Source: Afipia sp. 1NLS2
Lineage (GTDB): Bacteria; Pseudomonadota; Alphaproteobacteria; Rhizobiales; Xanthobacteraceae
Length of the DNA stretch: 64,000 bases
Direction: 5' to 3'
NCBI RefSeq assembly: GCF_000178995.1
Contig: NZ_ADVZ01000003.1
Coordinates: forward strand, 496,001-560,000
Below are positions 1 to 64,000 of this stretch, in pieces. The notes below the pieces were generated by a model. That model was given only the letters and a program-made list of their open reading frames with translations. It ran no database searches and was not told where the DNA came from. Both the position numbers and the translations under genes were made by a program. Position 1 is the stretch's first letter. Each line of letters starts with the position of its first letter.

Positions 1-421
1 CGAGGCCGGATAGAATCTCTTGCTGATCGCAGACGTAAATCTTGACTGAAACACTCGGATGAAGCCGACAAAACTGCGCCAGCAAGTTTGAAAAATAGAC
101 AGGCCCCAAATTTGTAAAGCAGGCGACGCTTAGTTCTCCCTCCAGGGAGTGACCAAGCGCGCCGGCGCGCAATTGAAATTCATCCGCGCGCGCAAGCAGA
201 GATCGCGCCTCTGCAACAATGACCTCGCCTGCAGGAGTTAGCTTCATTCCGCGTGCGGGTTGCCGAACGAACAATTGAATATCGAGTTCGGCTTCAAGGT
301 CGGAGATGGCGACAGATACCGAGGCAGGCGAGATGTGAAGTTGTCGCGCAGCCGCTGTCACGCTCTTGTTTCGGGCAGCTTCCAGAAAATATTGCAGTGC
401 GCGCAACGAGAGGCGATTCAT
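1..421 (-). CDS. LysR-family transcriptional regulator (N-terminal part)
   Basis: The reading frame is open from an ATG at 419-421 to the left edge, so only about the first 140 residues are present. The N-terminus is a typical LysR winged helix-turn-helix (LRALQYFLEAARNKSVTAAA, then a recognition helix with SPASVSVAISDLE), followed by the linker helix and the first strand of the effector domain. It is divergent from the nitrilase at 541, the usual arrangement for a LysR protein controlling its neighbour. The effector is unknown because the ligand-binding domain is mostly outside the window. Confidence 0.85.
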   Translation of the reverse strand, partial: MNRLSLRALQYFLEAARNKSVTAAARQLHISPASVSVAISDLEAELDIQLFVRQPARGMKLTPAGEVIVAEARSLLARADEFQLRAGALGHSLEGELSVACFTNLGPVYFSNLLAQFCRLHPSVSVKIYVCDQQEILSGL

Positions 422-502
422 ATTTACCTAACGCGATCATAGGAAAATTCTGCTTTTCTAAATCTCTCAGATGCGGAAGGATTTCGCAAGCCGATTAACG
501 GA

Positions 503-554
503 GGAAGAAAAAATGCTTCTTCCCGCAACCAAGCTAGGGGATGTCTTTGAATAG
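503..554 (+). promoter_or_regulatory. Hairpin over a leader ORF in front of the nitrilase gene
   Basis: A 7-bp inverted repeat (GGAAGAA 503-509, TTCTTCC 517-523) encloses an ATG at 513 preceded by a good Shine-Dalgarno (GGAGG). That ATG opens a 13-codon frame ending at TAG 552-554, overlapping the first codons of the nitrilase in another frame. The hairpin would cover the ribosome site of the mini-ORF. The nitrilase's own ribosome site is the AGGGG immediately before 541. Whether the leader ORF is translated is unknown. Confidence 0.35.
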
Positions 555-1593
555 CAAGGGTTCAGAACACAGTTCGACGAGAGCGCTTGTCACTGCGGTG
601 CACGCGGCATCCGTGATGCTGGACAAGGCCGCATGCACCGCCAAAGCATGTGAGTTGATTGGAAAGGCCGCCGCGGACGGTTCCCGGTTTGCGGTTTTCC
701 CTGAATCATTTCTTCCGGGCTTTCCGTTGTGGAATGGGCTTATCAGACCCATCGACGGTCATTCGATGTTTCGACGGTTCGCTGACAACTCTGTTCGTGT
801 TGACGGTCCGGAGATGGCGGCGATAGCGGAAGCCGCGGCTAAACATCGCATATTCGTAAGCATGGGAATTTCGGAGGTTTCGCCTCACAGCGAGGGATGC
901 TTGTGGAACAGCAACGTCCTGATTTCTGATCGTGGCGAGCTGCTCAATCACCACCGCAAACTTGTGCCGACGTTTTATGAGAAACTGAGTTGGACCAGCG
1001 GAGATGGGGCCGGCCTGAAAGTCGTGTCGACGAGTATCGGTCGTATTGGTTCGTTAATCTGCGGTGAAAACAACAATCCGCTCTCTCGATATACATTGAT
1101 GGCACAGAGTGAGCAGATTCATACTTCAAGCTATCCGCCGGTCTGGCCATTTCGAAACCCGCTGGGGGCGAAGCCTTACGATCTCAGCGATGCGATCCGC
1201 GTCCGTGCTGCTGCTCACTCGTTTGAAGCGAAGGCCTTCACCATTGTGAGCGCCGGGTTTCTCGACGAGGAATCGCTTGCTGTGATTGCGAGCGGGAATG
1301 CCGAGTCGGAAGCCATACTGAGAGCTTGTCCTCGATCATGCTCGATGATCGTCGGGCCTGATGGCACGTTGCGCTCCGATATTCGCAGCGACGCGGAGGG
1401 ATTTGTTCATACGGAGATCGATGTCGCCGAAATCCTGGAGCACAAACAGCACCACGATATGGCGGGCTATTACAACCGCATGGATATTTATTCGCTGCAT
1501 GTTCAGCGTGCGCGACCGCAGCCGGCTTATTTTCGAGGAGATATCCTTGAGAGCGAGAACGACGCTTTCATAGATGGCGAAGGAATGGATTGA
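541..1593 (+). CDS. Nitrilase-superfamily C-N hydrolase (aliphatic nitrilase-like)
   Basis: A 350-residue cytoplasmic enzyme with the complete nitrilase triad: Glu55 in FPESFLPGFP, Lys140 in HHRKLVP and Cys174 in LICGENNNP. Length and motifs fit branch-1 nitrilases, which hydrolyse nitriles to carboxylic acid and ammonia; cyanide-type activity is also possible. The substrate cannot be read from sequence. It lies directly upstream of a NitT/TauT-type ABC importer with a 72-bp gap, so import and hydrolysis of the same organic nitrogen source is a reasonable inference. A divergent LysR gene probably regulates it. Confidence 0.85.
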   Translation: MSLNSKGSEHSSTRALVTAVHAASVMLDKAACTAKACELIGKAAADGSRFAVFPESFLPGFPLWNGLIRPIDGHSMFRRFADNSVRVDGPEMAAIAEAAAKHRIFVSMGISEVSPHSEGCLWNSNVLISDRGELLNHHRKLVPTFYEKLSWTSGDGAGLKVVSTSIGRIGSLICGENNNPLSRYTLMAQSEQIHTSSYPPVWPFRNPLGAKPYDLSDAIRVRAAAHSFEAKAFTIVSAGFLDEESLAVIASGNAESEAILRACPRSCSMIVGPDGTLRSDIRSDAEGFVHTEIDVAEILEHKQHHDMAGYYNRMDIYSLHVQRARPQPAYFRGDILESENDAFIDGEGMD

Positions 1594-1665
1594 CGCAAAG
1601 CAACGGAAGATCCGCATAAGAAAGTCGTAAATCAACAGGCATCGCGAGCCAGAGGGGAGACTCCC

Positions 1666-2790
1666 ATGAGGACGTGTAAGGGTCGGAGTGTTTACGGTTT
1701 ATTGGCTGCTGTATTTATCGTTTTAAGTCCGGCGACAGCCAAATCGGCGGAATTCGGAAAACCGGGAGAGCCGGTTCATTTGGTTGTCGGGCATCCTTGC
1801 TGCTACACCGAAGTATGGTCAGTCATGGTGTTGCACGGGAAGGAGCTTTGGAAAAAGTACCTCCCACAGGGTTCTACCGTGACATACGATGTGGGCCTGC
1901 AAGGCTCGACGATCGTAAATTCGATGTTGGCCAAGAAACAGCATATCGGGTACATCGGCGATCTTCCTGCAATCATCGCGACCACCAAAGAAAATGTTGC
2001 TGATGTCCGGATCGTGGGGGTCTCCGGCGTTGCCTACGATCAGTGCAACATTCTTCTCGCGCGGAAAGACGCTCCGGAATTCAAGTCCGCCGACGAAGCC
2101 GCCAAGTGGTTAAGCGGCAAACAGATGGCCGTTCCCAAGGGGACATGTTCGGATATCTTTGCGCGCTCGGTGTTCGAACGGGCAAACGTTAAGCCGGCAG
2201 CTTACCTCAATCAGAACGTCGAGGTTATAACCAGCGGTTTCCGGGCAGGTAAGCTTGATGGCGCCGCAATCTGGGAGCCAGTCGCCGCAAGACTTGTAGA
2301 GGAAGGCTTGGCGCGCCGCATCTCCTCCGGTGTCGACTACGGTCTGAAAGACTCGTCGTATATCGTGATGAGTGCGGAATTGATCAGCCAGCGCCCTGAT
2401 GTCGTTAAGGGGTGGCTGAATGCTGAACTCGATGCGCAGCAGTTTCTGGCTGATCCGGCAAACGCCGCGGAAGTCATCAAGCTCGTTATGACGCAGACGA
2501 CGGGATTTCCTGAAAAGTCCCTATGGTCGGCGCTTTATGCAACCTATCCGAAGGAGCAGGGTGGCACCAATCCCAGGATGGAGTTGCCATTTGCGTTCAC
2601 TCCCGAGGTCATGGGTTTGATGAAGAAGGGAACTGATTTTCTCTATTCGATAAAGGGAATCGGTACTGCTCAGCTTCGACCTGAGGCTGTCATGCCGCAG
2701 TTCGCCGAGGCGGTTTTGAAGGACAGGAAGCTCAGCTCTCCGGTTGGAGCCGTGCCAGCACTTCCCGGTTCAGCGTATCATGGCAAGTGA
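1666..2790 (+). CDS. ABC transporter substrate-binding protein, NitT/TauT (NMT1-like) family
   Basis: A 374-residue periplasmic binding protein with a hydrophobic signal peptide (about residues 1-28, cleavage after the SA/SAE region). A GAGGGGAG ribosome site precedes the ATG. The two-lobed SsuA/TauA-type fold is suggested by the GDLPAIIA and GLQGSTIVNSML stretches. It is the only binding protein for the following two permeases and two ATPases. The ligand is unknown; the family takes up nitrate, taurine, alkanesulfonates, thiamine precursors and nitriles. Confidence 0.85.
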   Translation: MRTCKGRSVYGLLAAVFIVLSPATAKSAEFGKPGEPVHLVVGHPCCYTEVWSVMVLHGKELWKKYLPQGSTVTYDVGLQGSTIVNSMLAKKQHIGYIGDLPAIIATTKENVADVRIVGVSGVAYDQCNILLARKDAPEFKSADEAAKWLSGKQMAVPKGTCSDIFARSVFERANVKPAAYLNQNVEVITSGFRAGKLDGAAIWEPVAARLVEEGLARRISSGVDYGLKDSSYIVMSAELISQRPDVVKGWLNAELDAQQFLADPANAAEVIKLVMTQTTGFPEKSLWSALYATYPKEQGGTNPRMELPFAFTPEVMGLMKKGTDFLYSIKGIGTAQLRPEAVMPQFAEAVLKDRKLSSPVGAVPALPGSAYHGK

Positions 2791-2936
2791 TACAGAAATG
2801 GGTGCGGTGGACCGCCATCGCACCCAGGGTCCCTCGGCGGGTCCTGACATGCCAGCGTCCTTTGGCGGATATCGCATGCAGCTCGAAACGGCGCTCTATC
2901 AGCTCAAGAGCTGGCTAAAAAAGTCCGCGTCCCTAT

Positions 2937-3713
2937 TTGATGGTTCTCGGGTTCACGCTGCTGATCGGATTTTGGTGGCTCAGCGTCGAGGTTTGGAAGC
3001 TTCCGCGCTTTGCCGGAATGCCCGGCCCAACGGCCGTAGTGCGCGAATGGTTCAGCCGCGAGCCGATGTTCGGTCTTTCGTTCTACACGCCGGATTATTA
3101 CGTTCACATCCTCACGAGCCTGCAGCGTGTTTTCATTGCCTTTGTGTTGTCGACCGTCATCGGTGTTCCGCTTGGGCTCATCATTGGATGGTCCCGCACC
3201 GCGCGCGAATACATTTTTCCTGTCTTGGAAATGTTGCGCCCGATTCCGGCTCTCGCATGGGTACCGCTTGCGATCCTGATGTTCAAGAGCAGTGAAGGGC
3301 CGGTTATATTTCTAACCTTCTTGCCTGCTTTTTTCGCAACAACACTCAATTCTATGTTGGGCGTTCATTCCATCGATGAAAGTTACTTCCGGGCTGCCGA
3401 TTGTCTCGGCGCTTCGCGATGGCAGGTTTTTAGACACATCGTTGTGCCGGGATCTCTGCCGTTCGTCTTTACCGGACTGGAAATATCGATTGGGCTTGCT
3501 TGGTTCTCGCTGGTCGCAGGCGAAATGATCGCCGGCGAATACGGTCTCGGCTACGTTATCTACACCTCCTACACGATGGTGAGCTATCCGACGATTGTCA
3601 TTGGAATGATCACGCTCGGCGTCGTTGGCTATGTCTCCAGCGCCATGATCCGCTCGGTCGGGATGTTCCTCATGGGCTGGCGCACTCGTGAACTCGGGCT
3701 CGGGGGTCAATGA
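2937..3713 (+). CDS. ABC transporter permease 1 (SsuC/TauC-like), N-terminus in doubt
   Basis: A BPD_transp_1-type inner-membrane permease with about six membrane helices and the EAA loop region (AADCLGASRWQVFRHIVVP). The open frame can begin only at TTG 2937 or ATG 2940, because TAA at 2916 closes it upstream. Neither start has a ribosome site, and translation would begin inside the first membrane helix. In another frame, from ATG 2876 (weak GGCGG site) to about 2936, lies a plausible basic, amphipathic N-terminus (ALYQLKSWLKKSASLF). A frameshift near 2935 is therefore likely, real or from sequencing. It overlaps the ATPase start (ATGA). Confidence 0.8.
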   Translation: MMVLGFTLLIGFWWLSVEVWKLPRFAGMPGPTAVVREWFSREPMFGLSFYTPDYYVHILTSLQRVFIAFVLSTVIGVPLGLIIGWSRTAREYIFPVLEMLRPIPALAWVPLAILMFKSSEGPVIFLTFLPAFFATTLNSMLGVHSIDESYFRAADCLGASRWQVFRHIVVPGSLPFVFTGLEISIGLAWFSLVAGEMIAGEYGLGYVIYTSYTMVSYPTIVIGMITLGVVGYVSSAMIRSVGMFLMGWRTRELGLGGQ

Positions 3714-4567
3714 TGCAGACATCGCTCGAACAAACCAAAGCGCGCTCCCTTCGCGGTACCATTCGGATCGAAGGTGCTGTGAAAATCTACGGAAACCCCG
3801 AAAACGGCGTTGTCGCCGTCGATCATTGCTCACTCGAATGCCCGCCTGGCCAGATCACAATGGTGGTAGGCCCGTCCGGTTGCGGCAAGACAACGCTTTT
3901 GAACGCGATTGCCGGGTTTCATTCACTGACGAGCGGCGCGATCTATCTCGACGATGAGATGCTTTGCGGCCCCGGTAAACCTAAAGCAGACCCAGGTTCA
4001 GACCGCATCGTCGTGTTTCAGAACGGCGCACTGTTTCCGTGGAAGACAAATATCGAGAACGTTGTTTTCGGCCCCGTCATGCAAGGAAAACTGTCGGTCA
4101 AAGAAGCCAAAGACAAGGCACGCATGATGATGGCTGAGGCCGGATTGTCCGGCGTTGAAAATGAATATCCCGGCCAGATTTCGTCCGGAGTGCGCCGACG
4201 TGTCGAGATCGTTCGCGCGCTGATGAATGATCCCAAGGTTTTGCTCCTCGATGAGCCATACCGGGCGCTCGATTCGTTGACTAAATCGGTTATGCACGAG
4301 TCGCTTCTCGAGACCTGTTATCGAAACCGCATCACGGTTTTCTTTATTACTCATGATCTGGAAGAGGCCATTTTTCTCGGCGATCAGGTCGTCATCATGA
4401 CCTCGCGCCCTTGCAGAACGAAGAAGCTGCTCAAGATCGATCTGCCTCACCCGCGGGATTACAGCATCGTGACGTCACGGCGCTTCCGTGAGTTGATGGA
4501 CGAGACGATGGATGCCGTACATGAAGAGGCGATGAAAGCCTTCGAATTAGGCGAGCGAGAGGGGTAG
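3710..4567 (+). CDS. ABC transporter ATP-binding protein 1, degenerate signature motif
   Basis: A 285-residue nucleotide-binding subunit of the NitT/TauT class. Walker A is GPSGCGKT (54-61), the Q-loop is VVFQNGALFPW, Walker B is LLLDEPYRALD and the switch histidine is present (FITHDLEEA). The signature that should read LSGGQ is ISSGV. ABC ATP sites are formed between two subunits, so this protein supplies an intact Walker/His half and a defective signature half. ATPase 2 of the same operon shows the reciprocal defect. ATGA overlap with permease 1 implies coupled translation. Confidence 0.9.
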   Translation: MMQTSLEQTKARSLRGTIRIEGAVKIYGNPENGVVAVDHCSLECPPGQITMVVGPSGCGKTTLLNAIAGFHSLTSGAIYLDDEMLCGPGKPKADPGSDRIVVFQNGALFPWKTNIENVVFGPVMQGKLSVKEAKDKARMMMAEAGLSGVENEYPGQISSGVRRRVEIVRALMNDPKVLLLDEPYRALDSLTKSVMHESLLETCYRNRITVFFITHDLEEAIFLGDQVVIMTSRPCRTKKLLKIDLPHPRDYSIVTSRRFRELMDETMDAVHEEAMKAFELGEREG

Positions 4568-4572
4568 ACTTC

Positions 4573-5412
4573 ATGTTTGCACTGGCCCGATTGCCTGCCG
4601 CGCTTGGAACGCGCGCAACTGCGCGAGCTGTCATAGCCATTACTCTAGCCGTGGTGTTCTGGGAGATTGGCTCGAGGTTCGGTGATTGGACCGGAGCGCG
4701 GTTGCCATTTATCGGAGTCGTCCCGCCACCAAGTCGCGTGCTGTCGGTGTGGTACAATCTGATCGGCGATTACGGCTATTGGCAGAGCTGGTATCTCAGC
4801 TTTCTCCGTGTTCTTGGCGGTTTTGGCGCAGCCATGGTGCTGGGAATTCCATTCGGTATGGCATTAGCCCTTAATCGAACATTCTATCAGACAGCCTTTC
4901 CGACCTTTGAGGTCTTGCGTCCGATTCCACCGCTCGCATGGGTGCCGGCGGCGATCCTCTTTTGGCCAACACAAGAACTGTCGATAGCGTTTATTACTTT
5001 CCTCGGCGCATTCTATACGATCGTCATCAACGTTGTTGGCGGCGCGCGAAGTATTGATGCGCGATATATTCAATCCGCTTATGCAATGGGCGCCTCACGG
5101 TGGACGGTGTTTCGTCGGGTGGTCCTGCCATCGACATTACCCTCAATCATCGTCGGCGCGTCCGTCGGCATGGGAGTGACCTGGGAAGTGGTTGTGGCGG
5201 CCGAGATGATATCCGGTGGTGGCAGTAGTATGGGGAGCGGCACCGGTGGCACCGGAGGAGGCCTCGGGTTTTTCATTTGGAATTCCTATACCGGTGGATC
5301 CTACGAGCAAATCATCGTCGGCATGATCAGTATCGGAATCGCCGGTTACATCTCCAGCTCGGCGATTCGTGCGCTGGGAGACAGGATCGCGCCATGGTTG
5401 AAGCCACGATAA
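4573..5412 (+). CDS. ABC transporter permease 2 (SsuC/TauC-like)
   Basis: A 279-residue inner-membrane permease of the binding-protein-dependent family, with the EAA loop in AYAMGASRWTVFRRVVLP. The ATG follows a GAGGGG ribosome site at 8 nt. Between the last two membrane segments it carries a glycine/serine-rich insert of about 20 residues (GGGSSMGSGTGGTGGG) that permease 1 lacks. It is 6 nt from ATPase 1. Two different permeases in one operon suggest a heterodimeric channel. Confidence 0.88.
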   Translation: MFALARLPAALGTRATARAVIAITLAVVFWEIGSRFGDWTGARLPFIGVVPPPSRVLSVWYNLIGDYGYWQSWYLSFLRVLGGFGAAMVLGIPFGMALALNRTFYQTAFPTFEVLRPIPPLAWVPAAILFWPTQELSIAFITFLGAFYTIVINVVGGARSIDARYIQSAYAMGASRWTVFRRVVLPSTLPSIIVGASVGMGVTWEVVVAAEMISGGGSSMGSGTGGTGGGLGFFIWNSYTGGSYEQIIVGMISIGIAGYISSSAIRALGDRIAPWLKPR

Positions 5413-5426
5413 CGCGGGCAGGGACG

Positions 5427-6287
5427 ATGAAAGAAAAATCGGTTGGCGGCGAACTCGAGGTTCGTGATGTGTCGAAGTCCTACGGCACGGATCGTTATCC
5501 AAAGACGGTCGTAGATAATTGTTCGTTCACTGTGGAACGTAGCAAGCTGACCGTGATGATAGGCCCGTCAGGCTCTGGCAAGAGTACGATCGTGAGATTG
5601 TTGGCCAGCTTTGAACAACCCACCTCGGGAGCGGTGTTGTTGGACGGCAAGAAGGTGACAAAGCCGGATCGCGAAAGGCTTGTCGTGTTTCAAGAATCCG
5701 CATTGTATCCTTGGATGACGACCTATGAGAACGTTGTGTTCGGGCCCAAAGCCCAAGGACGACAGGGAGCATCGCTTGCGGACGCCGCACGCGATGCCAT
5801 TGACCGTGTCGGGCTCAATCAGTTTCAGAAATCGTACCCAAATCAATTGTCTGGGGGCATGCAGCGCCGTGCCGAGTTGGCGCGTGCACTCATCAATGAT
5901 CCTGCGGTCATGATCCTGGATGAACCGTTCCGCGGCCTTGATGCGATGACGAAGGGGCTGATGCAGGAATACTATGCACAGCTATTTGAAAGCTCGCGGA
6001 ATACACATTTATTTATCACGACGGATATTGATGAAGCGATTTTCCTCGCTGATCGTCTACTTATCATGTCGAATTTTCCGCTGCGACTGCGGCAGGTCAT
6101 CAAGGTCGATCTGCCACGCCCACGTCGGTTGGTCGATGTCGTGACAAGCGATACAGCGAACCAATTAAAAATGACTGCACTTTCGATTTTGCACGAAGAG
6201 GCTCTAAAATCTTTTGCAGTTGGAAATCAGTCGGCAGATCATCTCATCGAATCTTATAAGCAACGCTATCGTGCCGGCCCCAACTAG
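5427..6287 (+). CDS. ABC transporter ATP-binding protein 2, switch histidine replaced
   Basis: The chosen start is ATG 5427, just after the permease 2 stop and behind a weak CAGGGA site; ATG 5394 is an alternative. Walker A (GPSGSGKS), Q-loop (VVFQESALYPW), signature (LSGGM) and Walker B (MILDEPFRGLD) are all present. The H-loop reads FITTDIDEA, with threonine where the switch histidine belongs. Paired with ATPase 1 this predicts one consensus and one degenerate ATP site. The protein ends about 70 residues after the H-loop, a usual tail for this family. Confidence 0.88.
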   Translation: MKEKSVGGELEVRDVSKSYGTDRYPKTVVDNCSFTVERSKLTVMIGPSGSGKSTIVRLLASFEQPTSGAVLLDGKKVTKPDRERLVVFQESALYPWMTTYENVVFGPKAQGRQGASLADAARDAIDRVGLNQFQKSYPNQLSGGMQRRAELARALINDPAVMILDEPFRGLDAMTKGLMQEYYAQLFESSRNTHLFITTDIDEAIFLADRLLIMSNFPLRLRQVIKVDLPRPRRLVDVVTSDTANQLKMTALSILHEEALKSFAVGNQSADHLIESYKQRYRAGPN

Positions 6288-6310
6288 CTTGTGTGCGCGC
6301 CATCATGGGG

Positions 6311-6808
6311 TTATGCAGCCTCGGCTTCCGCGTTCACACCGGACTTTGCAATGCTGGAAAGTGTCTGGTCCGTTTTTCTTTCTTCGGCCAACGTCTCTTT
6401 TAGAAGTTGGCTGGCTTTCTTTAAACCGAGTTCGTCTGCCCAAGTGATGAGCGTTCCGTAGCGAGAGATTTCATAATGCTCAACGGCTTGAGCGGCAGCG
6501 AGTAGGCCGGCATCCAGGGCAGGGGCGCCTTTGTACTCAGACATGATCTCTTTGCCTTCGTCCAAGATCCCCATAATTGCATCGCAGGTTTTGCCGCGAG
6601 TCGTTTCACCAAGCTCCTCGAAGACGGATTCAAGGCGCTCGACCTGCCCCTCTGTTTCTTCGAGATGCTTTTCGAAAGCTGCCCGCAGGTCATCGCTCTG
6701 AGCTGCCTTCGCCATCTTCGGCAATGCGCTCATGATCTTCTTTTCAGCGAAGTAGATATCCTTGAGCGTGTCATGGAATAGATCCTTGAGAGTTTTAGCC
6801 TTCGCCAT
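6311..6808 (-). CDS. DUF892 / YciE-YciF ferritin-like protein
   Basis: A 165-residue helical protein of the DUF892 ferritin-like family (TLKDLFHDTLKDIYFAEKKI opening). Glu/His residues in the helices (EKHLEETEGQ, EHYEISRYG) fit a di-iron four-helix bundle. Related genes are stress-induced in enterobacteria and common in rhizobia; the biochemical role is not established. It is convergent with the ABC operon, with 23 bp between the stops, and is a single-gene unit. Confidence 0.85.
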   Translation of the reverse strand: MAKAKTLKDLFHDTLKDIYFAEKKIMSALPKMAKAAQSDDLRAAFEKHLEETEGQVERLESVFEELGETTRGKTCDAIMGILDEGKEIMSEYKGAPALDAGLLAAAQAVEHYEISRYGTLITWADELGLKKASQLLKETLAEERKTDQTLSSIAKSGVNAEAEAA

Positions 6809-7060
6809 GGGTGCCAGCCTCTAATTGGGGTGTGTGCTCGCGTCGAGAACAGGTCAGATGTCAGCGCGTACCGATGCGTTGGTGTCGCGGTCAGAAACCG
6901 GCAAAATGACCGCGTCCATCGTCCCCGTTGTGGCCGGTTGTCACCCGGCGCGAGTGTTCATTAATGTTTTCGTATTGATATGGTTTCATCTATCTAGCCG
7001 GAGCTTAACTTCGATTCGTGAGGGAAACGCCTTCGGCGCCTCTCCGCTTGGTCAGTTGGT

Positions 7061-7384
7061 GTGTCAAGCCAAACCCGTTGGGGTGCCTTTGTTATGGCCC
7101 TTGTGCACAGTTTGGTACTCGCGCGCGTGCCAGCAAATACGGAGCAGATGGGCCACCTCATCGCGGGTAAGCCAGCGGTCACGGGCTTCCCCTTTGGGTG
7201 GCAAAACCACACGTACGATGCCACGGTGGAAGATTTTGCGGCGTGGGGATGGCGTATAGCGTTTCTCTTGAGCGCTGTGCTCGTGGTTCTTCCTGCCGAT
7301 AAGCTTCGACTATTTTTCGTCGTGGTACTGATTGCGCTCGCGGCTCAAATGGCTCTCTACGCATTTGGAATTCGGTTTATCTAA
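7061..7384 (+). CDS. Small hypothetical membrane protein
   Basis: A frame of up to 107 residues from GTG 7061, or 96 from ATG 7094. The N-terminal half is polar and the C-terminal half has two predicted membrane segments (WGWRIAFLLSAVLVVLP and LFFVVVLIALAAQMALYAFG). No family is recognised. Its stop directly abuts the next gene's ATG, so the two are probably co-transcribed. The 252 bp before it show no convincing gene. Confidence 0.5.
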   Translation: MSSQTRWGAFVMALVHSLVLARVPANTEQMGHLIAGKPAVTGFPFGWQNHTYDATVEDFAAWGWRIAFLLSAVLVVLPADKLRLFFVVVLIALAAQMALYAFGIRFI

Positions 7385-7750
7385 ATGGCCTCCATAACAG
7401 CACCATCGGTTTTAAGGAATGTGATGACTGAAAATCTGGCAAAGCATGCACTTCTCGAGCGCCGGATTTCCAAATTATTGGAATGGGGAACATGGATCGG
7501 TTGCGCTATCGTCAGCGTCGGCATCACCATGGGGCTATTTGCGGCTGTTGAGTTTCAGCCCGTTTCCGTGCGTCTAGTGTCGATAGGCATTGCCATCTTT
7601 ATCGCCATGCCGATTCTCGGAGTCGCCGTGATGACGCTCACATTCATCCGCGATGAAGACACAGTTTTCGCGATCATTTCCTTTCTGGTCTTGCTGATTA
7701 TAGGGTTAGGCGCTGCTATCGGTGTTCTTCACGTCGATTCGGTTCTTTAG
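7385..7750 (+). CDS. Small three-helix membrane protein (DUF1634-like)
   Basis: 121 residues from ATG 7385, or 108 from ATG 7424, with three clear membrane helices separated by short loops. The pattern resembles DUF1634 proteins, but the assignment is weak because it rests on topology. The 3' end overlaps the DsbA-like gene on the other strand by 35 bp, so the transcripts converge and overlap. Confidence 0.6.
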   Translation: MASITAPSVLRNVMTENLAKHALLERRISKLLEWGTWIGCAIVSVGITMGLFAAVEFQPVSVRLVSIGIAIFIAMPILGVAVMTLTFIRDEDTVFAIISFLVLLIIGLGAAIGVLHVDSVL

Positions 7751-8378
7751 CGGCGGCCTCGCGCGCGTCAGCGACAACATGCTGAAAGCCTTCATAGGTG
7801 AGAGCTTGATTGACCCGGAATTTTCCAACTAGAAACCCTGGCGTGCCCTGTAAACCAATAGCGTCGGCTTGTTCGAGATTTCGCTTAATGAGTGCGTCGA
7901 TGGCCGAGGCATTGATTTTCATATCCTGATTCAGTCGATCTATATCGACGTCAGTCTTTCTAATTGCAGCGAGCATTTTCTCGACCGCGACGCCAGTACC
8001 CGGAATATTCATCATCGCTTCGTGAGCTGCGAGATATTTGCCTTGATACTTTGCGGCTAACGCCAGTCTCGCCCCGGAAATCGATGTTTCTTCCAAGATT
8101 GGCCAATCTTTGTAGACCACCCGAATGTTGCCGTCAGAGCGTACAATCCGCTCAAGGTGCGGTGCGGTCGCCTTGCAAAACGGGCAATTATAATCGAAGA
8201 AATCGATGATGGTCAGATTGCCGTTTGAATTGCCAGCGGTCGGCGACTCGGGATCGTTGAAAAGCATATGCTTCAACTCCTCGAGCGAATCGTCGGCTCT
8301 CACTCTTGGTATGAAGAAAAGCGCCGTCGATGCGGTGGCTAATCGCAGAAATGACTGTCTGGAGAGTTCGATGGTCAT
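7716..8378 (-). CDS. DsbA-family thiol:disulfide oxidoreductase
   Basis: A 220-residue exported thioredoxin-fold protein. The signal region is residues 1-28, the CPFC active site is Cys65-Cys68 (DFFDYNCPFC), and the cis-proline loop is GTPGFLVG near residue 185. The insertion between them is helical as in DsbA. It is the last gene of a two-gene unit with the DsbD N-domain protein (4-bp overlap) that begins below a CTTAAG-N5-CTTAAG box. A periplasmic oxidase or isomerase partnering the lone DsbD N-domain is the natural inference. Confidence 0.85.
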   Translation of the reverse strand: MTIELSRQSFLRLATASTALFFIPRVRADDSLEELKHMLFNDPESPTAGNSNGNLTIIDFFDYNCPFCKATAPHLERIVRSDGNIRVVYKDWPILEETSISGARLALAAKYQGKYLAAHEAMMNIPGTGVAVEKMLAAIRKTDVDIDRLNQDMKINASAIDALIKRNLEQADAIGLQGTPGFLVGKFRVNQALTYEGFQHVVADAREAAAKEPNRREEHR

Positions 8379-8938
8379 TTTAACTCCGGTGTAATGTGCT
8401 GCGCGACCAATGCCGCGTCACAAACGTGCATAAGATTCAGGAAGAGTGTGCGCGATTGCCGCGCGTTGGAAACGTCCGTTGCAGATGAGAGCTCGCGTTC
8501 GTCAAGTCGGTGGATCGATAGCGTCTCAAGGTCAATTGATTGAGTAACTGGCGGATCGCACGTCGCGTTTTGCTCGCACCTTTGATACGTGACACGTATC
8601 TCTCCTTTTTCCGGTATGTCCTCAATGATGTTCGCCATGGCGATGCCGCGGTAAATTTCTTTTGTTGGGGATATTGAAGGATGCACGCGCAACCCTGGCG
8701 CGCTCACCATCCTTAGGGGGCGTCCATCGATCGTGACTTTTATGGTGTCGCGGTAGAGAAATGATTTGGGTGCGATAATCCAAGTCAATTCGAGGCCAAT
8801 TGACTCGTCGTCACGTTCCACGCTGAACTTGACCCTCTGATCTAGGTCGTCAGGCGTTGCCCCGAAGGCCGAGGTGGTCGCGAGGGCCGCAATCGGTAAG
8901 ATGACCAGTAGATTGCGCAATTTTCGGCTATGAGACAT
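8375..8938 (-). CDS. Stand-alone DsbD alpha (N-terminal) domain protein, secreted
   Basis: 187 residues: a signal peptide (about 1-26) and one domain matching the DsbD N-terminal domain. The two redox cysteines are Cys121 and Cys127 (RCEQNATCDPP), in the spacing seen in DsbD alpha. It lacks the membrane and C-terminal thioredoxin domains. The complete DsbD at 9858-11654 carries a homologous domain. It probably passes electrons from a membrane reductase to a periplasmic client such as the adjacent DsbA-like protein. It is a separate transcription unit with its own PmrA-like box 41 nt upstream. Confidence 0.8.
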   Translation of the reverse strand: MSHSRKLRNLLVILPIAALATTSAFGATPDDLDQRVKFSVERDDESIGLELTWIIAPKSFLYRDTIKVTIDGRPLRMVSAPGLRVHPSISPTKEIYRGIAMANIIEDIPEKGEIRVTYQRCEQNATCDPPVTQSIDLETLSIHRLDERELSSATDVSNARQSRTLFLNLMHVCDAALVAQHITPELK

Positions 8939-8978
8939 GGAATACCCTGAATTCGCATGCTCTTTGTTGCGTAGCCAC

Positions 8979-8995
8979 CTTAAGGCAGCCTTAAG
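8979..8995 (-). promoter_or_regulatory. PmrA/QseB-like direct-repeat box 1
   Basis: CTTAAG 8979-8984 and CTTAAG 8990-8995 are separated by 5 nt, an 11-bp period matching OmpR-family tandem binding. The near edge is 41 nt from the start codon of the DsbD N-domain gene. The same layout recurs at three other promoters of the island. Confidence 0.75.
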
Positions 8996-9060
8996 TGCTC
9001 GCGCGCTGGTTGACCACCTTCTGTGATGGCGGCCTCCGTTCTAGGATTCAAGTAGATGCT

Positions 9061-9858
9061 TCACCGCAAACTGCTGACTTCGCCAGTCAGGGTTTCCTTA
9101 GAAAGTTCGCCAGCTTCGACAGATTGAATTGTTCCATCACGTCCAATGAATAACGTCGTTGGCAGGCCTCGTATTCTGTAGTGCCGAGCGAGTTGGCCAT
9201 CGGCATCAACTACAACGGTGTCGAGCGAGATATTCTGTCTATTTAGGAAAGTGGTGATCGTAGATTGATCGTCTCCTTGATTGGCAAAGATAAAATCAAC
9301 AGAAGATTGCCCGTGTGCAAATTCCGCCATCATGGGTAGCTCTCGCCGACAGGGCGGGCACCAGGTCGCCCAGAGATTGAGTACCAGTGGGCGGGTCAAT
9401 TTCGCTCCCAAAACGATGGCTCTGCCGTCTGTTGTTTGAAACGACGTCGTAGGCAGCGGAATGTTCATATTGCTCTGTGCTGAGACCAAAAGGACAATTC
9501 CAACGCCGGCCGCCGCAGCACCGATCGGAAGACTGCTCCATGCCAGCAACCTAGTGTTTCGCAAGTAGAGGAGGGTTGCTGCTGAAGTCGCAATTAAGCC
9601 GCCGATCCAGGAAAAACCACCCTGCCAAACGGAAAGGATTCTTATCGGCTCTTGAATAAAGTCTGTGGGATATTGAATGATATGCCCGATCCGGGAACCT
9701 AAAGGGAAAATGACGATGACCAATGACGCCCATGAATGAAAGCGGTCATCCACCTTTGTCGCCATAAGCAATGCGACGACAATAAATGCCAGAGCCCCGA
9801 TAACGGCAGCAAAGTGCTGGGTCGAGAGCATCAACGGCCCAATCGCGACCGCACCCAT
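9061..9858 (-). CDS. TlpA/ResA-type thioredoxin fused to an Lgt-like membrane domain
   Basis: 265 residues. The N-terminal half (about 1-128) has several membrane helices and carries RIGHII (56-61) and WQGGFSWIGG (78-87), which resemble the RIGN and WQGGMSFHGG signatures of prolipoprotein diacylglyceryl transferase. The C-terminal half (about 132-265) is a TlpA-like thioredoxin domain with WCPPC (Cys167, Cys170) and cis-proline GLPTT. The membrane part is far shorter than real Lgt, so acyl transfer is unlikely; it may be an anchor or quinone/electron module. The start codon overlaps the DsbD stop by one base, so the two are one operon. Confidence 0.8.
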   Translation of the reverse strand: MGAVAIGPLMLSTQHFAAVIGALAFIVVALLMATKVDDRFHSWASLVIVIFPLGSRIGHIIQYPTDFIQEPIRILSVWQGGFSWIGGLIATSAATLLYLRNTRLLAWSSLPIGAAAAGVGIVLLVSAQSNMNIPLPTTSFQTTDGRAIVLGAKLTRPLVLNLWATWCPPCRRELPMMAEFAHGQSSVDFIFANQGDDQSTITTFLNRQNISLDTVVVDADGQLARHYRIRGLPTTLFIGRDGTIQSVEAGELSKETLTGEVSSLR

Positions 9859-11654
9859 TATTGCTCTCCGCCGCGCGAGGATGCCAACAGCGATTGGGTC
9901 GATATTTCCCCGACCAGACGTGTTGCAGGAATTTCATTCGCACTTTTGTCGAAAAAAATCATGGTCGGAGGACCGATAACATGAATATCGCGCATCAGTG
10001 CGCTGTTGGCGGCGCTGAGGTTCGTGACGTCGACTTTGATGCGATGATAATCATGCAGCGCAGCCTTCACGTCAGGCGAATCCAAGACCTCTCGATCGAT
10101 CGTCTTGCAGGAAACGCACCACTCCGCAGTCACATAGACTAGCGTCGGCTTGTCGTCGTCGCGCGCAAGGCGAAGTTGCTCCTGGAGATCTGTCGTTGAG
10201 GATGCCTTCGTGAAAGAAATATTCTCGGCTTCAGCCCTTCTGGTGGTCACGAAGATGGATTGTAAAGGGCGAAGAGGGTCTGTGGCTCCACTTGACGCAC
10301 CCACGAAGAGAATGGCGCCATAAAGTAGCACTACAATTCCGGCTGCCTTCTGCAGTCGGAAGCGTGGTGCGTCATAGGCGAAATTTTCGAATACACCCAG
10401 GAATACCGACATCGTAATCAAAGCGATCGCACAAAGAGCCAAGGAAATGTGGGGCGGCAAAATCCGGCTTGCCATCCAGATTGCAGCAGCCAGAAATACG
10501 AAGCCGAAGGTGTATTTGACATACACCATCCAGCCGCCCGCCCGCGGCAGTATGCGTCCCCCCAATACACCCAGCAGGACCAAAGGAAGACCCTGGCCGA
10601 GACCGAGAGAAAACAGTGCGGCCGCACCTAGCCGAGCGTTACCGGTTTGCGCGATATAGAGAAGGGCCGCTGCTAATGGTGCAGTGACACAAGGACCGAC
10701 GATCAACGCCGATGTGAATCCCAACAAGACGGTTGAGCCGAATGATCCAGTCCTGCTTTCCTGAACGCTGCTGATCTTATTAACCCAGCGGGAGGGCAAC
10801 TGAATTTCGAAAAAGCCGAACATTGACATCGCCAATACTGCAAACAGACCAGCAGTTGCGATAACTGCATATGGAGATTGCAGAACGATCTGGAGATTTT
10901 CTCCGGACCATGCCGCCGCTATGCCCAACATGCCGAAGGCGGTGGCCATGGCGACGACATACGCTGAAGACAATGCAACGCCGCGTGAGGCGGAGAGCTG
11001 TTCACCCGAACGAGCGAGTGTTGCAGCGAGGATGGGATACATCGGTAAGACGCAGGGCGTAAACGCGAGGAAAAGGCCGAATACGAAGAAGCTAGCTATT
11101 ACCCAGATCGGCCCTCCGGAATGAAGTAGCGAGCTCACAAGTCCGGAATCGGTGTCTTCCGCCAGATGAAATCCGCTTGCGGTTGCCTCTGCGGGAGCAG
11201 AGCGAATAGTCTCCGAAGAAATAATGCTCGCAGTATCTGAGACGGAAAGTGTCTTCAGGTCGATGAATTTTGTAATCGGCGGATAGCAGATGCTGTTTTC
11301 CTTGCAACCTTGGTATTGGAGTTTGATCTCGGCGATAGCAGAAGCAGGAACGGAGGTCGAAAGGTTACTATGGTAGATTACGGTAGATCCAAAGGTTGGA
11401 TCTAGCTTGGTAACGCCTGCGGGAAGAATGAGGTTGATTGACTTTTGGCTAGATGTATCGCCAGCGCGGATATGATCTCGATAAAGATAGTAGCCCGGAG
11501 CAATCTTCCAGTGCAGAGCGACCTGGTCGTTTTCGCTTCGATCAACCGACAGTCTGAAAGCATCATCGGCTTTCAGGATGCTTGTCTGGGCTGATGCGTA
11601 GGAAGCTCCTATTGCGGTTACGATAAAAAAAGCCAGAAATAATGTTCGTTTCAT
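9858..11654 (-). CDS. dsbD: Thiol:disulfide interchange protein DsbD
   Basis: 598 residues with all three DsbD parts. After the signal peptide (1-22) comes the alpha domain with Cys117/Cys123 (GCKENSICYPP). The CcdA-like membrane domain has eight or so helices with Cys201 (FTPCVLP) and Cys322 (GPCVTAP). The C-terminal thioredoxin domain has Cys513/Cys516 (EWCVSC). It moves electrons from cytoplasmic thioredoxin to periplasmic thiol proteins. It is 51 bp behind the Tat-type thioredoxin gene and overlaps the TlpA-fusion gene, forming one operon below box 2. Confidence 0.9.
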   Translation of the reverse strand: MKRTLFLAFFIVTAIGASYASAQTSILKADDAFRLSVDRSENDQVALHWKIAPGYYLYRDHIRAGDTSSQKSINLILPAGVTKLDPTFGSTVIYHSNLSTSVPASAIAEIKLQYQGCKENSICYPPITKFIDLKTLSVSDTASIISSETIRSAPAEATASGFHLAEDTDSGLVSSLLHSGGPIWVIASFFVFGLFLAFTPCVLPMYPILAATLARSGEQLSASRGVALSSAYVVAMATAFGMLGIAAAWSGENLQIVLQSPYAVIATAGLFAVLAMSMFGFFEIQLPSRWVNKISSVQESRTGSFGSTVLLGFTSALIVGPCVTAPLAAALLYIAQTGNARLGAAALFSLGLGQGLPLVLLGVLGGRILPRAGGWMVYVKYTFGFVFLAAAIWMASRILPPHISLALCAIALITMSVFLGVFENFAYDAPRFRLQKAAGIVVLLYGAILFVGASSGATDPLRPLQSIFVTTRRAEAENISFTKASSTTDLQEQLRLARDDDKPTLVYVTAEWCVSCKTIDREVLDSPDVKAALHDYHRIKVDVTNLSAANSALMRDIHVIGPPTMIFFDKSANEIPATRLVGEISTQSLLASSRGGEQ

Positions 11655-11705
11655 GGATCTCTCTTTGGTCCGCTATCTCAATGGAATGTTTGTTTGACAG
11701 TTGCG

Positions 11706-12218
11706 TCAGCGCGCGAAGTGTTGAAGTCGCGTGATGAGACTTTCGGCATCGAAGCTACCAACGGATCGTGTTTTGGGATATTCGCGCCCCGTATGCGTGT
11801 CGGAGACGAAGACGGTCGGTGGCCCATCTACCGCAAGCGATGTGAGCAATTTCTTGTTGCTCTCGCTCATTGACGTCACATCGATGCGAATCAGCGCCAT
11901 TTGAGCCAGCAGCTCGGCAACCTCCGGATTGGGCAGAATTCGCTCGGTAATGATCTGGCAGAATTCGCACCAGTCTGCGCCGATCTCGACCAGCGCAAAG
12001 CGGCTTATCGTGCTGGACGTACGCAGTGCCGCGCCGTAGCCCTCAATAGAGCTGATGGGGCCGATTTTGACACCTCGCGCAATGACCGCCGCACGAGCGA
12101 ATCCGAGTCGCAGCATTGCACAGGCGGTAGCGCCACCAGCAAATGCTCGTCGCGTCAAAGGGGTGGCTTTCCACCAATTGGGGGCGGGTGGCTGGAATGG
12201 TCGATGTTTCTGGTCCAA
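11706..12218 (-). CDS. Thioredoxin-fold protein with probable Tat signal
   Basis: The preferred start is TTG 12216-12218, which has a perfect GGAGG 7 nt upstream; the frame can be extended to ATG 12245, but that leaves almost no leader below the operator. The 170-residue product has a twin-arginine-like signal (TPLTRRAFAGG) and a thioredoxin motif WCEFC (Cys84, Cys87), with a cis-proline in DGPPTVFVSD. It resembles the C-terminal domain of DsbD and precedes dsbD in the operon. A periplasmic reductant for specific substrates is likely. Confidence 0.75.
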   Translation of the reverse strand: MDQKHRPFQPPAPNWWKATPLTRRAFAGGATACAMLRLGFARAAVIARGVKIGPISSIEGYGAALRTSSTISRFALVEIGADWCEFCQIITERILPNPEVAELLAQMALIRIDVTSMSESNKKLLTSLAVDGPPTVFVSDTHTGREYPKTRSVGSFDAESLITRLQHFAR

Positions 12219-12262
12219 GGCGGGTCCTCCACAACGGTCCCGCACTGACCTTCTCGTCCTAC

Positions 12263-12279
12263 CTTAATGCAGGCTTAAG
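12263..12279 (-). promoter_or_regulatory. PmrA/QseB-like direct-repeat box 2
   Basis: CTTAAT 12263-12268 and CTTAAG 12274-12279 with a 5-nt spacer, 45 nt above the TTG start of the thioredoxin/dsbD operon. Only the last base of one half-site deviates. Confidence 0.75.
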
Positions 12280-12300
12280 AGTGTGATTCCACGCAACCGA

Positions 12301-13092
12301 TCAGGATTTGATTGGGCTGGATGGTAAGGTAAGAGAACTCATAGCCGGATCAGGAATGACGACGATTTTCGTGCCGTTTCTGACATTATTGTACAGGTGG
12401 ATTACATCCTGGTTTAGGAGCCGAATGCAGCCTGACGACACGGCTTTGCCAATCGATCCCGGTTCACTAGTGCCATGCAGGCGGTACAGAGTGTCGCGCC
12501 CATGGTCGTGAATATAGAGCGCTCGCGCGCCAAGTGGATTACGCAGGCCGGGCTGCATTCCGCCATTCACTATGCTATATCGCTTGAGTTCGGGTTGCCG
12601 CTGAATCATAGAATCTGGTGGTACCCATCGCGGCCATGCGCGTCCATATGCGACCAATGCGCGTCCAGACCATTCGAATCCTTCCCGTCCCACGCCAATC
12701 CCGTATCGCGTGGCGCGTTGTCCGGGCAGGACGTGATAGAGATATTTGGCAGGCGTATCGACAATCAAAGTACCTACGTCTTCTGACGAGGTGTAATCGA
12801 CGTCCCGACGCCAATAACGCCGTTCGACTTGGCTGACGTCTACCTCCGGGATTTGGAAGCCGCCATCGGACAGAGCGCGGTACATCGGGGGAACGGTCGG
12901 TGACGTGTCCGGATAGCCTGCGCTCGAAAGTGAGCTCGGCGAGTTGCCGTCGGTGACGCAACCGGAAAGTGCAAATGCGCTCAAACCAAGCAAAGCGCGC
13001 CGTGAAATCTTGCTTGAATCGCCAGAGAGTAAGTCAGCGGCTATGTCGCTTGGAATAGACGACAAAAGCCTGAGTACAGAAGCGGCGCGCAT
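12301..13092 (-). CDS. L,D-transpeptidase (YkuD domain) lipoprotein
   Basis: The start is ATG 13090-13092, which has GAGGA 6 nt upstream; ATG 13113 lies too close to the operator. The N-terminus combines a twin arginine (SRRALLGLSAF) with a lipobox (LSGC, Cys45), so it is a Tat-type lipoprotein. The C-terminal YkuD domain has His206 (RLHGTSEPGSIG) and catalytic Cys222 (SSGCIRL). It should cross-link peptidoglycan or attach proteins to it. It shares the thiol-redox regulon box, and L,D-transpeptidases need a reduced cysteine, a plausible reason for co-regulation. Confidence 0.88.
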   Translation of the reverse strand: MRAASVLRLLSSIPSDIAADLLSGDSSKISRRALLGLSAFALSGCVTDGNSPSSLSSAGYPDTSPTVPPMYRALSDGGFQIPEVDVSQVERRYWRRDVDYTSSEDVGTLIVDTPAKYLYHVLPGQRATRYGIGVGREGFEWSGRALVAYGRAWPRWVPPDSMIQRQPELKRYSIVNGGMQPGLRNPLGARALYIHDHGRDTLYRLHGTSEPGSIGKAVSSGCIRLLNQDVIHLYNNVRNGTKIVVIPDPAMSSLTLPSSPIKS

Positions 13093-13139
13093 TGACGATC
13101 CTCGTTGTGTCATGAGGACAACCGTAGGATCGTACGAAT

Positions 13140-13156
13140 CTTAAACCAGCCTTAAG
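13140..13156 (-). promoter_or_regulatory. PmrA/QseB-like direct-repeat box 3
   Basis: CTTAAA 13140-13145 and CTTAAG 13151-13156 with a 5-nt spacer, 48 nt above the preferred start of the L,D-transpeptidase gene. Confidence 0.72.
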
Positions 13157-13176
13157 AGGCCGACACTTTGTAACAC

Positions 13177-13809
13177 CTACAGGCCATGTGTCGTCGCGGT
13201 TGCCGGCGTAGGTGCGAGCGTGCCGAGCGCGACCCATTCATTACTATCGCTTTGGCTCTGACGCTTGACGTAACGATACCCTGTAGCGTCCCACCGCAGG
13301 ATTTGAGAGCTCTCATTATCCAAGATGAAATCGCCCTTGTCCGACACGACCGTTAGTACAGCGTGTCCTTCGTCATTCTTGTCGTGAACGACTGTGATCA
13401 GTAGCGATTCGCGGGGCCAGCCTGCGCTCATCAAGATCTTGCGTTTTTGCAATACATATTCTTCGCAGTCGCCGTATCCATCCGTGGGATATGACCACTT
13501 TTCGATAGTGCCCCAATGATCCATGTCGGTGATCGGCTTAATCTTTTCGTTAACCTGACGGTTGACCCTTAAAAGATCGTTCCAAGCTTCCTGCGTCATG
13601 ACAATGGCACGAGGCATCGTCTTAGTGGTGCTACACTCCGCCGAATTGTCGCGGCAAAACTGTACCCAGCCCATCGGAGATCGCACCGAGGTGCCAATGC
13701 TGGCGTGGATTGACTCCTCCTCAGCATTTGCAGGTCCCGCATATCCAATAGATAAGATGCAGGCTAATAAGCGGGTTAAGAGAGCGAAGTCTCGTTTCGT
13801 CTTGAACAT
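13177..13809 (-). CDS. Transglutaminase-like cysteine peptidase (BTLCP/DUF920), secreted
   Basis: 210 residues with a signal peptide (1-29). The catalytic residues of the bacterial transglutaminase-like family are visible: Cys115 (YGDCEEYVLQKR), His149 (EGHAVLTV) and Asp164 (FILDNE). Its periplasmic substrate is unknown; the LapG relatives cleave adhesins and release biofilm. The AGGGGG ribosome site is partly covered by a small hairpin (CCTGT 13818-13822, ACAGG 13827-13831). No PmrA-like box precedes it, but it lies between two regulon members. Confidence 0.88.
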   Translation of the reverse strand: MFKTKRDFALLTRLLACILSIGYAGPANAEEESIHASIGTSVRSPMGWVQFCRDNSAECSTTKTMPRAIVMTQEAWNDLLRVNRQVNEKIKPITDMDHWGTIEKWSYPTDGYGDCEEYVLQKRKILMSAGWPRESLLITVVHDKNDEGHAVLTVVSDKGDFILDNESSQILRWDATGYRYVKRQSQSDSNEWVALGTLAPTPATATTHGL

Positions 13810-13968
13810 ATTGGCCCCCTGTTTTGACAGGCCTTTGCTCTCATGACGAATTTCACGGGAATATAAATTATCTCGTCAAATTTGAAACAACCGCTCTTTT
13901 AACCAGGACAAGGCAGACCATTTATCAAAACCCAAAATAGAGAATTGCTGTTCTCGTTCTAGCCGCCG

Positions 13969-14727
13969 CTATCTTGAGGTGTCTATGATCTGCTGTATCT
14001 GCACGGCCCCCACAGCGCCGACAATAAGATTGTTGCCGATGACAAAGCTCGGAGTACCATTGACACCAAGCGCTTCAGCGATTGACATGTTTTCGCTCAA
14101 GATCGCATCAATTTGTTTATCGTGGAGATCCTTGCGAGCCTGAGTTTCATTCAGCCCAAATTTTTCCCCGATTAATAGCGCAAGCTCACCATTCATAGTT
14201 CCTTTGACTTTCATCAACGCTCGATAGTAGTGGGCTTGTAGATCAGCGTTTTGGAACTGACGTGATGCGGCCAAGGCAACGTGGCTTGCCTCGGTGGATT
14301 CTTGGCCAAGGATTGGAAATTCCTTCAGCACCACGCGTAAATCGGGGTTTGCTTCGATAAGAGTTTGGATATCGTCAACTGAGGCTCGGCAGAAGGGACA
14401 ATTGTAATCGAAAAACGCCACCATGTTGACTGTGCCGTTAGGGTTTCCTAGGACGATGCTGCCGCGGGACGAGACGAGTTGGTCGTGGTACTTTGCAATA
14501 GCCTGAGTCTGTGAATTGCGTTGTGCTTCTTGAGTGCGACGTTCAAGTTCTATGCTGGCCTCGCGAAGGACTTCGGGATTCTCGATCAGATAATCCCGCA
14601 CGATGAGTTCGATATCGTGGCGCTGCGTTGCCGAGAATGAAGTAGAAGCGGTCTGAGCACGAGCCGTGCTAGCGATTGCCAAGGTTACTACTATCAGCAT
14701 TGCTTTTTGAGCAAGATAAATTCGCAT
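13969..14727 (-). CDS. DsbA-family disulfide oxidoreductase with N-terminal helical extension
   Basis: The start ATG 14725-14727 has an AAAGGAGG ribosome site; a longer frame to 14778 exists without one. The 252-residue product has a signal peptide (about 1-24), an alpha-helical segment (about 34-85) of the kind found in ScsC/BdbD-like DsbA proteins that may mediate oligomerisation, and a CPFC site (Cys110, Cys113) with cis-proline GTPSFVIG. It is the third gene of the response regulator/kinase operon, which suggests it is both target and partner of the signalling system. Confidence 0.86.
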   Translation of the reverse strand: MRIYLAQKAMLIVVTLAIASTARAQTASTSFSATQRHDIELIVRDYLIENPEVLREASIELERRTQEAQRNSQTQAIAKYHDQLVSSRGSIVLGNPNGTVNMVAFFDYNCPFCRASVDDIQTLIEANPDLRVVLKEFPILGQESTEASHVALAASRQFQNADLQAHYYRALMKVKGTMNGELALLIGEKFGLNETQARKDLHDKQIDAILSENMSIAEALGVNGTPSFVIGNNLIVGAVGAVQIQQIIDTSR

Positions 14728-14781
14728 CACGTTTCGCCTCCTTTGACCAATCCAAGCGATCGGACTAAGTGCCGCCACGGC

Positions 14782-16173
14782 TCATGCTTTGATCAGTCGA
14801 AGCGTCCCGCGGTACGGAGCGGAATGATTTCTGCGGCCCCCTTCAATGGGGAATCGCCACTGCATTTCGACGCGGAGACCACCAGTCGGACGGTTTTTTA
14901 ATCTCAGCTCCGCGCCACTGGCCCGCAAAGCTAGGTCGACGATTGCGAGACCAAGACCGCTACCAGAAGGGCTTTTGTGACGCCCGCGGAAGAACCTCTT
15001 GGTGACGAGATGGATTTCTTCATCCGGAATTCCTGGCCCATCATCTTCTACGGCAACAATAAAAGTATTGGCTTTCTGTTCAACCAACCATCTCACGGTG
15101 CCGCCCTCTTGCATGTGACCGATGGCATTCTCGTGGAGGTTGCGGAGGGCTAGAAGCAATAGCTCACGATTGGCGGGTAATACTGCCATTCGCAAAGTGG
15201 GCTCTATGGTCACATGGATGCCGTCATTGGCTGGCGCAAGCGCTTCCACAACCTCTTCTAGCGCGCTCCCGACATTGACATTGCTTTCCGGCGTTACGAT
15301 ACGCGTCGCGTCGAGTTTTGAGATTGCCAGCAACTGTCGAACTAGCCGCGAGGTCCGATCCACCGATACGAGAATTTGCCGCAAAGCGGCCTGACGTGTA
15401 GTATCGTCGACTGCAGACATCGAGATTTGCGCTTGCATTCTCAGGCCCGCAAGTGGGGTACGCAGTTCATGTGCGGCGAAAGCGGTGATCTCGCGCTCAC
15501 GCTGGCGGGCGTCTTGAACCTTCACAAAAAGTTCGTTGAGGGCTGTCACGAGAGGCTGAATCTCGATTGGCGCTCGGTCGATCGCAATCAAGCTCGTATC
15601 GTCCGCGCTGCGGTGCTTTAGTTCGTTGGCGATGTTTCGAAGAGGGACAAATCCGCGGTGCAAGCTGGCCCAGATCAGAAGACCGAGTAGCGGGATGACG
15701 AATAGAGCGGGTGTGAGTAAACCTTTGATGATTTCCGCGACGAGATGGTCTCGCACGCCCAATCTATCGCCAACTAACACTCGAACGCCTTTGTCAGCAT
15801 TCTCCATGGTGAATACTCGCCATGTCTCGCCATCAATGACGCGCTCTGAGAAGCCGTTCGGGACATCACTCAGCCTTTCGTCTGGCGCACCGCTCGATCT
15901 CGCAACCATGCGGCCATCGAGCGACCAAATCTGGCAAGAAAGCTGCCGTTCAGTGGATGCTAGCTCAGCAGATTTCAGTCTTGAGGAAGAATGCGGGCCG
16001 GAATCGTTAGGTATCAGGGACGACGCCATACGCGCTGCTTCTTGTAGACGCGCGTCGAGGACGCTTTCGATCTCCCGCTGGCTAGCGACATAAATCCAGC
16101 AGATAGCCGCCAACCATATGATTCCGGTAGCAGTTAAAAGAATTGCAAAAAGCCGGTTTCTGAGCGAACTCAT
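14782..16173 (-). CDS. Sensor histidine kinase (QseC/PmrB-like)
   Basis: 463 residues with two membrane helices (about 7-30 and 149-170) bracketing a periplasmic sensor of about 118 residues. A HAMP-like linker is followed by the H-box His235 (AAHELRTPLAGL), an N-box (LRNLHENAIGHM) and G-boxes (DDGPGIP, GSGLGLAI). The periplasmic part has one cysteine (SCQIW, Cys80), so direct thiol sensing is possible but speculative. It overlaps the response regulator gene by 4 bp. Confidence 0.9.
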   Translation of the reverse strand: MSSLRNRLFAILLTATGIIWLAAICWIYVASQREIESVLDARLQEAARMASSLIPNDSGPHSSSRLKSAELASTERQLSCQIWSLDGRMVARSSGAPDERLSDVPNGFSERVIDGETWRVFTMENADKGVRVLVGDRLGVRDHLVAEIIKGLLTPALFVIPLLGLLIWASLHRGFVPLRNIANELKHRSADDTSLIAIDRAPIEIQPLVTALNELFVKVQDARQREREITAFAAHELRTPLAGLRMQAQISMSAVDDTTRQAALRQILVSVDRTSRLVRQLLAISKLDATRIVTPESNVNVGSALEEVVEALAPANDGIHVTIEPTLRMAVLPANRELLLLALRNLHENAIGHMQEGGTVRWLVEQKANTFIVAVEDDGPGIPDEEIHLVTKRFFRGRHKSPSGSGLGLAIVDLALRASGAELRLKNRPTGGLRVEMQWRFPIEGGRRNHSAPYRGTLRLIKA

Positions 16174-16832
16174 GAATCGAGCCTCATGCGATAGCCAATT
16201 CCGCGGATGGTCTCGATTTTTTCGCGTCCCACCTTTGTTCGAAGCTTATGGATGTGAACTTCTACCGTGTTGCTTTCGATCTCTTCCTGCCATCCGTAAA
16301 GGCGACTTTCGATCTCATTCTTGGACATCACACGGCCAGGATGACTCATTAGGGCTGACAGAATTGAAAATTCTCGCCGCGAGAGAGGATTCGTTTCATC
16401 ATTTACGGTGACGGTCATTTGCGCGGGATCGAGTGTAAGGCCATTGAAGGTCAAGCACGGTGAAGCGCGCCCAGTCTGTCGACGGCATATCGCTCGCACG
16501 CGCGCGGCTAGCTCATCGAGGTCGAATGGCTTTCCGATGTAGTCGTCGGCGCCAGAATCCAGGCCTTTGATACGATCCGCAATCTCATCGAGAGCCGTCA
16601 GCATCAGAACTGGAGTTCTGTCGCCGCCGGCCCGTAGCTCTGTCAGCAGATCGAGACCGGAGCCGTCGGGCAGCATGACATCCAAGACCAGCGCGTCGAA
16701 TTCACTCAATGCGGCCGCGGCTCGGCCGTCGGCACATGTGGATACGACGTCCAAGGTGGCGCCAAACATACCGAGCCCGACCTTAAGGCCGTTCGAAATG
16801 ACGGGATCGTCTTCCACGATCAAAATGCGCAA
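16170..16832 (-). CDS. OmpR-family response regulator (PmrA/QseB-like)
   Basis: 220 residues: receiver domain with phospho-acceptor Asp51 and Lys101 (GKPFDLDELAAR), then a winged-helix DNA-binding domain (EVHIHKLRTKVG, IRGIGYRM). PmrA and QseB relatives bind tandem CTTAAG-type half-sites with a 5-nt spacer, exactly the element found above this gene and three other units nearby. It is therefore very likely autoregulated and the controller of the 7.7-16.9 kb island. Confidence 0.92.
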   Translation of the reverse strand: MRILIVEDDPVISNGLKVGLGMFGATLDVVSTCADGRAAAALSEFDALVLDVMLPDGSGLDLLTELRAGGDRTPVLMLTALDEIADRIKGLDSGADDYIGKPFDLDELAARVRAICRRQTGRASPCLTFNGLTLDPAQMTVTVNDETNPLSRREFSILSALMSHPGRVMSKNEIESRLYGWQEEIESNTVEVHIHKLRTKVGREKIETIRGIGYRMRLDS

Positions 16833-16872
16833 GTTGGAAACTCCGGCAGGCCGCTCCCGCTCGCCGATGAAA

Positions 16873-16889
16873 CTTAAGTTGACCTTAAG
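16873..16889 (-). promoter_or_regulatory. PmrA/QseB-like direct-repeat box 4 (autoregulatory)
   Basis: Two perfect CTTAAG half-sites (16873-16878, 16884-16889) with a 5-nt spacer, 41 nt above the response regulator start codon. Confidence 0.78.
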
Positions 16890-16987
16890 ACCATCCGAAT
16901 GGGGGCCCGGCCCTATCTACTACGCAAAAGGAAGCTGCCTGTTACGTCAGATAGCAACAAAGGCTGCGGAAAATGCCGAACGCTTAC

Positions 16988-17013
16988 CTGGATGTCAGCA
17001 CCCTGACATCCAG
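16988..17013. repeat. Perfect 11-bp inverted repeat containing TGTCAG-N4-CTGACA
   Basis: Arms 16988-16998 and 17003-17013 are perfectly complementary with a 4-nt centre. The core TGTCAG-N4-CTGACA recurs at 21771 and 26980. It could be a Crp/Fnr-type operator upstream of the response regulator, or an RNA hairpin. There is no T-tract on either side, which argues against an intrinsic terminator. Confidence 0.6.
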
Positions 17014-17102
17014 AGGGCAACCAAAACCAATGATGCAACGTCGCATGAACGAGAAAGGAATCGTCAACGCTGACATCGGCATCGCTAGCTGCTAGCGAGA
17101 AA

Positions 17103-17126
17103 TGCCGGCACCCGAAGATGCCGGCA
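17103..17126 (-). terminator. Probable terminator of the MXKDX-repeat gene
   Basis: TGCCGGCA 17103-17110 pairs with its copy at 17119-17126 across an 8-nt loop, just beyond the stop codon of the minus-strand gene and followed on that strand by TTTCTC. A second hairpin (arms around 17082-17098) follows. The T-tract is weak, so efficiency is uncertain. Confidence 0.45.
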
Positions 17127-17133
17127 CGAGAAA

Positions 17134-17385
17134 TTAGTTCTTCTTCATCGAATCTTTTTTCATGCTATCGTTGTGCATTGGATCTTTCTTCATCGTGTCC
17201 TTCTTCATGCTATCGTTATGCATAGCATCGCCTTTCATGGCGTCTCCCTTCATCGTGTCTTTTTTCATGCTGTCGTTGTGCATTGAGTCCTTCTTCATTG
17301 CATCCTGTGCATGAACGGGGATCGCGCCGAAACCGAGGCTAGTTGCGATAAGGGCGGAGCTGAAGATTTTGGTGAGATTCGTCAT
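17134..17385 (-). CDS. Pentapeptide MXKDX repeat protein, secreted
   Basis: The start ATG 17383-17385 has AAAGGA at 6 nt. The 83-residue product has a signal peptide (about 1-26, ending in VHAQ). The rest is almost entirely tandem five-residue units of the type MKKDS, MHNDS or MKGDA, about ten copies. This matches the MXKDX pentapeptide repeat family, a Met/Lys/Asp-rich periplasmic product of unknown function. Met- and Asp-rich repeats could bind copper or other cations; this is speculation. It lies downstream of the DUF1223 gene in the sigma/NrsF neighbourhood. Confidence 0.85.
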   Translation of the reverse strand: MTNLTKIFSSALIATSLGFGAIPVHAQDAMKKDSMHNDSMKKDTMKGDAMKGDAMHNDSMKKDTMKKDPMHNDSMKKDSMKKN

Positions 17386-17410
17386 GGTCATTCCTTTCGG
17401 TAGATGGCAT

Positions 17411-17429
17411 GCCGAGCGAAATGCTCGGC
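17411..17429 (-). other. Hairpin between DUF1223 and MXKDX genes
   Basis: GCCGAGC 17411-17417 and GCTCGGC 17423-17429 form a 7-bp stem with a 5-nt loop, 26 nt upstream of the MXKDX start codon. No T-tract follows, so it is more likely a processing or stability element, or attenuator, than a terminator. Confidence 0.4.
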
Positions 17430-17469
17430 TGTTCTGGGGCTCACGTTGCTGCAAGCCCGAGGTGGATCA

Positions 17470-18192
17470 TCAGTCGGTTGCGGCGGCGAGAATTGGGCCG
17501 CCGTTCGGTGACTGAACGAGGATGGCAGTTTTCTGGCCGGCAGGTGCGGCTGCTACCGAAAAGTTCGAGGGAGTACCATTCCATGAGCCCAAGTGGACGA
17601 GTTCGTGAACCACATTCGCGTGCGGAAGCGTACGGCCCGTATTCTCACCGCGCTGGATAGGCACGTTGACAACATGAGGATCGTATCGCACGAGCCAGAC
17701 ATCTGCGGGATGAGACGGGATATTCGCGGCGAAAACGCTCACGCGCCCGCTCTCGATAAGGATTCTCGGAGCATCGTCCCGGGAGCGTGCCTCAGATTTT
17801 TTAATCGCTGATTGCGCCTCTGCGAAGTCTCGACCGACGAGTGAAAGGCGGCCGTCAACTACCATTTGTGGCGTGAAGGCCCCGCTTTCGCCAAGCGGAG
17901 CTTCGTAGGTTTCCTGACGGGCAGTATAATCCTTGCGTCCAAAGATGTCCTTCCAACCTAGATAGTCCCAGTACGTGACGGAAAAGCTCAGCGCCAGAAC
18001 GTTCGGTTCATCCTTCAAGCGGATTAGGTTGGCATTTGCGGGCGGGCACGATGAGCAGCCTTGGCTAGTGAAAAGCTCGACGACGGTAAGAGGGCGCGTC
18101 TCTCCAAAAGCGGGACCGATAACGGTTAAAAGCGCGAACGTACTTACAGAGAAGGCGAGAGTGCATTTGCGAAAGTTGGAAAATTTAGCCAT
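17470..18192 (-). CDS. DUF1223 secreted thioredoxin-like protein
   Basis: The start ATG 18190-18192 has GAGGAG at 6 nt; the frame extends to 18627, but the extra N-terminus overlaps the divergent promoter region and sigma gene and is not credible. 240 residues with a signal peptide (about 1-30) and a DUF1223 domain whose thioredoxin-like motif is SQGCSSCPPA. The family is periplasmic and often located with ECF/NrsF systems. A TGTAAC-N16-CGAA promoter-like element lies 33 nt above the start. Confidence 0.85.
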   Translation of the reverse strand: MAKFSNFRKCTLAFSVSTFALLTVIGPAFGETRPLTVVELFTSQGCSSCPPANANLIRLKDEPNVLALSFSVTYWDYLGWKDIFGRKDYTARQETYEAPLGESGAFTPQMVVDGRLSLVGRDFAEAQSAIKKSEARSRDDAPRILIESGRVSVFAANIPSHPADVWLVRYDPHVVNVPIQRGENTGRTLPHANVVHELVHLGSWNGTPSNFSVAAAPAGQKTAILVQSPNGGPILAAATD

Positions 18193-18224
18193 CGGCCACT
18201 CCTCACTGCTTCGATGCAGGAGAG

Positions 18225-18250
18225 TTCGACCGAAACTAAAGCAAGTTACA
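18225..18250 (-). promoter_or_regulatory. ECF-type promoter for DUF1223 (SigF/NrsF-like)
   Basis: Read on the minus strand, TGTAAC (18245-18250) is followed after 16 nt by CGAA (18225-18228), similar to the GTAAC...CGAA promoters of the Caulobacter SigF-NrsF type. The -10 lies 33 nt from the DUF1223 start. Confidence 0.55.
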
Positions 18251-18303
18251 TCATCACGAGTTAGTGATAACTGGACTTGGAATGACAGGTTGCTGTCGAG
18301 TTC

Positions 18304-18330
18304 TGTAACTTCCGCATCGCTGAAAGCGAA
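18304..18330 (+). promoter_or_regulatory. ECF-type promoter for the sigma factor gene
   Basis: TGTAAC 18304-18309 and CGAA 18327-18330 with 17 nt between, one more than in the divergent copy. It would make the sigma gene autoregulated. The distance to ATG 18364 is the same 33 nt as on the other side, which favours that start over GTG 18346. Confidence 0.5.
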
Positions 18331-18345
18331 AGGGCAATAGATCAC

Positions 18346-18891
18346 GTGCGGATAACTGAAGACATGCTCAGATCGCTTATGATGCGGAGCCTGACAGGAG
18401 ACGAAAGCGCTTATCGAACGCTCCTCACTGAGGTGGGCGTGCTGTTGCAGGACTATTTTCGCCGGCGCCTCAGAGATGGCTCTGTTGTCGACGATCTCGC
18501 GCAAGAAACGCTGATTGCCTTGCACCGTCGTCGGATGACCTATGAGTCGGACCGCCCCTTCACAGCCTGGCTGTATGCAATTGCGCGATACAAGCTTATC
18601 GATTATCTGCGCCACCGGCGGCGGCATCAGACACTTTCCCTCGATGAGACAAACGAGGCGCTCCTCGCAATGGACGAGACGATTACATGGAATGACCGTG
18701 AGGACGTCGAAAAGATTCTGGCGAGTATTCCGGAAAGACAGCGTGCTTTGCTCCGCGCGGTCAAACTGGAGGGTCGTTCGGTCGCAGAAGTATCTGTTGC
18801 GAATGGGCTAAGCCCGTCCGCTGTAAAGGTGACGATCCATCGCGCGATCAAAACCCTTGCTGGGCGCTTTGCCCAAAAGGAGGAGCAATGA
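18346..18891 (+). CDS. ECF sigma factor (NrsF-associated group)
   Basis: 181 residues from GTG 18346, or 175 from ATG 18364. Region 2 is clear (DDLAQETLIALHRRR, FTAWLYAIARYKLIDYLRHR) and region 4 is a helix-turn-helix (SVAEVSVANGLSPSAVKVTI). The gene overlaps by 4 bp the DUF1109/NrsF gene, the usual cognate anti-sigma. In Caulobacter such a pair responds to heavy metals and oxidants; the signal here is not known. Confidence 0.9.
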   Translation: MRITEDMLRSLMMRSLTGDESAYRTLLTEVGVLLQDYFRRRLRDGSVVDDLAQETLIALHRRRMTYESDRPFTAWLYAIARYKLIDYLRHRRRHQTLSLDETNEALLAMDETITWNDREDVEKILASIPERQRALLRAVKLEGRSVAEVSVANGLSPSAVKVTIHRAIKTLAGRFAQKEEQ

Positions 18892-19541
18892 ACGACTTTG
18901 ACCCCTCCTTAGGGCTGATAAATCTGCTGGTGTCTGATCTGAAGCCCGTCCGTACAGGTGTTGTGCGCCGCCAGGTGCTGGCTGCGCTTGGCATTTGCGC
19001 TATCGCAATGCTTATGATCGTTCTTCAGCTCTGGGGGGTAAGGCCTGACTTAGTTGCAGCGCTTCCGACGATGGCCTTCTGGACCAAAGAGGCATTTGTC
19101 ATAGTGCTGACGATTGCCGGCGTCGGCGCCATGCTTCGACTTGCCAGACCCGACGGCGCGGCCCGTGCTTCTGCCCGTTTTGCTTTTGGAACTGCCATCA
19201 CGATGGCCGTTCTTGCAATGTTACAGATCGCGACAAGCCCACAAAGTCTTTGGCGACATCTCGTCATGGGCAAGACTGCCGAGGTATGTCCCTGGCTCAT
19301 CATGCTACTTGCCTTACCGATTCTTGCCGTCGCGCTTTTTATAATGCGTCGTATGGCGCCGACTCAGCTCACGGCTGCCGGCGCCGCGGCTGGTCTGGCC
19401 GCCGGCGGACTTGCGGCGCTCGTATATTCAGTTGCGTGTGACGAGAGTGCGATGCCTTTCATTCTGGTTTGGTATGGCGCTGCAATCCTTGCAATGACTC
19501 TGCTAGGCGCTGTGCTGGGCCCTCGGACAATACGGTGGTAG
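18888..19541 (+). CDS. NrsF-type anti-sigma factor (DUF1109)
   Basis: 217 residues with about six membrane helices. Two conserved cysteines sit in periplasmic or membrane-edge loops (AEVCPWLI, near residue 135, and SVACDESAMP, near residue 184), as expected of NrsF proteins, in which cysteines sense the signal. The short N-terminal cytoplasmic part would hold the sigma factor. The ATGA overlap with the sigma gene keeps the two in stoichiometry. Confidence 0.88.
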   Translation: MNDFDPSLGLINLLVSDLKPVRTGVVRRQVLAALGICAIAMLMIVLQLWGVRPDLVAALPTMAFWTKEAFVIVLTIAGVGAMLRLARPDGAARASARFAFGTAITMAVLAMLQIATSPQSLWRHLVMGKTAEVCPWLIMLLALPILAVALFIMRRMAPTQLTAAGAAAGLAAGGLAALVYSVACDESAMPFILVWYGAAILAMTLLGAVLGPRTIRW

Positions 19542-19649
19542 ACACCACAGCCGTAAAAGAAAGGCAGCAATGCACGGTAAAATCTGTAACACTCGCGAGT
19601 CTTCCTCGTAGTTCACTGGGTTGGCGGAATAACTCAGGAGAAATACGCT

Positions 19650-19784
19650 ATGTTCGACATGAAAAACTTGAGTAAGTTGAAGATGCTCGACGATAACAGC
19701 CCGAAGGCAATGAAGGCATTTTGGGATTTCAATAATGCGACATTCGAGGACGGGGCGATAAGCAGCGCCGAACGGGCTGTATAA
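19650..19784 (+). pseudogene. AhpD/carboxymuconolactone-decarboxylase N-terminal remnant
   Basis: A 44-codon frame with a CAGGAG ribosome site whose product (MFDMKNLSKLKMLDDNSPKA and onward to FNNATFEDGAIS) matches the start of AhpD-like carboxymuconolactone decarboxylases. The catalytic CxxC-containing helix is absent and the frame closes at once. A truncated remnant. Confidence 0.6.
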
Positions 19785-19785
19785 A

Positions 19786-20028
19786 ACGGATCCCGGCGCC
19801 TACCTTGCTGGACTTTCAGCTTTAGGAGCATCAGATCCTTCTTCCGTTTTATTTGTGGCTGGTTCTCCTCATGATGTGCCGGGCGCGAGCGCAGTTGGCA
19901 TGCCGGTCTATTGGTCGAACCGTTTTAACGACCTCCTTCCAGGAAATTCGCAGCCGCCGTTGATGAATGAGAAAAATTTGCTTGCGCTGCCCGTTCTATT
20001 GGCGGCTGGCCCTATCGCGAAGGAATAG
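19786..20028 (+). pseudogene. HAD-superfamily (haloacid dehalogenase-like) C-terminal remnant
   Basis: 81 codons in frame from ACG 19786 with no start codon. The translation contains TDPGAYLAGLSALGA and VAGSPHDVPGASAVGMPVYW, equivalent to the conserved KPDP...Y and GDSPxDxxGAxxAGM segments of type-II HAD dehalogenases. The catalytic N-terminal half is missing. It directly follows the AhpD fragment, so a deletion seems to have joined two unrelated genes. Confidence 0.6.
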
Positions 20029-20225
20029 TTTATTGTGGTGTACGCGCGGTATTATCTCGACGGTCTGGATTTCTAATCGTCTTAGACTTTATTGAATCCG
20101 CCGAACCTCGTTGAGGGCCTGTTTAAGAAGTTCAGCGCCGAATGGCAGATATGCAAACTGAGATGCTTGCTAAACTCTCTCAGCTCTTCATTCTGCGAGT
20201 TGGATTGTCAACTTGAGGTAACAAG

Positions 20226-21440
20226 ATGGTTCGGCTGACAGATCTGCCAGAAGGGCAAGCCAAACGCCTCGCCGAACTGGAATGCCCTGATTTTCAGACC
20301 AGCCCGTGGGTGAGTGGCCCACCGCTTGCTGAACGGCGCGTGGCGGTCATCTCGTCCGCTGGGCTTTTTGTGCAAGGCGAAGCCGCTCCGTTTCGCGGTC
20401 GCGATGCCGATTATCGGGCGATCCCTAGGGAGGTTTTGCCAAAAGACGTTCTATGCAGTCATATCTCTATTAACTTCGACCGTACTGCGTTTCAGGAAGA
20501 CTGGAACGTAATTCTTCCTCTTGATCGGCTTAAAGAGCTCGCGGAGGAGGGGACGATCGGTTCGGTCGCTGAAATGCATTACTCGTTTATGGGGGCGATT
20601 GATCCCACCGAAGCGGAAGGTTATGTCCGCGAACTGGCGGTGAGATTGAAGCAGGACAAGGTCGACGCGGTTTTGCTCTGTCCTGTCTGACCCATCTGCT
20701 CGCGCGCCGTGAGCGCGCTGGCTCACTATCTGGAAGAAGAGGGCATCGCGACAGTCGCGATCAGCCTCATTCGGCCGCAAACAGAAAAAACCAAGCCACC
20801 ACGAGCGTTGTGGGTGCCGTTCGAGCTCGGCCGTCCCCTCGGACCGCCAAGCAATCCAGCTTTTCAGAAACGCGTGATTCGAACCGCCTTGCGATTGCTT
20901 GAGCGCGAAGAAGGTACCGGCACTATCGATAATTTCCCTGACGATGATCCGCGTAGCGTGCCAGATGCGGCGTGGCGACCGCCGATCACTAGTAGCTTTC
21001 TTTCAGAGGAACCGAACGCCGCACTTGCTCGATGGTTGCGCGAGGAAATCCGACTACTCGCGCAGGCGCATCAGCAATGGAAGGCCAGGCACAATCGCAC
21101 GACGGTTGGATTTGCGAGAGTATCGATCGAAGAGTGCGCCGATTTCGTGGGGGGATGGATGACCGGTGCCGTGACGCCAAGTCCATGGAGCGATCTGTCG
21201 GGGTCGATGATGCTGCGTTTTTGTGTGGACGATCTGAAGGCATATTGCCTGGAGGCTGGTGCGGCTGGCGATGGGCAGCCATCCGGAAAACAGCTCAGAG
21301 AGTGGTTCTGGAACGGCACAGCGACCGGGAGCGCAATCCGGGCTTTGAGAAAGGTCCTGCAGGCAAGTGACGATGAGCGATTGAGCCGTATCGTCAGCAC
21401 CTTTCTGGTACCTGCCGCACAAATCAGACCGGGTGAATGA
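20226..21440 (+). CDS. GrdB/PrdB-like selenoprotein with in-frame TGA (probable selenocysteine)
   Basis: Two adjacent frames (20226-20687 and onward to 21440) lie in the same reading frame, separated only by TGA 20688-20690. Read through, they give a 404-residue protein of the glycine/betaine/sarcosine/D-proline reductase selenoprotein B family. The stop falls at residue 155 inside CPV-U-PIC, exactly where the family has its Sec motif; downstream SRAVSALAHYLEEEGIATVA continues the family without a gap. A hairpin with a GU-containing loop follows the TGA. A GAGGT ribosome site precedes ATG 20226. Sec-insertion genes (selA, selB, tRNA-Sec) are not in the window and must exist elsewhere. Confidence 0.82.
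20691..20725 (+). other. Bacterial SECIS-like hairpin
   Basis: Directly after the TGA, GCGCGC 20702-20707 pairs with GCGCGC 20713-20718 around the loop CGTGA. The apical G-U lies 19-20 nt after the TGA, close to its position in the E. coli fdhF SECIS. Lower pairs (C20699-G20721, G20698-C20722) extend the stem past a mismatch. Confidence 0.6.
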
Positions 21441-21811
21441 GTGGGCCAAGCAAGACGGCGCGCTGACGGCTCCCGATTATTCGGGAAAGTCTTTTCTTCA
21501 ATACGCTCGGCAACTTCTCATCAATCCAGCGCGCTGGACTGGTATTTGTCGAATGGCAGCGCGGTGATCTCTTGCAGACGTCAGGCAGGGTTTTGACGCT
21601 GTTCAAGTGTAGAGAAACAAATCGCCCGAAGATGGCCAGCGAACGTGGCGGTTGTTCCCGAGCGCATTTTCAGCAAACGAGAAGCTCTGTCGCTACTAAT
21701 AGAATCGCCTGCCCGTTTGGCAATCGTCAGACAGCGATATTTTTAAATTTCATGCGAAATTTCGTAGAGATGTCAGCCTCCTGACATCTTAGAGAATCCA
21801 AATCGTATCAG
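21441..21811 (+). other. Intergenic region with a short unassigned frame
   Basis: No recognised gene. A 42-codon frame beginning at a GTG overlapping the selenoprotein stop (about 21431-21559, product with EWAKQDGALTAPDYSGKSF) could be a small gene or a remnant. The end of the region carries an inverted repeat at 21768-21789. Confidence 0.3.
21768..21789. promoter_or_regulatory. Palindrome TGTCAG-N4-CTGACA upstream of the flavin reductase gene
   Basis: Perfect 9-bp arms (AGATGTCAG 21768-21776, CTGACATCT 21781-21789) around CCTC, ending 22 nt from the flavin reductase start. The core is identical to sites at 16993 and 26980. The symmetry TGTCA-N6-TGACA fits a Crp/Fnr-superfamily dimer. Confidence 0.6.
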
Positions 21812-22381
21812 ATGGGAGTGATGAAGCTAGAAGCCGTCGATAGCAATGCATTTAGGTGTTCGATGCGCAGGTTCGCATCGAGTGTTTGCGTGATAACGAC
21901 CGGAGGACCCTGTCCCTCTGGAATGACCGCGACGTCCGTTTGCAGCCTATCAACTGAGCCAGCATCCATCTTGGTGGCGTTAAATAACGGAGCCAAGACT
22001 ACCAAAGCAATCATCGAAAACGGCTCGTTTGCTCTGAATGTCTTGTCTTCAGGTCAAGGGTGTTTGGCAAAGCTCTTTAGCTCCGATGCTTTGCGCCTGT
22101 CGAAGACGTTGTATCTTACAAGAAAGACAATCGTTGGTGTTACAGGTGTTCCTCTGATTAGAGGGACGTGTGCCGCCATGGAGTGTCGCGTCGATGAGGT
22201 CATGGCTCGCGGAAGCCATAGCATTATTATCGGTAGAGTTGTTTCAACTTCTGACCGAAATCTGAATCCCCTACTTTATCACGATGGTTCATATGGCTCG
22301 TTTTCAAATGCGGAGTTTAAAACAACTCCGCCAGTTAGAGCAGCCAAGTTGCAGAGCGATCTCGGATTTTCATGTGGGTAA
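21812..22381 (+). CDS. Flavin reductase family protein (HpaC-like)
   Basis: 189 residues of the flavin reductase/DIM6 FMN-binding family (MRRFASSVCVITTGG, GMTATSVCSLSTEPASILVAL). Such proteins supply reduced flavin to a two-component monooxygenase. ATG 21812 or 21821 may start it; neither has a well-spaced ribosome site. A LLM-type flavin enzyme at 27058 and an operator of the same type make a shared pathway plausible. It overlaps nothing and is followed by the enolase-superfamily gene after 106 bp. Confidence 0.85.
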   Translation: MGVMKLEAVDSNAFRCSMRRFASSVCVITTGGPCPSGMTATSVCSLSTEPASILVALNNGAKTTKAIIENGSFALNVLSSGQGCLAKLFSSDALRLSKTLYLTRKTIVGVTGVPLIRGTCAAMECRVDEVMARGSHSIIIGRVVSTSDRNLNPLLYHDGSYGSFSNAEFKTTPPVRAAKLQSDLGFSCG

Positions 22382-22450
22382 GCTAACAATCTAATATTTC
22401 GTCTCGCGGAATAGTGTTCTGTAATTCGTCTTTTCATTAATTCAGTCATG

Positions 22451-22478
22451 TGGAACGATTTATTCCATATAAATATGG
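22451..22478. promoter_or_regulatory. Candidate IclR operator (overlapping inverted repeats)
   Basis: TGGAA 22451-22455 and TTCCA 22463-22467 form a 17-bp palindrome; CCATAT-AA-ATATGG (22465-22478) overlaps it. The repeats end 10 nt before the enolase-superfamily ATG, over the ribosome site. A 14-of-17 match occurs at 25839 above the MFS gene. Confidence 0.45.
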
Positions 22479-22487
22479 AGTAATATC

Positions 22488-23579
22488 ATGGCTCATGTCG
22501 ATCGGGTACTTATTCGGCTTCTGCGTGTCGAACTAGCCCAACCCTATAAATTATCATTCGCCACAGTTCTGGCTTTTGACACGTTGCTGGTCGAGCTCCT
22601 CCTTGACGATGGAACAAAGGGTCTCGGGGAAGCCACAATTCTAACCGGCTATACCGATGAGACGGTCGGGGAGTGCTGGCGCGCGGCGCAGGACATTGCA
22701 GCGCAAATCCGAGGCAAAACGGCCCGTGAAGCAACCGATATTCTCACCGCGTGGATACCCAGTAATCCATTCACGGCGACGGCGTTTGGCACAGCGTTCG
22801 AGATGGCAGCCGATCATCCTGCGCTTCGCGTTGTTGGAAACGTACCAATCCTCGGAGTGATCAACACTTTGGAAGAAAAGAAGCTTGCCTCAGAGGTCGA
22901 AGCTCTGATGAAGGCTGGCTTCAAGACGTTGAAGGTCAAGGTAGGATGGGAGGTTGATCCCGACCTAGCCCGGGTGGGCGCCGTGCAGCAGCTTCTGGCA
23001 GGAACTGACGTCAACATCCGCATTGACGCCAATCAAGGCTTCAGCCCGGAAGACGGTGTGCGATTTGCGAGATCGCTTAGCCCAGATCATGTCGAACTCT
23101 TCGAGCAGGCCTGTGATGCGGACGATTGGGAATCCGCCGTAGCGGTCAAGAATGCGGCTCGCGTGCCTATCATGTTGGATGAGTCAATCTATGATATGGC
23201 CGACGTCGAGCGAGCTGCCAAATTGCAGGCGGCGAACTTGGTCAAATTGAAGCTCATGAAGCTTGGAAGCCTGACGTCCCTGGAAAGGGCATTGAGCCGG
23301 ACCAAAGCTTTGGGGATGCAGGCTGTCCTTGGAAATGGTGTTGCGACTGAAATCGGATGCTGGATGGAGGCCTGCGTCGCCGCGGTTCGTCTGCGGGACG
23401 TCGCGGGTGAGATGAACGGATTTTTGAAGCAGAAAATTCCGACCCTAAAAAACCCGTTGACGATCCAAAAAGGAGCAATTGTTATACCGAACGGATATCT
23501 ACCGGAGCTTGACGAGAAGGCTGTAGCCGCCATGCAGGTATCCTCGGAAAGCTTCCATAGATCGAATATGCGTGCCTGA
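22488..23579 (+). CDS. Enolase-superfamily cycloisomerase/epimerase (MLE subgroup)
   Basis: 363 residues. The muconate-lactonizing subgroup catalytic frame is intact: KVK (Lys149/Lys151), metal ligands Asp180 (RIDANQG), Glu206 (ELFEQAC) and Asp231 (IMLDESIY), and a distal lysine in LVKLKLMKLGS (near 255). It abstracts a proton alpha to a carboxylate; whether it is a cycloisomerase, racemase or dipeptide epimerase cannot be told. It is followed after 12 bp by an IclR regulator, so the two form an operon. Confidence 0.85.
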   Translation: MAHVDRVLIRLLRVELAQPYKLSFATVLAFDTLLVELLLDDGTKGLGEATILTGYTDETVGECWRAAQDIAAQIRGKTAREATDILTAWIPSNPFTATAFGTAFEMAADHPALRVVGNVPILGVINTLEEKKLASEVEALMKAGFKTLKVKVGWEVDPDLARVGAVQQLLAGTDVNIRIDANQGFSPEDGVRFARSLSPDHVELFEQACDADDWESAVAVKNAARVPIMLDESIYDMADVERAAKLQAANLVKLKLMKLGSLTSLERALSRTKALGMQAVLGNGVATEIGCWMEACVAAVRLRDVAGEMNGFLKQKIPTLKNPLTIQKGAIVIPNGYLPELDEKAVAAMQVSSESFHRSNMRA

Positions 23580-23591
23580 CAGGAGTTCTGT

Positions 23592-24398
23592 ATGCCTCTC
23601 ACTCGCCCAAAAGTGGCAGTAGCTGCGTCTCGCAGCTCCGGAGAGCCGGATGAGGCCGGCAGTTCGTACCTCGAAAAGGTGTTTGCTGCTCTAGAAGCAA
23701 TTTCCTCCTCCGACCTACCAGTGAGTCTCAGTGAAGTCACGGCGCGGCTTGGAATACCAAAGCCTTCTGTTCATCGTATTCTAGCGCAGCTCGAACAAGC
23801 TCACCTTATAAAGCGAGATCTGGCCGGAAAGCGATACTTAAGTGGCGAACGCGCGACACGGCTGGCCTATACAACTCTTCAATCGGCGGCCCGTACGGCG
23901 AACGAACTCGTCCTTCGCGGACTCGTTAGTTCGATTGGTGAGACATTTAATATCAGCATCCTTGATGGTGCCGATATCGTATATATTCATCGTGTTGAGT
24001 GTGACTGGCCGCTCCGTAGCCATTATGCCGCGGGATCAAGATTTCCAGCGCACTGCACGTCTTCAGGGAAGGCAATATTGGCCTTCAGCTCGAAAGAAGT
24101 CCGTAAGCAATTTATCGACAACGTCGCATTGAAGCGCTTTACCTCAAATACAATCGGCAGCCGGACAAGGTTCATTCCGATGTTAGACCGCATTAAGCAG
24201 GATGGGTTTGCGCAAAACGATGAAGAATATATCGACGGAGTGGTCGGAGTAGCGGTGCCTATCCTCGGCAAAGACGGACGGGCGTTGGCCGGCTTATCGC
24301 TCCATGCGCCGTTGGCGAGACTTAGCTTGAGGCAGGCCCGGGAGCATGTGCCGGCGATGAAGCAAGCCGCTCGAAAGTTGGCTGCTCTCATTTCCTAG
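23592..24398 (+). CDS. IclR-family transcriptional regulator
   Basis: 268 residues: an N-terminal winged helix-turn-helix (SLSEVTARLGIPKPSVHRIL, about 47-66) and a C-terminal IclR effector domain (HCTSSGKAILAF, DEEYIDGVVGVAVPIL, AGLSLHAPLARL). It ends the enolase-superfamily operon and probably controls that operon and the convergent MFS gene through TGGAAC...TTCC operators. Confidence 0.9.
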   Translation: MPLTRPKVAVAASRSSGEPDEAGSSYLEKVFAALEAISSSDLPVSLSEVTARLGIPKPSVHRILAQLEQAHLIKRDLAGKRYLSGERATRLAYTTLQSAARTANELVLRGLVSSIGETFNISILDGADIVYIHRVECDWPLRSHYAAGSRFPAHCTSSGKAILAFSSKEVRKQFIDNVALKRFTSNTIGSRTRFIPMLDRIKQDGFAQNDEEYIDGVVGVAVPILGKDGRALAGLSLHAPLARLSLRQAREHVPAMKQAARKLAALIS

Positions 24399-24401
24399 AA
24401 T

Positions 24402-24426
24402 AATGCCCCCGCGGTGCGGGGGCATT
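24402..24426. terminator. Bidirectional intrinsic terminator
   Basis: A perfect 11-bp GC-rich stem (24402-24412 with 24416-24426) with a 3-nt loop lies between the convergent IclR and MFS stops. The A/T ends of the stem give short T-runs in both directions. Confidence 0.75.
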
Positions 24427-24448
24427 TCGATTGTGGCTTTATAGATTT

Positions 24449-25756
24449 CTAAATGGGTCGATCTTGCTCAGTTAGTGGGTGATCTGGCCTCATGAAGATG
24501 CAGATGATTGCTCCGGCAAAGAGAATCCCGACGGCACTGACAAAGGGCAAGTCCCAGTTCCCGGTTTTATCAATCATGTAGCCAAATGCGATTGGCGAAA
24601 TTGTGCCCGCGAGTCCCACGCCAACATTCATCAAACCACTTAGCAGACCGCAATGTTCTCGCGTGATATCCATTGGCACACACCACAGCGGCGCAACCAA
24701 CAATTCTAGGAAGAAATAGCCGATTGCGAGCAGTGAAATGACGACAACCATCTGATTGGAAAGAATCGCAAGGGTAGTAAAAACACCGCAGGTTAGGAGC
24801 GCAAACGCGATGAGAGAACTTCGCGCAATCCACCGCTTTCCGGTACGCTCGAGAAGCTTATCGGAGATGACGCCTCCGAGAGTGTCTCCAATGACACCGC
24901 CGCCAAGCAGAAGTCCGGATAAGACGGCAGACCATTCCATCGACTGCCCGTATTTATGTTGGAAGTAGAGCGGCATCCAAGACAAGAACATCCACAGGAT
25001 CCACGCGTAGCAAAAGAACACCGCCGTGAGAGGGATCACTCGGCGAATGATCAAAGAAAGTGGCGTGGCTTGCTGGTGCAGCCGGGACGGAGAGGGCAGG
25101 TTTGCAAGCTCGGATTCCGAAATTGTTGGATGAGAGCGTGGATCATCTCGGAAGAATTTCCACCAGGTCAATCCCCATAACAAGGAGACGACCCCGAAGA
25201 CGATGAAGGAAAAGCGCCATGAGTGAGCGAGGATAAGAGCAGCGACAATAGGCGGAGCGATGGCGCCGCCGAGCCTTGCGAAGCTATGCGTAATTCCTTG
25301 GATCCAGCCAAATTGATTCAGCGGATACCAGTTACGCATGGCATGCGTTGCGGTGGCAAATGCTGGTCCTTCGCCGAGGCCCACCAAGAGGCGTGCGGCG
25401 ACCAGGGCGGCCAGGCCGCCTACAAGGCCGGTTGCTATCGTCGCGATGCTTACGCAAACAGCGCAAATTGTTAGAACGGCTCTCGCTCCGTAGCGTCTTG
25501 CAAACCACCCACCGCCAGCCTGTCCGATCATGTAGGTCAATGAAAATGCGCCGAAGGCAAAGCCAAGCTGCGTATTTGAGAGGCTAAATTCCTTCGCAAT
25601 GCTGCTTGCAGCTTGCGAAATGTTGACCCGATCAAGGTAGAACAAACAGTACATGACGCAGAAGATGATCGTGAGCGATCGTCTCGCTGAAAAGAGCGTA
25701 GCTATGCCTTTTGAAACTTGACGTGGACTTCGTTCGATTACCGCTTCTTGTTTCAT
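24449..25756 (-). CDS. MFS transporter, anion:cation symporter (ACS) family, copy 1
   Basis: 435 residues with twelve membrane helices. ACS family marks are the first-helix FYLDRVNISQA motif and GLGEGPAFATATHAMRNW in helix 4. It is close to the MFS proteins at 28142 and 32648 (shared HSFARLGGAIAPPIVAALIL-type stretch), so the three are paralogues. Substrates in this family are organic anions such as sugar acids, phthalate or 4-hydroxyphenylacetate. An IclR-like operator lies 83-99 bp upstream. Confidence 0.88.
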   Translation of the reverse strand: MKQEAVIERSPRQVSKGIATLFSARRSLTIIFCVMYCLFYLDRVNISQAASSIAKEFSLSNTQLGFAFGAFSLTYMIGQAGGGWFARRYGARAVLTICAVCVSIATIATGLVGGLAALVAARLLVGLGEGPAFATATHAMRNWYPLNQFGWIQGITHSFARLGGAIAPPIVAALILAHSWRFSFIVFGVVSLLWGLTWWKFFRDDPRSHPTISESELANLPSPSRLHQQATPLSLIIRRVIPLTAVFFCYAWILWMFLSWMPLYFQHKYGQSMEWSAVLSGLLLGGGVIGDTLGGVISDKLLERTGKRWIARSSLIAFALLTCGVFTTLAILSNQMVVVISLLAIGYFFLELLVAPLWCVPMDITREHCGLLSGLMNVGVGLAGTISPIAFGYMIDKTGNWDLPFVSAVGILFAGAIICIFMRPDHPLTEQDRPI

Positions 25757-26129
25757 TTCTCTTCCTCCCTATTGGCCGTTCTACGGCTCGTTATTGCTCG
25801 GGAAGCTTATTCGCGGCGCTACGAGTGGCAATTTAATATTGAACGTTTTATTCCGCGTGACGAGACAAGAATTGCGGGAGGCATTTTTTTGCTTTACGTA
25901 TTGCTGACGGCAAGAGGCACGGTCGCTTCGTGCTATTCGTCGCGGCTGAGCCACATGCAACCTAAATGCGCGCGCAAGTGGTGGTGGCGCGCGAAGCGAC
26001 ATATGCATTCTGATAAATTGCTATGTGCAGGCAGATGGGGCTGTCAGCCAGATGACACTACGATAAAGAATCGCAACGATGAGTTCCGATGTGTGGCTTG
26101 AAGCATCGTCCTGAAATCTGCAGTCGTAT
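25757..26129. other. Intergenic region with candidate IclR operator
   Basis: No gene recognised on either strand. TTGAACGTTTTATTCCG at 25839-25855 matches 14 of 17 bases of the palindrome at 22451-22467. The rest is the leader of the MFS gene and the 3' side of the Crp/Fnr gene. Confidence 0.4.
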
Positions 26130-26840
26130 TCAGCAAGCCATCAAAGCAATGTGCTCGTCGGCTTCGAATAGCTTCGCAAGTCCCGTAGGTGAAATGACAT
26201 CTATGGAGCGAGCTGAACGTTTAATAAGGCCCATCTCGGCAAATCGTCGAAGCGTGCTCGTCACCGTCTGTCGGCGCGTATTGATCATTTGGGCGAGCTC
26301 TTCGTGTGTCAAGAATATCCCAGCGCGTTCCTGGCTAGCAGGCTTATTGGGATCGTTTCGACTCAGCGACAGAAGTGCATAGGCGAGGCGTTGTTCGACC
26401 GTCTGGGTCTGTAGCTCTCCAATACGAAAGTGCAGATCGCTTAGGCGGTCGACGACGAGGCGAAGCAGTTTAATACCGAGAGAGGGGTTGTCCTCCAATA
26501 GCCTTAAGAACGAGGCCTTCGTCAATTTCAACAGGTGGGACGGCTTCAGGGTGATGGATGTTGCGTCCCATACGCCGCGGGAGGTCAAACATGAAAGTCC
26601 AATGATGCTGCCAGGTAGATGAATCCGCAAAACGGATTCTTGCCCGCTCGCATGGGTTTGAAATGTTTTGACGGTCCCTGATAGCAAATAGTGGATGCAA
26701 TCAGCAGGATCATCCTGACGCAGGATGATGGTCTCGCTATCGACATATCGCTCCGTGCCTGCACTCGCGATTAGGCGCGTTTCTGCCGAGGACAGGCTTG
26801 AGCCGAGATCAATTCCCAGACGTAAAGCGTATTCGCGCAT
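26130..26840 (-). CDS. Crp/Fnr-family transcriptional regulator
   Basis: 236 residues with an N-terminal cyclic-nucleotide-binding-type beta roll (LLSGTVKTFQTHASGQESVL) and a C-terminal winged helix (HEELAQMINTRRQTVTSTLR). No cysteine cluster for an Fe-S centre is seen, and the effector is unknown. The recognition helix has RRQTV where Crp has TRETV. A TGTCAG-N4-CTGACA palindrome lies 140 bp upstream in the divergent region to the LLM gene and twice more in the window, the best candidates for its operator. Confidence 0.9.
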   Translation of the reverse strand: MREYALRLGIDLGSSLSSAETRLIASAGTERYVDSETIILRQDDPADCIHYLLSGTVKTFQTHASGQESVLRIHLPGSIIGLSCLTSRGVWDATSITLKPSHLLKLTKASFLRLLEDNPSLGIKLLRLVVDRLSDLHFRIGELQTQTVEQRLAYALLSLSRNDPNKPASQERAGIFLTHEELAQMINTRRQTVTSTLRRFAEMGLIKRSARSIDVISPTGLAKLFEADEHIALMAC

Positions 26841-26934
26841 TGGGGACCCTCGCTATACGCAAAGCGTACCGCCACCTTGGTGAGATGCAACAGGAATGTC
26901 GCTTGCGAGAGCATTTGTCATATTGCAACAGCTA

Positions 26935-26948
26935 ACGGAACGTTCCGT
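26935..26948. promoter_or_regulatory. 14-bp perfect palindrome in the crp/LLM divergent region
   Basis: ACGGAACGTTCCGT is fully self-complementary. It lies 32 bp from the TGTCAG palindrome. Its GGAAC/GTTCC half-sites resemble those of the candidate IclR operators, so a second regulator may bind here. Confidence 0.4.
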
Positions 26949-26979
26949 CAGACGAAACGAATTAAAATTGTCAATCGAC

Positions 26980-26995
26980 TGTCAGATGGCTGACA
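26980..26995. promoter_or_regulatory. Palindrome TGTCAG-N4-CTGACA upstream of the LLM oxidoreductase
   Basis: TGTCAG 26980-26985, ATGG, CTGACA 26990-26995, flanked by C/G to give 7-bp arms. It is 63 nt above the LLM start codon. Third copy of the element in the window and the one nearest the Crp/Fnr gene. Confidence 0.6.
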
Positions 26996-27057
26996 GACCT
27001 CCAGGAGAGGCAACGCTAGACCTTCCATACGATAATTTAAGTGACCGGGAGGAAATA

Positions 27058-27999
27058 ATGGAATTTGGCGTGCGCTTGGCTGTGCAGGGTGAAATGGGAG
27101 CGAAGGGGCAGGGGTGGGATTACACCCGTGGTATGGCTCTCGAAGCGGAAGAGCTAGGTTACGATTCAGTTTGGCTCCCTGATCATGTCATCAATGCGCA
27201 CATGAGCCGTGAAGTTCCGATGCTGGAGAATTGGACTGTTCTTTCGGCATTAGCTGCACTGACGAAGAAGGTGAAGTTCGGCGGGCATACATTCAACAAT
27301 TCGTTCCGCAATCCCGCCCTGATGGCCAAAATGGCTGCAACCTTCGATGTTATGTTCGGAGGGCGGCTTTATTATTCGCTGGGATCAGCCTGGTTCAAAG
27401 ACGAGAACGTTGGCTATGGGATGCCTTTTGATGAGCACGACGACCGCGTTGCGCGTCTGCGAGAGGCTTTGATTATCGCGAAGAAAATGTGGACGGAGCC
27501 CCGGACCACCTTCAAGGGCAAATTCTACCAGGTGGAAGATGCCATTTTGGAGCCGAAGCCGGTGCAGCGGCCGCATGTTCCGATTTGGGTGCCGGGCGAT
27601 TCAGAAGCGACGAGGAACCTAACAGCTGAACTGGCCGACTGCTGGTTCATTTATTCGAAGCCGCCCGAGACCATTCGGGAATGGGCGAAGGATATGAAGC
27701 GCCGTGCTGGCCGCGACATACCGATTGCCGTCTCGACAGTGTGTCTGGCAGGTCTGCCGGATGCCGACGTCAAGAAGTGGAGTGAGCTCTACGCCCTTGA
27801 ACGTAAGCACCGCTTTGCCGTGCCGCCGACGCCACAGGATATTCTGAACGAGAATCTGTGGGGATCGTCAAAGGATTGCATCGATCGTATCCGACAGTGG
27901 CAAGACGCTGGCGTTACGCATGTTGTAATCCAGCCTATTCCGCCTCTCGAAGGTATGAGGCATTTCGCGAAAGAAATTATGCCTGCTTTTAGGAAGTAG
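27058..27999 (+). CDS. LLM-class (luciferase-like) flavin-dependent oxidoreductase
   Basis: The start ATG 27058 has GGGAGGAAATA in front; longer frames lack a site. 313 residues of the bacterial luciferase-like TIM-barrel family (DYTRGMALEAEELGYDSVWL, GHTFNNSFRNPALMAK, GRLYYSLGSAWF). Members use FMN or F420 to oxidise small molecules. A flavin reductase at 21812 under the same palindrome could supply reduced flavin. Substrate unknown. Confidence 0.86.
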   Translation: MEFGVRLAVQGEMGAKGQGWDYTRGMALEAEELGYDSVWLPDHVINAHMSREVPMLENWTVLSALAALTKKVKFGGHTFNNSFRNPALMAKMAATFDVMFGGRLYYSLGSAWFKDENVGYGMPFDEHDDRVARLREALIIAKKMWTEPRTTFKGKFYQVEDAILEPKPVQRPHVPIWVPGDSEATRNLTAELADCWFIYSKPPETIREWAKDMKRRAGRDIPIAVSTVCLAGLPDADVKKWSELYALERKHRFAVPPTPQDILNENLWGSSKDCIDRIRQWQDAGVTHVVIQPIPPLEGMRHFAKEIMPAFRK

Positions 28000-28006
28000 A
28001 GCTGAA

Positions 28007-28031
28007 AGCGCGGGGATAAGAGCCTCGCGCT
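28007..28031 (+). terminator. Probable terminator after the LLM gene
   Basis: A 9-bp stem with one G-T pair (28007-28015 with 28023-28031) and a 7-nt loop, 8 nt beyond the stop. It is followed by CTCGTCTGTT, a weak T-tract. Confidence 0.45.
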
Positions 28032-28141
28032 CTCGTCTGTTAGCAAATCAAAACGGCACTCGCCACCGGCGTCGTAGCTTCACGACGCCCAACGAAGATG
28101 CGCGGCCGCATGAAATGCTCGTTCAAGGGAGGGGAAAAGTT

Positions 28142-29470
28142 ATGGCTGCCTACGAAAACGTATCTTCGCCGGTTACGAGTGAACCAAACAGAAAGATCAC
28201 GAGGGCCGGTATTCCAGCAAGATCCTGGCTGACGGTGATCCTGTGTTCGATGTACGGGATTTTCTATCTCGATCGCGTCAACATCTCGCAGTCTGCAAGC
28301 TTTATTCAAAAAGATTTCAATCTGACCAATACGGAGCTCGGTCTGATTTTCAGCGCGTTTTCGTGGAGCTACTTAGCAGGTCAATTTTCTGGCGGGTGGC
28401 TTGCATATCGCTTTGGTGCACGACGAGTCCTTTTTTTCTGTGCGTTGATAGTTGGAATTGGCACTATTTCGAGCGGCCTTGTGGGAGGGATTCTCACGCT
28501 GTTCGCGGCCCGCCTAGCAGTGGGAATTGGAGAAGGACCTGCATTTCCCTCCGCGACCCACGCTATGCGCACCTGGTATCCGATCAGATTGTTCGGCTGG
28601 ATCCAAGGAATTACACATAGCTTTGCCCGTCTTGGTGGCGCTATCGCTCCACCTTTGGTAGCGGCATTGATTTTGATCGATGGCTGGCGATTATCATTTT
28701 ATGCTTGTGGCCTGCTGTCATTGAGCTGGGCCCTCGTCTGGGTGTTCTACTATAAGAACAATCCGTTCGATCATCGTTTGCTTACGAAAGCAGAAGCGGC
28801 AGAACTTGAAACTCCCAAAGCGAAAAGCCGAGGCAAAACACCTTGGCTTGCCCTCGCCCGTCGCATTTGGCCAGCGACGCTCGTGGAGTTCTGTTACGGC
28901 TGGACCCTCTGGGTCTTCAGTTCCTGGTTGCCGCTCTATTTCATGAATCAGCATCATCAGGACGTTAAGCGATCGGCTTTATTTTCCGGCCTGTTGATCG
29001 CGGGTGGAATGATTGGCGATACGGTGGGTGGTCTCGTGACGGATCGCTTGCTCGTTAGCACCGGCAAACGGCGTCTAGCCCGATGCGGCGTAATGTTCGC
29101 GGGCATGTTGGGCGGAGGACTCTTTATGCTCCCGACGCTCTTTACCCACGACCTCTACTGGGTCGTCCCGCTGCTTGCTCTCTCATTTTTTTGCGTAGAG
29201 CTTGTTGTTGCTCCGATGTGGGCAGTTTGTATGGACGTCACACCCCAATACGCCGGCATTGCAACCAGCATGATGACGCTTGGGTTTGGACTGTCAGGAA
29301 TCATTTCCCCAATTGTCTTCGGCTGGCTCATCGACCGTACTGGTAACTGGAATGTGCCGTTCATTACGGCTGTTGCCATTCTATTTTTTGGGGCGGCTCT
29401 CGTATGGCTAATCCGTCCCGATGTTCAGCTTGATACCCGCGAAACAAAATCAGGCACGCTTACTCAATAA
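28142..29470 (+). CDS. MFS transporter, ACS family, copy 2
   Basis: The start ATG 28142 follows GGGAGGGG; the frame also opens at 28115 without a site. 442 residues and twelve membrane helices, with FYLDRVNISQS in helix 1 and GIGEGPAFPSATHAMRTW in helix 4. It is followed by the ketopantoate-reductase-like gene (28 bp) and a DUF2798 gene, forming an operon that parallels the MFS/DUF2798 pair at 32.6-34.2 kb. Confidence 0.88.
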   Translation: MAAYENVSSPVTSEPNRKITRAGIPARSWLTVILCSMYGIFYLDRVNISQSASFIQKDFNLTNTELGLIFSAFSWSYLAGQFSGGWLAYRFGARRVLFFCALIVGIGTISSGLVGGILTLFAARLAVGIGEGPAFPSATHAMRTWYPIRLFGWIQGITHSFARLGGAIAPPLVAALILIDGWRLSFYACGLLSLSWALVWVFYYKNNPFDHRLLTKAEAAELETPKAKSRGKTPWLALARRIWPATLVEFCYGWTLWVFSSWLPLYFMNQHHQDVKRSALFSGLLIAGGMIGDTVGGLVTDRLLVSTGKRRLARCGVMFAGMLGGGLFMLPTLFTHDLYWVVPLLALSFFCVELVVAPMWAVCMDVTPQYAGIATSMMTLGFGLSGIISPIVFGWLIDRTGNWNVPFITAVAILFFGAALVWLIRPDVQLDTRETKSGTLTQ

Positions 29471-29498
29471 GAAGACTTAAAACCCCTGGGAACTAGTT

Positions 29499-30569
29499 AT
29501 GGCTCACTACAACATCCTGATCCTCGGAGCCTCTTACGGCTCGCTGCTGGCCTCGAAACTTCTGTTCGGCGGCCATGACGTGACACTCGTCTGCCTCCCT
29601 GCGGAGGCGGATCTCATCAACAAGGAAGGCTTCCGCGTGCGGATGCCGGTCCGCGGCCGCAAGGACCAGATCGAGATCGATTCCCGCAAGCTGCCCGGCA
29701 AGGTGAAGGCCGCCGGTCCCGCCGACGTGAACCCGAAAGACTACGACCTGATCGGGCTCGCGATGCAGGAGCCGCAATATGGCTCGTCCGGCGTGCGCGA
29801 ACTGCTCGATGCGGTGGCGAAGTCGGGCGTACCGTGCATGTCGATCATGAACATGCCGCCGCTGCCCTACATGCAGCGCATTCCCGGTCTCGATGCTGAC
29901 GCGCTGAAGCCGGCCTACACCGCACCCGAAGTCTGGTCGAATTTCGATCCCGGCAAGCTGACGCTGTGCAGCCCCGATCCGCAGGCGATCCGCCCACCGG
30001 AGGAGAAGGTCAACGTCCTGCAAGTGACGCTGCCGACCAACTTTAAGGTCGCGCGCTTCGACGACGAGGCGAGCAACGAAATCCTCCGTAATCTGGAGCG
30101 GGACATCTTGGCGATACGTTTTGATGCACCGGAGGGCAAGATCGAGCTGCCGGTAAAGCTGCGCTTCCACGATTCGCTGTTCGTGCCGCTCGCGAAATGG
30201 GCGATGCTGATGGCGGGCAATTACCGCTGCATCACGCTGGATGGCATGCGCACCGCGCAGGAGGCGGTTCACTCCAATCTCGAGGAATCGCGCTCGATCT
30301 ACAATTTCGTTGTGGATGTCTGCGTGAAGCTCGGGGCTTCGCGCGACGACATGGTGCCGTTCGAGAAATACGCCGCGGCAGCGGAAAGTCTGTCGCGCCC
30401 GGCCTCTGCCGCGCGCGCGCTCAACAGCGGCGCGCCGAACATCGAACGGGCCGACAAGCTGGTGCAGTTGACGGCCCGCGAGATTGGCATGAGCCACCCC
30501 GTGCTCGACGCCATCGTGGCCCTTGTCGACAAGCGTTTGGAGGCGAATCGCAAGAAGGCCGCGGCTTGA
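29499..30569 (+). CDS. Ketopantoate reductase-like NAD(P)-binding protein
   Basis: 356 residues with an N-terminal Rossmann fold (YNILILGASYGSLLASKLLF) of the ApbA/PanE type and a C-terminal helical domain. The central region deviates from true PanE, and its context with MFS and GST genes suggests a catabolic alcohol or keto-acid dehydrogenase rather than pantothenate synthesis. Composition is clearly more GC-rich than the genes before it (21-29 kb), which may mark a boundary between acquired segments. Confidence 0.75.
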   Translation: MAHYNILILGASYGSLLASKLLFGGHDVTLVCLPAEADLINKEGFRVRMPVRGRKDQIEIDSRKLPGKVKAAGPADVNPKDYDLIGLAMQEPQYGSSGVRELLDAVAKSGVPCMSIMNMPPLPYMQRIPGLDADALKPAYTAPEVWSNFDPGKLTLCSPDPQAIRPPEEKVNVLQVTLPTNFKVARFDDEASNEILRNLERDILAIRFDAPEGKIELPVKLRFHDSLFVPLAKWAMLMAGNYRCITLDGMRTAQEAVHSNLEESRSIYNFVVDVCVKLGASRDDMVPFEKYAAAAESLSRPASAARALNSGAPNIERADKLVQLTAREIGMSHPVLDAIVALVDKRLEANRKKAAA

Positions 30570-30577
30570 GGGAAGCA

Positions 30578-30805
30578 GTGCTACTGCCGCGCAAATACGG
30601 CCACTTCATCTTCGGAGTGCTTCAGTCCGGTATTACGAGCGGCGTTGCTACTGGCCTGGCAACATACAGCTATCACGTCGAGAGACTATTTCAACACTGG
30701 CTACTGGCGTGGCTGACATCCTGGGCATTGATGATACCATTAGTATTGTTTGCTGCGCCGGCCGTTCAACGACTGACGTTTCTTCTGACGTGCAATGATT
30801 CGTGA
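30578..30805 (+). CDS. DUF2798 small membrane protein, copy 1
   Basis: GTG 30578 with GAGGGA upstream starts a 75-residue protein with two membrane helices (FIFGVLQSGITSGVATGLAT and LAWLTSWALMIPLVLFAAP). It matches DUF2798 and is a paralogue of the protein at 33971-34219. Function unknown. In both places it follows MFS-linked genes, hinting at an accessory role to transport. Confidence 0.75.
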   Translation: MLLPRKYGHFIFGVLQSGITSGVATGLATYSYHVERLFQHWLLAWLTSWALMIPLVLFAAPAVQRLTFLLTCNDS

Positions 30806-30835
30806 TGAAGCTTAGATCAACAGTCCCGGGTATGG

Positions 30836-31759
30836 TTAGCCCGGGCGGGTGGTCGGCGCCGACGTCTTCCGATTATAAGAGAGTTCGAAGAATGTCTGCC
30901 AGACAACCTGCGCGGCCGGTGATAGCGAACGATCCTTTCTTTTGAAGAGCAGGATGTCTCGGCTCGCAGCTGGCCGTGTCAGCGTTCGCGTGATCAGCGC
31001 GGGATGGCTTTTGTAGGGAGCCACCATCTCCGGCATCACGGCGACGCCGAGGCCTGCTTCCACCATTCCCAGCACGGAGCTCGGCTGCGCGAGTTCGAGC
31101 ACGATGTTGGCCTGAATTTGCAGGCGGGCAAGCGTATCGACAATCTGCTGGCGGCTGCCCGAGGTATTGTTGAGCATTACGAGGCGCCGGCCCGCGAGCT
31201 GAGACCATCCTACGGATTTCTTCTTTGCGAATGCATCGTCGCGGCGGCAGACGAGGAGAAATGGATCGCTCATCAATTTATGGATTTCCAGTTCCGATTC
31301 CGAAATAAGGCCGCTGGAAATGCCAAATTCGATCTCGCCCCGCACGGCCTTTTGAACCACTTCTCTGGCGGCCACGTCCTCGATGGCGAATGAGACGTTG
31401 GGCCACTTCGCTGTACAATGCTCGATGCATCTCGGCATCAGGCTGCGGGCGATGGACGGCACGCAGGCCATCGCCACCGTTCCGCGATGCTGGACCCCGA
31501 TATCGCGCAATTCTCGCAGGACCGTATCGAGTTCGTTCAACAGCCTGGCGCCGGTCGCAACCAGGGTTTCGCCAACGGTCGTGAGACGAACGTTGCGTGT
31601 GGTGCGATCCAGCAGTTTGACGCCGAGTTCGGTTTCGACGTGCCGGATCGCGAGGCTGACAGCGCTTTGAGACATGCCAATGTCTTCCGCGGCGCGGCTG
31701 AAGCTGCCGTGCTTGGCAACTGCCAGAAAAACCTTGAGTTGGCGTAATCCGACATTCAT
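30836..31759 (-). CDS. LysR-family transcriptional regulator
   Basis: 307 residues: an N-terminal helix-turn-helix (FSRAAEDIGMSQSAVSLAIR) and a complete LysR effector domain. It is divergent from the GST/MFS/DUF2798/GST operon at 31850-34965 and probably regulates it. The 90-bp spacer contains a 12-bp inverted repeat. Confidence 0.9.
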   Translation of the reverse strand: MNVGLRQLKVFLAVAKHGSFSRAAEDIGMSQSAVSLAIRHVETELGVKLLDRTTRNVRLTTVGETLVATGARLLNELDTVLRELRDIGVQHRGTVAMACVPSIARSLMPRCIEHCTAKWPNVSFAIEDVAAREVVQKAVRGEIEFGISSGLISESELEIHKLMSDPFLLVCRRDDAFAKKKSVGWSQLAGRRLVMLNNTSGSRQQIVDTLARLQIQANIVLELAQPSSVLGMVEAGLGVAVMPEMVAPYKSHPALITRTLTRPAASRDILLFKRKDRSLSPAAQVVWQTFFELSYNRKTSAPTTRPG

Positions 31760-31820
31760 TCGATAAACTCATTAATACATCTGATCTTTCAATTTTACAT
31801 TAAAAAGGCCCAGCCCTTCA

Positions 31821-31853
31821 ATGGCGGTCTCAATAGCAGTGAGACCGCCATGA
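31821..31853 (+). promoter_or_regulatory. 12-bp inverted repeat and leader ORF over the GST start codon
   Basis: ATGGCGGTCTCA (31821-31832) and TGAGACCGCCAT (31840-31851) are perfectly complementary around a 7-nt loop. The GST ATG (31850-31852) lies in the 3' arm. The 5' arm begins with an ATG that opens a 10-codon frame whose TGA (31851-31853) overlaps the GST ATG. This could be a translational switch, or an operator for the divergent LysR protein. Confidence 0.5.
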
Positions 31854-32542
31854 CCGATACTTTGACGCCTGCCAAATCGCCTCAGCCAGTCCGCTCAAAA
31901 TCAACCACGCCGCTCCGCGTCCTAGGAAGGTCCAATTCCTTCAATGTCCGCAAGGTGCTGTGGGTTTGCGATGAGATCGGCATTCCCTTTACGCGAGAGG
32001 ATTACGGGCGCGGGTTTATTCCGACCAATACCCCGGAGTTTCTCCGACTCAATTTGACCGGCCAGGTGCCCGTCATTATCGACGGCGACCGCGTGATGCG
32101 GGAATCCAATACTATCGTCCGCTATCTCGCTGCAAAGCACGGCGCCACTGAGCTTTACCCGGAAGATCCCGCGGGACGGCAGGCGATTGAGGAGTGGATG
32201 GACTGGGTTGCATATGACGTCACGCACGCTCTGCGCGGTGCGTTCCTCGGCGGTCAATTGGGCGAGGCTCCCTACGATCACCCCTGGTACATCGAGCAGG
32301 GTCAGAAAGAACTCGTCTATGTGATGGGATTGCTGGACAAGCATCTCGCCGAGAATGGCCCTTACGTGATGGGCGAGCACTTCACGATCGCGGATATTCC
32401 AGTCGGCCTTGTCGTCAACCGCTGGTTCAACCTCACGCATCCAGGCCTGAAGCGGCCGGATTATCTGGCGGTCGCCGCCTACTATGAATTGATGACGGAG
32501 CGGCCGGCGTTCCGCAAGCACGGACGCAACGGACTTCCGTGA
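31850..32542 (+). CDS. Glutathione S-transferase 1
   Basis: 230 residues: N-terminal thioredoxin-like GST domain (VLGRSNSFNVRKVLWVCDEI, then TGQVPVIIDGDRVMRESNTI with the cis-Pro and glutathione-binding ES pair) and a C-terminal helical domain (FTIADIPVGLVVNRW). An N-terminal tail of about 22 residues precedes the fold. No ribosome site is visible, and the start codon sits in a hairpin. First gene of a catabolic operon with MFS, DUF2798 and a second GST. Confidence 0.86.
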   Translation: MTDTLTPAKSPQPVRSKSTTPLRVLGRSNSFNVRKVLWVCDEIGIPFTREDYGRGFIPTNTPEFLRLNLTGQVPVIIDGDRVMRESNTIVRYLAAKHGATELYPEDPAGRQAIEEWMDWVAYDVTHALRGAFLGGQLGEAPYDHPWYIEQGQKELVYVMGLLDKHLAENGPYVMGEHFTIADIPVGLVVNRWFNLTHPGLKRPDYLAVAAYYELMTERPAFRKHGRNGLP

Positions 32543-32647
32543 CCGGCGTATTCGGCTTCAGTGGCTTGAGAAATGGGAAAGCAGCCGGGTCGTCCGGCTA
32601 TTTCGGAGATGACTTGATAACAAAAAACACAATCGGGGAGAGAGACC

Positions 32648-33964
32648 ATGGCCATTACGCAGGAGGCGGAGGAGGTAACGACTAAGGCTGCGTCGTTCCG
32701 CTTGTCTATCAGTGCGCATACTCTGGTTACGACGCTGCTCTGTGTTCTGTTCGCAATCATGTATCTTGACCGAGTCAACATCTCGGCAGCGGCCGCATCC
32801 ATTAAGGCTCACTTTTCGCTCTCGAACGCGGAGATGGGATTCATCTTCAGCGGTTTCTCCTGGGCCTATCTCGCATCGGTGTTGTTCGGTGGCTGGGGCG
32901 CCCGGAAGTTCGGCGCCAAATCCACCTTGATTGTGTGCGTCGTGGTTGTCGGCATCGGCACGGTTGCAACCGGTCTCGCGGGTGGACTCGTCACCCTTTT
33001 CATTGCCCGCCTTGTTGTCGGGCTGGGCGAAGGGCCGGCGTTTCCAGCGGCGACGCAGGCAATGCGAAACTGGTATCCGCCGAGCCGGTTCGGTTACATT
33101 CAGGGCATCACGCACAGCGCGTCGCGCCTCGGGGCGGCAATCGCGCCACCGATCGTTGCCGCTCTCATTATTTGGGCGGATTGGCGAGTGTCGTTCGTCA
33201 TATGCGGACTGACCGCGCTGGTCTGGTGTGTTTTCTGGTGGTGGACATTCCAGGACGATCCGAGAACCCACCCGCGGGTTGACCCGCGCCGCCTCGAAGG
33301 GATCACCGTCTCATTGCCTAACCGGCGCGCGAATACGCCGCTGTGGATTCTGACAAAGCGGATGTTTCCGGTGACGCTGGTGATGTTCGCTTACGGCTGG
33401 ACATATTGGGTGTTCGTGTCGTGGTTGCCGCTTTATTTCGTCAATCAGCATGGAACAAACCTGAAAAATTCCGCACTTCTGACGAGTGCCTTGTTCTTCG
33501 CGGGGCTGATCGGCAACACCGTGGGCGGTGTGGTATCCGACCGAATTCTACGCAAGACGGGGCGTAACCGGCTGGCGCGATGCAGCGTAATTGCAGTGTC
33601 GCTACTCGGAGCGGCTGCCTTCATCACACCGACCATGTTCATCAATGATCTGCACTATGTGGTACCGCTGCTTGCTGCTGCGATGTTCTTCCTGGAGATG
33701 ACCATCGCGCCGATGTACGCCATTCCGATGGACATATCGAAGGACTATGCCGGCCTGGGAAGCGCTTACGTCATCATGGGTGTCGGCATATCGGGAGTGG
33801 TATCACCCGTTGTCTTCGGTTGGCTGATCGATCTGACCGGCAATTGGAACATCCCCTTTGCCTCGGGTATCGCGATCTTGCTCGCGGGAGCACTGGCCGT
33901 TGTGCTCTTAAGGCCTGACGTGCCTCTCGTCATTCCGCAGTCGGCCGGAAACGCGCGGGCGTGA
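32648..33964 (+). CDS. MFS transporter, ACS family, copy 3
   Basis: 438 residues with twelve membrane helices. The ACS marks MYLDRVNISAA and GLGEGPAFPAATQAMRNW are present, and it is a paralogue of the carriers at 24449 and 28142. It lies 105 bp after GST 1 and 6 bp before DUF2798 copy 2, in one operon. Organic-anion uptake linked to glutathione-dependent breakdown is the inference. Confidence 0.88.
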   Translation: MAITQEAEEVTTKAASFRLSISAHTLVTTLLCVLFAIMYLDRVNISAAAASIKAHFSLSNAEMGFIFSGFSWAYLASVLFGGWGARKFGAKSTLIVCVVVVGIGTVATGLAGGLVTLFIARLVVGLGEGPAFPAATQAMRNWYPPSRFGYIQGITHSASRLGAAIAPPIVAALIIWADWRVSFVICGLTALVWCVFWWWTFQDDPRTHPRVDPRRLEGITVSLPNRRANTPLWILTKRMFPVTLVMFAYGWTYWVFVSWLPLYFVNQHGTNLKNSALLTSALFFAGLIGNTVGGVVSDRILRKTGRNRLARCSVIAVSLLGAAAFITPTMFINDLHYVVPLLAAAMFFLEMTIAPMYAIPMDISKDYAGLGSAYVIMGVGISGVVSPVVFGWLIDLTGNWNIPFASGIAILLAGALAVVLLRPDVPLVIPQSAGNARA

Positions 33965-33970
33965 AGTCAC

Positions 33971-34219
33971 ATGGGTGACATAACGGCAATGCTGATACCT
34001 CGCCGATATAGCCATTTTGTCTATGGTGCTATCCAGTCGGGTGTCACCACCGGCATTGCCACGGCTGTGGCGACAAGTGGCTATGAGTACGGGGGTATGT
34101 TTCTGCATCGCTGGACCACGACGTGGTTCACGTCATGGCTACTGATGATGCCGGTGGTGCTGTTTGTCGCTCCGGCAATTCAGCGCCTTACCGTCCTTCT
34201 GACACGCGACAGGGCATGA
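33971..34219 (+). CDS. DUF2798 small membrane protein, copy 2
   Basis: 82 residues with two membrane helices (FVYGAIQSGVTTGIATAVAT and TTWFTSWLLMMPVVLFVAP). Closely similar to the copy at 30578-30805. It begins 6 bp after the MFS stop. Confidence 0.78.
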   Translation: MGDITAMLIPRRYSHFVYGAIQSGVTTGIATAVATSGYEYGGMFLHRWTTTWFTSWLLMMPVVLFVAPAIQRLTVLLTRDRA

Positions 34220-34269
34220 CTCTGTCTGCATCATTGAATGCATGAAAAAGCCTAAAGGAGAAGAAGCGC

Positions 34270-34965
34270 GTGATTGATCTTTACTACTGGACCACCCCAA
34301 ATGGGCACAAGATCACGCTCTGTTTGGAGGAGATGGGTCTGCCTTATCAGGTGCACCGGGTCGAGCTTGGCAAGGGAGAGCAATTCCGCGACGAATTTCT
34401 GGCGATCTCGCCGAACAACAAAATCCCCGCCATCGTGGACAGGCACCCCGTTGACGGTGGGAATCCTATTCCAGTGTTCGAGTCGGGCGCGATTTTGATT
34501 TATCTCGCTGAAAAGACCGGAACGTTCCTGCCGACAGAGGTGCGGAAACGGTTCGATGTTATCCAGTGGCTGATGTGGCAGATGGGAGGGCTCGGGCCGA
34601 TGGCGGGCCAGAACCATCACTTTGCGGGCTATACCGTTGAAAAAATCCAGTATGCGATCGACCGCTACGTGAACGAGACCAATCGTCTCTATGGTGTCCT
34701 GAATCATCGGCTGGCCGATCGCGAATACGTCTGTGGCGATTACTCGATTGCCGACATGGCGATCTATCCCTGGATCGTGCCATATGAGCGTCAGAGCCAG
34801 AAGATCGAGGATTTTCTGCATCTGAAACGCTGGTTCGAAACGATCAGGAGCAGGCCGGCGACGATCCGCGCTTATGCTGTCGCCAAAACGGTCAATCCGA
34901 CGAATGCACCGACCGTGAATGAAGAATCCAGGAAGATATTGTTTGGGCAGGTGGCACGCAGATAA
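34270..34965 (+). CDS. Glutathione S-transferase 2 (YfcG/YghU-like)
   Basis: GTG 34270 follows AAGGAG at 9 nt. 231 residues. The N-terminal domain reads YYWTTPNGHKITLCLEEMGL, with SPNNKIPAIVD and ESGAILIYLAEKTG; the TPNGHK form is characteristic of nu-class disulfide-bond oxidoreductase GSTs. The C-terminal domain has DYSIADMAIYPW. Last gene of the operon starting at 31850. Confidence 0.88.
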   Translation: MIDLYYWTTPNGHKITLCLEEMGLPYQVHRVELGKGEQFRDEFLAISPNNKIPAIVDRHPVDGGNPIPVFESGAILIYLAEKTGTFLPTEVRKRFDVIQWLMWQMGGLGPMAGQNHHFAGYTVEKIQYAIDRYVNETNRLYGVLNHRLADREYVCGDYSIADMAIYPWIVPYERQSQKIEDFLHLKRWFETIRSRPATIRAYAVAKTVNPTNAPTVNEESRKILFGQVARR

Positions 34966-35068
34966 CTGATCTCTTCCAGTGCTGAATATCCCAAAACAAC
35001 GAGTTGCTGCCTAGCTCGAGGCGGTGGCCGGGCGAACGTTCTGAGTCGGCCACCGCGATCTTGAGCAG

Positions 35069-35257
35069 TCACTCCCTCAGGAATCGAACCAGATCCTGTT
35101 TAAGCAGATAGATCGAGACTGCGAGCAAGACGACGTCCTTTATCAGAAAAGGCATATTTCCTGTCATCGCCGGGAAACCGCCTGCAGCGACATCCCAGCT
35201 TTCCGGCAGGAACGGAATGATTGTCACGGTTGCGATGAAGGTGCCGGTACTACGCAG
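35069..35257 (-). pseudogene. DUF417 (YkgB/RclC-like) C-terminal remnant
   Basis: On the minus strand an open frame ending at TGA 35069-35071 encodes TGTFIATVTIIPFLP, AAGGFPAMTGNMPFLIKDVV and LLAVSIYLLKQD, the last third of DUF417 membrane proteins. The 5' two thirds are missing. The fragment meets the truncated AraC gene near 35250, so one deletion probably removed the starts of both divergent genes. Confidence 0.65.
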
Positions 35258-35828
35258 CTATCTTCCGCCGCGCTTGATCGTGCATGCGGCATCGGACAGC
35301 GGACAAGGGAGCACGACGACCCAACTTGAAGGTCTGGTCTCTTTGATGCGAAGCGAAACCGCAGACGATCATCTCGGGGGTCGGGCGTTGCTCAATGCAC
35401 TTTCCACGGCGATGTTCGCACTGGTACTATGTCTCGCCAGCGAAGCTCACGACGCGCCGCGTGGCCTGCTGGCCGTGGCGGGCCATCCACGCCTTGCCCC
35501 GGCGATGGTTGCTCTGTTTCAGAATCCCTCGCGCGCATGGTCGCTGCCGGAGCTTGCGCGCCTGTGCAACATGTCGCGAGCGACGTTTGTCCGTCAGTTT
35601 CAGGACAAGCTTGGACGCTCGGCCGCCGATCTCATGACGGACATCCGCATGACACTGGCCGCAAACAAACTGCAGACGTCCGATCTTTCAACCGGTGATG
35701 TGGCGGAAGAGGTGGGCTATCGGTCCGAAGCGGCATTCCAGCGCGCCTTCAAGGCCTACGTTGGCGCGACTCCTGCGAAGTGGCGTAAAACACAGGTATT
35801 GCCTGACCAACGGAAGGCCGAAGTCTAA
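35217..35828 (+). pseudogene. AraC-family regulator lacking its N-terminal cupin domain
   Basis: The frame opens at ATG 35217, but the first 10 or so codons are antisense to the DUF417 remnant. Homology begins near LRSYLPPRLIV. The remainder has the linker and two C-terminal HTH motifs (SLPELARLCNMSRATFVRQF, STGDVAEEVGYRSEAAFQRAF) intact. Relatives are about 300 residues with an N-terminal sensor; this one is 203. AraC/RclR next to DUF417/RclC is a known hypochlorite-response pairing. It may still bind DNA but should not sense. Confidence 0.65.
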
Positions 35829-35844
35829 TCTGTCAGCAACATGC

Positions 35845-36468
35845 TCACGAGTGCGCGTTCTGCATACGCTGGCGATGCGCTGCCTGTTTGGCGCGATTGC
35901 CGCAGACGGCCATGCTGCACCAGCGCCTGCCGTGTCCTCGGGTATGATCGGCGAACAGCAGCGTGCAGGTTGGTCCCTCGCATGCCTTCACTTGCGAGAA
36001 ATCTTCGGTACAGACGAACTTCGCGAGCGCCTCCCCGATCGGCAGCAACAAAGCCTCGGGTGCCTTCCATCTGCGGACCGTCTCGAACTGAAGCGGCTTG
36101 TCGCCCTTCACGGACGAAGCAATAATCCGGCTAAAGGCATCGTCACGCTCAAGCAGCCGGTTCAATGGCTTTAGCTCAACAACATCCTTAGCTGACAGAG
36201 GACGCCCCTTGTGGGCGCGCACGAAATCCCTGAACCATTCGCGCAAGCTTCGCGCCTGATCTGCCACGTTGTCGATCTCGCCTGGGAGAGCATCGGCTTT
36301 GATCCTCTTGAGCGTATCAGGTGGCACCAGCTGCGCTTGCTCAAGCCAGTTCAGCAATCCTTCGCCGTCCCTGATCCAATCAACCGGCGTATCGACCGGC
36401 GTTGCGACCGAATTCAGGAAATCGAGACCCAGAGCATCGGCGATGAAAATCGCAGGGGGGTGATCCAC
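35845..36468 (-). CDS. ABATE/CGNR zinc-finger stress-type regulator
   Basis: The start GTG 36466-36468 with GGAG at 6 nt is preferred over TTG 36543. 207 residues: N-terminal ABATE domain (FIADALGLDFLNSVATP, DWIRDGEGLLNWLEQA) and C-terminal CGNR zinc finger (ACEGPTCTLLFADHTRG, WCSMAVCGNRAKQ). Proteins of this type are presumed transcription regulators. It is divergent from the hydrolase pseudogene, with a symmetric operator between them. Confidence 0.82.
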   Translation of the reverse strand: MDHPPAIFIADALGLDFLNSVATPVDTPVDWIRDGEGLLNWLEQAQLVPPDTLKRIKADALPGEIDNVADQARSLREWFRDFVRAHKGRPLSAKDVVELKPLNRLLERDDAFSRIIASSVKGDKPLQFETVRRWKAPEALLLPIGEALAKFVCTEDFSQVKACEGPTCTLLFADHTRGHGRRWCSMAVCGNRAKQAAHRQRMQNAHS

Positions 36469-36572
36469 GGACAACTCCAGTTTTTTGCCGGGGAAGCGAT
36501 CGCGGTGGACCCAGCAACGGATATTTTTAGATAACCACTTCAAGGCTAGTTGACAAGTTACCTCGATCTAGA

Positions 36573-36607
36573 TAGTAACCACTATAATGCAATTTATAGG
36601 GTTACTA
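36573..36607. promoter_or_regulatory. Interrupted inverted repeat over a TATAAT box
   Basis: TAGTAACC 36573-36580 and GGTTACTA 36600-36607 flank 19 nt that contain TATAAT (36582-36587). A related AAGTTACC occurs just upstream. This is the divergent promoter of the CGNR gene and the alpha/beta hydrolase and looks like a repressor operator. Confidence 0.5.
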
Positions 36608-36629
36608 AGCCTGCCGAGGAGGAAGTAAG

Positions 36630-37309
36630 ATGTCGGCAAACAATGCAACTGTTGTGCTTGTTCATGGCGCCTGGGCCGATGTATCGAGCTGGGCGAAAGT
36701 GATTGCCCCTCTTTCAGTTAACGGCATCAGCGTTGTTGCAGTGCCTTTGCCTCTGAGATCGTTTGACCATGACGTGCAGGCGCTCAACCGGACGATTGAT
36801 CGTACAGCGGGACCTATCGTTCTGGTGGGACATGCCTATGCAGGTGCTGTCATTGGAGCCGCTGACAACATCAGGGTGAAAGGCCTCGTCTATGTGGCAG
36901 CTCTCGCGCCGGACGAGGGGGAGACGGTGGCGGATGTCTTCTATCGAGGTAAACCACATCCGCTGGCACCTCAGCTTGCACCCGATAGCAAAGGCTTCAT
37001 TTATCTGCCGGAAGAGGCCTTCGCGGCGGCTTTCGCTCAACATGCTTCTGCGGAAGAGCTCTCAATCCTGGCGGCAGTTCAGCGCCCGATCTCTCCGGCC
37101 TGCATCACCGTTCCAATGCAGCGAGCCCTTTGGAAAGACCTTCCGGCCTGGTTCGTGGTGGCCGAGCAAGACGCATGATCGTTCCTGCGACCCAGCACTT
37201 CGTGGCAACAAGGATGAAAGCAGTGGTGCGGTCCCATCAAGCTGATCACGCGCCTCTGGTTACGGCGCCGGAGGTGGTCGTGGATGTCATCCGCGAAGCG
37301 CTGCTGTGA
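36630..37309 (+). pseudogene. Alpha/beta hydrolase with single-base frameshift
   Basis: The frame from ATG 36630 stops at TGA 37176-37178 within VVAEQD. The missing C-terminus (MIVPATQHFVATRMKA, HADHAP-like DHAPLVTAPEVV to REALL) continues in the next frame from 37175 to 37309. A one-base loss near 37172 explains it. The nucleophile elbow reads GHAYAG instead of GHSxG, so the serine is absent, although this subfamily often shows this. The stretch after the shift includes the expected catalytic His (DHAP). Confidence 0.7.
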
Positions 37310-37428
37310 CGTCGTCGCCAAGTCCCGCCTTGCTGAACGCTTCCAAACCGTGGCCCGCCGCGATGGAACCCGACCAAAATTAGTAATCCCAACATCGACA
37401 TCAAAAAAGTTACTGATAGGAGATCAAA

Positions 37429-38283
37429 ATGGCCAAAATCGCATATCGCACCGCTGATGTGGACGGTTTCAAAGTTTTCTATCGCGAGGCCGGTGCGCCG
37501 GATGCGCCGAAGCTGCTCTTGCTTCACGGTTTCCCGAGTGCAGGTCACATGTTTCGCGATCTGATTCCGCTCCTCGCCGATCGTTTCCACATCGTCGCAC
37601 CTGACCTGCTGGGTTTCGGTCAGTCCGACATGCCGGCGCGCGATAAATTCACCTACACGTTCGATAACATCGCCAACGTCATCGAGCGCTTCACCGAAAT
37701 TATCGGCTTCAATCGCTTCGCGGTTTACGTGTTCGATTACGGCGCGCCGACGGGTTTACGCCTTGCTGTCCGGCATCCCGAGCGGATCACGGCGATCATT
37801 TCGCAAAATGGCAACGCCTACGAAGAGGGACTGAGCGAAGGCTGGAATCCGATCCAGTCGTACTGGAAAGATCCTTCGCAGGCCAACCGCGATGCTCTCC
37901 GTGCATTTCTCAAGCCCGAAGCCACACGCTGGCAATATACCCACGGCGTGCCCGATGAGGCCGCCGTCTCGCCGGACGGACAGAACCTCGATAATTTTTA
38001 CCTGGCCCGTGCGGGTGCGGACGAGATTCAGCTCGATCTGTTCGGAGACTACAAGAGCAACGTCGCGCTCTATCCGGTGTTTCAGAATTACTTCCGCACC
38101 CACAAGCCGCCTTTGCTTGCGGTGTGGGGAAAGAACGATCCCTTCTTTCTTCCGCCGGGTGCGGAAGCGTTCACGCGCGACAATCCCAATGCCATCGTCC
38201 GCTTCATCGATACGGGCCATTTCGCGCTTGAAACGCATGCCGGCGAAATCGCGTCGAGCATTCGCGCATTCTTGAGCCACTGA
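37429..38283 (+). CDS. Alpha/beta hydrolase, haloalkane dehalogenase/epoxide hydrolase type
   Basis: 284 residues. The oxyanion motif is HGFPSAGHMF, the nucleophile elbow VFDYGAPTG has aspartate instead of serine, and the catalytic His is in DTGHFALETH. Asp nucleophiles are typical of haloalkane dehalogenases, fluoroacetate dehalogenases and epoxide hydrolases; the elbow VxDYGxPxG is common in uncharacterised members. A ribosome site (ATAGGAG) precedes ATG 37429. Confidence 0.85.
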   Translation: MAKIAYRTADVDGFKVFYREAGAPDAPKLLLLHGFPSAGHMFRDLIPLLADRFHIVAPDLLGFGQSDMPARDKFTYTFDNIANVIERFTEIIGFNRFAVYVFDYGAPTGLRLAVRHPERITAIISQNGNAYEEGLSEGWNPIQSYWKDPSQANRDALRAFLKPEATRWQYTHGVPDEAAVSPDGQNLDNFYLARAGADEIQLDLFGDYKSNVALYPVFQNYFRTHKPPLLAVWGKNDPFFLPPGAEAFTRDNPNAIVRFIDTGHFALETHAGEIASSIRAFLSH

Positions 38284-38331
38284 CCCATCGAGGTCTTGTC
38301 GATCACACCGTAATCATTCAAGGAGAGAAAA

Positions 38332-38660
38332 ATGTCGAAGTCTGTCGCGATCGTTACCGGCGCAAGCTCGGGAATTGGAAAAGCAACTGCGCTGCGTCTG
38401 GCGCGCGATTTTGGCGCCGTGGTCCTTGTCGCGCGTGATGGCGAGAAGCTGTCGGAGGTCGGAGAGCAAGTCAAGGCGGCCGGGTGCTGAGCCGCTGGTC
38501 ATCGAACTCGATCTGATGAAGCCCTCAGCCGCAGACACTATCGTGAAAGCGACGCTCGATCGGTTTGGCCGGATTGATGCGCTGTTGAACATTGCGGGCG
38601 CGGTGCCCGGTATCGGTGTTTTCCAGATCGTTGAGGAGCCCTTTTATGTTTTCAAACAAA
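38332..38660 (+). pseudogene. Short-chain dehydrogenase, frameshifted and truncated
   Basis: ATG 38332 opens a Rossmann start (SVAIVTGASSGIGKATALRL) that stops after 52 codons. An extra G near 38484 shifts the frame; the SDR continues as AEPLVIELDLMKPSA and LDRFGRIDALLNIAGAVPGI until about 38650, where similarity ends before the YxxxK active site. Confidence 0.7.
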
Positions 38661-38812
38661 GAAATCTCGTTCACCCGTCTCAAATTAAATTCTCCCGGTG
38701 GTGATCGATTCGGTCGGGAATTTTAAACTCAAGCGCGGCGAAATTCGGTATTCGTTTTGCTCTGCTAATCATACGACAAGTTCGACGGCTTTCGGTAATC
38801 GGTTCCAGGCGA
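38661..38812. other. Junction region without a gene
   Basis: AT-rich sequence between the truncated SDR and the DUF6671 gene. No gene or clear repeat. It marks the breakpoint between the degraded block and the dab operon. Confidence 0.4.
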
Positions 38813-39712
38813 TCATGGATTGCACTTCGGGCACTGACCAGGATCGGCGCTGGTACGCCCGTCGGGTCGAGGGCGCTTTTCGCTGAAATCGCAGGCAACG
38901 CAGCCGAATACGTAATGGAGAGCCATCAAGCTTGGCGCGCCGCACCATTCACAGGGCAAGCCGTATTCAACATCCACCAATCCGTAGCCAGGCATAGCGC
39001 AGCCCGGACAGAGCGTGGCCAGACGGTCGCAAAGAGAGTTTGCCAGACGACTGATCGTGGCCATCCGCGTCGGATTCATGTGCGCGCGCATGTCTGTCTG
39101 TACGAGCGCACGTTTGTCGTCCGAGCGACCTGCTACCGACGCGATCGCGTTGGCCAATGCCTCGACGGTGCGCAATCCCTTGTGGATCATGACCTCACTG
39201 CCATCGGTCTGATGAGGCCGCACGATCAGGGCATGATCTGGAAATCGTACTCTATCCAGAAACGAGTCGATATGGCCTATCTCAGCCGTAATCACGTGGT
39301 CGTAAGCCGGGGCATCGTCAATTAGGTGTTCGCACACGACGATTCCCCGGTCATCGTCGACGAGAGCCATGAGTTCTATCCCACCAGCGATGAAGGGAAT
39401 GAGCGGATGCGGGCCATAGCTTCCCTCGCTGGCGATGCCGATAGGTATACCTACGGCCGCCATTCCAAGACGAGCTTTAGCGATTGCAGTCTCGCGAATA
39501 GTTCCGACTCGCGCAATTTCGCCTGTGAAAGTGCCAAGTGCGTCGGTGTCGAGCCCCATTGGCGTTTCGACTCGAAGGCCGAGCCGTTTTCGGAACGCTG
39601 GCGAGATGGCAGCCTCTTTGCCGTGCATCGTCGCAAGCACGCCGCGGCGGCCAGAATAGGGGCTAGACGTAAACCTGCTCGCTGGGGCCTGGCGATTATA
39701 AGCTTTGCTCAA
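38813..39712 (-). CDS. DUF6671 family protein
   Basis: 299 residues, no signal peptide. A central alpha/beta region (RVETPMGLDTDALGTFTGEI, PHPLIPFIAGGIELMALVDD) is followed by a C-terminal double zinc ribbon with CxxC pairs (CPGCAMPG, CEWCGAP, CVACDF, CPKCNP). The match is to DUF6671, of unknown function. It lies 246 bp downstream of dabA on the same strand and may belong to the same regulon. Confidence 0.75.
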   Translation of the reverse strand: MSKAYNRQAPASRFTSSPYSGRRGVLATMHGKEAAISPAFRKRLGLRVETPMGLDTDALGTFTGEIARVGTIRETAIAKARLGMAAVGIPIGIASEGSYGPHPLIPFIAGGIELMALVDDDRGIVVCEHLIDDAPAYDHVITAEIGHIDSFLDRVRFPDHALIVRPHQTDGSEVMIHKGLRTVEALANAIASVAGRSDDKRALVQTDMRAHMNPTRMATISRLANSLCDRLATLCPGCAMPGYGLVDVEYGLPCEWCGAPSLMALHYVFGCVACDFSEKRPRPDGRTSADPGQCPKCNP

Positions 39713-39958
39713 AGATAGCCTCCCTCATCTGCGTTTGAGCAACCCGCTATTGCTGATCACTTTTCGGCACGCTTAGCTTTGAGGTCACCGCTTTGGTAAG
39801 ACGGCGGTCGGCGAACCTGTGACAAGAAGGTACGACGCCCCCCCGGATGACTGAGTCTCCGAAGTGCAACTCCGTCTAGCTGTCAGCTTCCGATAGGTTT
39901 GAAAGCGAAGGTAGATAGCTTCGAAGACAAGTCTCGCTTGTCAGCTGATAACGCCGGC

Positions 39959-42409
39959 TCATACTGCCATGGGATGTCGTTCATCTTTGTTGTTGGCAAT
40001 CGCCTGCCAGCGCAGATCACCCATATACCGCCAAGCCATGAAGCCATTGTCATCGAGAGCTATCAAATGAAGCCATTTATTGTCGAATAGGGCTCTCACT
40101 TGATCATGACGCTTCAGGATCGCGCTCATCGCGTCCCGAGGTGCTTCAAGAAGTACGGTCAAGCGAACAGGATCGTGCACGTAATGCTTGCCGTCATGAA
40201 CTGACTGCCAAGGAAGTCCCGCCCGCAACAGTCCGCCATTTCCCTCCAAGACGCCGATCCCGCCGGTGACGTTGTGAAGAAGTTTATTGCCGCCACCAAA
40301 CAGTTCTGGGGCAACCGTAGATCCATAATATTGAAGGCTGATCCAACTTGCTACCACGACCGGCGCTGTCATGATCAATTCGAGGATGCTGAATCCCTCG
40401 TCCAGCCGCCACTCATAGTCATGAAGAAAAACGCGCCCTTTAAGGTCTCGCCCGACAGTGTGATGGCGCGGTGCTGCAATAAATGCCTCACAGCCGGCCA
40501 ACCCCCATTCCGGACGGATTTCGGACCAATCGCGGGATCGACTTACGATGTCATTTGGATCGGTGGCTCTTGGCAATCGTAATACGCGTTCGCTCCGCGC
40601 CTGCTGCCCCGCGGTTTCAAGCCAGGCCTTTGCCTTCCGGATTTTGTCTTTATGCGCTGAAGACGGAAAATCCGCTTCGTATACGGTCACCCGGTCCGTA
40701 GTGGTGTCATGCAACGCGCCGAGAAACAACGTGTCGTCAGGAATATTGATTTTACGCTCCGCCAAACCCACGCGCACCTCGCGCTCGTTTAGCAGCCCAG
40801 CAAGCAACCGTGCATTCACTTCACCGGAATAGCCGCCGCATGCGCCGCAGTGGAGCGCGCTAGCATGTGGGTTGTTGATGACATTTGCGCCATGTCCGGC
40901 GACAAGAATGAGCGGTGCGAACCGCTTAACCAGACACATCGCCTTGAGGATATTCTCGGCGATGCTGATGCGCGCGTCGAGAGGTAGCGCCGGATCGAAC
41001 CGCGGAGCGGGATCGTTTGGGACCTCGTTTTGGGACCGACCGAGGCTGTCATGGACCAGCTTGCTCGCATAAATTGGTCCGGTCGCTTCGACGAAAGCAA
41101 AAGAGGAAATTGCGGCAAGCTTGAATCTACCCCAGGCGCGCTTCGCGCGCGCAACAAGCCGGACGGCTTGGTCTAGGTTGCCGTTGTCGCGCGAATCCCC
41201 GCCGGAGCATGAGTGTATTTTAGGATACAGCAATACCGGTAGATGAGCTTCGGACACATCGGAGGCAAAACGCTTATGCAAAATCCCGAGGCCAAAAAAG
41301 CCGGCAAAACCGAGCGTTTCGATACCGGGATCAGTATTTTCAAGTGCCCGGCGGAATACCTCCGAGCGCACGTCTATGCAAAAAGCCATCTGCAATTCCG
41401 GGCGCGGCGCTATATTTGTAAGAGTGGGAACAGCAAGGATTTTGGCTAAGTGCCGCTGCGTCGAGCGCTCAACTGCCTCCTGCAGGATCACATTGATGGC
41501 GTCGTCCGGTGTCGGTTCGATTGGCGAAGCATAAGCGCAAAGCGCATTTTCCCATTGGCCGACGATCTTTGAAGAAAATTTTTCAAACAACGCGCTTTCC
41601 CACATTATCCGTATGGCCAGTAGTCCGACTATCGTGTCGTCTGAACTGCCCGAGAGTTCAGCCTTCCAAAGTCTGTAGCGGGCGTACTGAGCCCAGCCGC
41701 CGAGGCTTAGAAGCAGCCGGTGGAAGTACGGTTCCATCGCGTCGTCGCTGACTCCTAGCTTTTTGACTACTTGGATCACTGCGTCGTTCTCGAACTCGGG
41801 TGCGTGCGCGACATGAGCAGCAAATCCCGACAAACTGAGTATCTCTGGCGTGAGGTCGTTCGTCGCGACCGCTCGCCACGCAGCATAGGTACTTCGACCC
41901 TGCGGTGCCGCCCATAGGGCCTGGCCCGCGTCGAAATAGCTGGCCGCCCAGTGACCGACGCGCTCGGACACAATTCCAGGCCAGTCAATGCCTGAAGCAC
42001 TGGCTGCCAGATCCGCGATGGTCGGAAGCGGGTGCAAATCCAGTGTTTGCACTTCTGCTTTTGATTTGATCGACGCAAGGGTTTCGGTTGGGGCTAGTTC
42101 TCTTGCCGCGCCAAGAGCGGCTTCAATATCTTCGTCGGAAATTTTACCTGTGTTAATGCGGTCTGCGTACCATGCGCGTGGCATTGTGAGAGCAATCCCA
42201 GCAGCTCTTCTGAGGCGAGCTGCAGCAATGGGTAACGGTTCCTCGGTTTGTCCCAAGAAGGGGTTCACCGCCACACTGGAAGTTAGCGGCCAAAGAGGTG
42301 GAATGGCGCGAGCCGCTTGTTTCGCAGCGGCAAGAATGGCATCCGATTCCGGTGTTTCGGGTTCAGGCGTAATCATCAGCATTGATTTGTTCCTGGCTGT
42401 ATTTTTCAA
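39959..42409 (-). CDS. dabA: Inorganic carbon uptake protein DabA (DUF2309)
   Basis: 816 residues. The carbonic-anhydrase-like zinc site is complete: Cys344 and Asp346 (AFCIDVRSE), His506 (VAGHGAN) and Cys521 ([11 protein letters not shown]), in the same spacing as the characterised Halothiobacillus DabA. DabA with DabB forms an energy-coupled, vectorial CO2-hydrating complex that accumulates bicarbonate. It overlaps dabB by 4 bp. Presence suggests autotrophic or anaplerotic CO2 fixation. Confidence 0.92.
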
Positions 42410-43977
42410 GACGGCTTACGGACGGACCAGCCGCCAAGCATCCGGTCGAATGTTGCGTTGATGTAAAGACCGTTCGAAAGATGAACCCGCAGACCGGCCG
42501 CAGCAGGGTGATTTGACCAAAGCGGGAAAAGTGCTTGAGCAACTGCTACTGTCCCAAACGAGATGATCGCGAGAACCATAAGCGTCCACTCGAGACGGCC
42601 TGGTGTAGGTGTTGTGGGCAGCGCGCCAGCGGTCAGCCACTCTGCCAGCGTTTGTAGGGCGAAGTAGCCGAACGCTGCGGCAAGCGAGTAGACCGCAGTC
42701 ATACGGGTCAAAACACGCGGAGCAGCGTCGGCCATTCCCTGTGCCAACAGATAAGCTACGCCGAAAATCAGGATGGTGCCGAGCGCAAGAGATTGCGGTG
42801 TTTTGTGATCAAAGCCGAAAATGGTGCCAAACGCCGCGCCGATCGCGGCATAGATCGTAAGCGCCGCGATAAAGGCCCAGCAGACTGCAGCTCCGTCAGG
42901 TATCGCAACTGGTCCTGGTCGCCGGATGGCCGCTACTTGCTCAACCGCGCCGCCAGAAGAGAGAAAGGCATGCGCCTTGTAGAGTGAATGTGCGACTATG
43001 TGGAGCAACGCTAATGAGAAGAGTCCCAGCCCGCATTGAAGCGTCATGAACCCCATTTGCGCCACCGTCGACCAGGCAAGCGAAGTTTTGACCGAAGGCT
43101 GCGTCAACATCACAAGCGCGCCGAAAAGTGCGGTGAAGCCACCTACAATAGCCAGCACGGCCAACGTTCCTGGCGAGAGCAACATGACATCAGCGAACCG
43201 GACGAGCAGAAATCCGCCACCATTTATGACGCCGGCATGCAGCAATGCGGAAACCGGTGTCGGCGCTTCCATGACTTCGGTCAGCCAACCATGCGTGGGG
43301 AATTGCGCCGACTTCAAAATTGCGGCAAGCGCAATAAGGATCGTCGCGGAAACAGCCATCAAGGGCACATTGCCCTTCCTGGCGGCCGCATTGATCGCAG
43401 CGATATCGGTTGTCCCAAAGGCGAGCGTCAGTAGAACAGCTGCCGTGATGAGACTCACGGCGCCAATCCGCGTAAAAAGCAGTTTCTTTCGCGCAGCGCG
43501 CTGCGCAGCGATCCGGCCGGGATAAAATAACAACAGACGATGAAGGCAGAGGCTGGTCGCCATCCATGACACGACAAGCTGGGAAATATTGCTAGCCTGC
43601 ACGAGAAGAAGCACGCTCGCCAGAGCTGCGGTTAGCCAACCGGTGAAGGTGCTCTGGCGCGGCTCACCGTCCAGATATGTGCGCGAATAACGCACCACGA
43701 TCCAGCCGACGAAAGCGACAAGTGCAAGCATCGTCACGCTAACGGCATCGAGACGCGTCGATAGACCGATTCCGGCGGTGCCAAAGAGGGTACTTTCGCC
43801 GGCGCCAAGGAAGACAAGCGTAACGACCGATACTAAGGCCACTGCCAGCGCCAAAAGCGCAGTAATTTCGGCAACGGTTGCTACTAAGCGAGAATGCAGT
43901 TCCGAGAGCGAAAACGAAAGACCCGCAGAAAGAAGAAGGACGAAGGGAGCAATCAACGGGAGGGCGTAAGGCGACAC
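42406..43977 (-). CDS. dabB: Inorganic carbon uptake proton channel DabB (NuoL-like)
   Basis: 523 residues and about 14 membrane helices of the proton-conducting membrane transporter family, resembling NuoL. The conserved segment is [22 protein letters not shown], with the lysine-bearing helix near [14 protein letters not shown]. It provides the cation-driven part of the DAB complex. First gene of the operon, divergent from the LysR gene at 44081. Confidence 0.9.
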
Positions 43978-44044
43978 GAATAGCCTCCAAATGGGGTTTC
44001 ATCGCCCCGCTGATACTCGGATAAGGATTGGGAAGAAAAATGCA

Positions 44045-44080
44045 TTGTTTGCGCGTTTTCGTTCGCTATAATGAAACGAA
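44045..44080 (+). promoter_or_regulatory. Promoter of a leaderless LysR transcript with overlapping operator
   Basis: TTGTTT 44045-44050, 16 nt, TATAAT 44067-44072, then 8 nt to the ATG. The expected transcription start falls at or next to the start codon, and there is no ribosome site. TTTCGTT and AACGAAA (7-bp inverted arms, 11-nt spacer, about 44057-44081) straddle the -10, the shape of a LysR autoregulatory site. Confidence 0.55.
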
Positions 44081-44968
44081 ATGAGCGCGCTCAATTACAA
44101 CCACCTGCGATATTTCTGGGCCGTTGCCCATGACGGGAACCTCACGCGCACGGCCGAGACATTGAACGTCACCCAGTCGGCCTTATCGGTGCAAATCCGC
44201 AAACTTGAAGCGCGTTTAGGCCATCCTTTATTCGACCGACGAGGTCGGCAACTACATCTGACGGAAGCGGGTCGGATAGCGCTCGACCATGCCGATGCGA
44301 TCTTCTCGGCCGGCGAGGAACTAATTGTTACCCTGCGTAACACGGGCAGTGCGCGGCGAGTGCTTAGAGTTGGCGCTTTAGCGACGCTTTCTCGCAATTT
44401 CCAAATGGCTTTCTTAAAGCCGCTATTTGGACGCGCCGATGTTGAGCTGGTGCTGCGCTCAGGTAGCACTAGCGAGCTTTTGCAGTCGCTTGAGGAACTG
44501 AGTCTCGATATTGTTCTCGTTAACCAAGCACCGTCTCGCGATGCCTTGACGCGCTTTGTCGCTCACCGCCTCGCCGAACAACCTGTTAGCTTGATCGGCA
44601 CCAGAGCTCGACTTGGAAACAGAAAGAAGGAGGATTTAGCCCAGCGGCTAAGGTCCCACCCGATCATCTTGCCCACGACCGATAGCAGCGTGAAGATTGG
44701 CTTTGACGCTCTTGTCGATCGGCTGGGCATTCGTCCGCAAATCGTCGCGGAAGTAGAGGACATGGCGATGATGCGCTTGCTAGCACGCCAAGACATCGGG
44801 CTTGCCGTCCTGCCGCCGATCGTTGTTAAAGACGAATTGGACTCTGGTATCCTTGTCGAGGCGAACAGACTGCCAGGCATAACTGAGAATTTTTACGCCG
44901 TTACGATGGAAAGAAAATTCCCAAATCCGCTTCTGCGTCCATTATTGACGCACGATCTTTTAATGTAA
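44081..44968 (+). CDS. LysR-family regulator of the dab operon
   Basis: 295 residues beginning MSALNYNHLRYFWAVAHDGN, with HTH (LTRTAETLNVTQSALSVQIR) and an effector domain. The start is typical of NhaR/CbbR-like subgroup members. Its divergent position from dabB makes it the probable CO2-supply regulator. The effector is unknown. Confidence 0.88.
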   Translation: MSALNYNHLRYFWAVAHDGNLTRTAETLNVTQSALSVQIRKLEARLGHPLFDRRGRQLHLTEAGRIALDHADAIFSAGEELIVTLRNTGSARRVLRVGALATLSRNFQMAFLKPLFGRADVELVLRSGSTSELLQSLEELSLDIVLVNQAPSRDALTRFVAHRLAEQPVSLIGTRARLGNRKKEDLAQRLRSHPIILPTTDSSVKIGFDALVDRLGIRPQIVAEVEDMAMMRLLARQDIGLAVLPPIVVKDELDSGILVEANRLPGITENFYAVTMERKFPNPLLRPLLTHDLLM

Positions 44969-45100
44969 GAAAGAGCTGTTCATGCGAGTTTAGCGCGTGG
45001 ATTTTGATATCCTGCGTGATCTTGGCTTTTCCTAGCAGCGGCTCCGCGTGAATCTTCAGCGTGTCAATATAACATGCGTTGGTAGTCTGGAACTCTCGGC

Positions 45101-46312
45101 TCAGGTCCTTAAAAATCCTGAGATAGTCAAAAGGTCTTTATCGCCGCGGCCACATAAATTCACGACCATCAAATGCTCTCTTTGTTTTTGCGGCGCGAGG
45201 GTCAAGACCCTCGCCAAGGCATGTGCAGGTTCAAGAGCTGGAATAATACCTTCCAGCTCTGCGCAAAGACAAAGCGCTGACACCGCTTCCTCGTCTGTTG
45301 CAGAAATGTACATTACACGTCCGATAGCATCTAACCACGCATGTTCTGGTCCTACACCTGGATAATCGAGACCTGCTGAGATTGAATGTACATTCTCAAT
45401 CTGGCCATCGTCATCCATCAGTAAACGCGTCCGATTTCCATGAAGCACTCCGGGCTGTCCCTTGGTTATGGACGCCGCATGCATCCCACTTTTGAGCCCA
45501 TTACCGGCGGCCTCAACGCCATACATTTCAACCGTAGGCTCATCAAGAAAGGGATGAAACAAGCCAATCGCATTGGAGCCGCCGCCAATACACGCGATCA
45601 AAGAATCAGGAAGACGACCTTCAGATTCCAGCATTTGAGAGCGGGTTTCTTGTCCAATGACGCACTGAAAATCTCTAACCATCATGGGATATGGATGAGG
45701 CCCAGCCACAGTGCCGATGCAGTAAAAAGTATCCTCAACATTAGTCACCCAATCACGCAATGCCTCATTCATGGCGTCTTTTAGAGTTTTTGATCCCGCT
45801 TCAACCGGCCTGACATCCGCACCGAGTATCTTCATCCGTAGAACGTTGGTTTGCTGCCTTTCAACGTCTAGAGATCCCATGTAGATTACGCATTGGAGCC
45901 CAAAACGAGCGCATAACGTGGCGGTCGCTACGCCATGCATACCAGCTCCAGTTTCAGCGATAATTCGCTTTTTCCCCATGCGCCGTGCGATCAAAATCTG
46001 ACCGAGCACGTTGTTGACCTTGTGGGCACCCGTGTGGTTCAGCTCGTCGCGTTTAAAGTATATTTTGGCGCCTTTGCAGTGGTCTGTCAGACGCTCGGCG
46101 AAGTACAGCGGGCTGGGTCGGCCTACATAGTTTTTGAGATAGAAATCCATCTCGCTTTGGAACAGATGGCACTCGCGCGCTTCTATGTACACACTCTCCA
46201 ACTTGAGAATGAGCGGCATTAATGTTTCAGGTACATAGCGTCCGCCAAACAAGCCAAAGTGGCCGCGGTCATCGGGGCCGGAGCGCAAGGATTCGGCTCG
46301 ATTAATCCTCAT
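45101..46312 (-). CDS. trpB: Tryptophan synthase beta chain (solitary trpB)
   Basis: 403 residues. The PLP lysine is Lys98 in [11 protein letters not shown], and GGGSNAIG binds the cofactor phosphate. No trpA or trpF is adjacent, so this is likely an extra trpB. It could make tryptophan from indole and serine, with or without a remote TrpA. It lies 148 bp downstream of folE on the same strand, an unusual pairing. Confidence 0.88.
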
Positions 46313-46460
46313 TCACTTTAGCCCAGACAAGCGTTGCGCACGATCTTGCAGGCTCTGCATGTTTTACTTTGCATAAGAGATTTACTCGGCATAGCGGTTT
46401 CTTACATACCCGCGACGATCTGCATGGGTTTGTAAGAATTGGTCTCGTGGTAGTATGCGA

Positions 46461-47063
46461 TCAGTTGTTTGTCATAGCCAAGAACTCGTGCCTTGTACTT
46501 GCGTTGTCTCGGAAGCAGCCGAGCATACAGCTCGTGATCATTTCCGAACCCACTTTGTGAACACCTCGGCTAGACATGCAATGATGCGTAGCCTTGATCA
46601 CAACTCCTACGCCTTGTGGCTTCAATACTTCCTGTACGGCTGAAGCGATTTCAGAGGTCAGGCGCTCTTGTATTTGAAGCCTCTTAGCATATGCCTCGAC
46701 GACGCGAGCAAGCTTCGAAAGTCCGACAACGCGGCCATTCGGCACATATGCAACCCACGCCTTCCCGACAATCGGCGCGAGATGATGCTCACAGTGACTT
46801 TCGAATGCGATATCCCGGAGAATAACCATCTCCTCGTAGCCACCTGTCTCGTCAAATGTCTTGTTCAAAATTTGAATGGGATCTTGGCCGTAACCCGCAA
46901 AGTACTCGCGAAACGCCCGGGCAGCCCGTGAAGGCGTTTCGACTAATCCGGGTCTATTCGGGTTATCTCCTGCCCAACGTATGATGGTGCGAAAAGCGGA
47001 CTCGACTTCCTCCCGAGAAGGCGCGGCAATTTCGTTAGACGTAGGCAGTGGACTGATCGTCAA
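46461..47063 (-). CDS. folE: GTP cyclohydrolase I (FolE)
   Basis: 200 residues. The zinc and catalytic residues are present: Cys/His in SHCEHHLAP and the second Cys in [11 protein letters not shown]. It converts GTP to dihydroneopterin triphosphate, the first step to folate or pterins. Away from other folate genes it may be an extra copy supplying pterins. A BLUF/EAL pair lies upstream on the same strand beyond a terminator-like hairpin. Confidence 0.9.
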
Positions 47064-47102
47064 GCTTTTCGACTCCGTTGCGCCGCTCCTAAAATCAATA
47101 AA

Positions 47103-47136
47103 TTCCCCGGGGCGAGAGGGCTCGCCGACCGGGGAA
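47103..47136 (-). terminator. Strong hairpin between BLUF and folE genes
   Basis: Nested arms TTCCCCGG (47103-47110)/CCGGGGAA (47129-47136) and GGCGAG/CTCGCC with a 4-nt loop give a 14-bp stem with a 2-nt bulge. On the minus strand it is followed by TTTATTGATTTT, as an intrinsic terminator for the EAL-BLUF transcript would be. It also lies 40 nt upstream of the folE start, so a regulatory role cannot be excluded. Confidence 0.6.
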
Positions 47137-47270
47137 CATACTTTGCGTCAGCTTGCAGCGGGGCGGCTACAAGACGCAGCAAATAATACGATGGCGTGGT
47201 TGGGTTAGATCACCAAAAGCGACAAAAAGTTGGTGACGCTAACCCGCAGTGGAGTGCATACCGCAACGGC

Positions 47271-47735
47271 CTAATCCGGTGTCGAGATTGGCACCGTAAT
47301 TAAATGATCTTCGAGACTGATCATTTCGAAAACATAGTTCGAAAGCTCGCTCGCAGTCATTTTGGTAGGGTCGAAACCGTTATCGAGCCCGAATTTTGAA
47401 TTGAGTTTCTCTGCGGTCTCGGTTTTTTCCGCTAGCCCCATAGACCAATGTTCGAACATTCGCCCGTCAACAATGGAAGCATGCACGATCACGATGGATC
47501 GATGGCGTGTGTCCTTGGCAATTCGGCAGAATAAGTCCGATACAGAGGTCTGGTCACCTTCAAGAACCTGGGCGAAATAGTTGCGATTGAACATAAGGCC
47601 ACCGGTTATTCCTCGGTCGCGATTTTTAGTTCCCGCAGATAGGACGAGCTTGCGAAGCTCGCTTTGAGCAGGGTTAGTCGGTCTTTTTATGAGATTTGTG
47701 CTGTAATAAGCCAGACGAAACAACATAAGCAACAA
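47271..47735 (-). CDS. BLUF-domain blue-light photoreceptor
   Basis: 154 residues: a BLUF domain (about 6-100) and a short helical tail. The flavin photochemistry residues are visible: Tyr10 (LAYYS), Asn38 (KNRDRGITG) and Gln56 (YFAQVLEG), plus Trp in EHWSMG. It has no output domain and must act on a partner. The gene just upstream on the same strand encodes an EAL phosphodiesterase, the partner found fused in BLUF-EAL proteins such as BlrP1. Confidence 0.88.
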   Translation of the reverse strand: MLLMLFRLAYYSTNLIKRPTNPAQSELRKLVLSAGTKNRDRGITGGLMFNRNYFAQVLEGDQTSVSDLFCRIAKDTRHRSIVIVHASIVDGRMFEHWSMGLAEKTETAEKLNSKFGLDNGFDPTKMTASELSNYVFEMISLEDHLITVPISTPD

Positions 47736-47775
47736 TTCCTATCGATACGTCAGGTTTTGCCGTGGCGACAGAGTG

Positions 47776-48549
47776 TTAAACAGCGACGTGCATAGCGGCA
47801 TTCCGGCTAATTACTGAGACGTCTGGCAAAGCCATCAATGCCGGCTTGGCAAAATAATATCCTTGAAATAAGGAAATTCCTGCCGCCCGCAGAACAGTCA
47901 GCTCCTGTTCATTTTCGACCCCTTCGGCCAGCACCTCGATATCAAGCGAGCGCGCGATGCCCACAATGCCTGCGATGATCACTTGTTTGGCTCGGCTGAG
48001 GTTAATGTCTCTTAGCAGCTCCATGTCGATTTTGATGAGGTGGGGCTGCCAGCGTGCCAAAAGACCCAGTCCAGCATAACCAGCGCCGAAATCGTCAAGT
48101 GCAGTCCAAAATCCGAATTTGCGATAGGCATCCACAATTTTTTGCACGTGCCCTGGATCTGTCATCCTTTCGTTTTCAGTAAACTCGAACATCAGGTTTC
48201 GATGCGGAAACTGTGCGCGCTTTGCCGCAGCCAGGGATTTCTGAATACACGCACTTGGTTCATATACGGCGTTTGGCATAAAATTGATGGATAGCCGCAG
48301 ATCTCTTCCAGCGAATAAGGCACCCGCGGTTTGGATTGCCATCACGCGGGAGGCCTGATCAAACCGGTAACGAGTATCATCGTTCACCTGGTTCAGAATT
48401 GATAATGCTGGCTCACCATTTACGCCCCTCACCAAGGCCTCGTAACCCCAAACCTGCTGGGCAGCCAGATCAACGATCGGCTGGAACGCCATCTTGAATT
48501 CAAAGGGAAGCTGCACATCCTCGCGGCATCCAACGCATGTAGGGTTCAT
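47776..48549 (-). CDS. EAL-domain cyclic di-GMP phosphodiesterase
   Basis: 257 residues consisting of little more than an EAL domain. EAL is at 37-39 (GYEALVRG), with further active-site segments INFMPN, FEFTENERM, DDFGAGYAGL, KIDMELLRD and LAEGVENEQE, so it should hydrolyse c-di-GMP. A CxxC pair at the N-terminus (CVGC, residues 5-8) is unusual and could bind metal. It is followed by the BLUF gene after 40 bp, making a light-controlled c-di-GMP module. Confidence 0.88.
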   Translation of the reverse strand: MNPTCVGCREDVQLPFEFKMAFQPIVDLAAQQVWGYEALVRGVNGEPALSILNQVNDDTRYRFDQASRVMAIQTAGALFAGRDLRLSINFMPNAVYEPSACIQKSLAAAKRAQFPHRNLMFEFTENERMTDPGHVQKIVDAYRKFGFWTALDDFGAGYAGLGLLARWQPHLIKIDMELLRDINLSRAKQVIIAGIVGIARSLDIEVLAEGVENEQELTVLRAAGISLFQGYYFAKPALMALPDVSVISRNAAMHVAV

Positions 48550-48867
48550 CAGCGTCCAGCTTTTTAAAATGTTAGCAACGGTGGTAAAGTAGTTAAGATT
48601 TGTTAAATGGGCGTTAATCTATCGCTAGAGGGTCCTCTTAGTTAGTCAGGCTAGACCAGCAACCGCATCAGCGTGTGTTTGAGGGAGAGCTCTTTCAGAT
48701 TGGATATTCGTGCCGTTCTCCAAATAAAATTCGACGGTTTGTCGGCGCGTTCGATCTGCTATCACGGCAGTTGTGCTGTGGAGACGCGCGTAACCGATGA
48801 TGCTCATCTAGGCTGCGAAAACGCGCCAGGTATATCGTAGAACGATATGTACTCCCCGAGCCGAGCT
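48550..48867. other. Intergenic region upstream of the EAL gene
   Basis: No gene seen on either strand. It contains the EAL leader with AT-rich stretches (around 48580-48620) and the 3' side of a small minus-strand gene. No repeat or RNA gene recognised. Confidence 0.4.
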
Positions 48868-49032
48868 TCATTGCCTGCTAATCGTTACAGCGATGGCGAC
48901 CAAGATAAGAACTAATGCTACGCCGGCTATGAGAAAAGCCGACATCAGCATTTCGAATCTTTCCCCGGCTCCTATCGCCTTGGATTCTGGGGGGGCACCA
49001 ACATTAGGCTCATTGTCGTTGCTCTCTACCAT
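48868..49032 (-). CDS. Small single-helix membrane protein
   Basis: A 54-residue frame from ATG 49030-49032 to TGA 48868-48870. The polar N-terminus (MVESNDNEPNVGAPPESKAI) is followed by one strong membrane helix (SAFLIAGVALVLILVAIAVT). It has no recognised family. The ribosome site is weak, but composition and the clean helix favour a real gene. Confidence 0.5.
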   Translation of the reverse strand: MVESNDNEPNVGAPPESKAIGAGERFEMLMSAFLIAGVALVLILVAIAVTISRQ

Positions 49033-49155
49033 GGTTCTAACACTTTCTGTCCGTGTACCCGCGAATCGCAGCCTGAACGCCGACCCCGGTGCATAGCCTC
49101 GAATATCCTATTCACCGCCTATAATACGCAAAGCAGGCCGTCGCCTAAAACGGCT

Positions 49156-49326
49156 TTACTCAGCATGCAGATCTTTCTTCTCGGTCTGGAGCTTCTTCAG
49201 AAGCGCCTCGATAGCTTCGAGAGTCTGCTTGTCTACGAAGACTCGCTTGAGTTTTTGATATCTTTCGATCCGAGCGTCAATTTCATCGCACCGATTACAC
49301 ATTGGCAATCCAAGCAGCTTGCGCAT
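49156..49326 (-). CDS. Small coiled-coil protein with CxxC
   Basis: 56 residues from ATG 49326, or 48 from ATG 49302. A CNRCDEID motif is followed by an amphipathic charged helix (LKRVFVDKQTLEAIEALLKK). The pattern resembles small conserved rhizobial proteins of unknown function. A helical, possibly zinc-binding, cytoplasmic protein. Confidence 0.5.
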   Translation of the reverse strand: MRKLLGLPMCNRCDEIDARIERYQKLKRVFVDKQTLEAIEALLKKLQTEKKDLHAE

Positions 49327-49459
49327 GTTTATCAAAGCAATACGTCTGCTGAAGCGAATTGGATCAGTAGGCCACTGCCAAATTCAATTGAGCCATGTGA
49401 TGGCGCATGAAGTTCATTCCAGGAACTCGCCGTTTACCCTGTAATCCATTCGGCTAAAT

Positions 49460-49837
49460 TCAATTTACCTGTTCCCAATTTACGTTCCGACAAAGCAGTC
49501 CGCGCAATATGCACCCGCGCGTGATTAAGCTATTGTGACCGACAATCACCGTTAATGCGTAGCTTCTATCGCGTTTAGGGTCGTAGGCGGTGCCTGCAAG
49601 CTTCGTTTCAGACATGCGATCCAGCGACATCACCAATCGGTCGCCGACTTCCTCGCCTTTGCTTGCATCTTTGATCCAAAGATTGGTTGCGCAAATCTTG
49701 GATCCGCACGGTGCGATTCGGACGCGAGCATTCCCGTCATCGCGCAACCACACTCCGTCAGGGCTGCGTTCCTGGGCGGCCAATGCGGTGCAGCCTATAA
49801 GATAAAGGACAGAGAACGCTGCTGCGCGCATTATCAC
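49460..49837 (-). CDS. DUF2147 secreted protein
   Basis: 125 residues with a signal peptide (about 1-21). The body carries the DUF2147 pattern (DGVWLRDDGNARVRIAPCG, ICATNLWIKD, YDPKRDRSYALTV). Two cysteine pairs may form disulfides. Role unknown, envelope location. A TGATCC-N18-TATAGC promoter lies 36 nt above the start, putting it in the RpoE regulon. Confidence 0.85.
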   Translation of the reverse strand: MIMRAAAFSVLYLIGCTALAAQERSPDGVWLRDDGNARVRIAPCGSKICATNLWIKDASKGEEVGDRLVMSLDRMSETKLAGTAYDPKRDRSYALTVIVGHNSLITRGCILRGLLCRNVNWEQVN

Positions 49838-49872
49838 GACATAGACTCCGGAAGATCTGCACTTTTACCTTT

Positions 49873-49902
49873 GCTATACGCAGGCCTTCCCTATTCGGAT
49901 CA
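49873..49902 (-). promoter_or_regulatory. RpoE-type promoter of the DUF2147 gene
   Basis: On the minus strand TGATCC (49897-49902), 18 nt, TATAGC (49873-49878). Same spacing as the divergent promoter at 49955 and the two at the rpoE gene. Confidence 0.65.
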
Positions 49903-49954
49903 CATGTCGTGGGCGGTCCGCTTTTGTGAGATCATCGTAACGAGCAGCATCGTG

Positions 49955-49984
49955 TGATCCGGAGATCACGCTAGAGCGTAACAG
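49955..49984 (+). promoter_or_regulatory. RpoE-type promoter of the DUF2177 gene
   Basis: TGATCC 49955-49960, 18 nt, TAACAG 49979-49984, ending 30 nt above the start codon. Fits the ECF11/RpoE singlet-oxygen consensus. Confidence 0.68.
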
Positions 49985-50014
49985 GAATAGTGCTGGGTAA
50001 GGAAAGGCCACCCC

Positions 50015-50425
50015 TTGAAAACTTATGGCATTGCCTACATCGCGACCGGTTTGGTGTTTCTCGCCATTGATGCGATCTGGCTGACTGTGGCGGCGCAACG
50101 GCTCTATCGTCCGCTCATGGGTGACTTGTTGGTCGACGGCTTCAGGCTGGCGCCGGCGGCGCTGTTTTATCTCATTTACATCGCCGGAATCGTCTTGTTT
50201 GCAGTCGCGCCTGCTTTGGCCAGCGAAAGGTGGACGACAGCAACATCCTACGGCGCGCTCCTCGGGTTTTTTGCCTATGCGACCTATGACCTGACCAACC
50301 AAGCGACATTGAAAAACTGGCCGGTAGCGGTGACCATCGCCGATCTGTGCTGGGGAACGTGTCTGACCGCGGTTGCGGCAACGGCCGGTTTCCTGATCAC
50401 ACGCGCCTTCACGTCCGCGAACTGA
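50015..50425 (+). CDS. DUF2177 membrane protein
   Basis: TTG 50015 with AAGGAAAGG upstream. 136 residues and four membrane helices of the DUF2177 family (FLAIDAIWLTVAAQRLYRPL, FFAYATYDLTNQATLKNWPV). Homologues are regular members of RpoE/ChrR gene clusters; function unknown. The 3' end overlaps the convergent membrane-protein gene by 17 bp. Confidence 0.84.
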   Translation: MKTYGIAYIATGLVFLAIDAIWLTVAAQRLYRPLMGDLLVDGFRLAPAALFYLIYIAGIVLFAVAPALASERWTTATSYGALLGFFAYATYDLTNQATLKNWPVAVTIADLCWGTCLTAVAATAGFLITRAFTSAN

Positions 50426-50978
50426 TCTGGCTTATCAAGCCTGATGCGATAAGCCCGACGAAGACGCAGAGCGTGCCCGCGCTCATGGCGTTCAACCGGG
50501 AAAAGGCATGATATTCGGAAGTGGTGTAGATGTGGAGCGGAGTGCCATACATGCCATTGAGCCCGAGATAAATAAGGAAGGCTGCGCCGATTAGAACGAA
50601 GGCGATGGGCCGTTCCGAAGCTCTGAAGAACGTCGCCGCGATCAAGACGCATGGGATTAGAAAGATCTCCACCCCGGACGCAGGGCCAAATACCCGCGCG
50701 CTCAAGATCGTGTTGGCCATGCCGGCAATGGGGAGCAGCGCTCGCCCAGTCTTGGAATATCGTCTGGCAACGGCTGGCACAGCCATGAATAGCGGCGTCG
50801 ACAGGAAGGTGAAGACAGTTGCCCAGACATGGTCGCTGACGGTCCAATAGACATAGAGTGGATAAAACGGCTGGTTGGACGCCACCACCAGCGCAATCAA
50901 GTTGCAGGCGGCGACCATGGGATCGTCATGAGCGGCGTAAGCGGCGATTCGATCCCACATGTATCGAGAAAGATTCAT
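50409..50978 (-). CDS. Hypothetical multi-pass membrane protein
   Basis: 189 residues from ATG 50976-50978 (MNLSRYMWDRIAAY), which is 14 bp after the methyltransferase stop; a start at 51029 would overlap that gene. Six membrane segments. I do not recognise a family. Last gene of the rpoE-chrR operon by position. Confidence 0.65.
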   Translation of the reverse strand: MNLSRYMWDRIAAYAAHDDPMVAACNLIALVVASNQPFYPLYVYWTVSDHVWATVFTFLSTPLFMAVPAVARRYSKTGRALLPIAGMANTILSARVFGPASGVEIFLIPCVLIAATFFRASERPIAFVLIGAAFLIYLGLNGMYGTPLHIYTTSEYHAFSRLNAMSAGTLCVFVGLIASGLISQISSRT

Positions 50979-50992
50979 GGATAGACCGGGCG

Positions 50993-52021
50993 TTAGGCTG
51001 GGCGTAGGAGATAATGGCTTACGCCCCATTCTTCGCCGCCAGCATGTCCGAACAGCCCCGCCGTCGCCAGATAGAAGAGACGCCAGCGCTGGCGCCAGAG
51101 AATGGCATCGGCACCATAGACCGCGCCGAGAATGCGGTCGATTTGCTCGCGGTTTTCATCGAAGCGTGCCAGCCAGTCCACCGCTGTCTTCTGATAGTGA
51201 AGCCCGCTCCAGCGCCAGTCCTTTTCAACCACAAAGCAGTCCGGGAAATGCCCGATCAGGCCGTGGCTCGGCATGATTCCTCCCGTGAAGAAGTGCTGGG
51301 CGATCCAGTCCGCCTCGTTCCTGTGATCGAATCGATAGGGACTGTTCTTGTGACTGAAAACGTGAATGAACAGCCTTCCCGTCTCGGGGGCGAGCCACGT
51401 CCTGATACGTTCGAGCAGGCCCTCCCAGTTCGACATATGCTCGAACATCTCAACCGAGACGATCCTGTCGTACTGACTGCCCGCCGTGAATTCATTCATA
51501 TCCGCCGTTAGGATACGCACATTGGCGAGGCCGCGTTCGGCCGCTTGAGTCTCGATATGAAGTCGCTGTGGCCTTGAGTTCGAGACAGCGGTGATGATCG
51601 AACGAGGGAAACGCTCGGCCATGAAAAGCGTCAGCGATCCCCAGCCGCAGCCGAGTTCCAAGATCGCTTGCCCGTCGGCAAGGTCGGCGTGTCTGACCGT
51701 CTCTTCAAGCGACATCCGCTCGGCGTCAGCCAGAGTTTCCTCACCCGTCCGATAAAGGCAGCACGAATATTTACGACGCGGACCAAGCGTGAGGGCGAAG
51801 AACTCGGGCGGCAGTTCATAATGCTGCTTGTTGGCGGCGTCGGCATATTCGGCTATCCGATACTCGCCCATGGCGCGCACGAAATCGCTCTCTGCCAAGT
51901 GCCCCTCGGTGGCAAGCTTTCGTCGCGTGCGTCCGACTAGGAGTTCGATGCCCATCTGCGCCAGAGAGTCGGGAAGAGGGGCGCGTTCCGCAGCGCGGAT
52001 AACTGAGGCAATCAAGCTCAT
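50993..52021 (-). CDS. CFA synthase-like SAM methyltransferase 1
   Basis: 342 residues with SAM-binding motif ILELGCGWGSL and post-motif EMFEHMSNWEG of the cyclopropane-fatty-acid synthase family. It is smaller than CfaS and lacks its N-terminal domain. In Rhodobacter the RpoE-ChrR regulon contains such a gene, involved in ROS-related lipid modification. It overlaps DUF1295 by 4 bp. Confidence 0.86.
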   Translation of the reverse strand: MSLIASVIRAAERAPLPDSLAQMGIELLVGRTRRKLATEGHLAESDFVRAMGEYRIAEYADAANKQHYELPPEFFALTLGPRRKYSCCLYRTGEETLADAERMSLEETVRHADLADGQAILELGCGWGSLTLFMAERFPRSIITAVSNSRPQRLHIETQAAERGLANVRILTADMNEFTAGSQYDRIVSVEMFEHMSNWEGLLERIRTWLAPETGRLFIHVFSHKNSPYRFDHRNEADWIAQHFFTGGIMPSHGLIGHFPDCFVVEKDWRWSGLHYQKTAVDWLARFDENREQIDRILGAVYGADAILWRQRWRLFYLATAGLFGHAGGEEWGVSHYLLRPA

Positions 52022-52851
52022 CGAATGTCTCCGTTGTCACTCGCATAGGCAGCGTGTTGTGGGCCTGGCCAGAATGCGTTGACGCGATGTTGATAGTCTC
52101 GAAATGCCTTGCCGCGCGAGCGCAGCATGTGCGCTTCCAAGGGCGGAATACCGGAGGCGTGAACCAGGAGCCAATACATTAGCAATGGTCCGGCGAGAGA
52201 CAACCACCCCCAGGGGTAGGCACCTGAAAGATCGATTGCGATGATGGCGTAGGCGAACCAGCCTATCCATTCGAAAAAATAATTGGGATGACGCGACATC
52301 CCCCAAAGCCCAACGTCGCAAACCTTCCCTTTGTTTACCGGATGGGCACGAAATGCGGAAAGCTGACAGTCGGCGATCGACTCGCCGAGAACTGCCACGA
52401 TCAAGAAGGCGAAAGCGAGCCAATCAGAGAATCTGAGCCCGGGTGCGGGGTTGTGAGCTGCAAGCGTGATCGACAGCGCCAGCGCCAGCCCCACCAGTGC
52501 CTGGATTTGCAGAAACCAGAGCAGGCGAACCTTGAATGCGTCTCCCCATTCCTCGCGCATCTGCCGGTAGCGCGGGTCGTCGCCGTCGCCGCGGGCGGTG
52601 CGAACAGCGATGTGGATGCCAAGCCGCAGTGACCAGACCAGCGCGAGAGCCGCCACGAGCACTTGACGAACCGAGATTGGGTTATCGGCGAGAGGCATAA
52701 GGGCCGCTGCCGCGCCGAAACAGCCGGTTGCAAAGGACCAGGTCGCGTCGATCCAGCCGGACTGACTGGTCCGCAGCGCCACAAGCCATGCTCCGGTCAT
52801 CGTTGCCAGGAGGCAAGCCGCGAGCGCTACAAAGATGATTGTCGCCGTCAT
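52018..52851 (-). CDS. DUF1295 membrane protein (steroid 5-alpha-reductase-like)
   Basis: 277 residues with about seven membrane helices and the C-terminal signature GLWGMSRHPNYFFEWIGW of the DUF1295/isoprenylcysteine-methyltransferase-like fold, where NADPH binding or methyl transfer may occur. A regular member of RpoE-ChrR loci. Overlaps its neighbours on both sides by 4 bp. Confidence 0.86.
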   Translation of the reverse strand: MTATIIFVALAACLLATMTGAWLVALRTSQSGWIDATWSFATGCFGAAAALMPLADNPISVRQVLVAALALVWSLRLGIHIAVRTARGDGDDPRYRQMREEWGDAFKVRLLWFLQIQALVGLALALSITLAAHNPAPGLRFSDWLAFAFLIVAVLGESIADCQLSAFRAHPVNKGKVCDVGLWGMSRHPNYFFEWIGWFAYAIIAIDLSGAYPWGWLSLAGPLLMYWLLVHASGIPPLEAHMLRSRGKAFRDYQHRVNAFWPGPQHAAYASDNGDIR

Positions 52852-53705
52852 GCGGTACTACCCCGAACCGCCGTTGAATCGAGGAGCGATTGAGGATCGA
52901 TATTTTTCAGAGCAAAGCTTACGACGTCATCGAGAACAGGCGCCAAGAACCGCAACGGTCGCGCCAAGGCGCCGATCAGCACGCGGTGATCGATATAGTC
53001 GTACAGCTTGATCTCGGCTTCGCCTCCGACACGTCTTATGCTTTCGGCCATCCGAACCGTATTGCCAGGATCGACGTGTCTATCCCGCCGCCCCGTTGCC
53101 AGAAATGTCGGTGGCGCATCTCTTCCAACGAAGTTAATTGGCTGCGTAGCGGCCAAGCCTTGATGCGGTCCAAAAATTTCTTTCAGCTTAGTGCTATTCA
53201 ACGGAAGAAAGTCGTAGGGACCGGCAAGGCCGATCATCGCGCTGAGATCGCGGCTTGCAACAAGTCCCACTTTGGCAAGCCTTTTACGGTCAAATGCCAG
53301 CATAGCCGCGATGTGGGCACCGGCGGAATGGCCCATGACGATAAGCCGACGCGGATCGCCACTGAATTCCACTATATGATCCACGGTCCAGCGTATCGCC
53401 TCGGCCGCGTCATCAATAAAGTCAGGGAACCGGACCTCCGGAAAGACGCGATAATCGGGAATGACGACTGTGAAGCCGCGCGCCGCCAACGCCGACCCGA
53501 CAAAAAAATAGTCGCCGCGCTCGCCTTCCTCCCAGCCTCCACCATAGAAGAAGACGATGACAGGGGAAGGTCCATGTATGGGGGGCTGATAGACGTCGAG
53601 GAGATGACGCGGACCCTGTCCATAGCGGATGCCCTTACGCGGTCGAGTTGCTCCGATCGCGGCGATCGCATTAAGAAAATTGAGCGGCGACGTAAACGCT
53701 TTCAT
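52848..53705 (-). CDS. Alpha/beta hydrolase (esterase, BD-FAE type)
   Basis: 285 residues. The oxyanion motif is FFYGGGWEEG, the nucleophile elbow GHSAGAHIA has Ser near 145, the acid residue is in TGRRDRHVDPGN, and the catalytic His is in DYIDHRVLIG. A carboxyl-ester hydrolase is expected; the substrate is unknown. It is 27 bp behind chrR in the RpoE operon. Confidence 0.82.
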   Translation of the reverse strand: MKAFTSPLNFLNAIAAIGATRPRKGIRYGQGPRHLLDVYQPPIHGPSPVIVFFYGGGWEEGERGDYFFVGSALAARGFTVVIPDYRVFPEVRFPDFIDDAAEAIRWTVDHIVEFSGDPRRLIVMGHSAGAHIAAMLAFDRKRLAKVGLVASRDLSAMIGLAGPYDFLPLNSTKLKEIFGPHQGLAATQPINFVGRDAPPTFLATGRRDRHVDPGNTVRMAESIRRVGGEAEIKLYDYIDHRVLIGALARPLRFLAPVLDDVVSFALKNIDPQSLLDSTAVRGSTA

Positions 53706-53732
53706 CTGCTAGCAGCCATCCACCGGTCAGGA

Positions 53733-54383
53733 TCAGAAACCCACGAACGGGCGCAAAAGGCGACCCAGGAATCCATGAAGCCGTGTGTCGCCTTCAAGAG
53801 CTGCAAGACAGACGCAATCCGATTCATGCCCCACGACCGGGCGATGATCGACATCGTCGCCCGCCTCGTCGAGATCCCCCGGGAAATACCGACCTCGCTC
53901 ATCCAAAAGTGATCCGGACAGGATTTGCATGAATTCGAGGCCAGTATGTCCATGAGCTGGCAAATGAAGCCCCGCTCTCCCTTTGAGCAGCATGACCTTA
54001 GCTTCCGGACTGCCGGCGATCTTGACCTTGCTCCACTGGAAGCCAGGTCCAAGCCATTTCCACGGGCCGACCTCGCAGTCCTGCATCGCTCGCGGAAGTT
54101 CCAATCCCAATTCCGGATGCTTGATCGTAGGCCGGTCTCTCGCCTGTAACGGTTGAGCAACTTCAAGCCGCTCCATGGTGCGCCCGAAGAGATCCGCCGC
54201 AAGCGGAGCGGGTGGCATCTCGTCCAGGATCGCTCCGCCAATGGCCTCGAAATTCGCCATACGGTTGCGGCAGACGGTGCATCCTTCAAGGTGTACGGAT
54301 ACGACAAGCGCGGGGCCGGCACTCAACGTTCCGCTCGCCCTACGCATCAGCGTTTCGTCGCTGGGATGATGATTGATTGTCAT
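53733..54383 (-). CDS. chrR: ChrR-type zinc anti-sigma factor
   Basis: 216 residues. The anti-sigma domain has the ChrR zinc set His6, His31, Cys35 and Cys38 at identical positions to the Rhodobacter protein. The C-terminal cupin has His144, His146, Glu150 and His180 (HLPAHGHTGLE, DVDHRP), three residues offset from ChrR. It holds RpoE until singlet oxygen or organic peroxide acts on the cupin. Overlaps rpoE by 4 bp. Confidence 0.92.
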   Translation of the reverse strand: MTINHHPSDETLMRRASGTLSAGPALVVSVHLEGCTVCRNRMANFEAIGGAILDEMPPAPLAADLFGRTMERLEVAQPLQARDRPTIKHPELGLELPRAMQDCEVGPWKWLGPGFQWSKVKIAGSPEAKVMLLKGRAGLHLPAHGHTGLEFMQILSGSLLDERGRYFPGDLDEAGDDVDHRPVVGHESDCVCLAALEGDTRLHGFLGRLLRPFVGF

Positions 54384-55033
54384 ATATTGTTGTCCAACAG
54401 GGTCCGAAGGCGATTGAGTGCCAGCCGGACACGGGATTTTACGGTGCCGAGCGGGATGCCCAACTCTCGAGCGATCTCCGCATGGGGCTTCTCAGCAAAG
54501 AAAGAGAGCCGCACGATCGTTGCCTGATCGCTCGGTAGGGATGCCAATGCCTTTCGCACCCCTTCTTCCCGTTCTGCCGTGATTGTGATGTCTTCACCCG
54601 ATGGTGGCATGTCGGGTTCATCGCTCGGATCCAAAATATTATCGGCTGTCCGAGACTGCGTGCGGCGCAGCCGGTCAATCCTTTGATTGCGAGCAATCGT
54701 AAACACCCATGTCGAGGCACCCGCTTTACCTGGATCGAAATAAGACGCCTTTTGCCATACCGCGATCATGACCTCCTGGGTCACTTCCTCGGCGACGGAA
54801 TCCGCAAGACCTGACCGCAGAAGGAAGCTTTTGATGCGAGGCGCGAAATAGGCGAATAGCTGTGCGAAGGCATTTCGATCCTGCTCCCGCGCAACAGCAC
54901 ATATGAGACTGATCAGTTCCTCAGGAGAAGGTAACACCTCTTTTTGCCTGGCCTTGTTCAAAACAATAAGCCTCGCTGCGGGACGGACCTGCCGCGTGTG
55001 CCTTTTGTCGAGATGTAAACTTGCTGCATCCAT
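54380..55033 (-). CDS. rpoE: RpoE-type ECF sigma factor (ECF11)
   Basis: 217 residues from ATG 55033; a TTG near codon 25 with an upstream GAGG could be an alternative start, since relatives are about 180 residues. Region 2 (FAPRIKSFLLRSGLADSVAE, WVFTIARNQRIDRLRR) and region 4 (EIARELGIPLGTVKSRVRLA) are clear. Cognate of ChrR. TGATCT-N18-TATGAA directly upstream indicates positive autoregulation. Confidence 0.92.
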   Translation of the reverse strand: MDAASLHLDKRHTRQVRPAARLIVLNKARQKEVLPSPEELISLICAVAREQDRNAFAQLFAYFAPRIKSFLLRSGLADSVAEEVTQEVMIAVWQKASYFDPGKAGASTWVFTIARNQRIDRLRRTQSRTADNILDPSDEPDMPPSGEDITITAEREEGVRKALASLPSDQATIVRLSFFAEKPHAEIARELGIPLGTVKSRVRLALNRLRTLLDNNI

Positions 55034-55039
55034 TTGTCC

Positions 55040-55069
55040 TTCATACGCCCGCGTCCTGCAATCAGATCA
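55040..55069 (-). promoter_or_regulatory. RpoE-type promoter of rpoE
   Basis: On the minus strand TGATCT (55064-55069), 18 nt, TATGAA (55040-55045). It lies only 7 nt above ATG 55033, which supports a downstream start for the sigma gene or a very short leader. Confidence 0.65.
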
Positions 55070-55078
55070 CGGGTTAGG

Positions 55079-55108
55079 TGATCTGCTACGCGCCAAGTTC
55101 CGTAAATA
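55079..55108 (+). promoter_or_regulatory. RpoE-type promoter of the FAD oxidoreductase operon
   Basis: TGATCT 55079-55084, 18 nt, TAAATA 55103-55108, 31 nt above the TTG start of the next gene. Confidence 0.68.
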
Positions 55109-55138
55109 TTGGCAGTTTGACGCGCGGAGGGAAATCCT

Positions 55139-56518
55139 TTGACCGGAAAGATTGCAGCCACCGACTGGCATAACGGACCAGAACACGGGCCGGCCCCGGG
55201 TCAAAGCCTTGATATTGCTGTTGTGGGCAGCGGCATTTCCGGCCTGTCCGCCGCGTGGTTGCTTTCCAAGAGGCACCGGGTTGTTCTTTACGAAGCCGAT
55301 AACCGGCTGGGCGGACACAGCCACACCGTCGATGCTGGGGGCCTAGCAGTCGATACTGGATTCATCGTGTTCAACGAGAACACCTATCCCAACCTGACGG
55401 CTCTGTTCGATCACATCGGCGTTTCCACAAAGTGTTCCGATATGTCGTTTGCCGTTTCCCTCGACGATGGCCGTCTCGAATATTCCGGCACCGGACTACT
55501 AGGTCTATTCGCGCAGCGCCGGAACGCCATCAGCCCACGATTCTGGATGATGCTACGCGATCTCGTCCGCTTCTATCGCGAGGCACCGCGGAACGTTGCG
55601 GCACTGGGCATGATAACTCTTGACGAATATCTCGATGCGGCTGGCTACGGGGATGGATTCCGCAACGACCATCTCTATCCTATGGCGGCAGCCATCTGGT
55701 CGACTCCGGCGGCGAAAATCGGTACCTATCCCGCGGCTTCGTTCATCCGATTTTGCGAGAGCCACGGGCTGCTTAAGCTCACTGGCCGTCCCGTCTGGCG
55801 AACCGTCGCTGGCGGCAGCCGATGCTATGTCAGGCGGCTCTCCGAGACCATACCGGAAGTCGTGTCAAACTATCCTATCAAAGCGATCGTTCGTACCGGA
55901 AATGGCGCCGATGTCATCGGGCTCGAGGGCAACCGCCGCCATTTCGATCACGTTGTCATCGCCGCCCACGCGGACGAGGCACTGAAGCTGCTGGCCGATC
56001 CGAGCAGCGAAGAACGGCGTCTTCTCGGAGCATTCGAATATATTTTCAACGATGCGGTCCTCCATTCCGATACGCGTCTGATGCCGCAGCGGCGTCGGGT
56101 CTGGTCGAGCTGGAATTACATGACCAGAGATGACCTTGACGGCCGCCGGCTTGCGGTCACCTACTGGATGAACCGCCTTCAGGGGATCGAGAGCGATCGG
56201 CCGTTGTTCGTGACGCTTAATCCTCACAAGGAAATTGAAGCCGACACAATCTTGAAACAGATGCGTTACAGCCACCCCCGTTTCGATGCCGCGGCAATGG
56301 AGGCGCAGAAGCAGCTTTGGTCGCTGCAAGGTAGCCGCAACACCTGGTTCTGCGGCGCCTATTTCGGCGCAGGGTTTCATGAGGATGGGCTGCAAGCCGG
56401 TCTCGCGGTCGCCGAAGCGATCGGGGGCGTGCGGCGGCCATGGACGGTTCGGAACGAATCCGGGCGAATTCATATATATGAAAGCGAGCTTGATCTGCCT
56501 GAGACGGAGGCAGCCTGA
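55139..56518 (+). CDS. FAD-dependent amine oxidase/desaturase-like oxidoreductase
   Basis: TTG 55139 with GGAGGG at 6 nt. 459 residues with a dinucleotide-binding GSGISGLSAAWLLSKRHRVV and the GG motif RLGGHSHTVD, then an amine-oxidase-like body. The family (COG2907) is invariably beside DUF1365 and CFA-synthase genes and is thought to act on lipids. First gene of the rightward RpoE operon. Confidence 0.86.
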   Translation: MTGKIAATDWHNGPEHGPAPGQSLDIAVVGSGISGLSAAWLLSKRHRVVLYEADNRLGGHSHTVDAGGLAVDTGFIVFNENTYPNLTALFDHIGVSTKCSDMSFAVSLDDGRLEYSGTGLLGLFAQRRNAISPRFWMMLRDLVRFYREAPRNVAALGMITLDEYLDAAGYGDGFRNDHLYPMAAAIWSTPAAKIGTYPAASFIRFCESHGLLKLTGRPVWRTVAGGSRCYVRRLSETIPEVVSNYPIKAIVRTGNGADVIGLEGNRRHFDHVVIAAHADEALKLLADPSSEERRLLGAFEYIFNDAVLHSDTRLMPQRRRVWSSWNYMTRDDLDGRRLAVTYWMNRLQGIESDRPLFVTLNPHKEIEADTILKQMRYSHPRFDAAAMEAQKQLWSLQGSRNTWFCGAYFGAGFHEDGLQAGLAVAEAIGGVRRPWTVRNESGRIHIYESELDLPETEAA

Positions 56519-57339
56519 TGCCAAAGTTCCGATCAGCTCTTTTCGCTGGTTCTGTGATGCACCACAGGCTCCGGCCAAGACAGCACCGCTTGCGCTACAG
56601 AATATTTTATCTCCTGCTCGATCTCGAAGAAATCGATGCTCTGGCAAGCAGGCTTCGCTTGTTCTCGCATAACCGTTTCAACCTCTTTAGCTTCCACGAT
56701 TGCGATCATGGCGAGGCTGCAACCATGCCGCTTCGCGACAGGATCGAGCGGCACCTGGAGGAAGCGGGCATCGAATCGGGCGGGCCGATCCAACTGCTCG
56801 CCATGCCGCGCATCCTAGGATACGCCTTCAATCCGCTAAGCATCTATTTCTGTCACAGACGCGACCAATCACTTTCCGCGATCTTCTACGAGGTCAACAA
56901 CACCTTCGGGCAGCGCCACAATTATCTCATTCCCGTGCCCTCAGGCGTCGAGGGGCCAATCCGGCAAGAAAGTAGAAAATCTTTTTATGTGTCGCCATTC
57001 ATGACCACCGACATGGTCTATTCGTTTTCTGTCGTGCCTCCGGGAACGGATTTAGCGGTTTCAGTCATCGGCCGCGACGAGAGCGGGCCGCTTATTATTG
57101 CCAGGCTGGCCGCTGCCCGACAGGAGTTGACGGACGCTTCACTTGCGCGCGCCTTTTGCGTTTATCCACTGCTGACATTCAAAGTCATCGCGGGAATCTA
57201 CTGGGAAGCGTTTCTGATTTGGCTGAAGGGTATTCGTCTGCATCGTCGACCCTTGCCACCCGATCAATCGGTCACCGTTGGGCGTAGCGCTAGTCCTGAG
57301 ATCAATCATCCAGAGAAGAAAACAGCGAATGGTCTTTGA
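56518..57339 (+). CDS. DUF1365 family protein
   Basis: 273 residues of DUF1365 (YRIFYLLLDLEEIDALASRL, LAMPRILGYAFNPLSIYFCH, YEVNNTFGQRHNYLIPV). No catalytic motif is established for the family. The start overlaps the oxidoreductase stop (TGATG), and its end overlaps the methyltransferase gene, so translation is coupled. Likely a lipid-modification partner. Confidence 0.86.
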   Translation: MPKFRSALFAGSVMHHRLRPRQHRLRYRIFYLLLDLEEIDALASRLRLFSHNRFNLFSFHDCDHGEAATMPLRDRIERHLEEAGIESGGPIQLLAMPRILGYAFNPLSIYFCHRRDQSLSAIFYEVNNTFGQRHNYLIPVPSGVEGPIRQESRKSFYVSPFMTTDMVYSFSVVPPGTDLAVSVIGRDESGPLIIARLAAARQELTDASLARAFCVYPLLTFKVIAGIYWEAFLIWLKGIRLHRRPLPPDQSVTVGRSASPEINHPEKKTANGL

Positions 57340-58549
57340 TGGAAAAACGAGAACAATGGACGGGATTGGGGACCGCAAGGAAAGCTTGGCCGCCCGCGTC
57401 TTGCGCCGAATGATTGCCCAGATCGAGTTCGGCCATATCATGGTTGTGCTGCCCTCCGGTGATCGTATTGAGCATTCTGGTGCGCAGGCGGGACCTTCTG
57501 CAACGCTTGTTCTCCGCCGCTGGCGTGCGATCCGGCGACTCCTCAGCCACGGAGATCTGGGCTTTGCAGAAGCCTATATCGAGGGCGATTGGTCGAGTCC
57601 CGATCTTGCCGCATTCCTGGAATTGGCGGCGCGAAACATCGCCGTGCTCGATCGCAAGATGTCTGGTTTCTGGCCTGTTCGCATGTTTAATCGCGCGCGG
57701 CATTTACGGCACGCGAATAGTAAAGCGGGTAGCCGCAGGAATATCTCGCTTCATTACGATCTCGGCAATGATTTTTACCAGTGCTGGCTCGATCGGAGCA
57801 TGACGTACTCCTCTGCGCTCTATGCGCATCCAAACCAGACGCTTGAAGACGCTCAGGAAGCCAAGCTGTCACGAATCGAAAAGCTCCTGGACCTCCGCGG
57901 TGGCGAGGATATCCTTGAAATTGGCTGCGGCTGGGGCGCGTTGGCCGTGAGATTGGCCCGCGCAGGGGCTCGCGTTACCGCTGTTACCCTGTCGTCGGAG
58001 CAACTGGCACTCTCTCGACAGCGCGTAGAACAGGAAGCTCTGGTCGACAGAGTTGCTTTGGAATTGACCGACTATCGCGACATCGAAGGCTCTTATGACA
58101 GGATCGTATCGATCGAGATGCTGGAGGCGGTCGGTGAGGCGTACTGGCCGATTTATTTCAAAACCCTGCATGATCGCCTGAACGTCGGCGGCATAGCGGT
58201 CCTGCAAGTGATCACGATTAACGAGGCTCGCTTCGAGGCCTACCGCGGTTCCGCCGATTTTATTCAGCGTCATATCTTCCCAGGCGGGATGCTTCCAACG
58301 AAAGCGATCATTATCGAACAAGGTGCGCAGGCCGGCCTCAAGCTCGTTTCAACACAAAGTTTCGGCCAGAGCTATGCCGCGACACTGGCCGAGTGGCGCA
58401 AACGTTTCTTGGCGTCATGGCCCAGCATCACCGAAATGGGGTTTCCGGAGCGCTTTCGCCGGCTCTGGGACTATTACCTATGTTATTGCGAGGCAGGCTT
58501 CAGGGCCGCAACTATCGATGTGGACTTTTATGTCCTCGCCAAAAGCTGA
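57329..58549 (+). CDS. Cyclopropane-fatty-acyl-phospholipid synthase family methyltransferase 2
   Basis: The start ATG 57329 overlaps DUF1365 by 11 bp; ATG 57356 is possible. 406 residues with the N-terminal CFA domain (GFAEAYIEGDWSSPDLAAFL), NISLHYDLGNDFYQCWLDRS, SAM motif LEIGCGWGALAVRLA and IFPGGMLPT. Full-length CFA-synthase architecture; it should methylenate or methylate unsaturated acyl chains. Second methyltransferase of this type in the locus. Confidence 0.9.
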   Translation: MVFDGKTRTMDGIGDRKESLAARVLRRMIAQIEFGHIMVVLPSGDRIEHSGAQAGPSATLVLRRWRAIRRLLSHGDLGFAEAYIEGDWSSPDLAAFLELAARNIAVLDRKMSGFWPVRMFNRARHLRHANSKAGSRRNISLHYDLGNDFYQCWLDRSMTYSSALYAHPNQTLEDAQEAKLSRIEKLLDLRGGEDILEIGCGWGALAVRLARAGARVTAVTLSSEQLALSRQRVEQEALVDRVALELTDYRDIEGSYDRIVSIEMLEAVGEAYWPIYFKTLHDRLNVGGIAVLQVITINEARFEAYRGSADFIQRHIFPGGMLPTKAIIIEQGAQAGLKLVSTQSFGQSYAATLAEWRKRFLASWPSITEMGFPERFRRLWDYYLCYCEAGFRAATIDVDFYVLAKS

Positions 58550-58688
58550 CGGCCTAGATGGAAGAAGCAAAAATTTTTTGAGGAACCCTTTGTCTTCTCC
58601 CAGCAGACACAAAATCGGCTCCATTGATTACTTGAGGTAGGTCCGCGAATCTAAATCGGTTTGTCGCCTAGATGACTTCTCGCAGCTT

Positions 58689-59240
58689 TCAGTCGTGAAT
58701 ATCAGCGCGAATATAACTCAATCCGCCGATAGCAAAATCGCACTGAAAGGCTCGGCCTATGGCCACCAGCCCGATACGCCGCAACCGACGTTTATTGAGT
58801 GGAATATCGGTGCGATAAGGAGCAAAGGCGCTGAACCGCAAAACGACGGTCCGCCAATCTGCATATGCCGTGAAATTTTGGCGGTACGACTGCCACGGCT
58901 TTGCCAAATAGTCCGTCCTCAAGTGAACGCCGTAGAGCTCGCCATTGCCAAACACGTCGATCGCAATTCCGTCCCAGCCACTTGCATCCACAACATCGGC
59001 TGTCGGCGAGAGATCGAGTGCGGCTTGAACAAATCCTCCATTATTTTCCAAGCTGACGTCTCCGCGCACACGGATGGCGGCCCGACCAGCGATCACCTCG
59101 CGACCTATAACTCCTTTGGAATCTCCACCCATGACCTGGTCTGTAACAAGTCGCCAGACGCTGCCAATCGTAGCCACAAGAGGCTCCCCGCTGAGGTCAT
59201 CTATTATGTTGGGCGCAGGCAACATCTTCCCGTCCCTCAT
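58689..59240 (-). CDS. CIA30-family protein
   Basis: 183 residues of the NADH:ubiquinone oxidoreductase complex I intermediate-associated protein 30 family (WRLVTDQVMGGDSKGVI, WDGIAIDVFGNGELYGVHLR). The bacterial role is undefined; a carbohydrate-binding-like fold is known for relatives. Convergent with the CFA gene. Confidence 0.8.
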   Translation of the reverse strand: MRDGKMLPAPNIIDDLSGEPLVATIGSVWRLVTDQVMGGDSKGVIGREVIAGRAAIRVRGDVSLENNGGFVQAALDLSPTADVVDASGWDGIAIDVFGNGELYGVHLRTDYLAKPWQSYRQNFTAYADWRTVVLRFSAFAPYRTDIPLNKRRLRRIGLVAIGRAFQCDFAIGGLSYIRADIHD

Positions 59241-59676
59241 GCTTGTGAACGCACGTTAGCGACACGCCGAAGAATGGCAGCACCAGCAGAGGCGCAACTC
59301 AGCCACGCCATCTCATGGGATGGCCCTGTTCGCCGATGGCGGCTTGATGGCCTCAAAACCCTACGCTGCGTCCGGAGCTTATATCGGCCGAATGTCCGGT
59401 CGTTGCCGCACCTGCACCTGCGACACCAAGATCGCGACGGGCCAAGCTGCGTACCCGTCCAATTTTCTCTGCTGGAATTCTTGATCAAGAACCGTTCATG
59501 TCTTGAGCAAAGTCCTCGGATCATCATGCTTTATCGAACCCTCAACCAAACGCCAAAAGAGCGCGAGAAGACCATCACGCAAGCGGCCCGCGCATTCATG
59601 GAATGCTTGTAGCAAAAGGGGTCGGCCTTGTCGGGCGTGCTGGCTCGGGAAGCTGTTCGTCGTAGCTAGCCGCGCC
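59241..59676. other. Intergenic region between CIA30 and ferrochelatase genes
   Basis: No gene is recognised. A 96-codon minus-strand frame (59237-59527) has no family likeness. A weak RpoE-like element on the minus strand (TGATCC 59518-59523, about 17 nt, CATGAA 59495-59500) may serve the CIA30 gene. Confidence 0.35.
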
Positions 59677-60717
59677 TTACACCCAACCTGCCAATTCCTT
59701 TCTGACGACGTGTTCTATGACTTTCATTCCGTCCGTCCCGTCGTTGAGGCACGGCACATGAGTGAACCGTTCGCCGCCACTGTGAAGAAAAGCTTCCTTC
59801 GCCTCCACTGCAATCTCGTCGAGAGTTTCGAGGCAGTCGGAAACGAAGCCTGGATTGATCACTGCAATTTTCTTTGTTCCGTTTTTTGCCAGTTCTTCGA
59901 CGGTCTTATCGGTGTATGGCTGCAGCCACTCTTCCGGACCAAACCTCGATTGAAACGTCACCATTATCCGGTCTTTGTCCCAGCCAAGACGTTCCCCGAG
60001 CAGCCTCGTCGTTTTGTGGCACTGGCAGTGATAGGGATCGCCCTTCTTGAAATACGACATCGGAATGCCGTGGTAGGACGTGAGCAGTATCTCCGGCTCC
60101 CAATCAAGAGTGGCAAGATGACTTTCGATCGAATTGGCGAGAGCGTCGATATAGATTGGATCGTCGTGATATCTTGGCACCGTGCGAATTGCTGGCTGCC
60201 ATCTCAGATTGATCAGCGCCCTGAAACTCTCGTCATTCACCGTCGCAGTCGTCGCGGCCGCATATTGAGGATAGAGCGGATAGAGAAGAATTCTTTCGCA
60301 TCCGGATTCCTGAAGATCCTGGATCTTGCTGCGTATTGATGGCTTCCCGTAACGCATGGCCCAGTCGATCCGCACCGACGAAAATTCCGACAATCTGTTT
60401 GCGAGTTGCGAAGCCTGGCTGCGTGTGTAAGTCCGCAGGTAGCTTTCGCCCTTTTCCTTGTTCCAAATCGTCTCATAAGCTTTTGCGACTTTTCTCGGTC
60501 TCGTGTTCAGCACGATGCCGTAGAGTATCGGATACCAAAGCCAACGAGACCACTCGATGACGCGGCGATCTGTCAGGAATTCTGCGAGATATCGGCGCAG
60601 TGAAACGGGATCGGTAGCCTGGGGCGTGCCGAGATTGATCAGCAACACGCCGATTTTGCCAAATTCCACCTTCGGATGCTCGTAGGGGGCGTTCTTAATC
60701 AAAACTCGACCATCCAT
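59677..60717 (-). CDS. hemH: Ferrochelatase
   Basis: 346 residues. Family landmarks are LLINLGTP, the metal-site SYHGIPMSYFKKGDPYHCQC with its catalytic His, the invariant FQSRFGPEEWLQPYT, and INPGFVSDCLETLDEI. It inserts iron into protoporphyrin IX. A weak RpoE-like element (GATC core 60754-60757, 17 nt, TAACAA) lies above it; free protoporphyrin generates singlet oxygen, so such control would make sense. Confidence 0.93.
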   Translation of the reverse strand: MDGRVLIKNAPYEHPKVEFGKIGVLLINLGTPQATDPVSLRRYLAEFLTDRRVIEWSRWLWYPILYGIVLNTRPRKVAKAYETIWNKEKGESYLRTYTRSQASQLANRLSEFSSVRIDWAMRYGKPSIRSKIQDLQESGCERILLYPLYPQYAAATTATVNDESFRALINLRWQPAIRTVPRYHDDPIYIDALANSIESHLATLDWEPEILLTSYHGIPMSYFKKGDPYHCQCHKTTRLLGERLGWDKDRIMVTFQSRFGPEEWLQPYTDKTVEELAKNGTKKIAVINPGFVSDCLETLDEIAVEAKEAFLHSGGERFTHVPCLNDGTDGMKVIEHVVRKELAGWV

Positions 60718-61186
60718 TTCGGAAAAGTTTTGTTAGCGTAAAAGGGCGCGTAAGATCGTAAAGCGTAGTGTCTAACTCCAAGAGCAGCTCACGCTAGAAT
60801 GTTTCAGAACCGATTTTGCGTTTTTTCTATGAATGACATCGAATCTGGTCTCCGGCATGTCCAAGTACGTTTACGAGCTGGAGAGCCCGGCGGATCACTG
60901 CCTCAACGGAACAGCCTGAATGGGCTATATCCGCGCTGTGACCTATAAGAGAAAGGAGGAAAGGCGGGACCATAAGAATGGCGCTTAGAATGGCCATCTG
61001 CCCATAGCAGTCAGGGCAGGGCGATGCTTTACGACCATAAGTCGACAAGCGTTTTTTGTGCTCCGCCCAACGCCACAGAGAGTTACTTTTGATCCGCCAT
61101 GCAAGCAGTCCGACTATGGGATGTTCAGACTGCCAGGCGGCTATCAGATCCGCGGACGAGACATGGCAGGAAGCAGGGACGCACGA
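60718..61186. other. Intergenic region upstream of hemH
   Basis: No gene recognised. A 131-codon minus-strand frame (60827-61222) has cysteine-rich, low-similarity content and is probably chance. The left end holds the hemH promoter region with the weak RpoE-like element. Confidence 0.35.
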
Positions 61187-61233
61187 TGAACGGCATAAAT
61201 AGTCCGAGCCCCAAACCCGCACTCCCAGGCATT

Positions 61234-61390
61234 CATATCCTGAACGGCTATTACGCCCTTGTCATCGACGAGCATCGCCGCGACTTCGCCCCCACTCTCT
61301 GGGACGTCCATTGTCCGGCGTTGAGCAACGCTGGTTCATAGGTGCCCATGCCAACGTCGAGGGCGGCTACGAAACAGATCTTCTGGGTGA
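61234..61390 (+). pseudogene. DUF2235 (Tle1-like phospholipase) remnant
   Basis: YYALVIDEHRRDFAPTLW in one frame and VEQRWFIGAHANVEGGYET in the next reproduce two neighbouring conserved segments of DUF2235 hydrolases, including the distal aspartate/histidine region. They are split by a frameshift near 61318, and both ends of the gene are missing. Confidence 0.5.
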
Positions 61391-61719
61391 AAACCGGCGA
61401 CGACAAGGCGATGGGCGCGTTGCTCGTCTCGTGGAACCAACTCGTAGCGTCCTTCAACATTGGCTACATCATGATCTGCACGGCGACAGTGCTGGCCATG
61501 GTCGCATCCGGCTTTTTTGTCGGAAAATGACTGAACATGTATCCGGTCGAGGCGGCTATCGTGACGGCCTGTCACTCGGGCCTCGGTGGGACAGGCGACG
61601 TTGCGATCCTGGGTGCATCGGATCGCATGGGTCTAATGGCCTTTGCCCAAATCGCGACGCGCGTCGGCGGTGCGATCATGATCGTGATCGCGACGTTCCT
61701 GATGAAGATGATTTACTGA
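61375..61719 (+). pseudogene. 2-hydroxycarboxylate (citrate/malate) symporter C-terminal remnant
   Basis: The translation ASFNIGYIMICTATVL, GFFVGK, then TGA 61528-61530, then LNMYPVEAAIVTACHSG, GGTGDVAILGASDRM and FAQIATRVGGAIM is the end of a CitS-type symporter, including the re-entrant GGxG loop. The TGA is a simple nonsense change, probably from TGG. The N-terminal two thirds are absent. Confidence 0.7.
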
Positions 61720-61881
61720 TTCTGTTTCCCCTGCGACTGCGCGAGGCCTTCCAATAGCATGGGGCCTAGCTTTCTTTGTGCAGCGCATAGCGCATTGCGC
61801 TCTGCAGAGTTGTATCTTTTGCGTCGCTTCGCTTAGAAAGGTCTACAGATCAATCGCACACTTGGACAACAGCAAGGCGCC

Positions 61882-63120
61882 ATGGCCGATACGTCTCAGC
61901 ACAAGACCGAAAACGCAATTCCACGTCCGTTGCCGCTGGCCGGTGTGAGGGTTCTCGATGTCTGTCAGGTCATGGCCGGCCCCTACAGTTGCATGCTGCT
62001 CGGCGACCTTGGCGCTGACGTCATCAAGATAGAGCCGCCGGGTACCGGCGATCAGACTCGCGGAGCCATGGGGTTCAAGATGAAGGGCCCGGACAGCATG
62101 GGCTTCCTCAATATGAACCGGAACAAGCGTTCGGTTGCCGTAAACCTCAAGAGCGAAGCCGGACGCGAGCTTTTCTACGAACTGGTGAAAACCGCCGACA
62201 TCGTGGTGGAAAATTACCGGCCCGGCGTGATGAAAAAGCTCAAATGCGATTACGAAACGGTGCGGAAATACAATCCGCGCCTCGTTTATGCATCTATCTC
62301 CGGCTTCGGCCAGACAGGCCCTTGGGCTGAGCGTCCCGGCTTCGATCTGATGGCGCAGGCCATGTCCGGGGTGATGAGCGTCACTGGCCATCCCGGGGGA
62401 CTGCCGGTCAAGGCGGGGGTGCCGGTGGCTGACATCGGATGCGCCTTGTTCGCCACCTATGCGATGCTGGCTGCCTATATCGGAGCGAAAAACACCGGCG
62501 AGGGTCAGTATATCGATGCTTCGCTGTTCGAGGCCGCGCTTGCTTTCTCGGTTTGGGATATATCCGAATATTGGGGACGCGGCACGCAGCCGATTCCGCT
62601 CGGCACCGCCAACCGCATGAGCGCGCCATATCAAGCCGTCAAGTCGAAGGACGGCTATTTCGTCATGGGCGCCACCAACCAGAAGCTTTGGGCGCAGCTC
62701 TGTGAGAAAATCGACCGGCAGGATCTCGCCGAGAATCCCCGTTTCAAGACCAATCCCGATCGTCTTGCCAATCGCGAGGAACTGATCACGGAGTTGGAGA
62801 AAACTTTCGTGACGCGATCTTCGGACGAATGGGTGGAAACCCTGCTTGCGGCGGGCATTCCAGCCGGCACCATGTACAGCTATCCCGAAGCCTTCGAGAG
62901 CGAGCACGGCCGCCACAGGCAGATGCGGATGGAGATTGATCACCCCAACGAAGGGAAGGTGTCGAACATCGGCTTTGCCGTGAAGCTGACCGGAACGCCG
63001 CAAGAAGTGCGCCGTCATCCGCCTTTGCTCGGTGAGCATACTAATGAGGTGCTGAAAGAGATCGGTCTCGATTCTGCCGCCATTGAAAATCTCACCGCCC
63101 GCGGAGCTTTCGCGCCATGA
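61882..63120 (+). CDS. Class III CoA-transferase (CaiB/BaiF family)
   Basis: 412 residues. The N-terminal VRVLDVCQVMAGPYSCMLLG and DLGADVIKIEPPGTGDQTRG are typical, and the catalytic Asp lies in RPGFDLMAQAMSG. It transfers CoA between carboxylates. Overlaps the enoyl-CoA hydratase gene by 4 bp, so the pair likely activates and hydrates one organic acid. Confidence 0.9.
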   Translation: MADTSQHKTENAIPRPLPLAGVRVLDVCQVMAGPYSCMLLGDLGADVIKIEPPGTGDQTRGAMGFKMKGPDSMGFLNMNRNKRSVAVNLKSEAGRELFYELVKTADIVVENYRPGVMKKLKCDYETVRKYNPRLVYASISGFGQTGPWAERPGFDLMAQAMSGVMSVTGHPGGLPVKAGVPVADIGCALFATYAMLAAYIGAKNTGEGQYIDASLFEAALAFSVWDISEYWGRGTQPIPLGTANRMSAPYQAVKSKDGYFVMGATNQKLWAQLCEKIDRQDLAENPRFKTNPDRLANREELITELEKTFVTRSSDEWVETLLAAGIPAGTMYSYPEAFESEHGRHRQMRMEIDHPNEGKVSNIGFAVKLTGTPQEVRRHPPLLGEHTNEVLKEIGLDSAAIENLTARGAFAP

Positions 63121-63920
63121 GCCCTCAGTCTCCGGCGACTGCCACCGAACAGGATCAGGGAGGCGTTCGCTTCACGAAGGATGGCGCTATCGCCCGTCTT
63201 ATTTTCGACCGGCCGCGCGCGCGCAACGCGATGACCTGGCGCATGTACGAAGAGCTGGCGGAGGCCTGTGCGAAGATCGCCGGCGATCTATCCATCCGTG
63301 TCGCAGTGTTGCGCGGCGCCGGCGGCAAGGCTTTTGTTGCGGGCACGGACATCGAGCAATTCCGCGCTTTTTCTTCCGGCGAGGATGGAATTGTTTATGA
63401 GGAGAAGGTCGAGAAATACGTCAGCGCCCTCGAGGCGTTGCCCATTCCGACCATCGCGGTTGTGGAAGGCTGGGCGGTCGGCGGCGGCATGGCGCTGGCC
63501 AATGCATGCGACTTCCGCATCGCCACGCCCGGCGCGCGCTTCGGCGTGCCCATCGCCCGGACGCTCGGCAACTGTCTGTCCGCGTCCAATGTGCGGCGGC
63601 TTGCCGCCACACTGGGCGTGAGCGTGGTCAAGCGCATGCTCCTTCTGGCCGAGACACCTGCTGTTGAGGAACTGCCCACCGGTTATGCCTCCATCGTTCC
63701 GGCCGAAGAGATCGACGCCAGGGTTGGGGAGTTATGCGATCGGCTTGCTGGTCATGCGCCAATCACGTTGCGCGTGACAAAGGAGATGCTACGGCGTTTG
63801 GCGTCTGATCCGCGCGTGGCCGATGCCGATCTTGTGCGTGAAACTTACGGCAGCGAGGATTTCCGCGAGGGTGTCGATGCTTTCCTCGCAAAGCGCCCGC
63901 CGGTCTGGCGCGGCAAGTAA
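63117..63920 (+). CDS. Enoyl-CoA hydratase/isomerase family protein
   Basis: 267 residues of the crotonase fold: oxyanion-hole segments GGKAFVAGTDIEQF and GWAVGGGMALANACDFRIAT. At the usual catalytic Glu positions, ARTLGNCLSA differs from classical hydratases (no Glu in this turn), so it may be an isomerase, lyase or thioesterase-type crotonase. Partner of the preceding CoA-transferase. The last 80 bp of the window hold no gene. Confidence 0.87.
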   Translation: MSPQSPATATEQDQGGVRFTKDGAIARLIFDRPRARNAMTWRMYEELAEACAKIAGDLSIRVAVLRGAGGKAFVAGTDIEQFRAFSSGEDGIVYEEKVEKYVSALEALPIPTIAVVEGWAVGGGMALANACDFRIATPGARFGVPIARTLGNCLSASNVRRLAATLGVSVVKRMLLLAETPAVEELPTGYASIVPAEEIDARVGELCDRLAGHAPITLRVTKEMLRRLASDPRVADADLVRETYGSEDFREGVDAFLAKRPPVWRGK

Positions 63921-64000
63921 GTCCGACCTCTCGTGATAAGCTCTCGGCGTTGAGTGGTGCTCAAGGACCCGGGTTGCGGGCCGCCGCACTTGCCTGAACC

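Follow-up and report, generated by a model that had tools for sequence, protein, structure and literature searches.

Enzymes homologous to the protein presented here use selenocysteine (Sec) and thiols to remove the substituent on the carbon adjacent to a carboxylate, and several described systems come close to its locus. The Global Ocean Sampling survey, for example, recovered PrdB-type selenoproteins from surface waters, with 235 Sec sequences carrying a UxxC motif (PMC2398784). FarB, a GrdB-like selenoprotein of Synergistota, has been proposed to carry out the reductive defluorination of fluoroacetate (PMC10838667). With respect to Sec decoding, the general assumption is that a genome has one functional tRNA-Sec gene; Table 3 of the same source lists eight bacteria that have two tRNA-Sec genes with compensatory changes between the copies, none of them alphaproteobacterial, and 46 more genomes of all kinds carry undisrupted extra copies (PMC5330540). 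In Rhizobiales, the fdo-selABCD cluster has selC nested in selB (PMC8124441), and certain Syntrophobacterales and Desulfobacterales carry a second selB (selB*) together with a selC* tRNA-Cys (PMC7609411).

The locus described here lies in a 64,000-nucleotide stretch of the genome of Afipia sp. 1NLS2, hereafter the window, at positions 20226..21440 of the plus strand. Like PrdB (TIGR04483), to which it is homologous over residues 33-238, its product has a UxxC motif, but it has an extra helical part of about 160 residues. Likewise, it shares Sec in UxxC with GrdB, GrdF and GrdH of glycine, sarcosine and betaine reductase (PF07355), although it matches the last third of the Pfam model only. The marine “PrdB” selenoproteins are similar in their PF07355 membership and UxxC motif and come from surface waters, whereas the excerpted text of that survey holds no mention that we found of a gene cluster, a mobile element or a second Sec system (PMC2398784). 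FarB is likewise a GrdB-like selenoprotein proposed to cut a carbon-halogen bond, but it belongs to an anaerobe and has a partner that resembles GrdE, namely FarE, as well as a radical SAM gene, in contrast to the glutaredoxin (Grx), thioredoxin reductase (TrxR) and hydrolytic dehalogenases found here (PMC10838667). One of the two sel sets of this genome (set A) resembles the Rhizobiales fdo-selABCD cluster in having a Sec formate dehydrogenase and selC inside the selB open reading frame (ORF), while the other (set B) has selC beside selB, and its SelB and SelA are of separate lineages (PMC8124441). Finally, a second selB in one genome has already been published, but selB* is thought to serve tRNA-Cys, whereas the second set described here is a full selABCD with tRNA-Sec(UCA) (PMC7609411).

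The reading frame and its in-frame TGA

Two ORFs in the same frame, 20226-20690 and 20709-21440, are separated by one TGA (20688..20690, plus strand), which is codon 155 and would be read as Sec within CPVUPIC. Readthrough from the ATG at 20226 gives 404 residues with that TGA as the sole interruption and a TGA stop at 21438-21440, much as the initial annotation had it when it proposed one gene made of two in-register frames around a single TGA in CPV-TGA-PIC. The accompanying prediction that an automatic caller would split the gene was also correct, since translation table 11 gives two ORFs of 154 and 243 aa. A ribosome-binding-like motif, GAGG (20215..20218, plus strand), can be read from the sequence 7 nt before the ATG. 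A PADLOC search returned no match.

The same genome carries two TGA paralogues, 80% and 39% identical to the window copy, and each of the three copies has one TGA and no other stop. The window gene sits on contig C8, i.e., outside the integrative conjugative element (ICE) on contig C10 that is described below. Relative to the 80% paralogue, dN/dS is 0.067 before the TGA and 0.104 after it, with dS at 1.5 and 1.3, respectively, and changes after the TGA number 35, 29 and 120 at codon positions 1, 2 and 3 (third positions, 120 of 184). Purifying selection acts on the gene both before and after the TGA.

Sec or Cys in relatives

Named genomes were scanned with an alignment of the three own copies and with patterns that omit the TGA/Sec column. 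In all 69 of the relatives recovered, the aligned codon is TGA; by record titles, these loci span the Alpha-, Beta- and Gammaproteobacteria, Desulfobacterota, Chloroflexota, Actinomycetota and others, and some of them are cut by contig ends. The aligned stretch has one TGA in 68 of the 69, and the remaining locus (L099) has a second TGA, so that further stops, which the initial annotation had treated as a warning sign, are rare (1/69). Within a sample of 296 genomes of the same bacterial family, 102 match and five have the TGA form, namely the own genome (G000), a genome of the same genus (G255), G278, G059 and G004. Nearly all of the other family matches listed are shorter (about residues 32-256) and have no stop; for two rows of the sample, G015 and G242, the alignment runs across stops. 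In these shorter relatives the column is Cys in all 25 loci examined, G015 included, which are those returned as a locus from the 102 matching genomes, and in further long-form loci it is TGA in four of four. The in-frame TGA thus aligns with Cys in homologues, and every reading of the column gave either Sec or Cys (69 and 25 loci, respectively), as had been anticipated. selA scores over its cut-off in all five TGA-form genomes, versus 109 of the 296 genomes overall. A plasmid search with P0001 returned 25 records, all below 60% identity and none spanning 80% of the query.

A pseudogene, in which the TGA would be a true stop and the downstream half dead, might be suspected from the split that a gene caller would make and from the 80% identical paralogue that could do the job elsewhere, but this is extremely improbable in view of the strong constraint past the TGA (dN/dS 0.104; third positions, 120 of 184 changes), the single TGA with no other stop in the three own copies and the single TGA in 68 of 69 relatives.

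The SECIS hairpin

A SECIS hairpin of 6 bp with the 5-nt loop CGUGA follows the TGA (20702..20718, plus strand). Its apical GU is at nt 22-23, counting the T of the TGA as 1, i.e., 19-20 nt past the TGA; the initial annotation placed it correctly, but the likeness it saw to the geometry of fdhF is only approximate. A gap-free alignment of the 39 nt that start at the TGA comprises 72 sequences, 57 of them distinct. Counts of SECIS positions and residues use all fetched rows (72/72), and the covariation test counts identical rows once. Among the 57 distinct sequences, the 6-bp stem is paired in 95.0% of cells, with both-side changes at five of the six pairs. The covariation score is 0.728, as compared with 0.262 +/- 0.024 in shuffles (0/500 reach 0.728) and at most 0.086 in slid-partner controls; the pair-type count does not exceed that of the shuffles (12 vs 13.1). 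The folding energy of the window hairpin alone is unexceptional (z -1.22, with 26/200 shuffles folding as well), and single-sequence folding is also ordinary for L071 (z -0.72) and L033 (z 0.02), the L025 slice being too short for such a judgement. When the first 10 nt are included, an alternative register is more stable in the window copy (-16.0 vs -11.7 kcal/mol). It is therefore covariation, not folding energy, that places this hairpin, right after the TGA, beyond chance, and the invariant GU carries no proof because the conserved Val codon forces it.

The PrdB-like family has GU at nt 22-23 in 72/72 sequences, and nt 17 is paired in 50 of the 57 distinct ones. In the two Sec formate dehydrogenase genes of the same genome, the GU is found at nt 23-24 and nt 17 is U. 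Relative to the SECIS of the host formate dehydrogenases, then, that of the PrdB-like genes has its GU shifted by one position and is without the U at nt 17.

Taken as a whole, positions 20226 to 21440 of the window form a single gene whose TGA155 is almost certainly read as Sec via the SECIS hairpin. The initial annotation had called it a probable selenoprotein, and that call is strengthened by TGA in 69/69 relatives, Cys in 25/25 short ones, the covarying hairpin, dN/dS values of 0.07 and 0.10 and the presence of Sec machinery in the genome.

Protein family and structure

The best NCBIfam match is PrdB (TIGR04483; E-value 2.5e-30), but its score of 105.7 bits falls short of the cut-off of 300. 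Pfam GRDB (PF07355) is matched at 8.5e-12, its score of 45.4 exceeding the gathering value of 22, over model positions 223-345 of 347. TIGR01918, the glycine/betaine/sarcosine/D-proline selenoprotein B subfamily, scores 58.2 bits, below its 65.45. The GrdB/PrdB likeness first proposed thus stands (PrdB, GRDB), but the protein is not a PrdB proper: it scores below the cut-off for a true D-proline reductase and belongs to a longer form, in which a helical domain is added at the C-terminus. The family alignment (A3) comprises 38 of the 39 listed full-length loci and the three own copies, with L056 left out.

An AlphaFold2 model (pLDDT 87.2, pTM 0.88) predicts an N-terminal Rossmann-like domain with the UxxC motif (residues 32-243; 20319..20954, plus strand) and a C-terminal helical part (residues 264-394; 21015..21407, plus strand) that matches no Pfam family at E up to 1. 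Solved structures searched by sequence with a 3-sequence alignment gave 0 matches at E up to 1, and Foldseek gave none at E <= 0.001. A second look with VIA reached a Z of at most 8.4, for the Rossmann-like half, which is a common arrangement that offers no functional lead. Neither the PrdA/GrdE-type pyruvoyl partner (PF09338) nor the GrdA partner (PF04723) was found in five genomes (0/5 for each), and no control genome matched either model. An anaerobic, Stickland-type role was set aside, for which the absence of these partners from the matches of the five genomes, with silent controls, is only a hint.

Two sets of Sec machinery

The Sec machinery on which the selenoprotein call depends is present, with tRNA-Sec(UCA), selA, selB and selD all in the same genome. 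Two tRNA-Sec(UCA) genes, two selA, two selD and three selB were found over cut-off, and these make up two complete selABCD sets plus a third SelB. Set A is located at C10:290-296 kb beside a Sec formate dehydrogenase, with its selC nested in the selB ORF (C10:291971-294205). Set B is located at C10:1285.9-1290.4 kb, with selC beside selB; the two TGA paralogues lie about 7 and 11 kb away.

In the SelA tree, from which one row in the wrong frame (G001) is disregarded, the set-B SelA and its G255 counterpart form a branch of their own (support 99/82), outside the ten-row group that contains set A (82/99). The set-B SelA is thus not a recent copy of that of set A. In the SelB tree, the cluster-linked SelB proteins form a clade (99/100) apart from set A and from the selA-linked loci, and the third SelB (SelB3) has a very long branch. 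SelB-A and SelB-B of this genome share 61% identity in the first 360 residues (the GTPase half) and 44% in the rest; the C-terminal, SECIS-binding half is the more diverged. Each of the four genomes with a long-form paralogue has at least two SelB over cut-off. The fifth, G004, which has a P0001-type gene only, has one SelB over cut-off; a private SelB is therefore not a general need.

An integrative conjugative element

Set B lies in a block of contig C10 that is nearly identical to a counterpart in G255. Specifically, C10:1233218-1408889 matches over 148,598 bp at 99.908% identity and 27,092 bp at 99.970%, and G255 carries about 7.9 kb extra inside the element, between the two matching stretches. 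The flanks of the element are 84-87% identical between the two genomes and further backbone samples 85-88%, where three of the eight sampled pairs (L153/L154, L155/L156 and L165/L166) do not align, synteny with G255 being lost, and a fourth is not at matching places. A tRNA-Arg(CCG) is found about 1 kb inside the left end of the block, and an exact 22-bp repeat of the end of this tRNA at its right, where a tyrosine integrase (Pfam) adjoins the repeat. Genes for conjugation inside the block include TrbI, CagX, a T4SS-DNA_transf coupling protein, a T2SSE ATPase and a TraG P-loop protein. With att repeats at a tRNA, an integrase, T4SS and coupling genes and a near-identical copy in a diverged host backbone, we read C10:1234314-1408853 as an ICE of about 175 kb that is shared with another species. 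It holds the two TGA paralogues together with the second selABCD set. Cytochrome c, heme synthesis and mercuric-reductase-like genes were also noted by eye within the ICE. Homologous exchange between chromosomes, which the heme and cytochrome genes might suggest, was rejected; the att repeats, integrase and conjugation genes argue for an ICE.

Gene clusters around the selenoprotein genes

On the ICE, genes for a glutaredoxin-like protein, a HAD type II dehalogenase, thioredoxin reductase and an SSS symporter come after the 39% paralogue; the symporter has a DUF485-like partner (named by eye), and selA and selB follow after about 2 kb. The order regulator, selenoprotein, Grx, HAD type II, TrxR, SSS, SelB recurs on the ICE, in L071 and in L074, at 59-95% protein identity; judging by identical matches, L071 would be G059 and L074 would be G278. 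DehI, HAD type II, Grx, TrxR and SSF all score over their cut-offs in the cluster region, and the SSS symporter has monocarboxylate and acetate symporters as its best NCBIfam matches, under their cut-offs. The HAD cluster was found in four of 53 sources, namely two own ICE stretches, L071 and L074; these sources comprise five own and 48 others, many with short flanks, and clusters are listed only if present in at least four. DehI at E <= 0.001 is found in seven of the 296 family genomes, i.e., in four of the five TGA-form genomes versus three of 291 others, the four not being independent since the element is common to G000 and G255. With the gathering score as threshold, DehI is found in 5/296 (3/5 versus 2/291). 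G004, which has the P0001-type gene only, has no DehI. The DehI gene comes directly after SelB in L071, is 17 kb from the ICE selenoprotein and is on another contig in G278. Dehalogenase genes adjoin the long-form paralogue only.

In the window, a gene for a P0006-like protein (29499..30569, plus strand) is a paralogue of genes beside the ICE selenoproteins, with 86% aa identity and 88% nt identity to C10:1273778-1275082. It is followed by a LysR gene on the minus strand and by GST, MFS transporter and GST genes on the plus strand, all named by eye (30836..34965). This stretch is 74-76% identical in nt to C10:1268135-1273635 and appears to be a diverged second copy of the ICE block. The window selenoprotein gene is 8 kb from the P0006-like/LysR/GST/MFS block. 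On the ICE and in L071, P0006 adjoins the regulator.

The P0006 family is itself of some note. Its members are 357-aa, ketopantoate-reductase-like proteins, with copies at window 29499-30569, L027:15397-16470, L031:7999-9069 and L071:7798-8850, and neither Pfam nor NCBIfam gives a match at E <= 0.001. The regions read of the own genome contain three full copies and a fragment, tied to selenoprotein clusters; the fragment, a broken copy beside the 80% paralogue (L027:18371-18955), is 93-96% identical in nt to the end of the other copies. Plasmid relatives are annotated as ketopantoate reductase or hypothetical, and the three that were examined, out of four, are among oxalate and one-carbon genes, not dehalogenases. 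Elsewhere in the window, positions 37429-38283 encode an alpha/beta hydrolase whose haloalkane-dehalogenase-like matches are all under cut-off.

Proposed role

The role of the window protein is partly answered by the neighbourhood of its paralogues. We lean towards a PrdB/GrdB-type, thiol-dependent reductase that works by reductive cleavage. In such an enzyme, the Sec-x-x-Cys pair would attack the carbon next to a carboxylate (or its substituent) and split off the substituent, and the oxidized enzyme would be re-reduced by the glutaredoxin-like protein and thioredoxin reductase; the substrate would be a short substituted carboxylic acid. Given the Grx, the TrxR, the monocarboxylate/acetate-like symporter and the two hydrolytic dehalogenase families, the favoured reading is a reductive step in the degradation of short acids that carry a substituent, possibly a halogen. 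The cluster paralogue has a haloacid as its leading, though tentative, candidate substrate. The link to haloacids is weaker for the window copy, since the P0006-like/GST/MFS block is all that its own surroundings offer.

Two other roles deserve consideration. The substrate could be a non-halogenated C2/C1 metabolite, for instance an acid related to oxalate or glyoxylate. Oxalyl-CoA decarboxylase, formyl-CoA transferase and serine hydroxymethyltransferase genes do lie beside the plasmid relatives of P0006, a BhcA-like aspartate-glyoxylate aminotransferase is encoded on the ICE (under its cut-off) and the genome has Sec formate dehydrogenases, but with HAD type II and DehI present in the region such a substrate seems unlikely. 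Chloroacetate hydrolysis yields C2 acids, and the haloacid and C2/C1 explanations may both hold. Alternatively, the protein could be a selenoprotein that serves as an antioxidant or general disulfide reductase and does not act on substituted acids. This is in keeping with the Grx and TrxR neighbours of the long-form cluster and with the many marine selenoproteins that are Prx-, Trx- and Grx-like in the excerpted survey (PMC2398784). It is rather improbable, however, since the homologous families cleave alpha-substituted carboxylates, as noted at the outset and in the excerpt of PMC13188914, and since two dehalogenase families are also encoded in the cluster region, as is an SSS symporter that is nearest to monocarboxylate/acetate symporters (under cut-offs).

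If reductive cleavage is the activity, the surface-water family, for which no assigned function was found in the partly available literature, gains a testable role in the reductive cleavage of substituted, perhaps halogenated, acids. It is also tempting to suggest, as a speculation that we regard as doubtful, that the Sec-decoding systems of this genome are separate and share no clients, and that a conjugative package gives an aerobe a selenium-dependent reductive step on haloacids. The PrdB-like selenoproteins would then travel with their own SelB lineage, which would read an apical GU at nt 22-23 and a paired nt 17, while the host formate dehydrogenases would depend on SelB from other lineages and on a SECIS whose GU is at nt 23-24 and whose nt 17 is U. 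The package would consist of selABCD, the selenoprotein, Grx, TrxR, the dehalogenases and the symporter, and would move by conjugation. A literature search with little coverage of subscription journals found no report of an ICE that carries a second complete Sec set and its own selenoproteins, nor, within the same coverage, of a SelB clade linked to a single selenoprotein cluster. The presence of such a set on a conjugative element, beside its own selenoproteins, makes SelB/SECIS orthogonality testable in nature, and an ICE-borne set offers a route by which Sec use could spread as a self-contained unit.

Additional Sec loci

The third, very diverged SelB is encoded at G000:C6:211783-213715 (L003, L210), beside a tRNA-Sec-like gene with the anticodon UCG that scores 54.8 bits against Rfam RF01852 (threshold 47). 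The possibility that UCG marks a new Sec codon was considered and rejected: UCA is the anticodon of the G255 orthologue, additional mismatches are seen in the own copy and the adjacent formate dehydrogenase keeps its TGA. For this tRNA-Sec-like copy, decay seems likelier than a new Sec codon. That formate dehydrogenase, the second with Sec (NRTUHAPSV), lies in the gene block of the third SelB (G000:C6, L209 from 12167), and the genome therefore has at least five TGA selenoprotein genes. Finally, G255:C1 carries three full selA and three selB over cut-off, i.e., three Sec loci in one genome.
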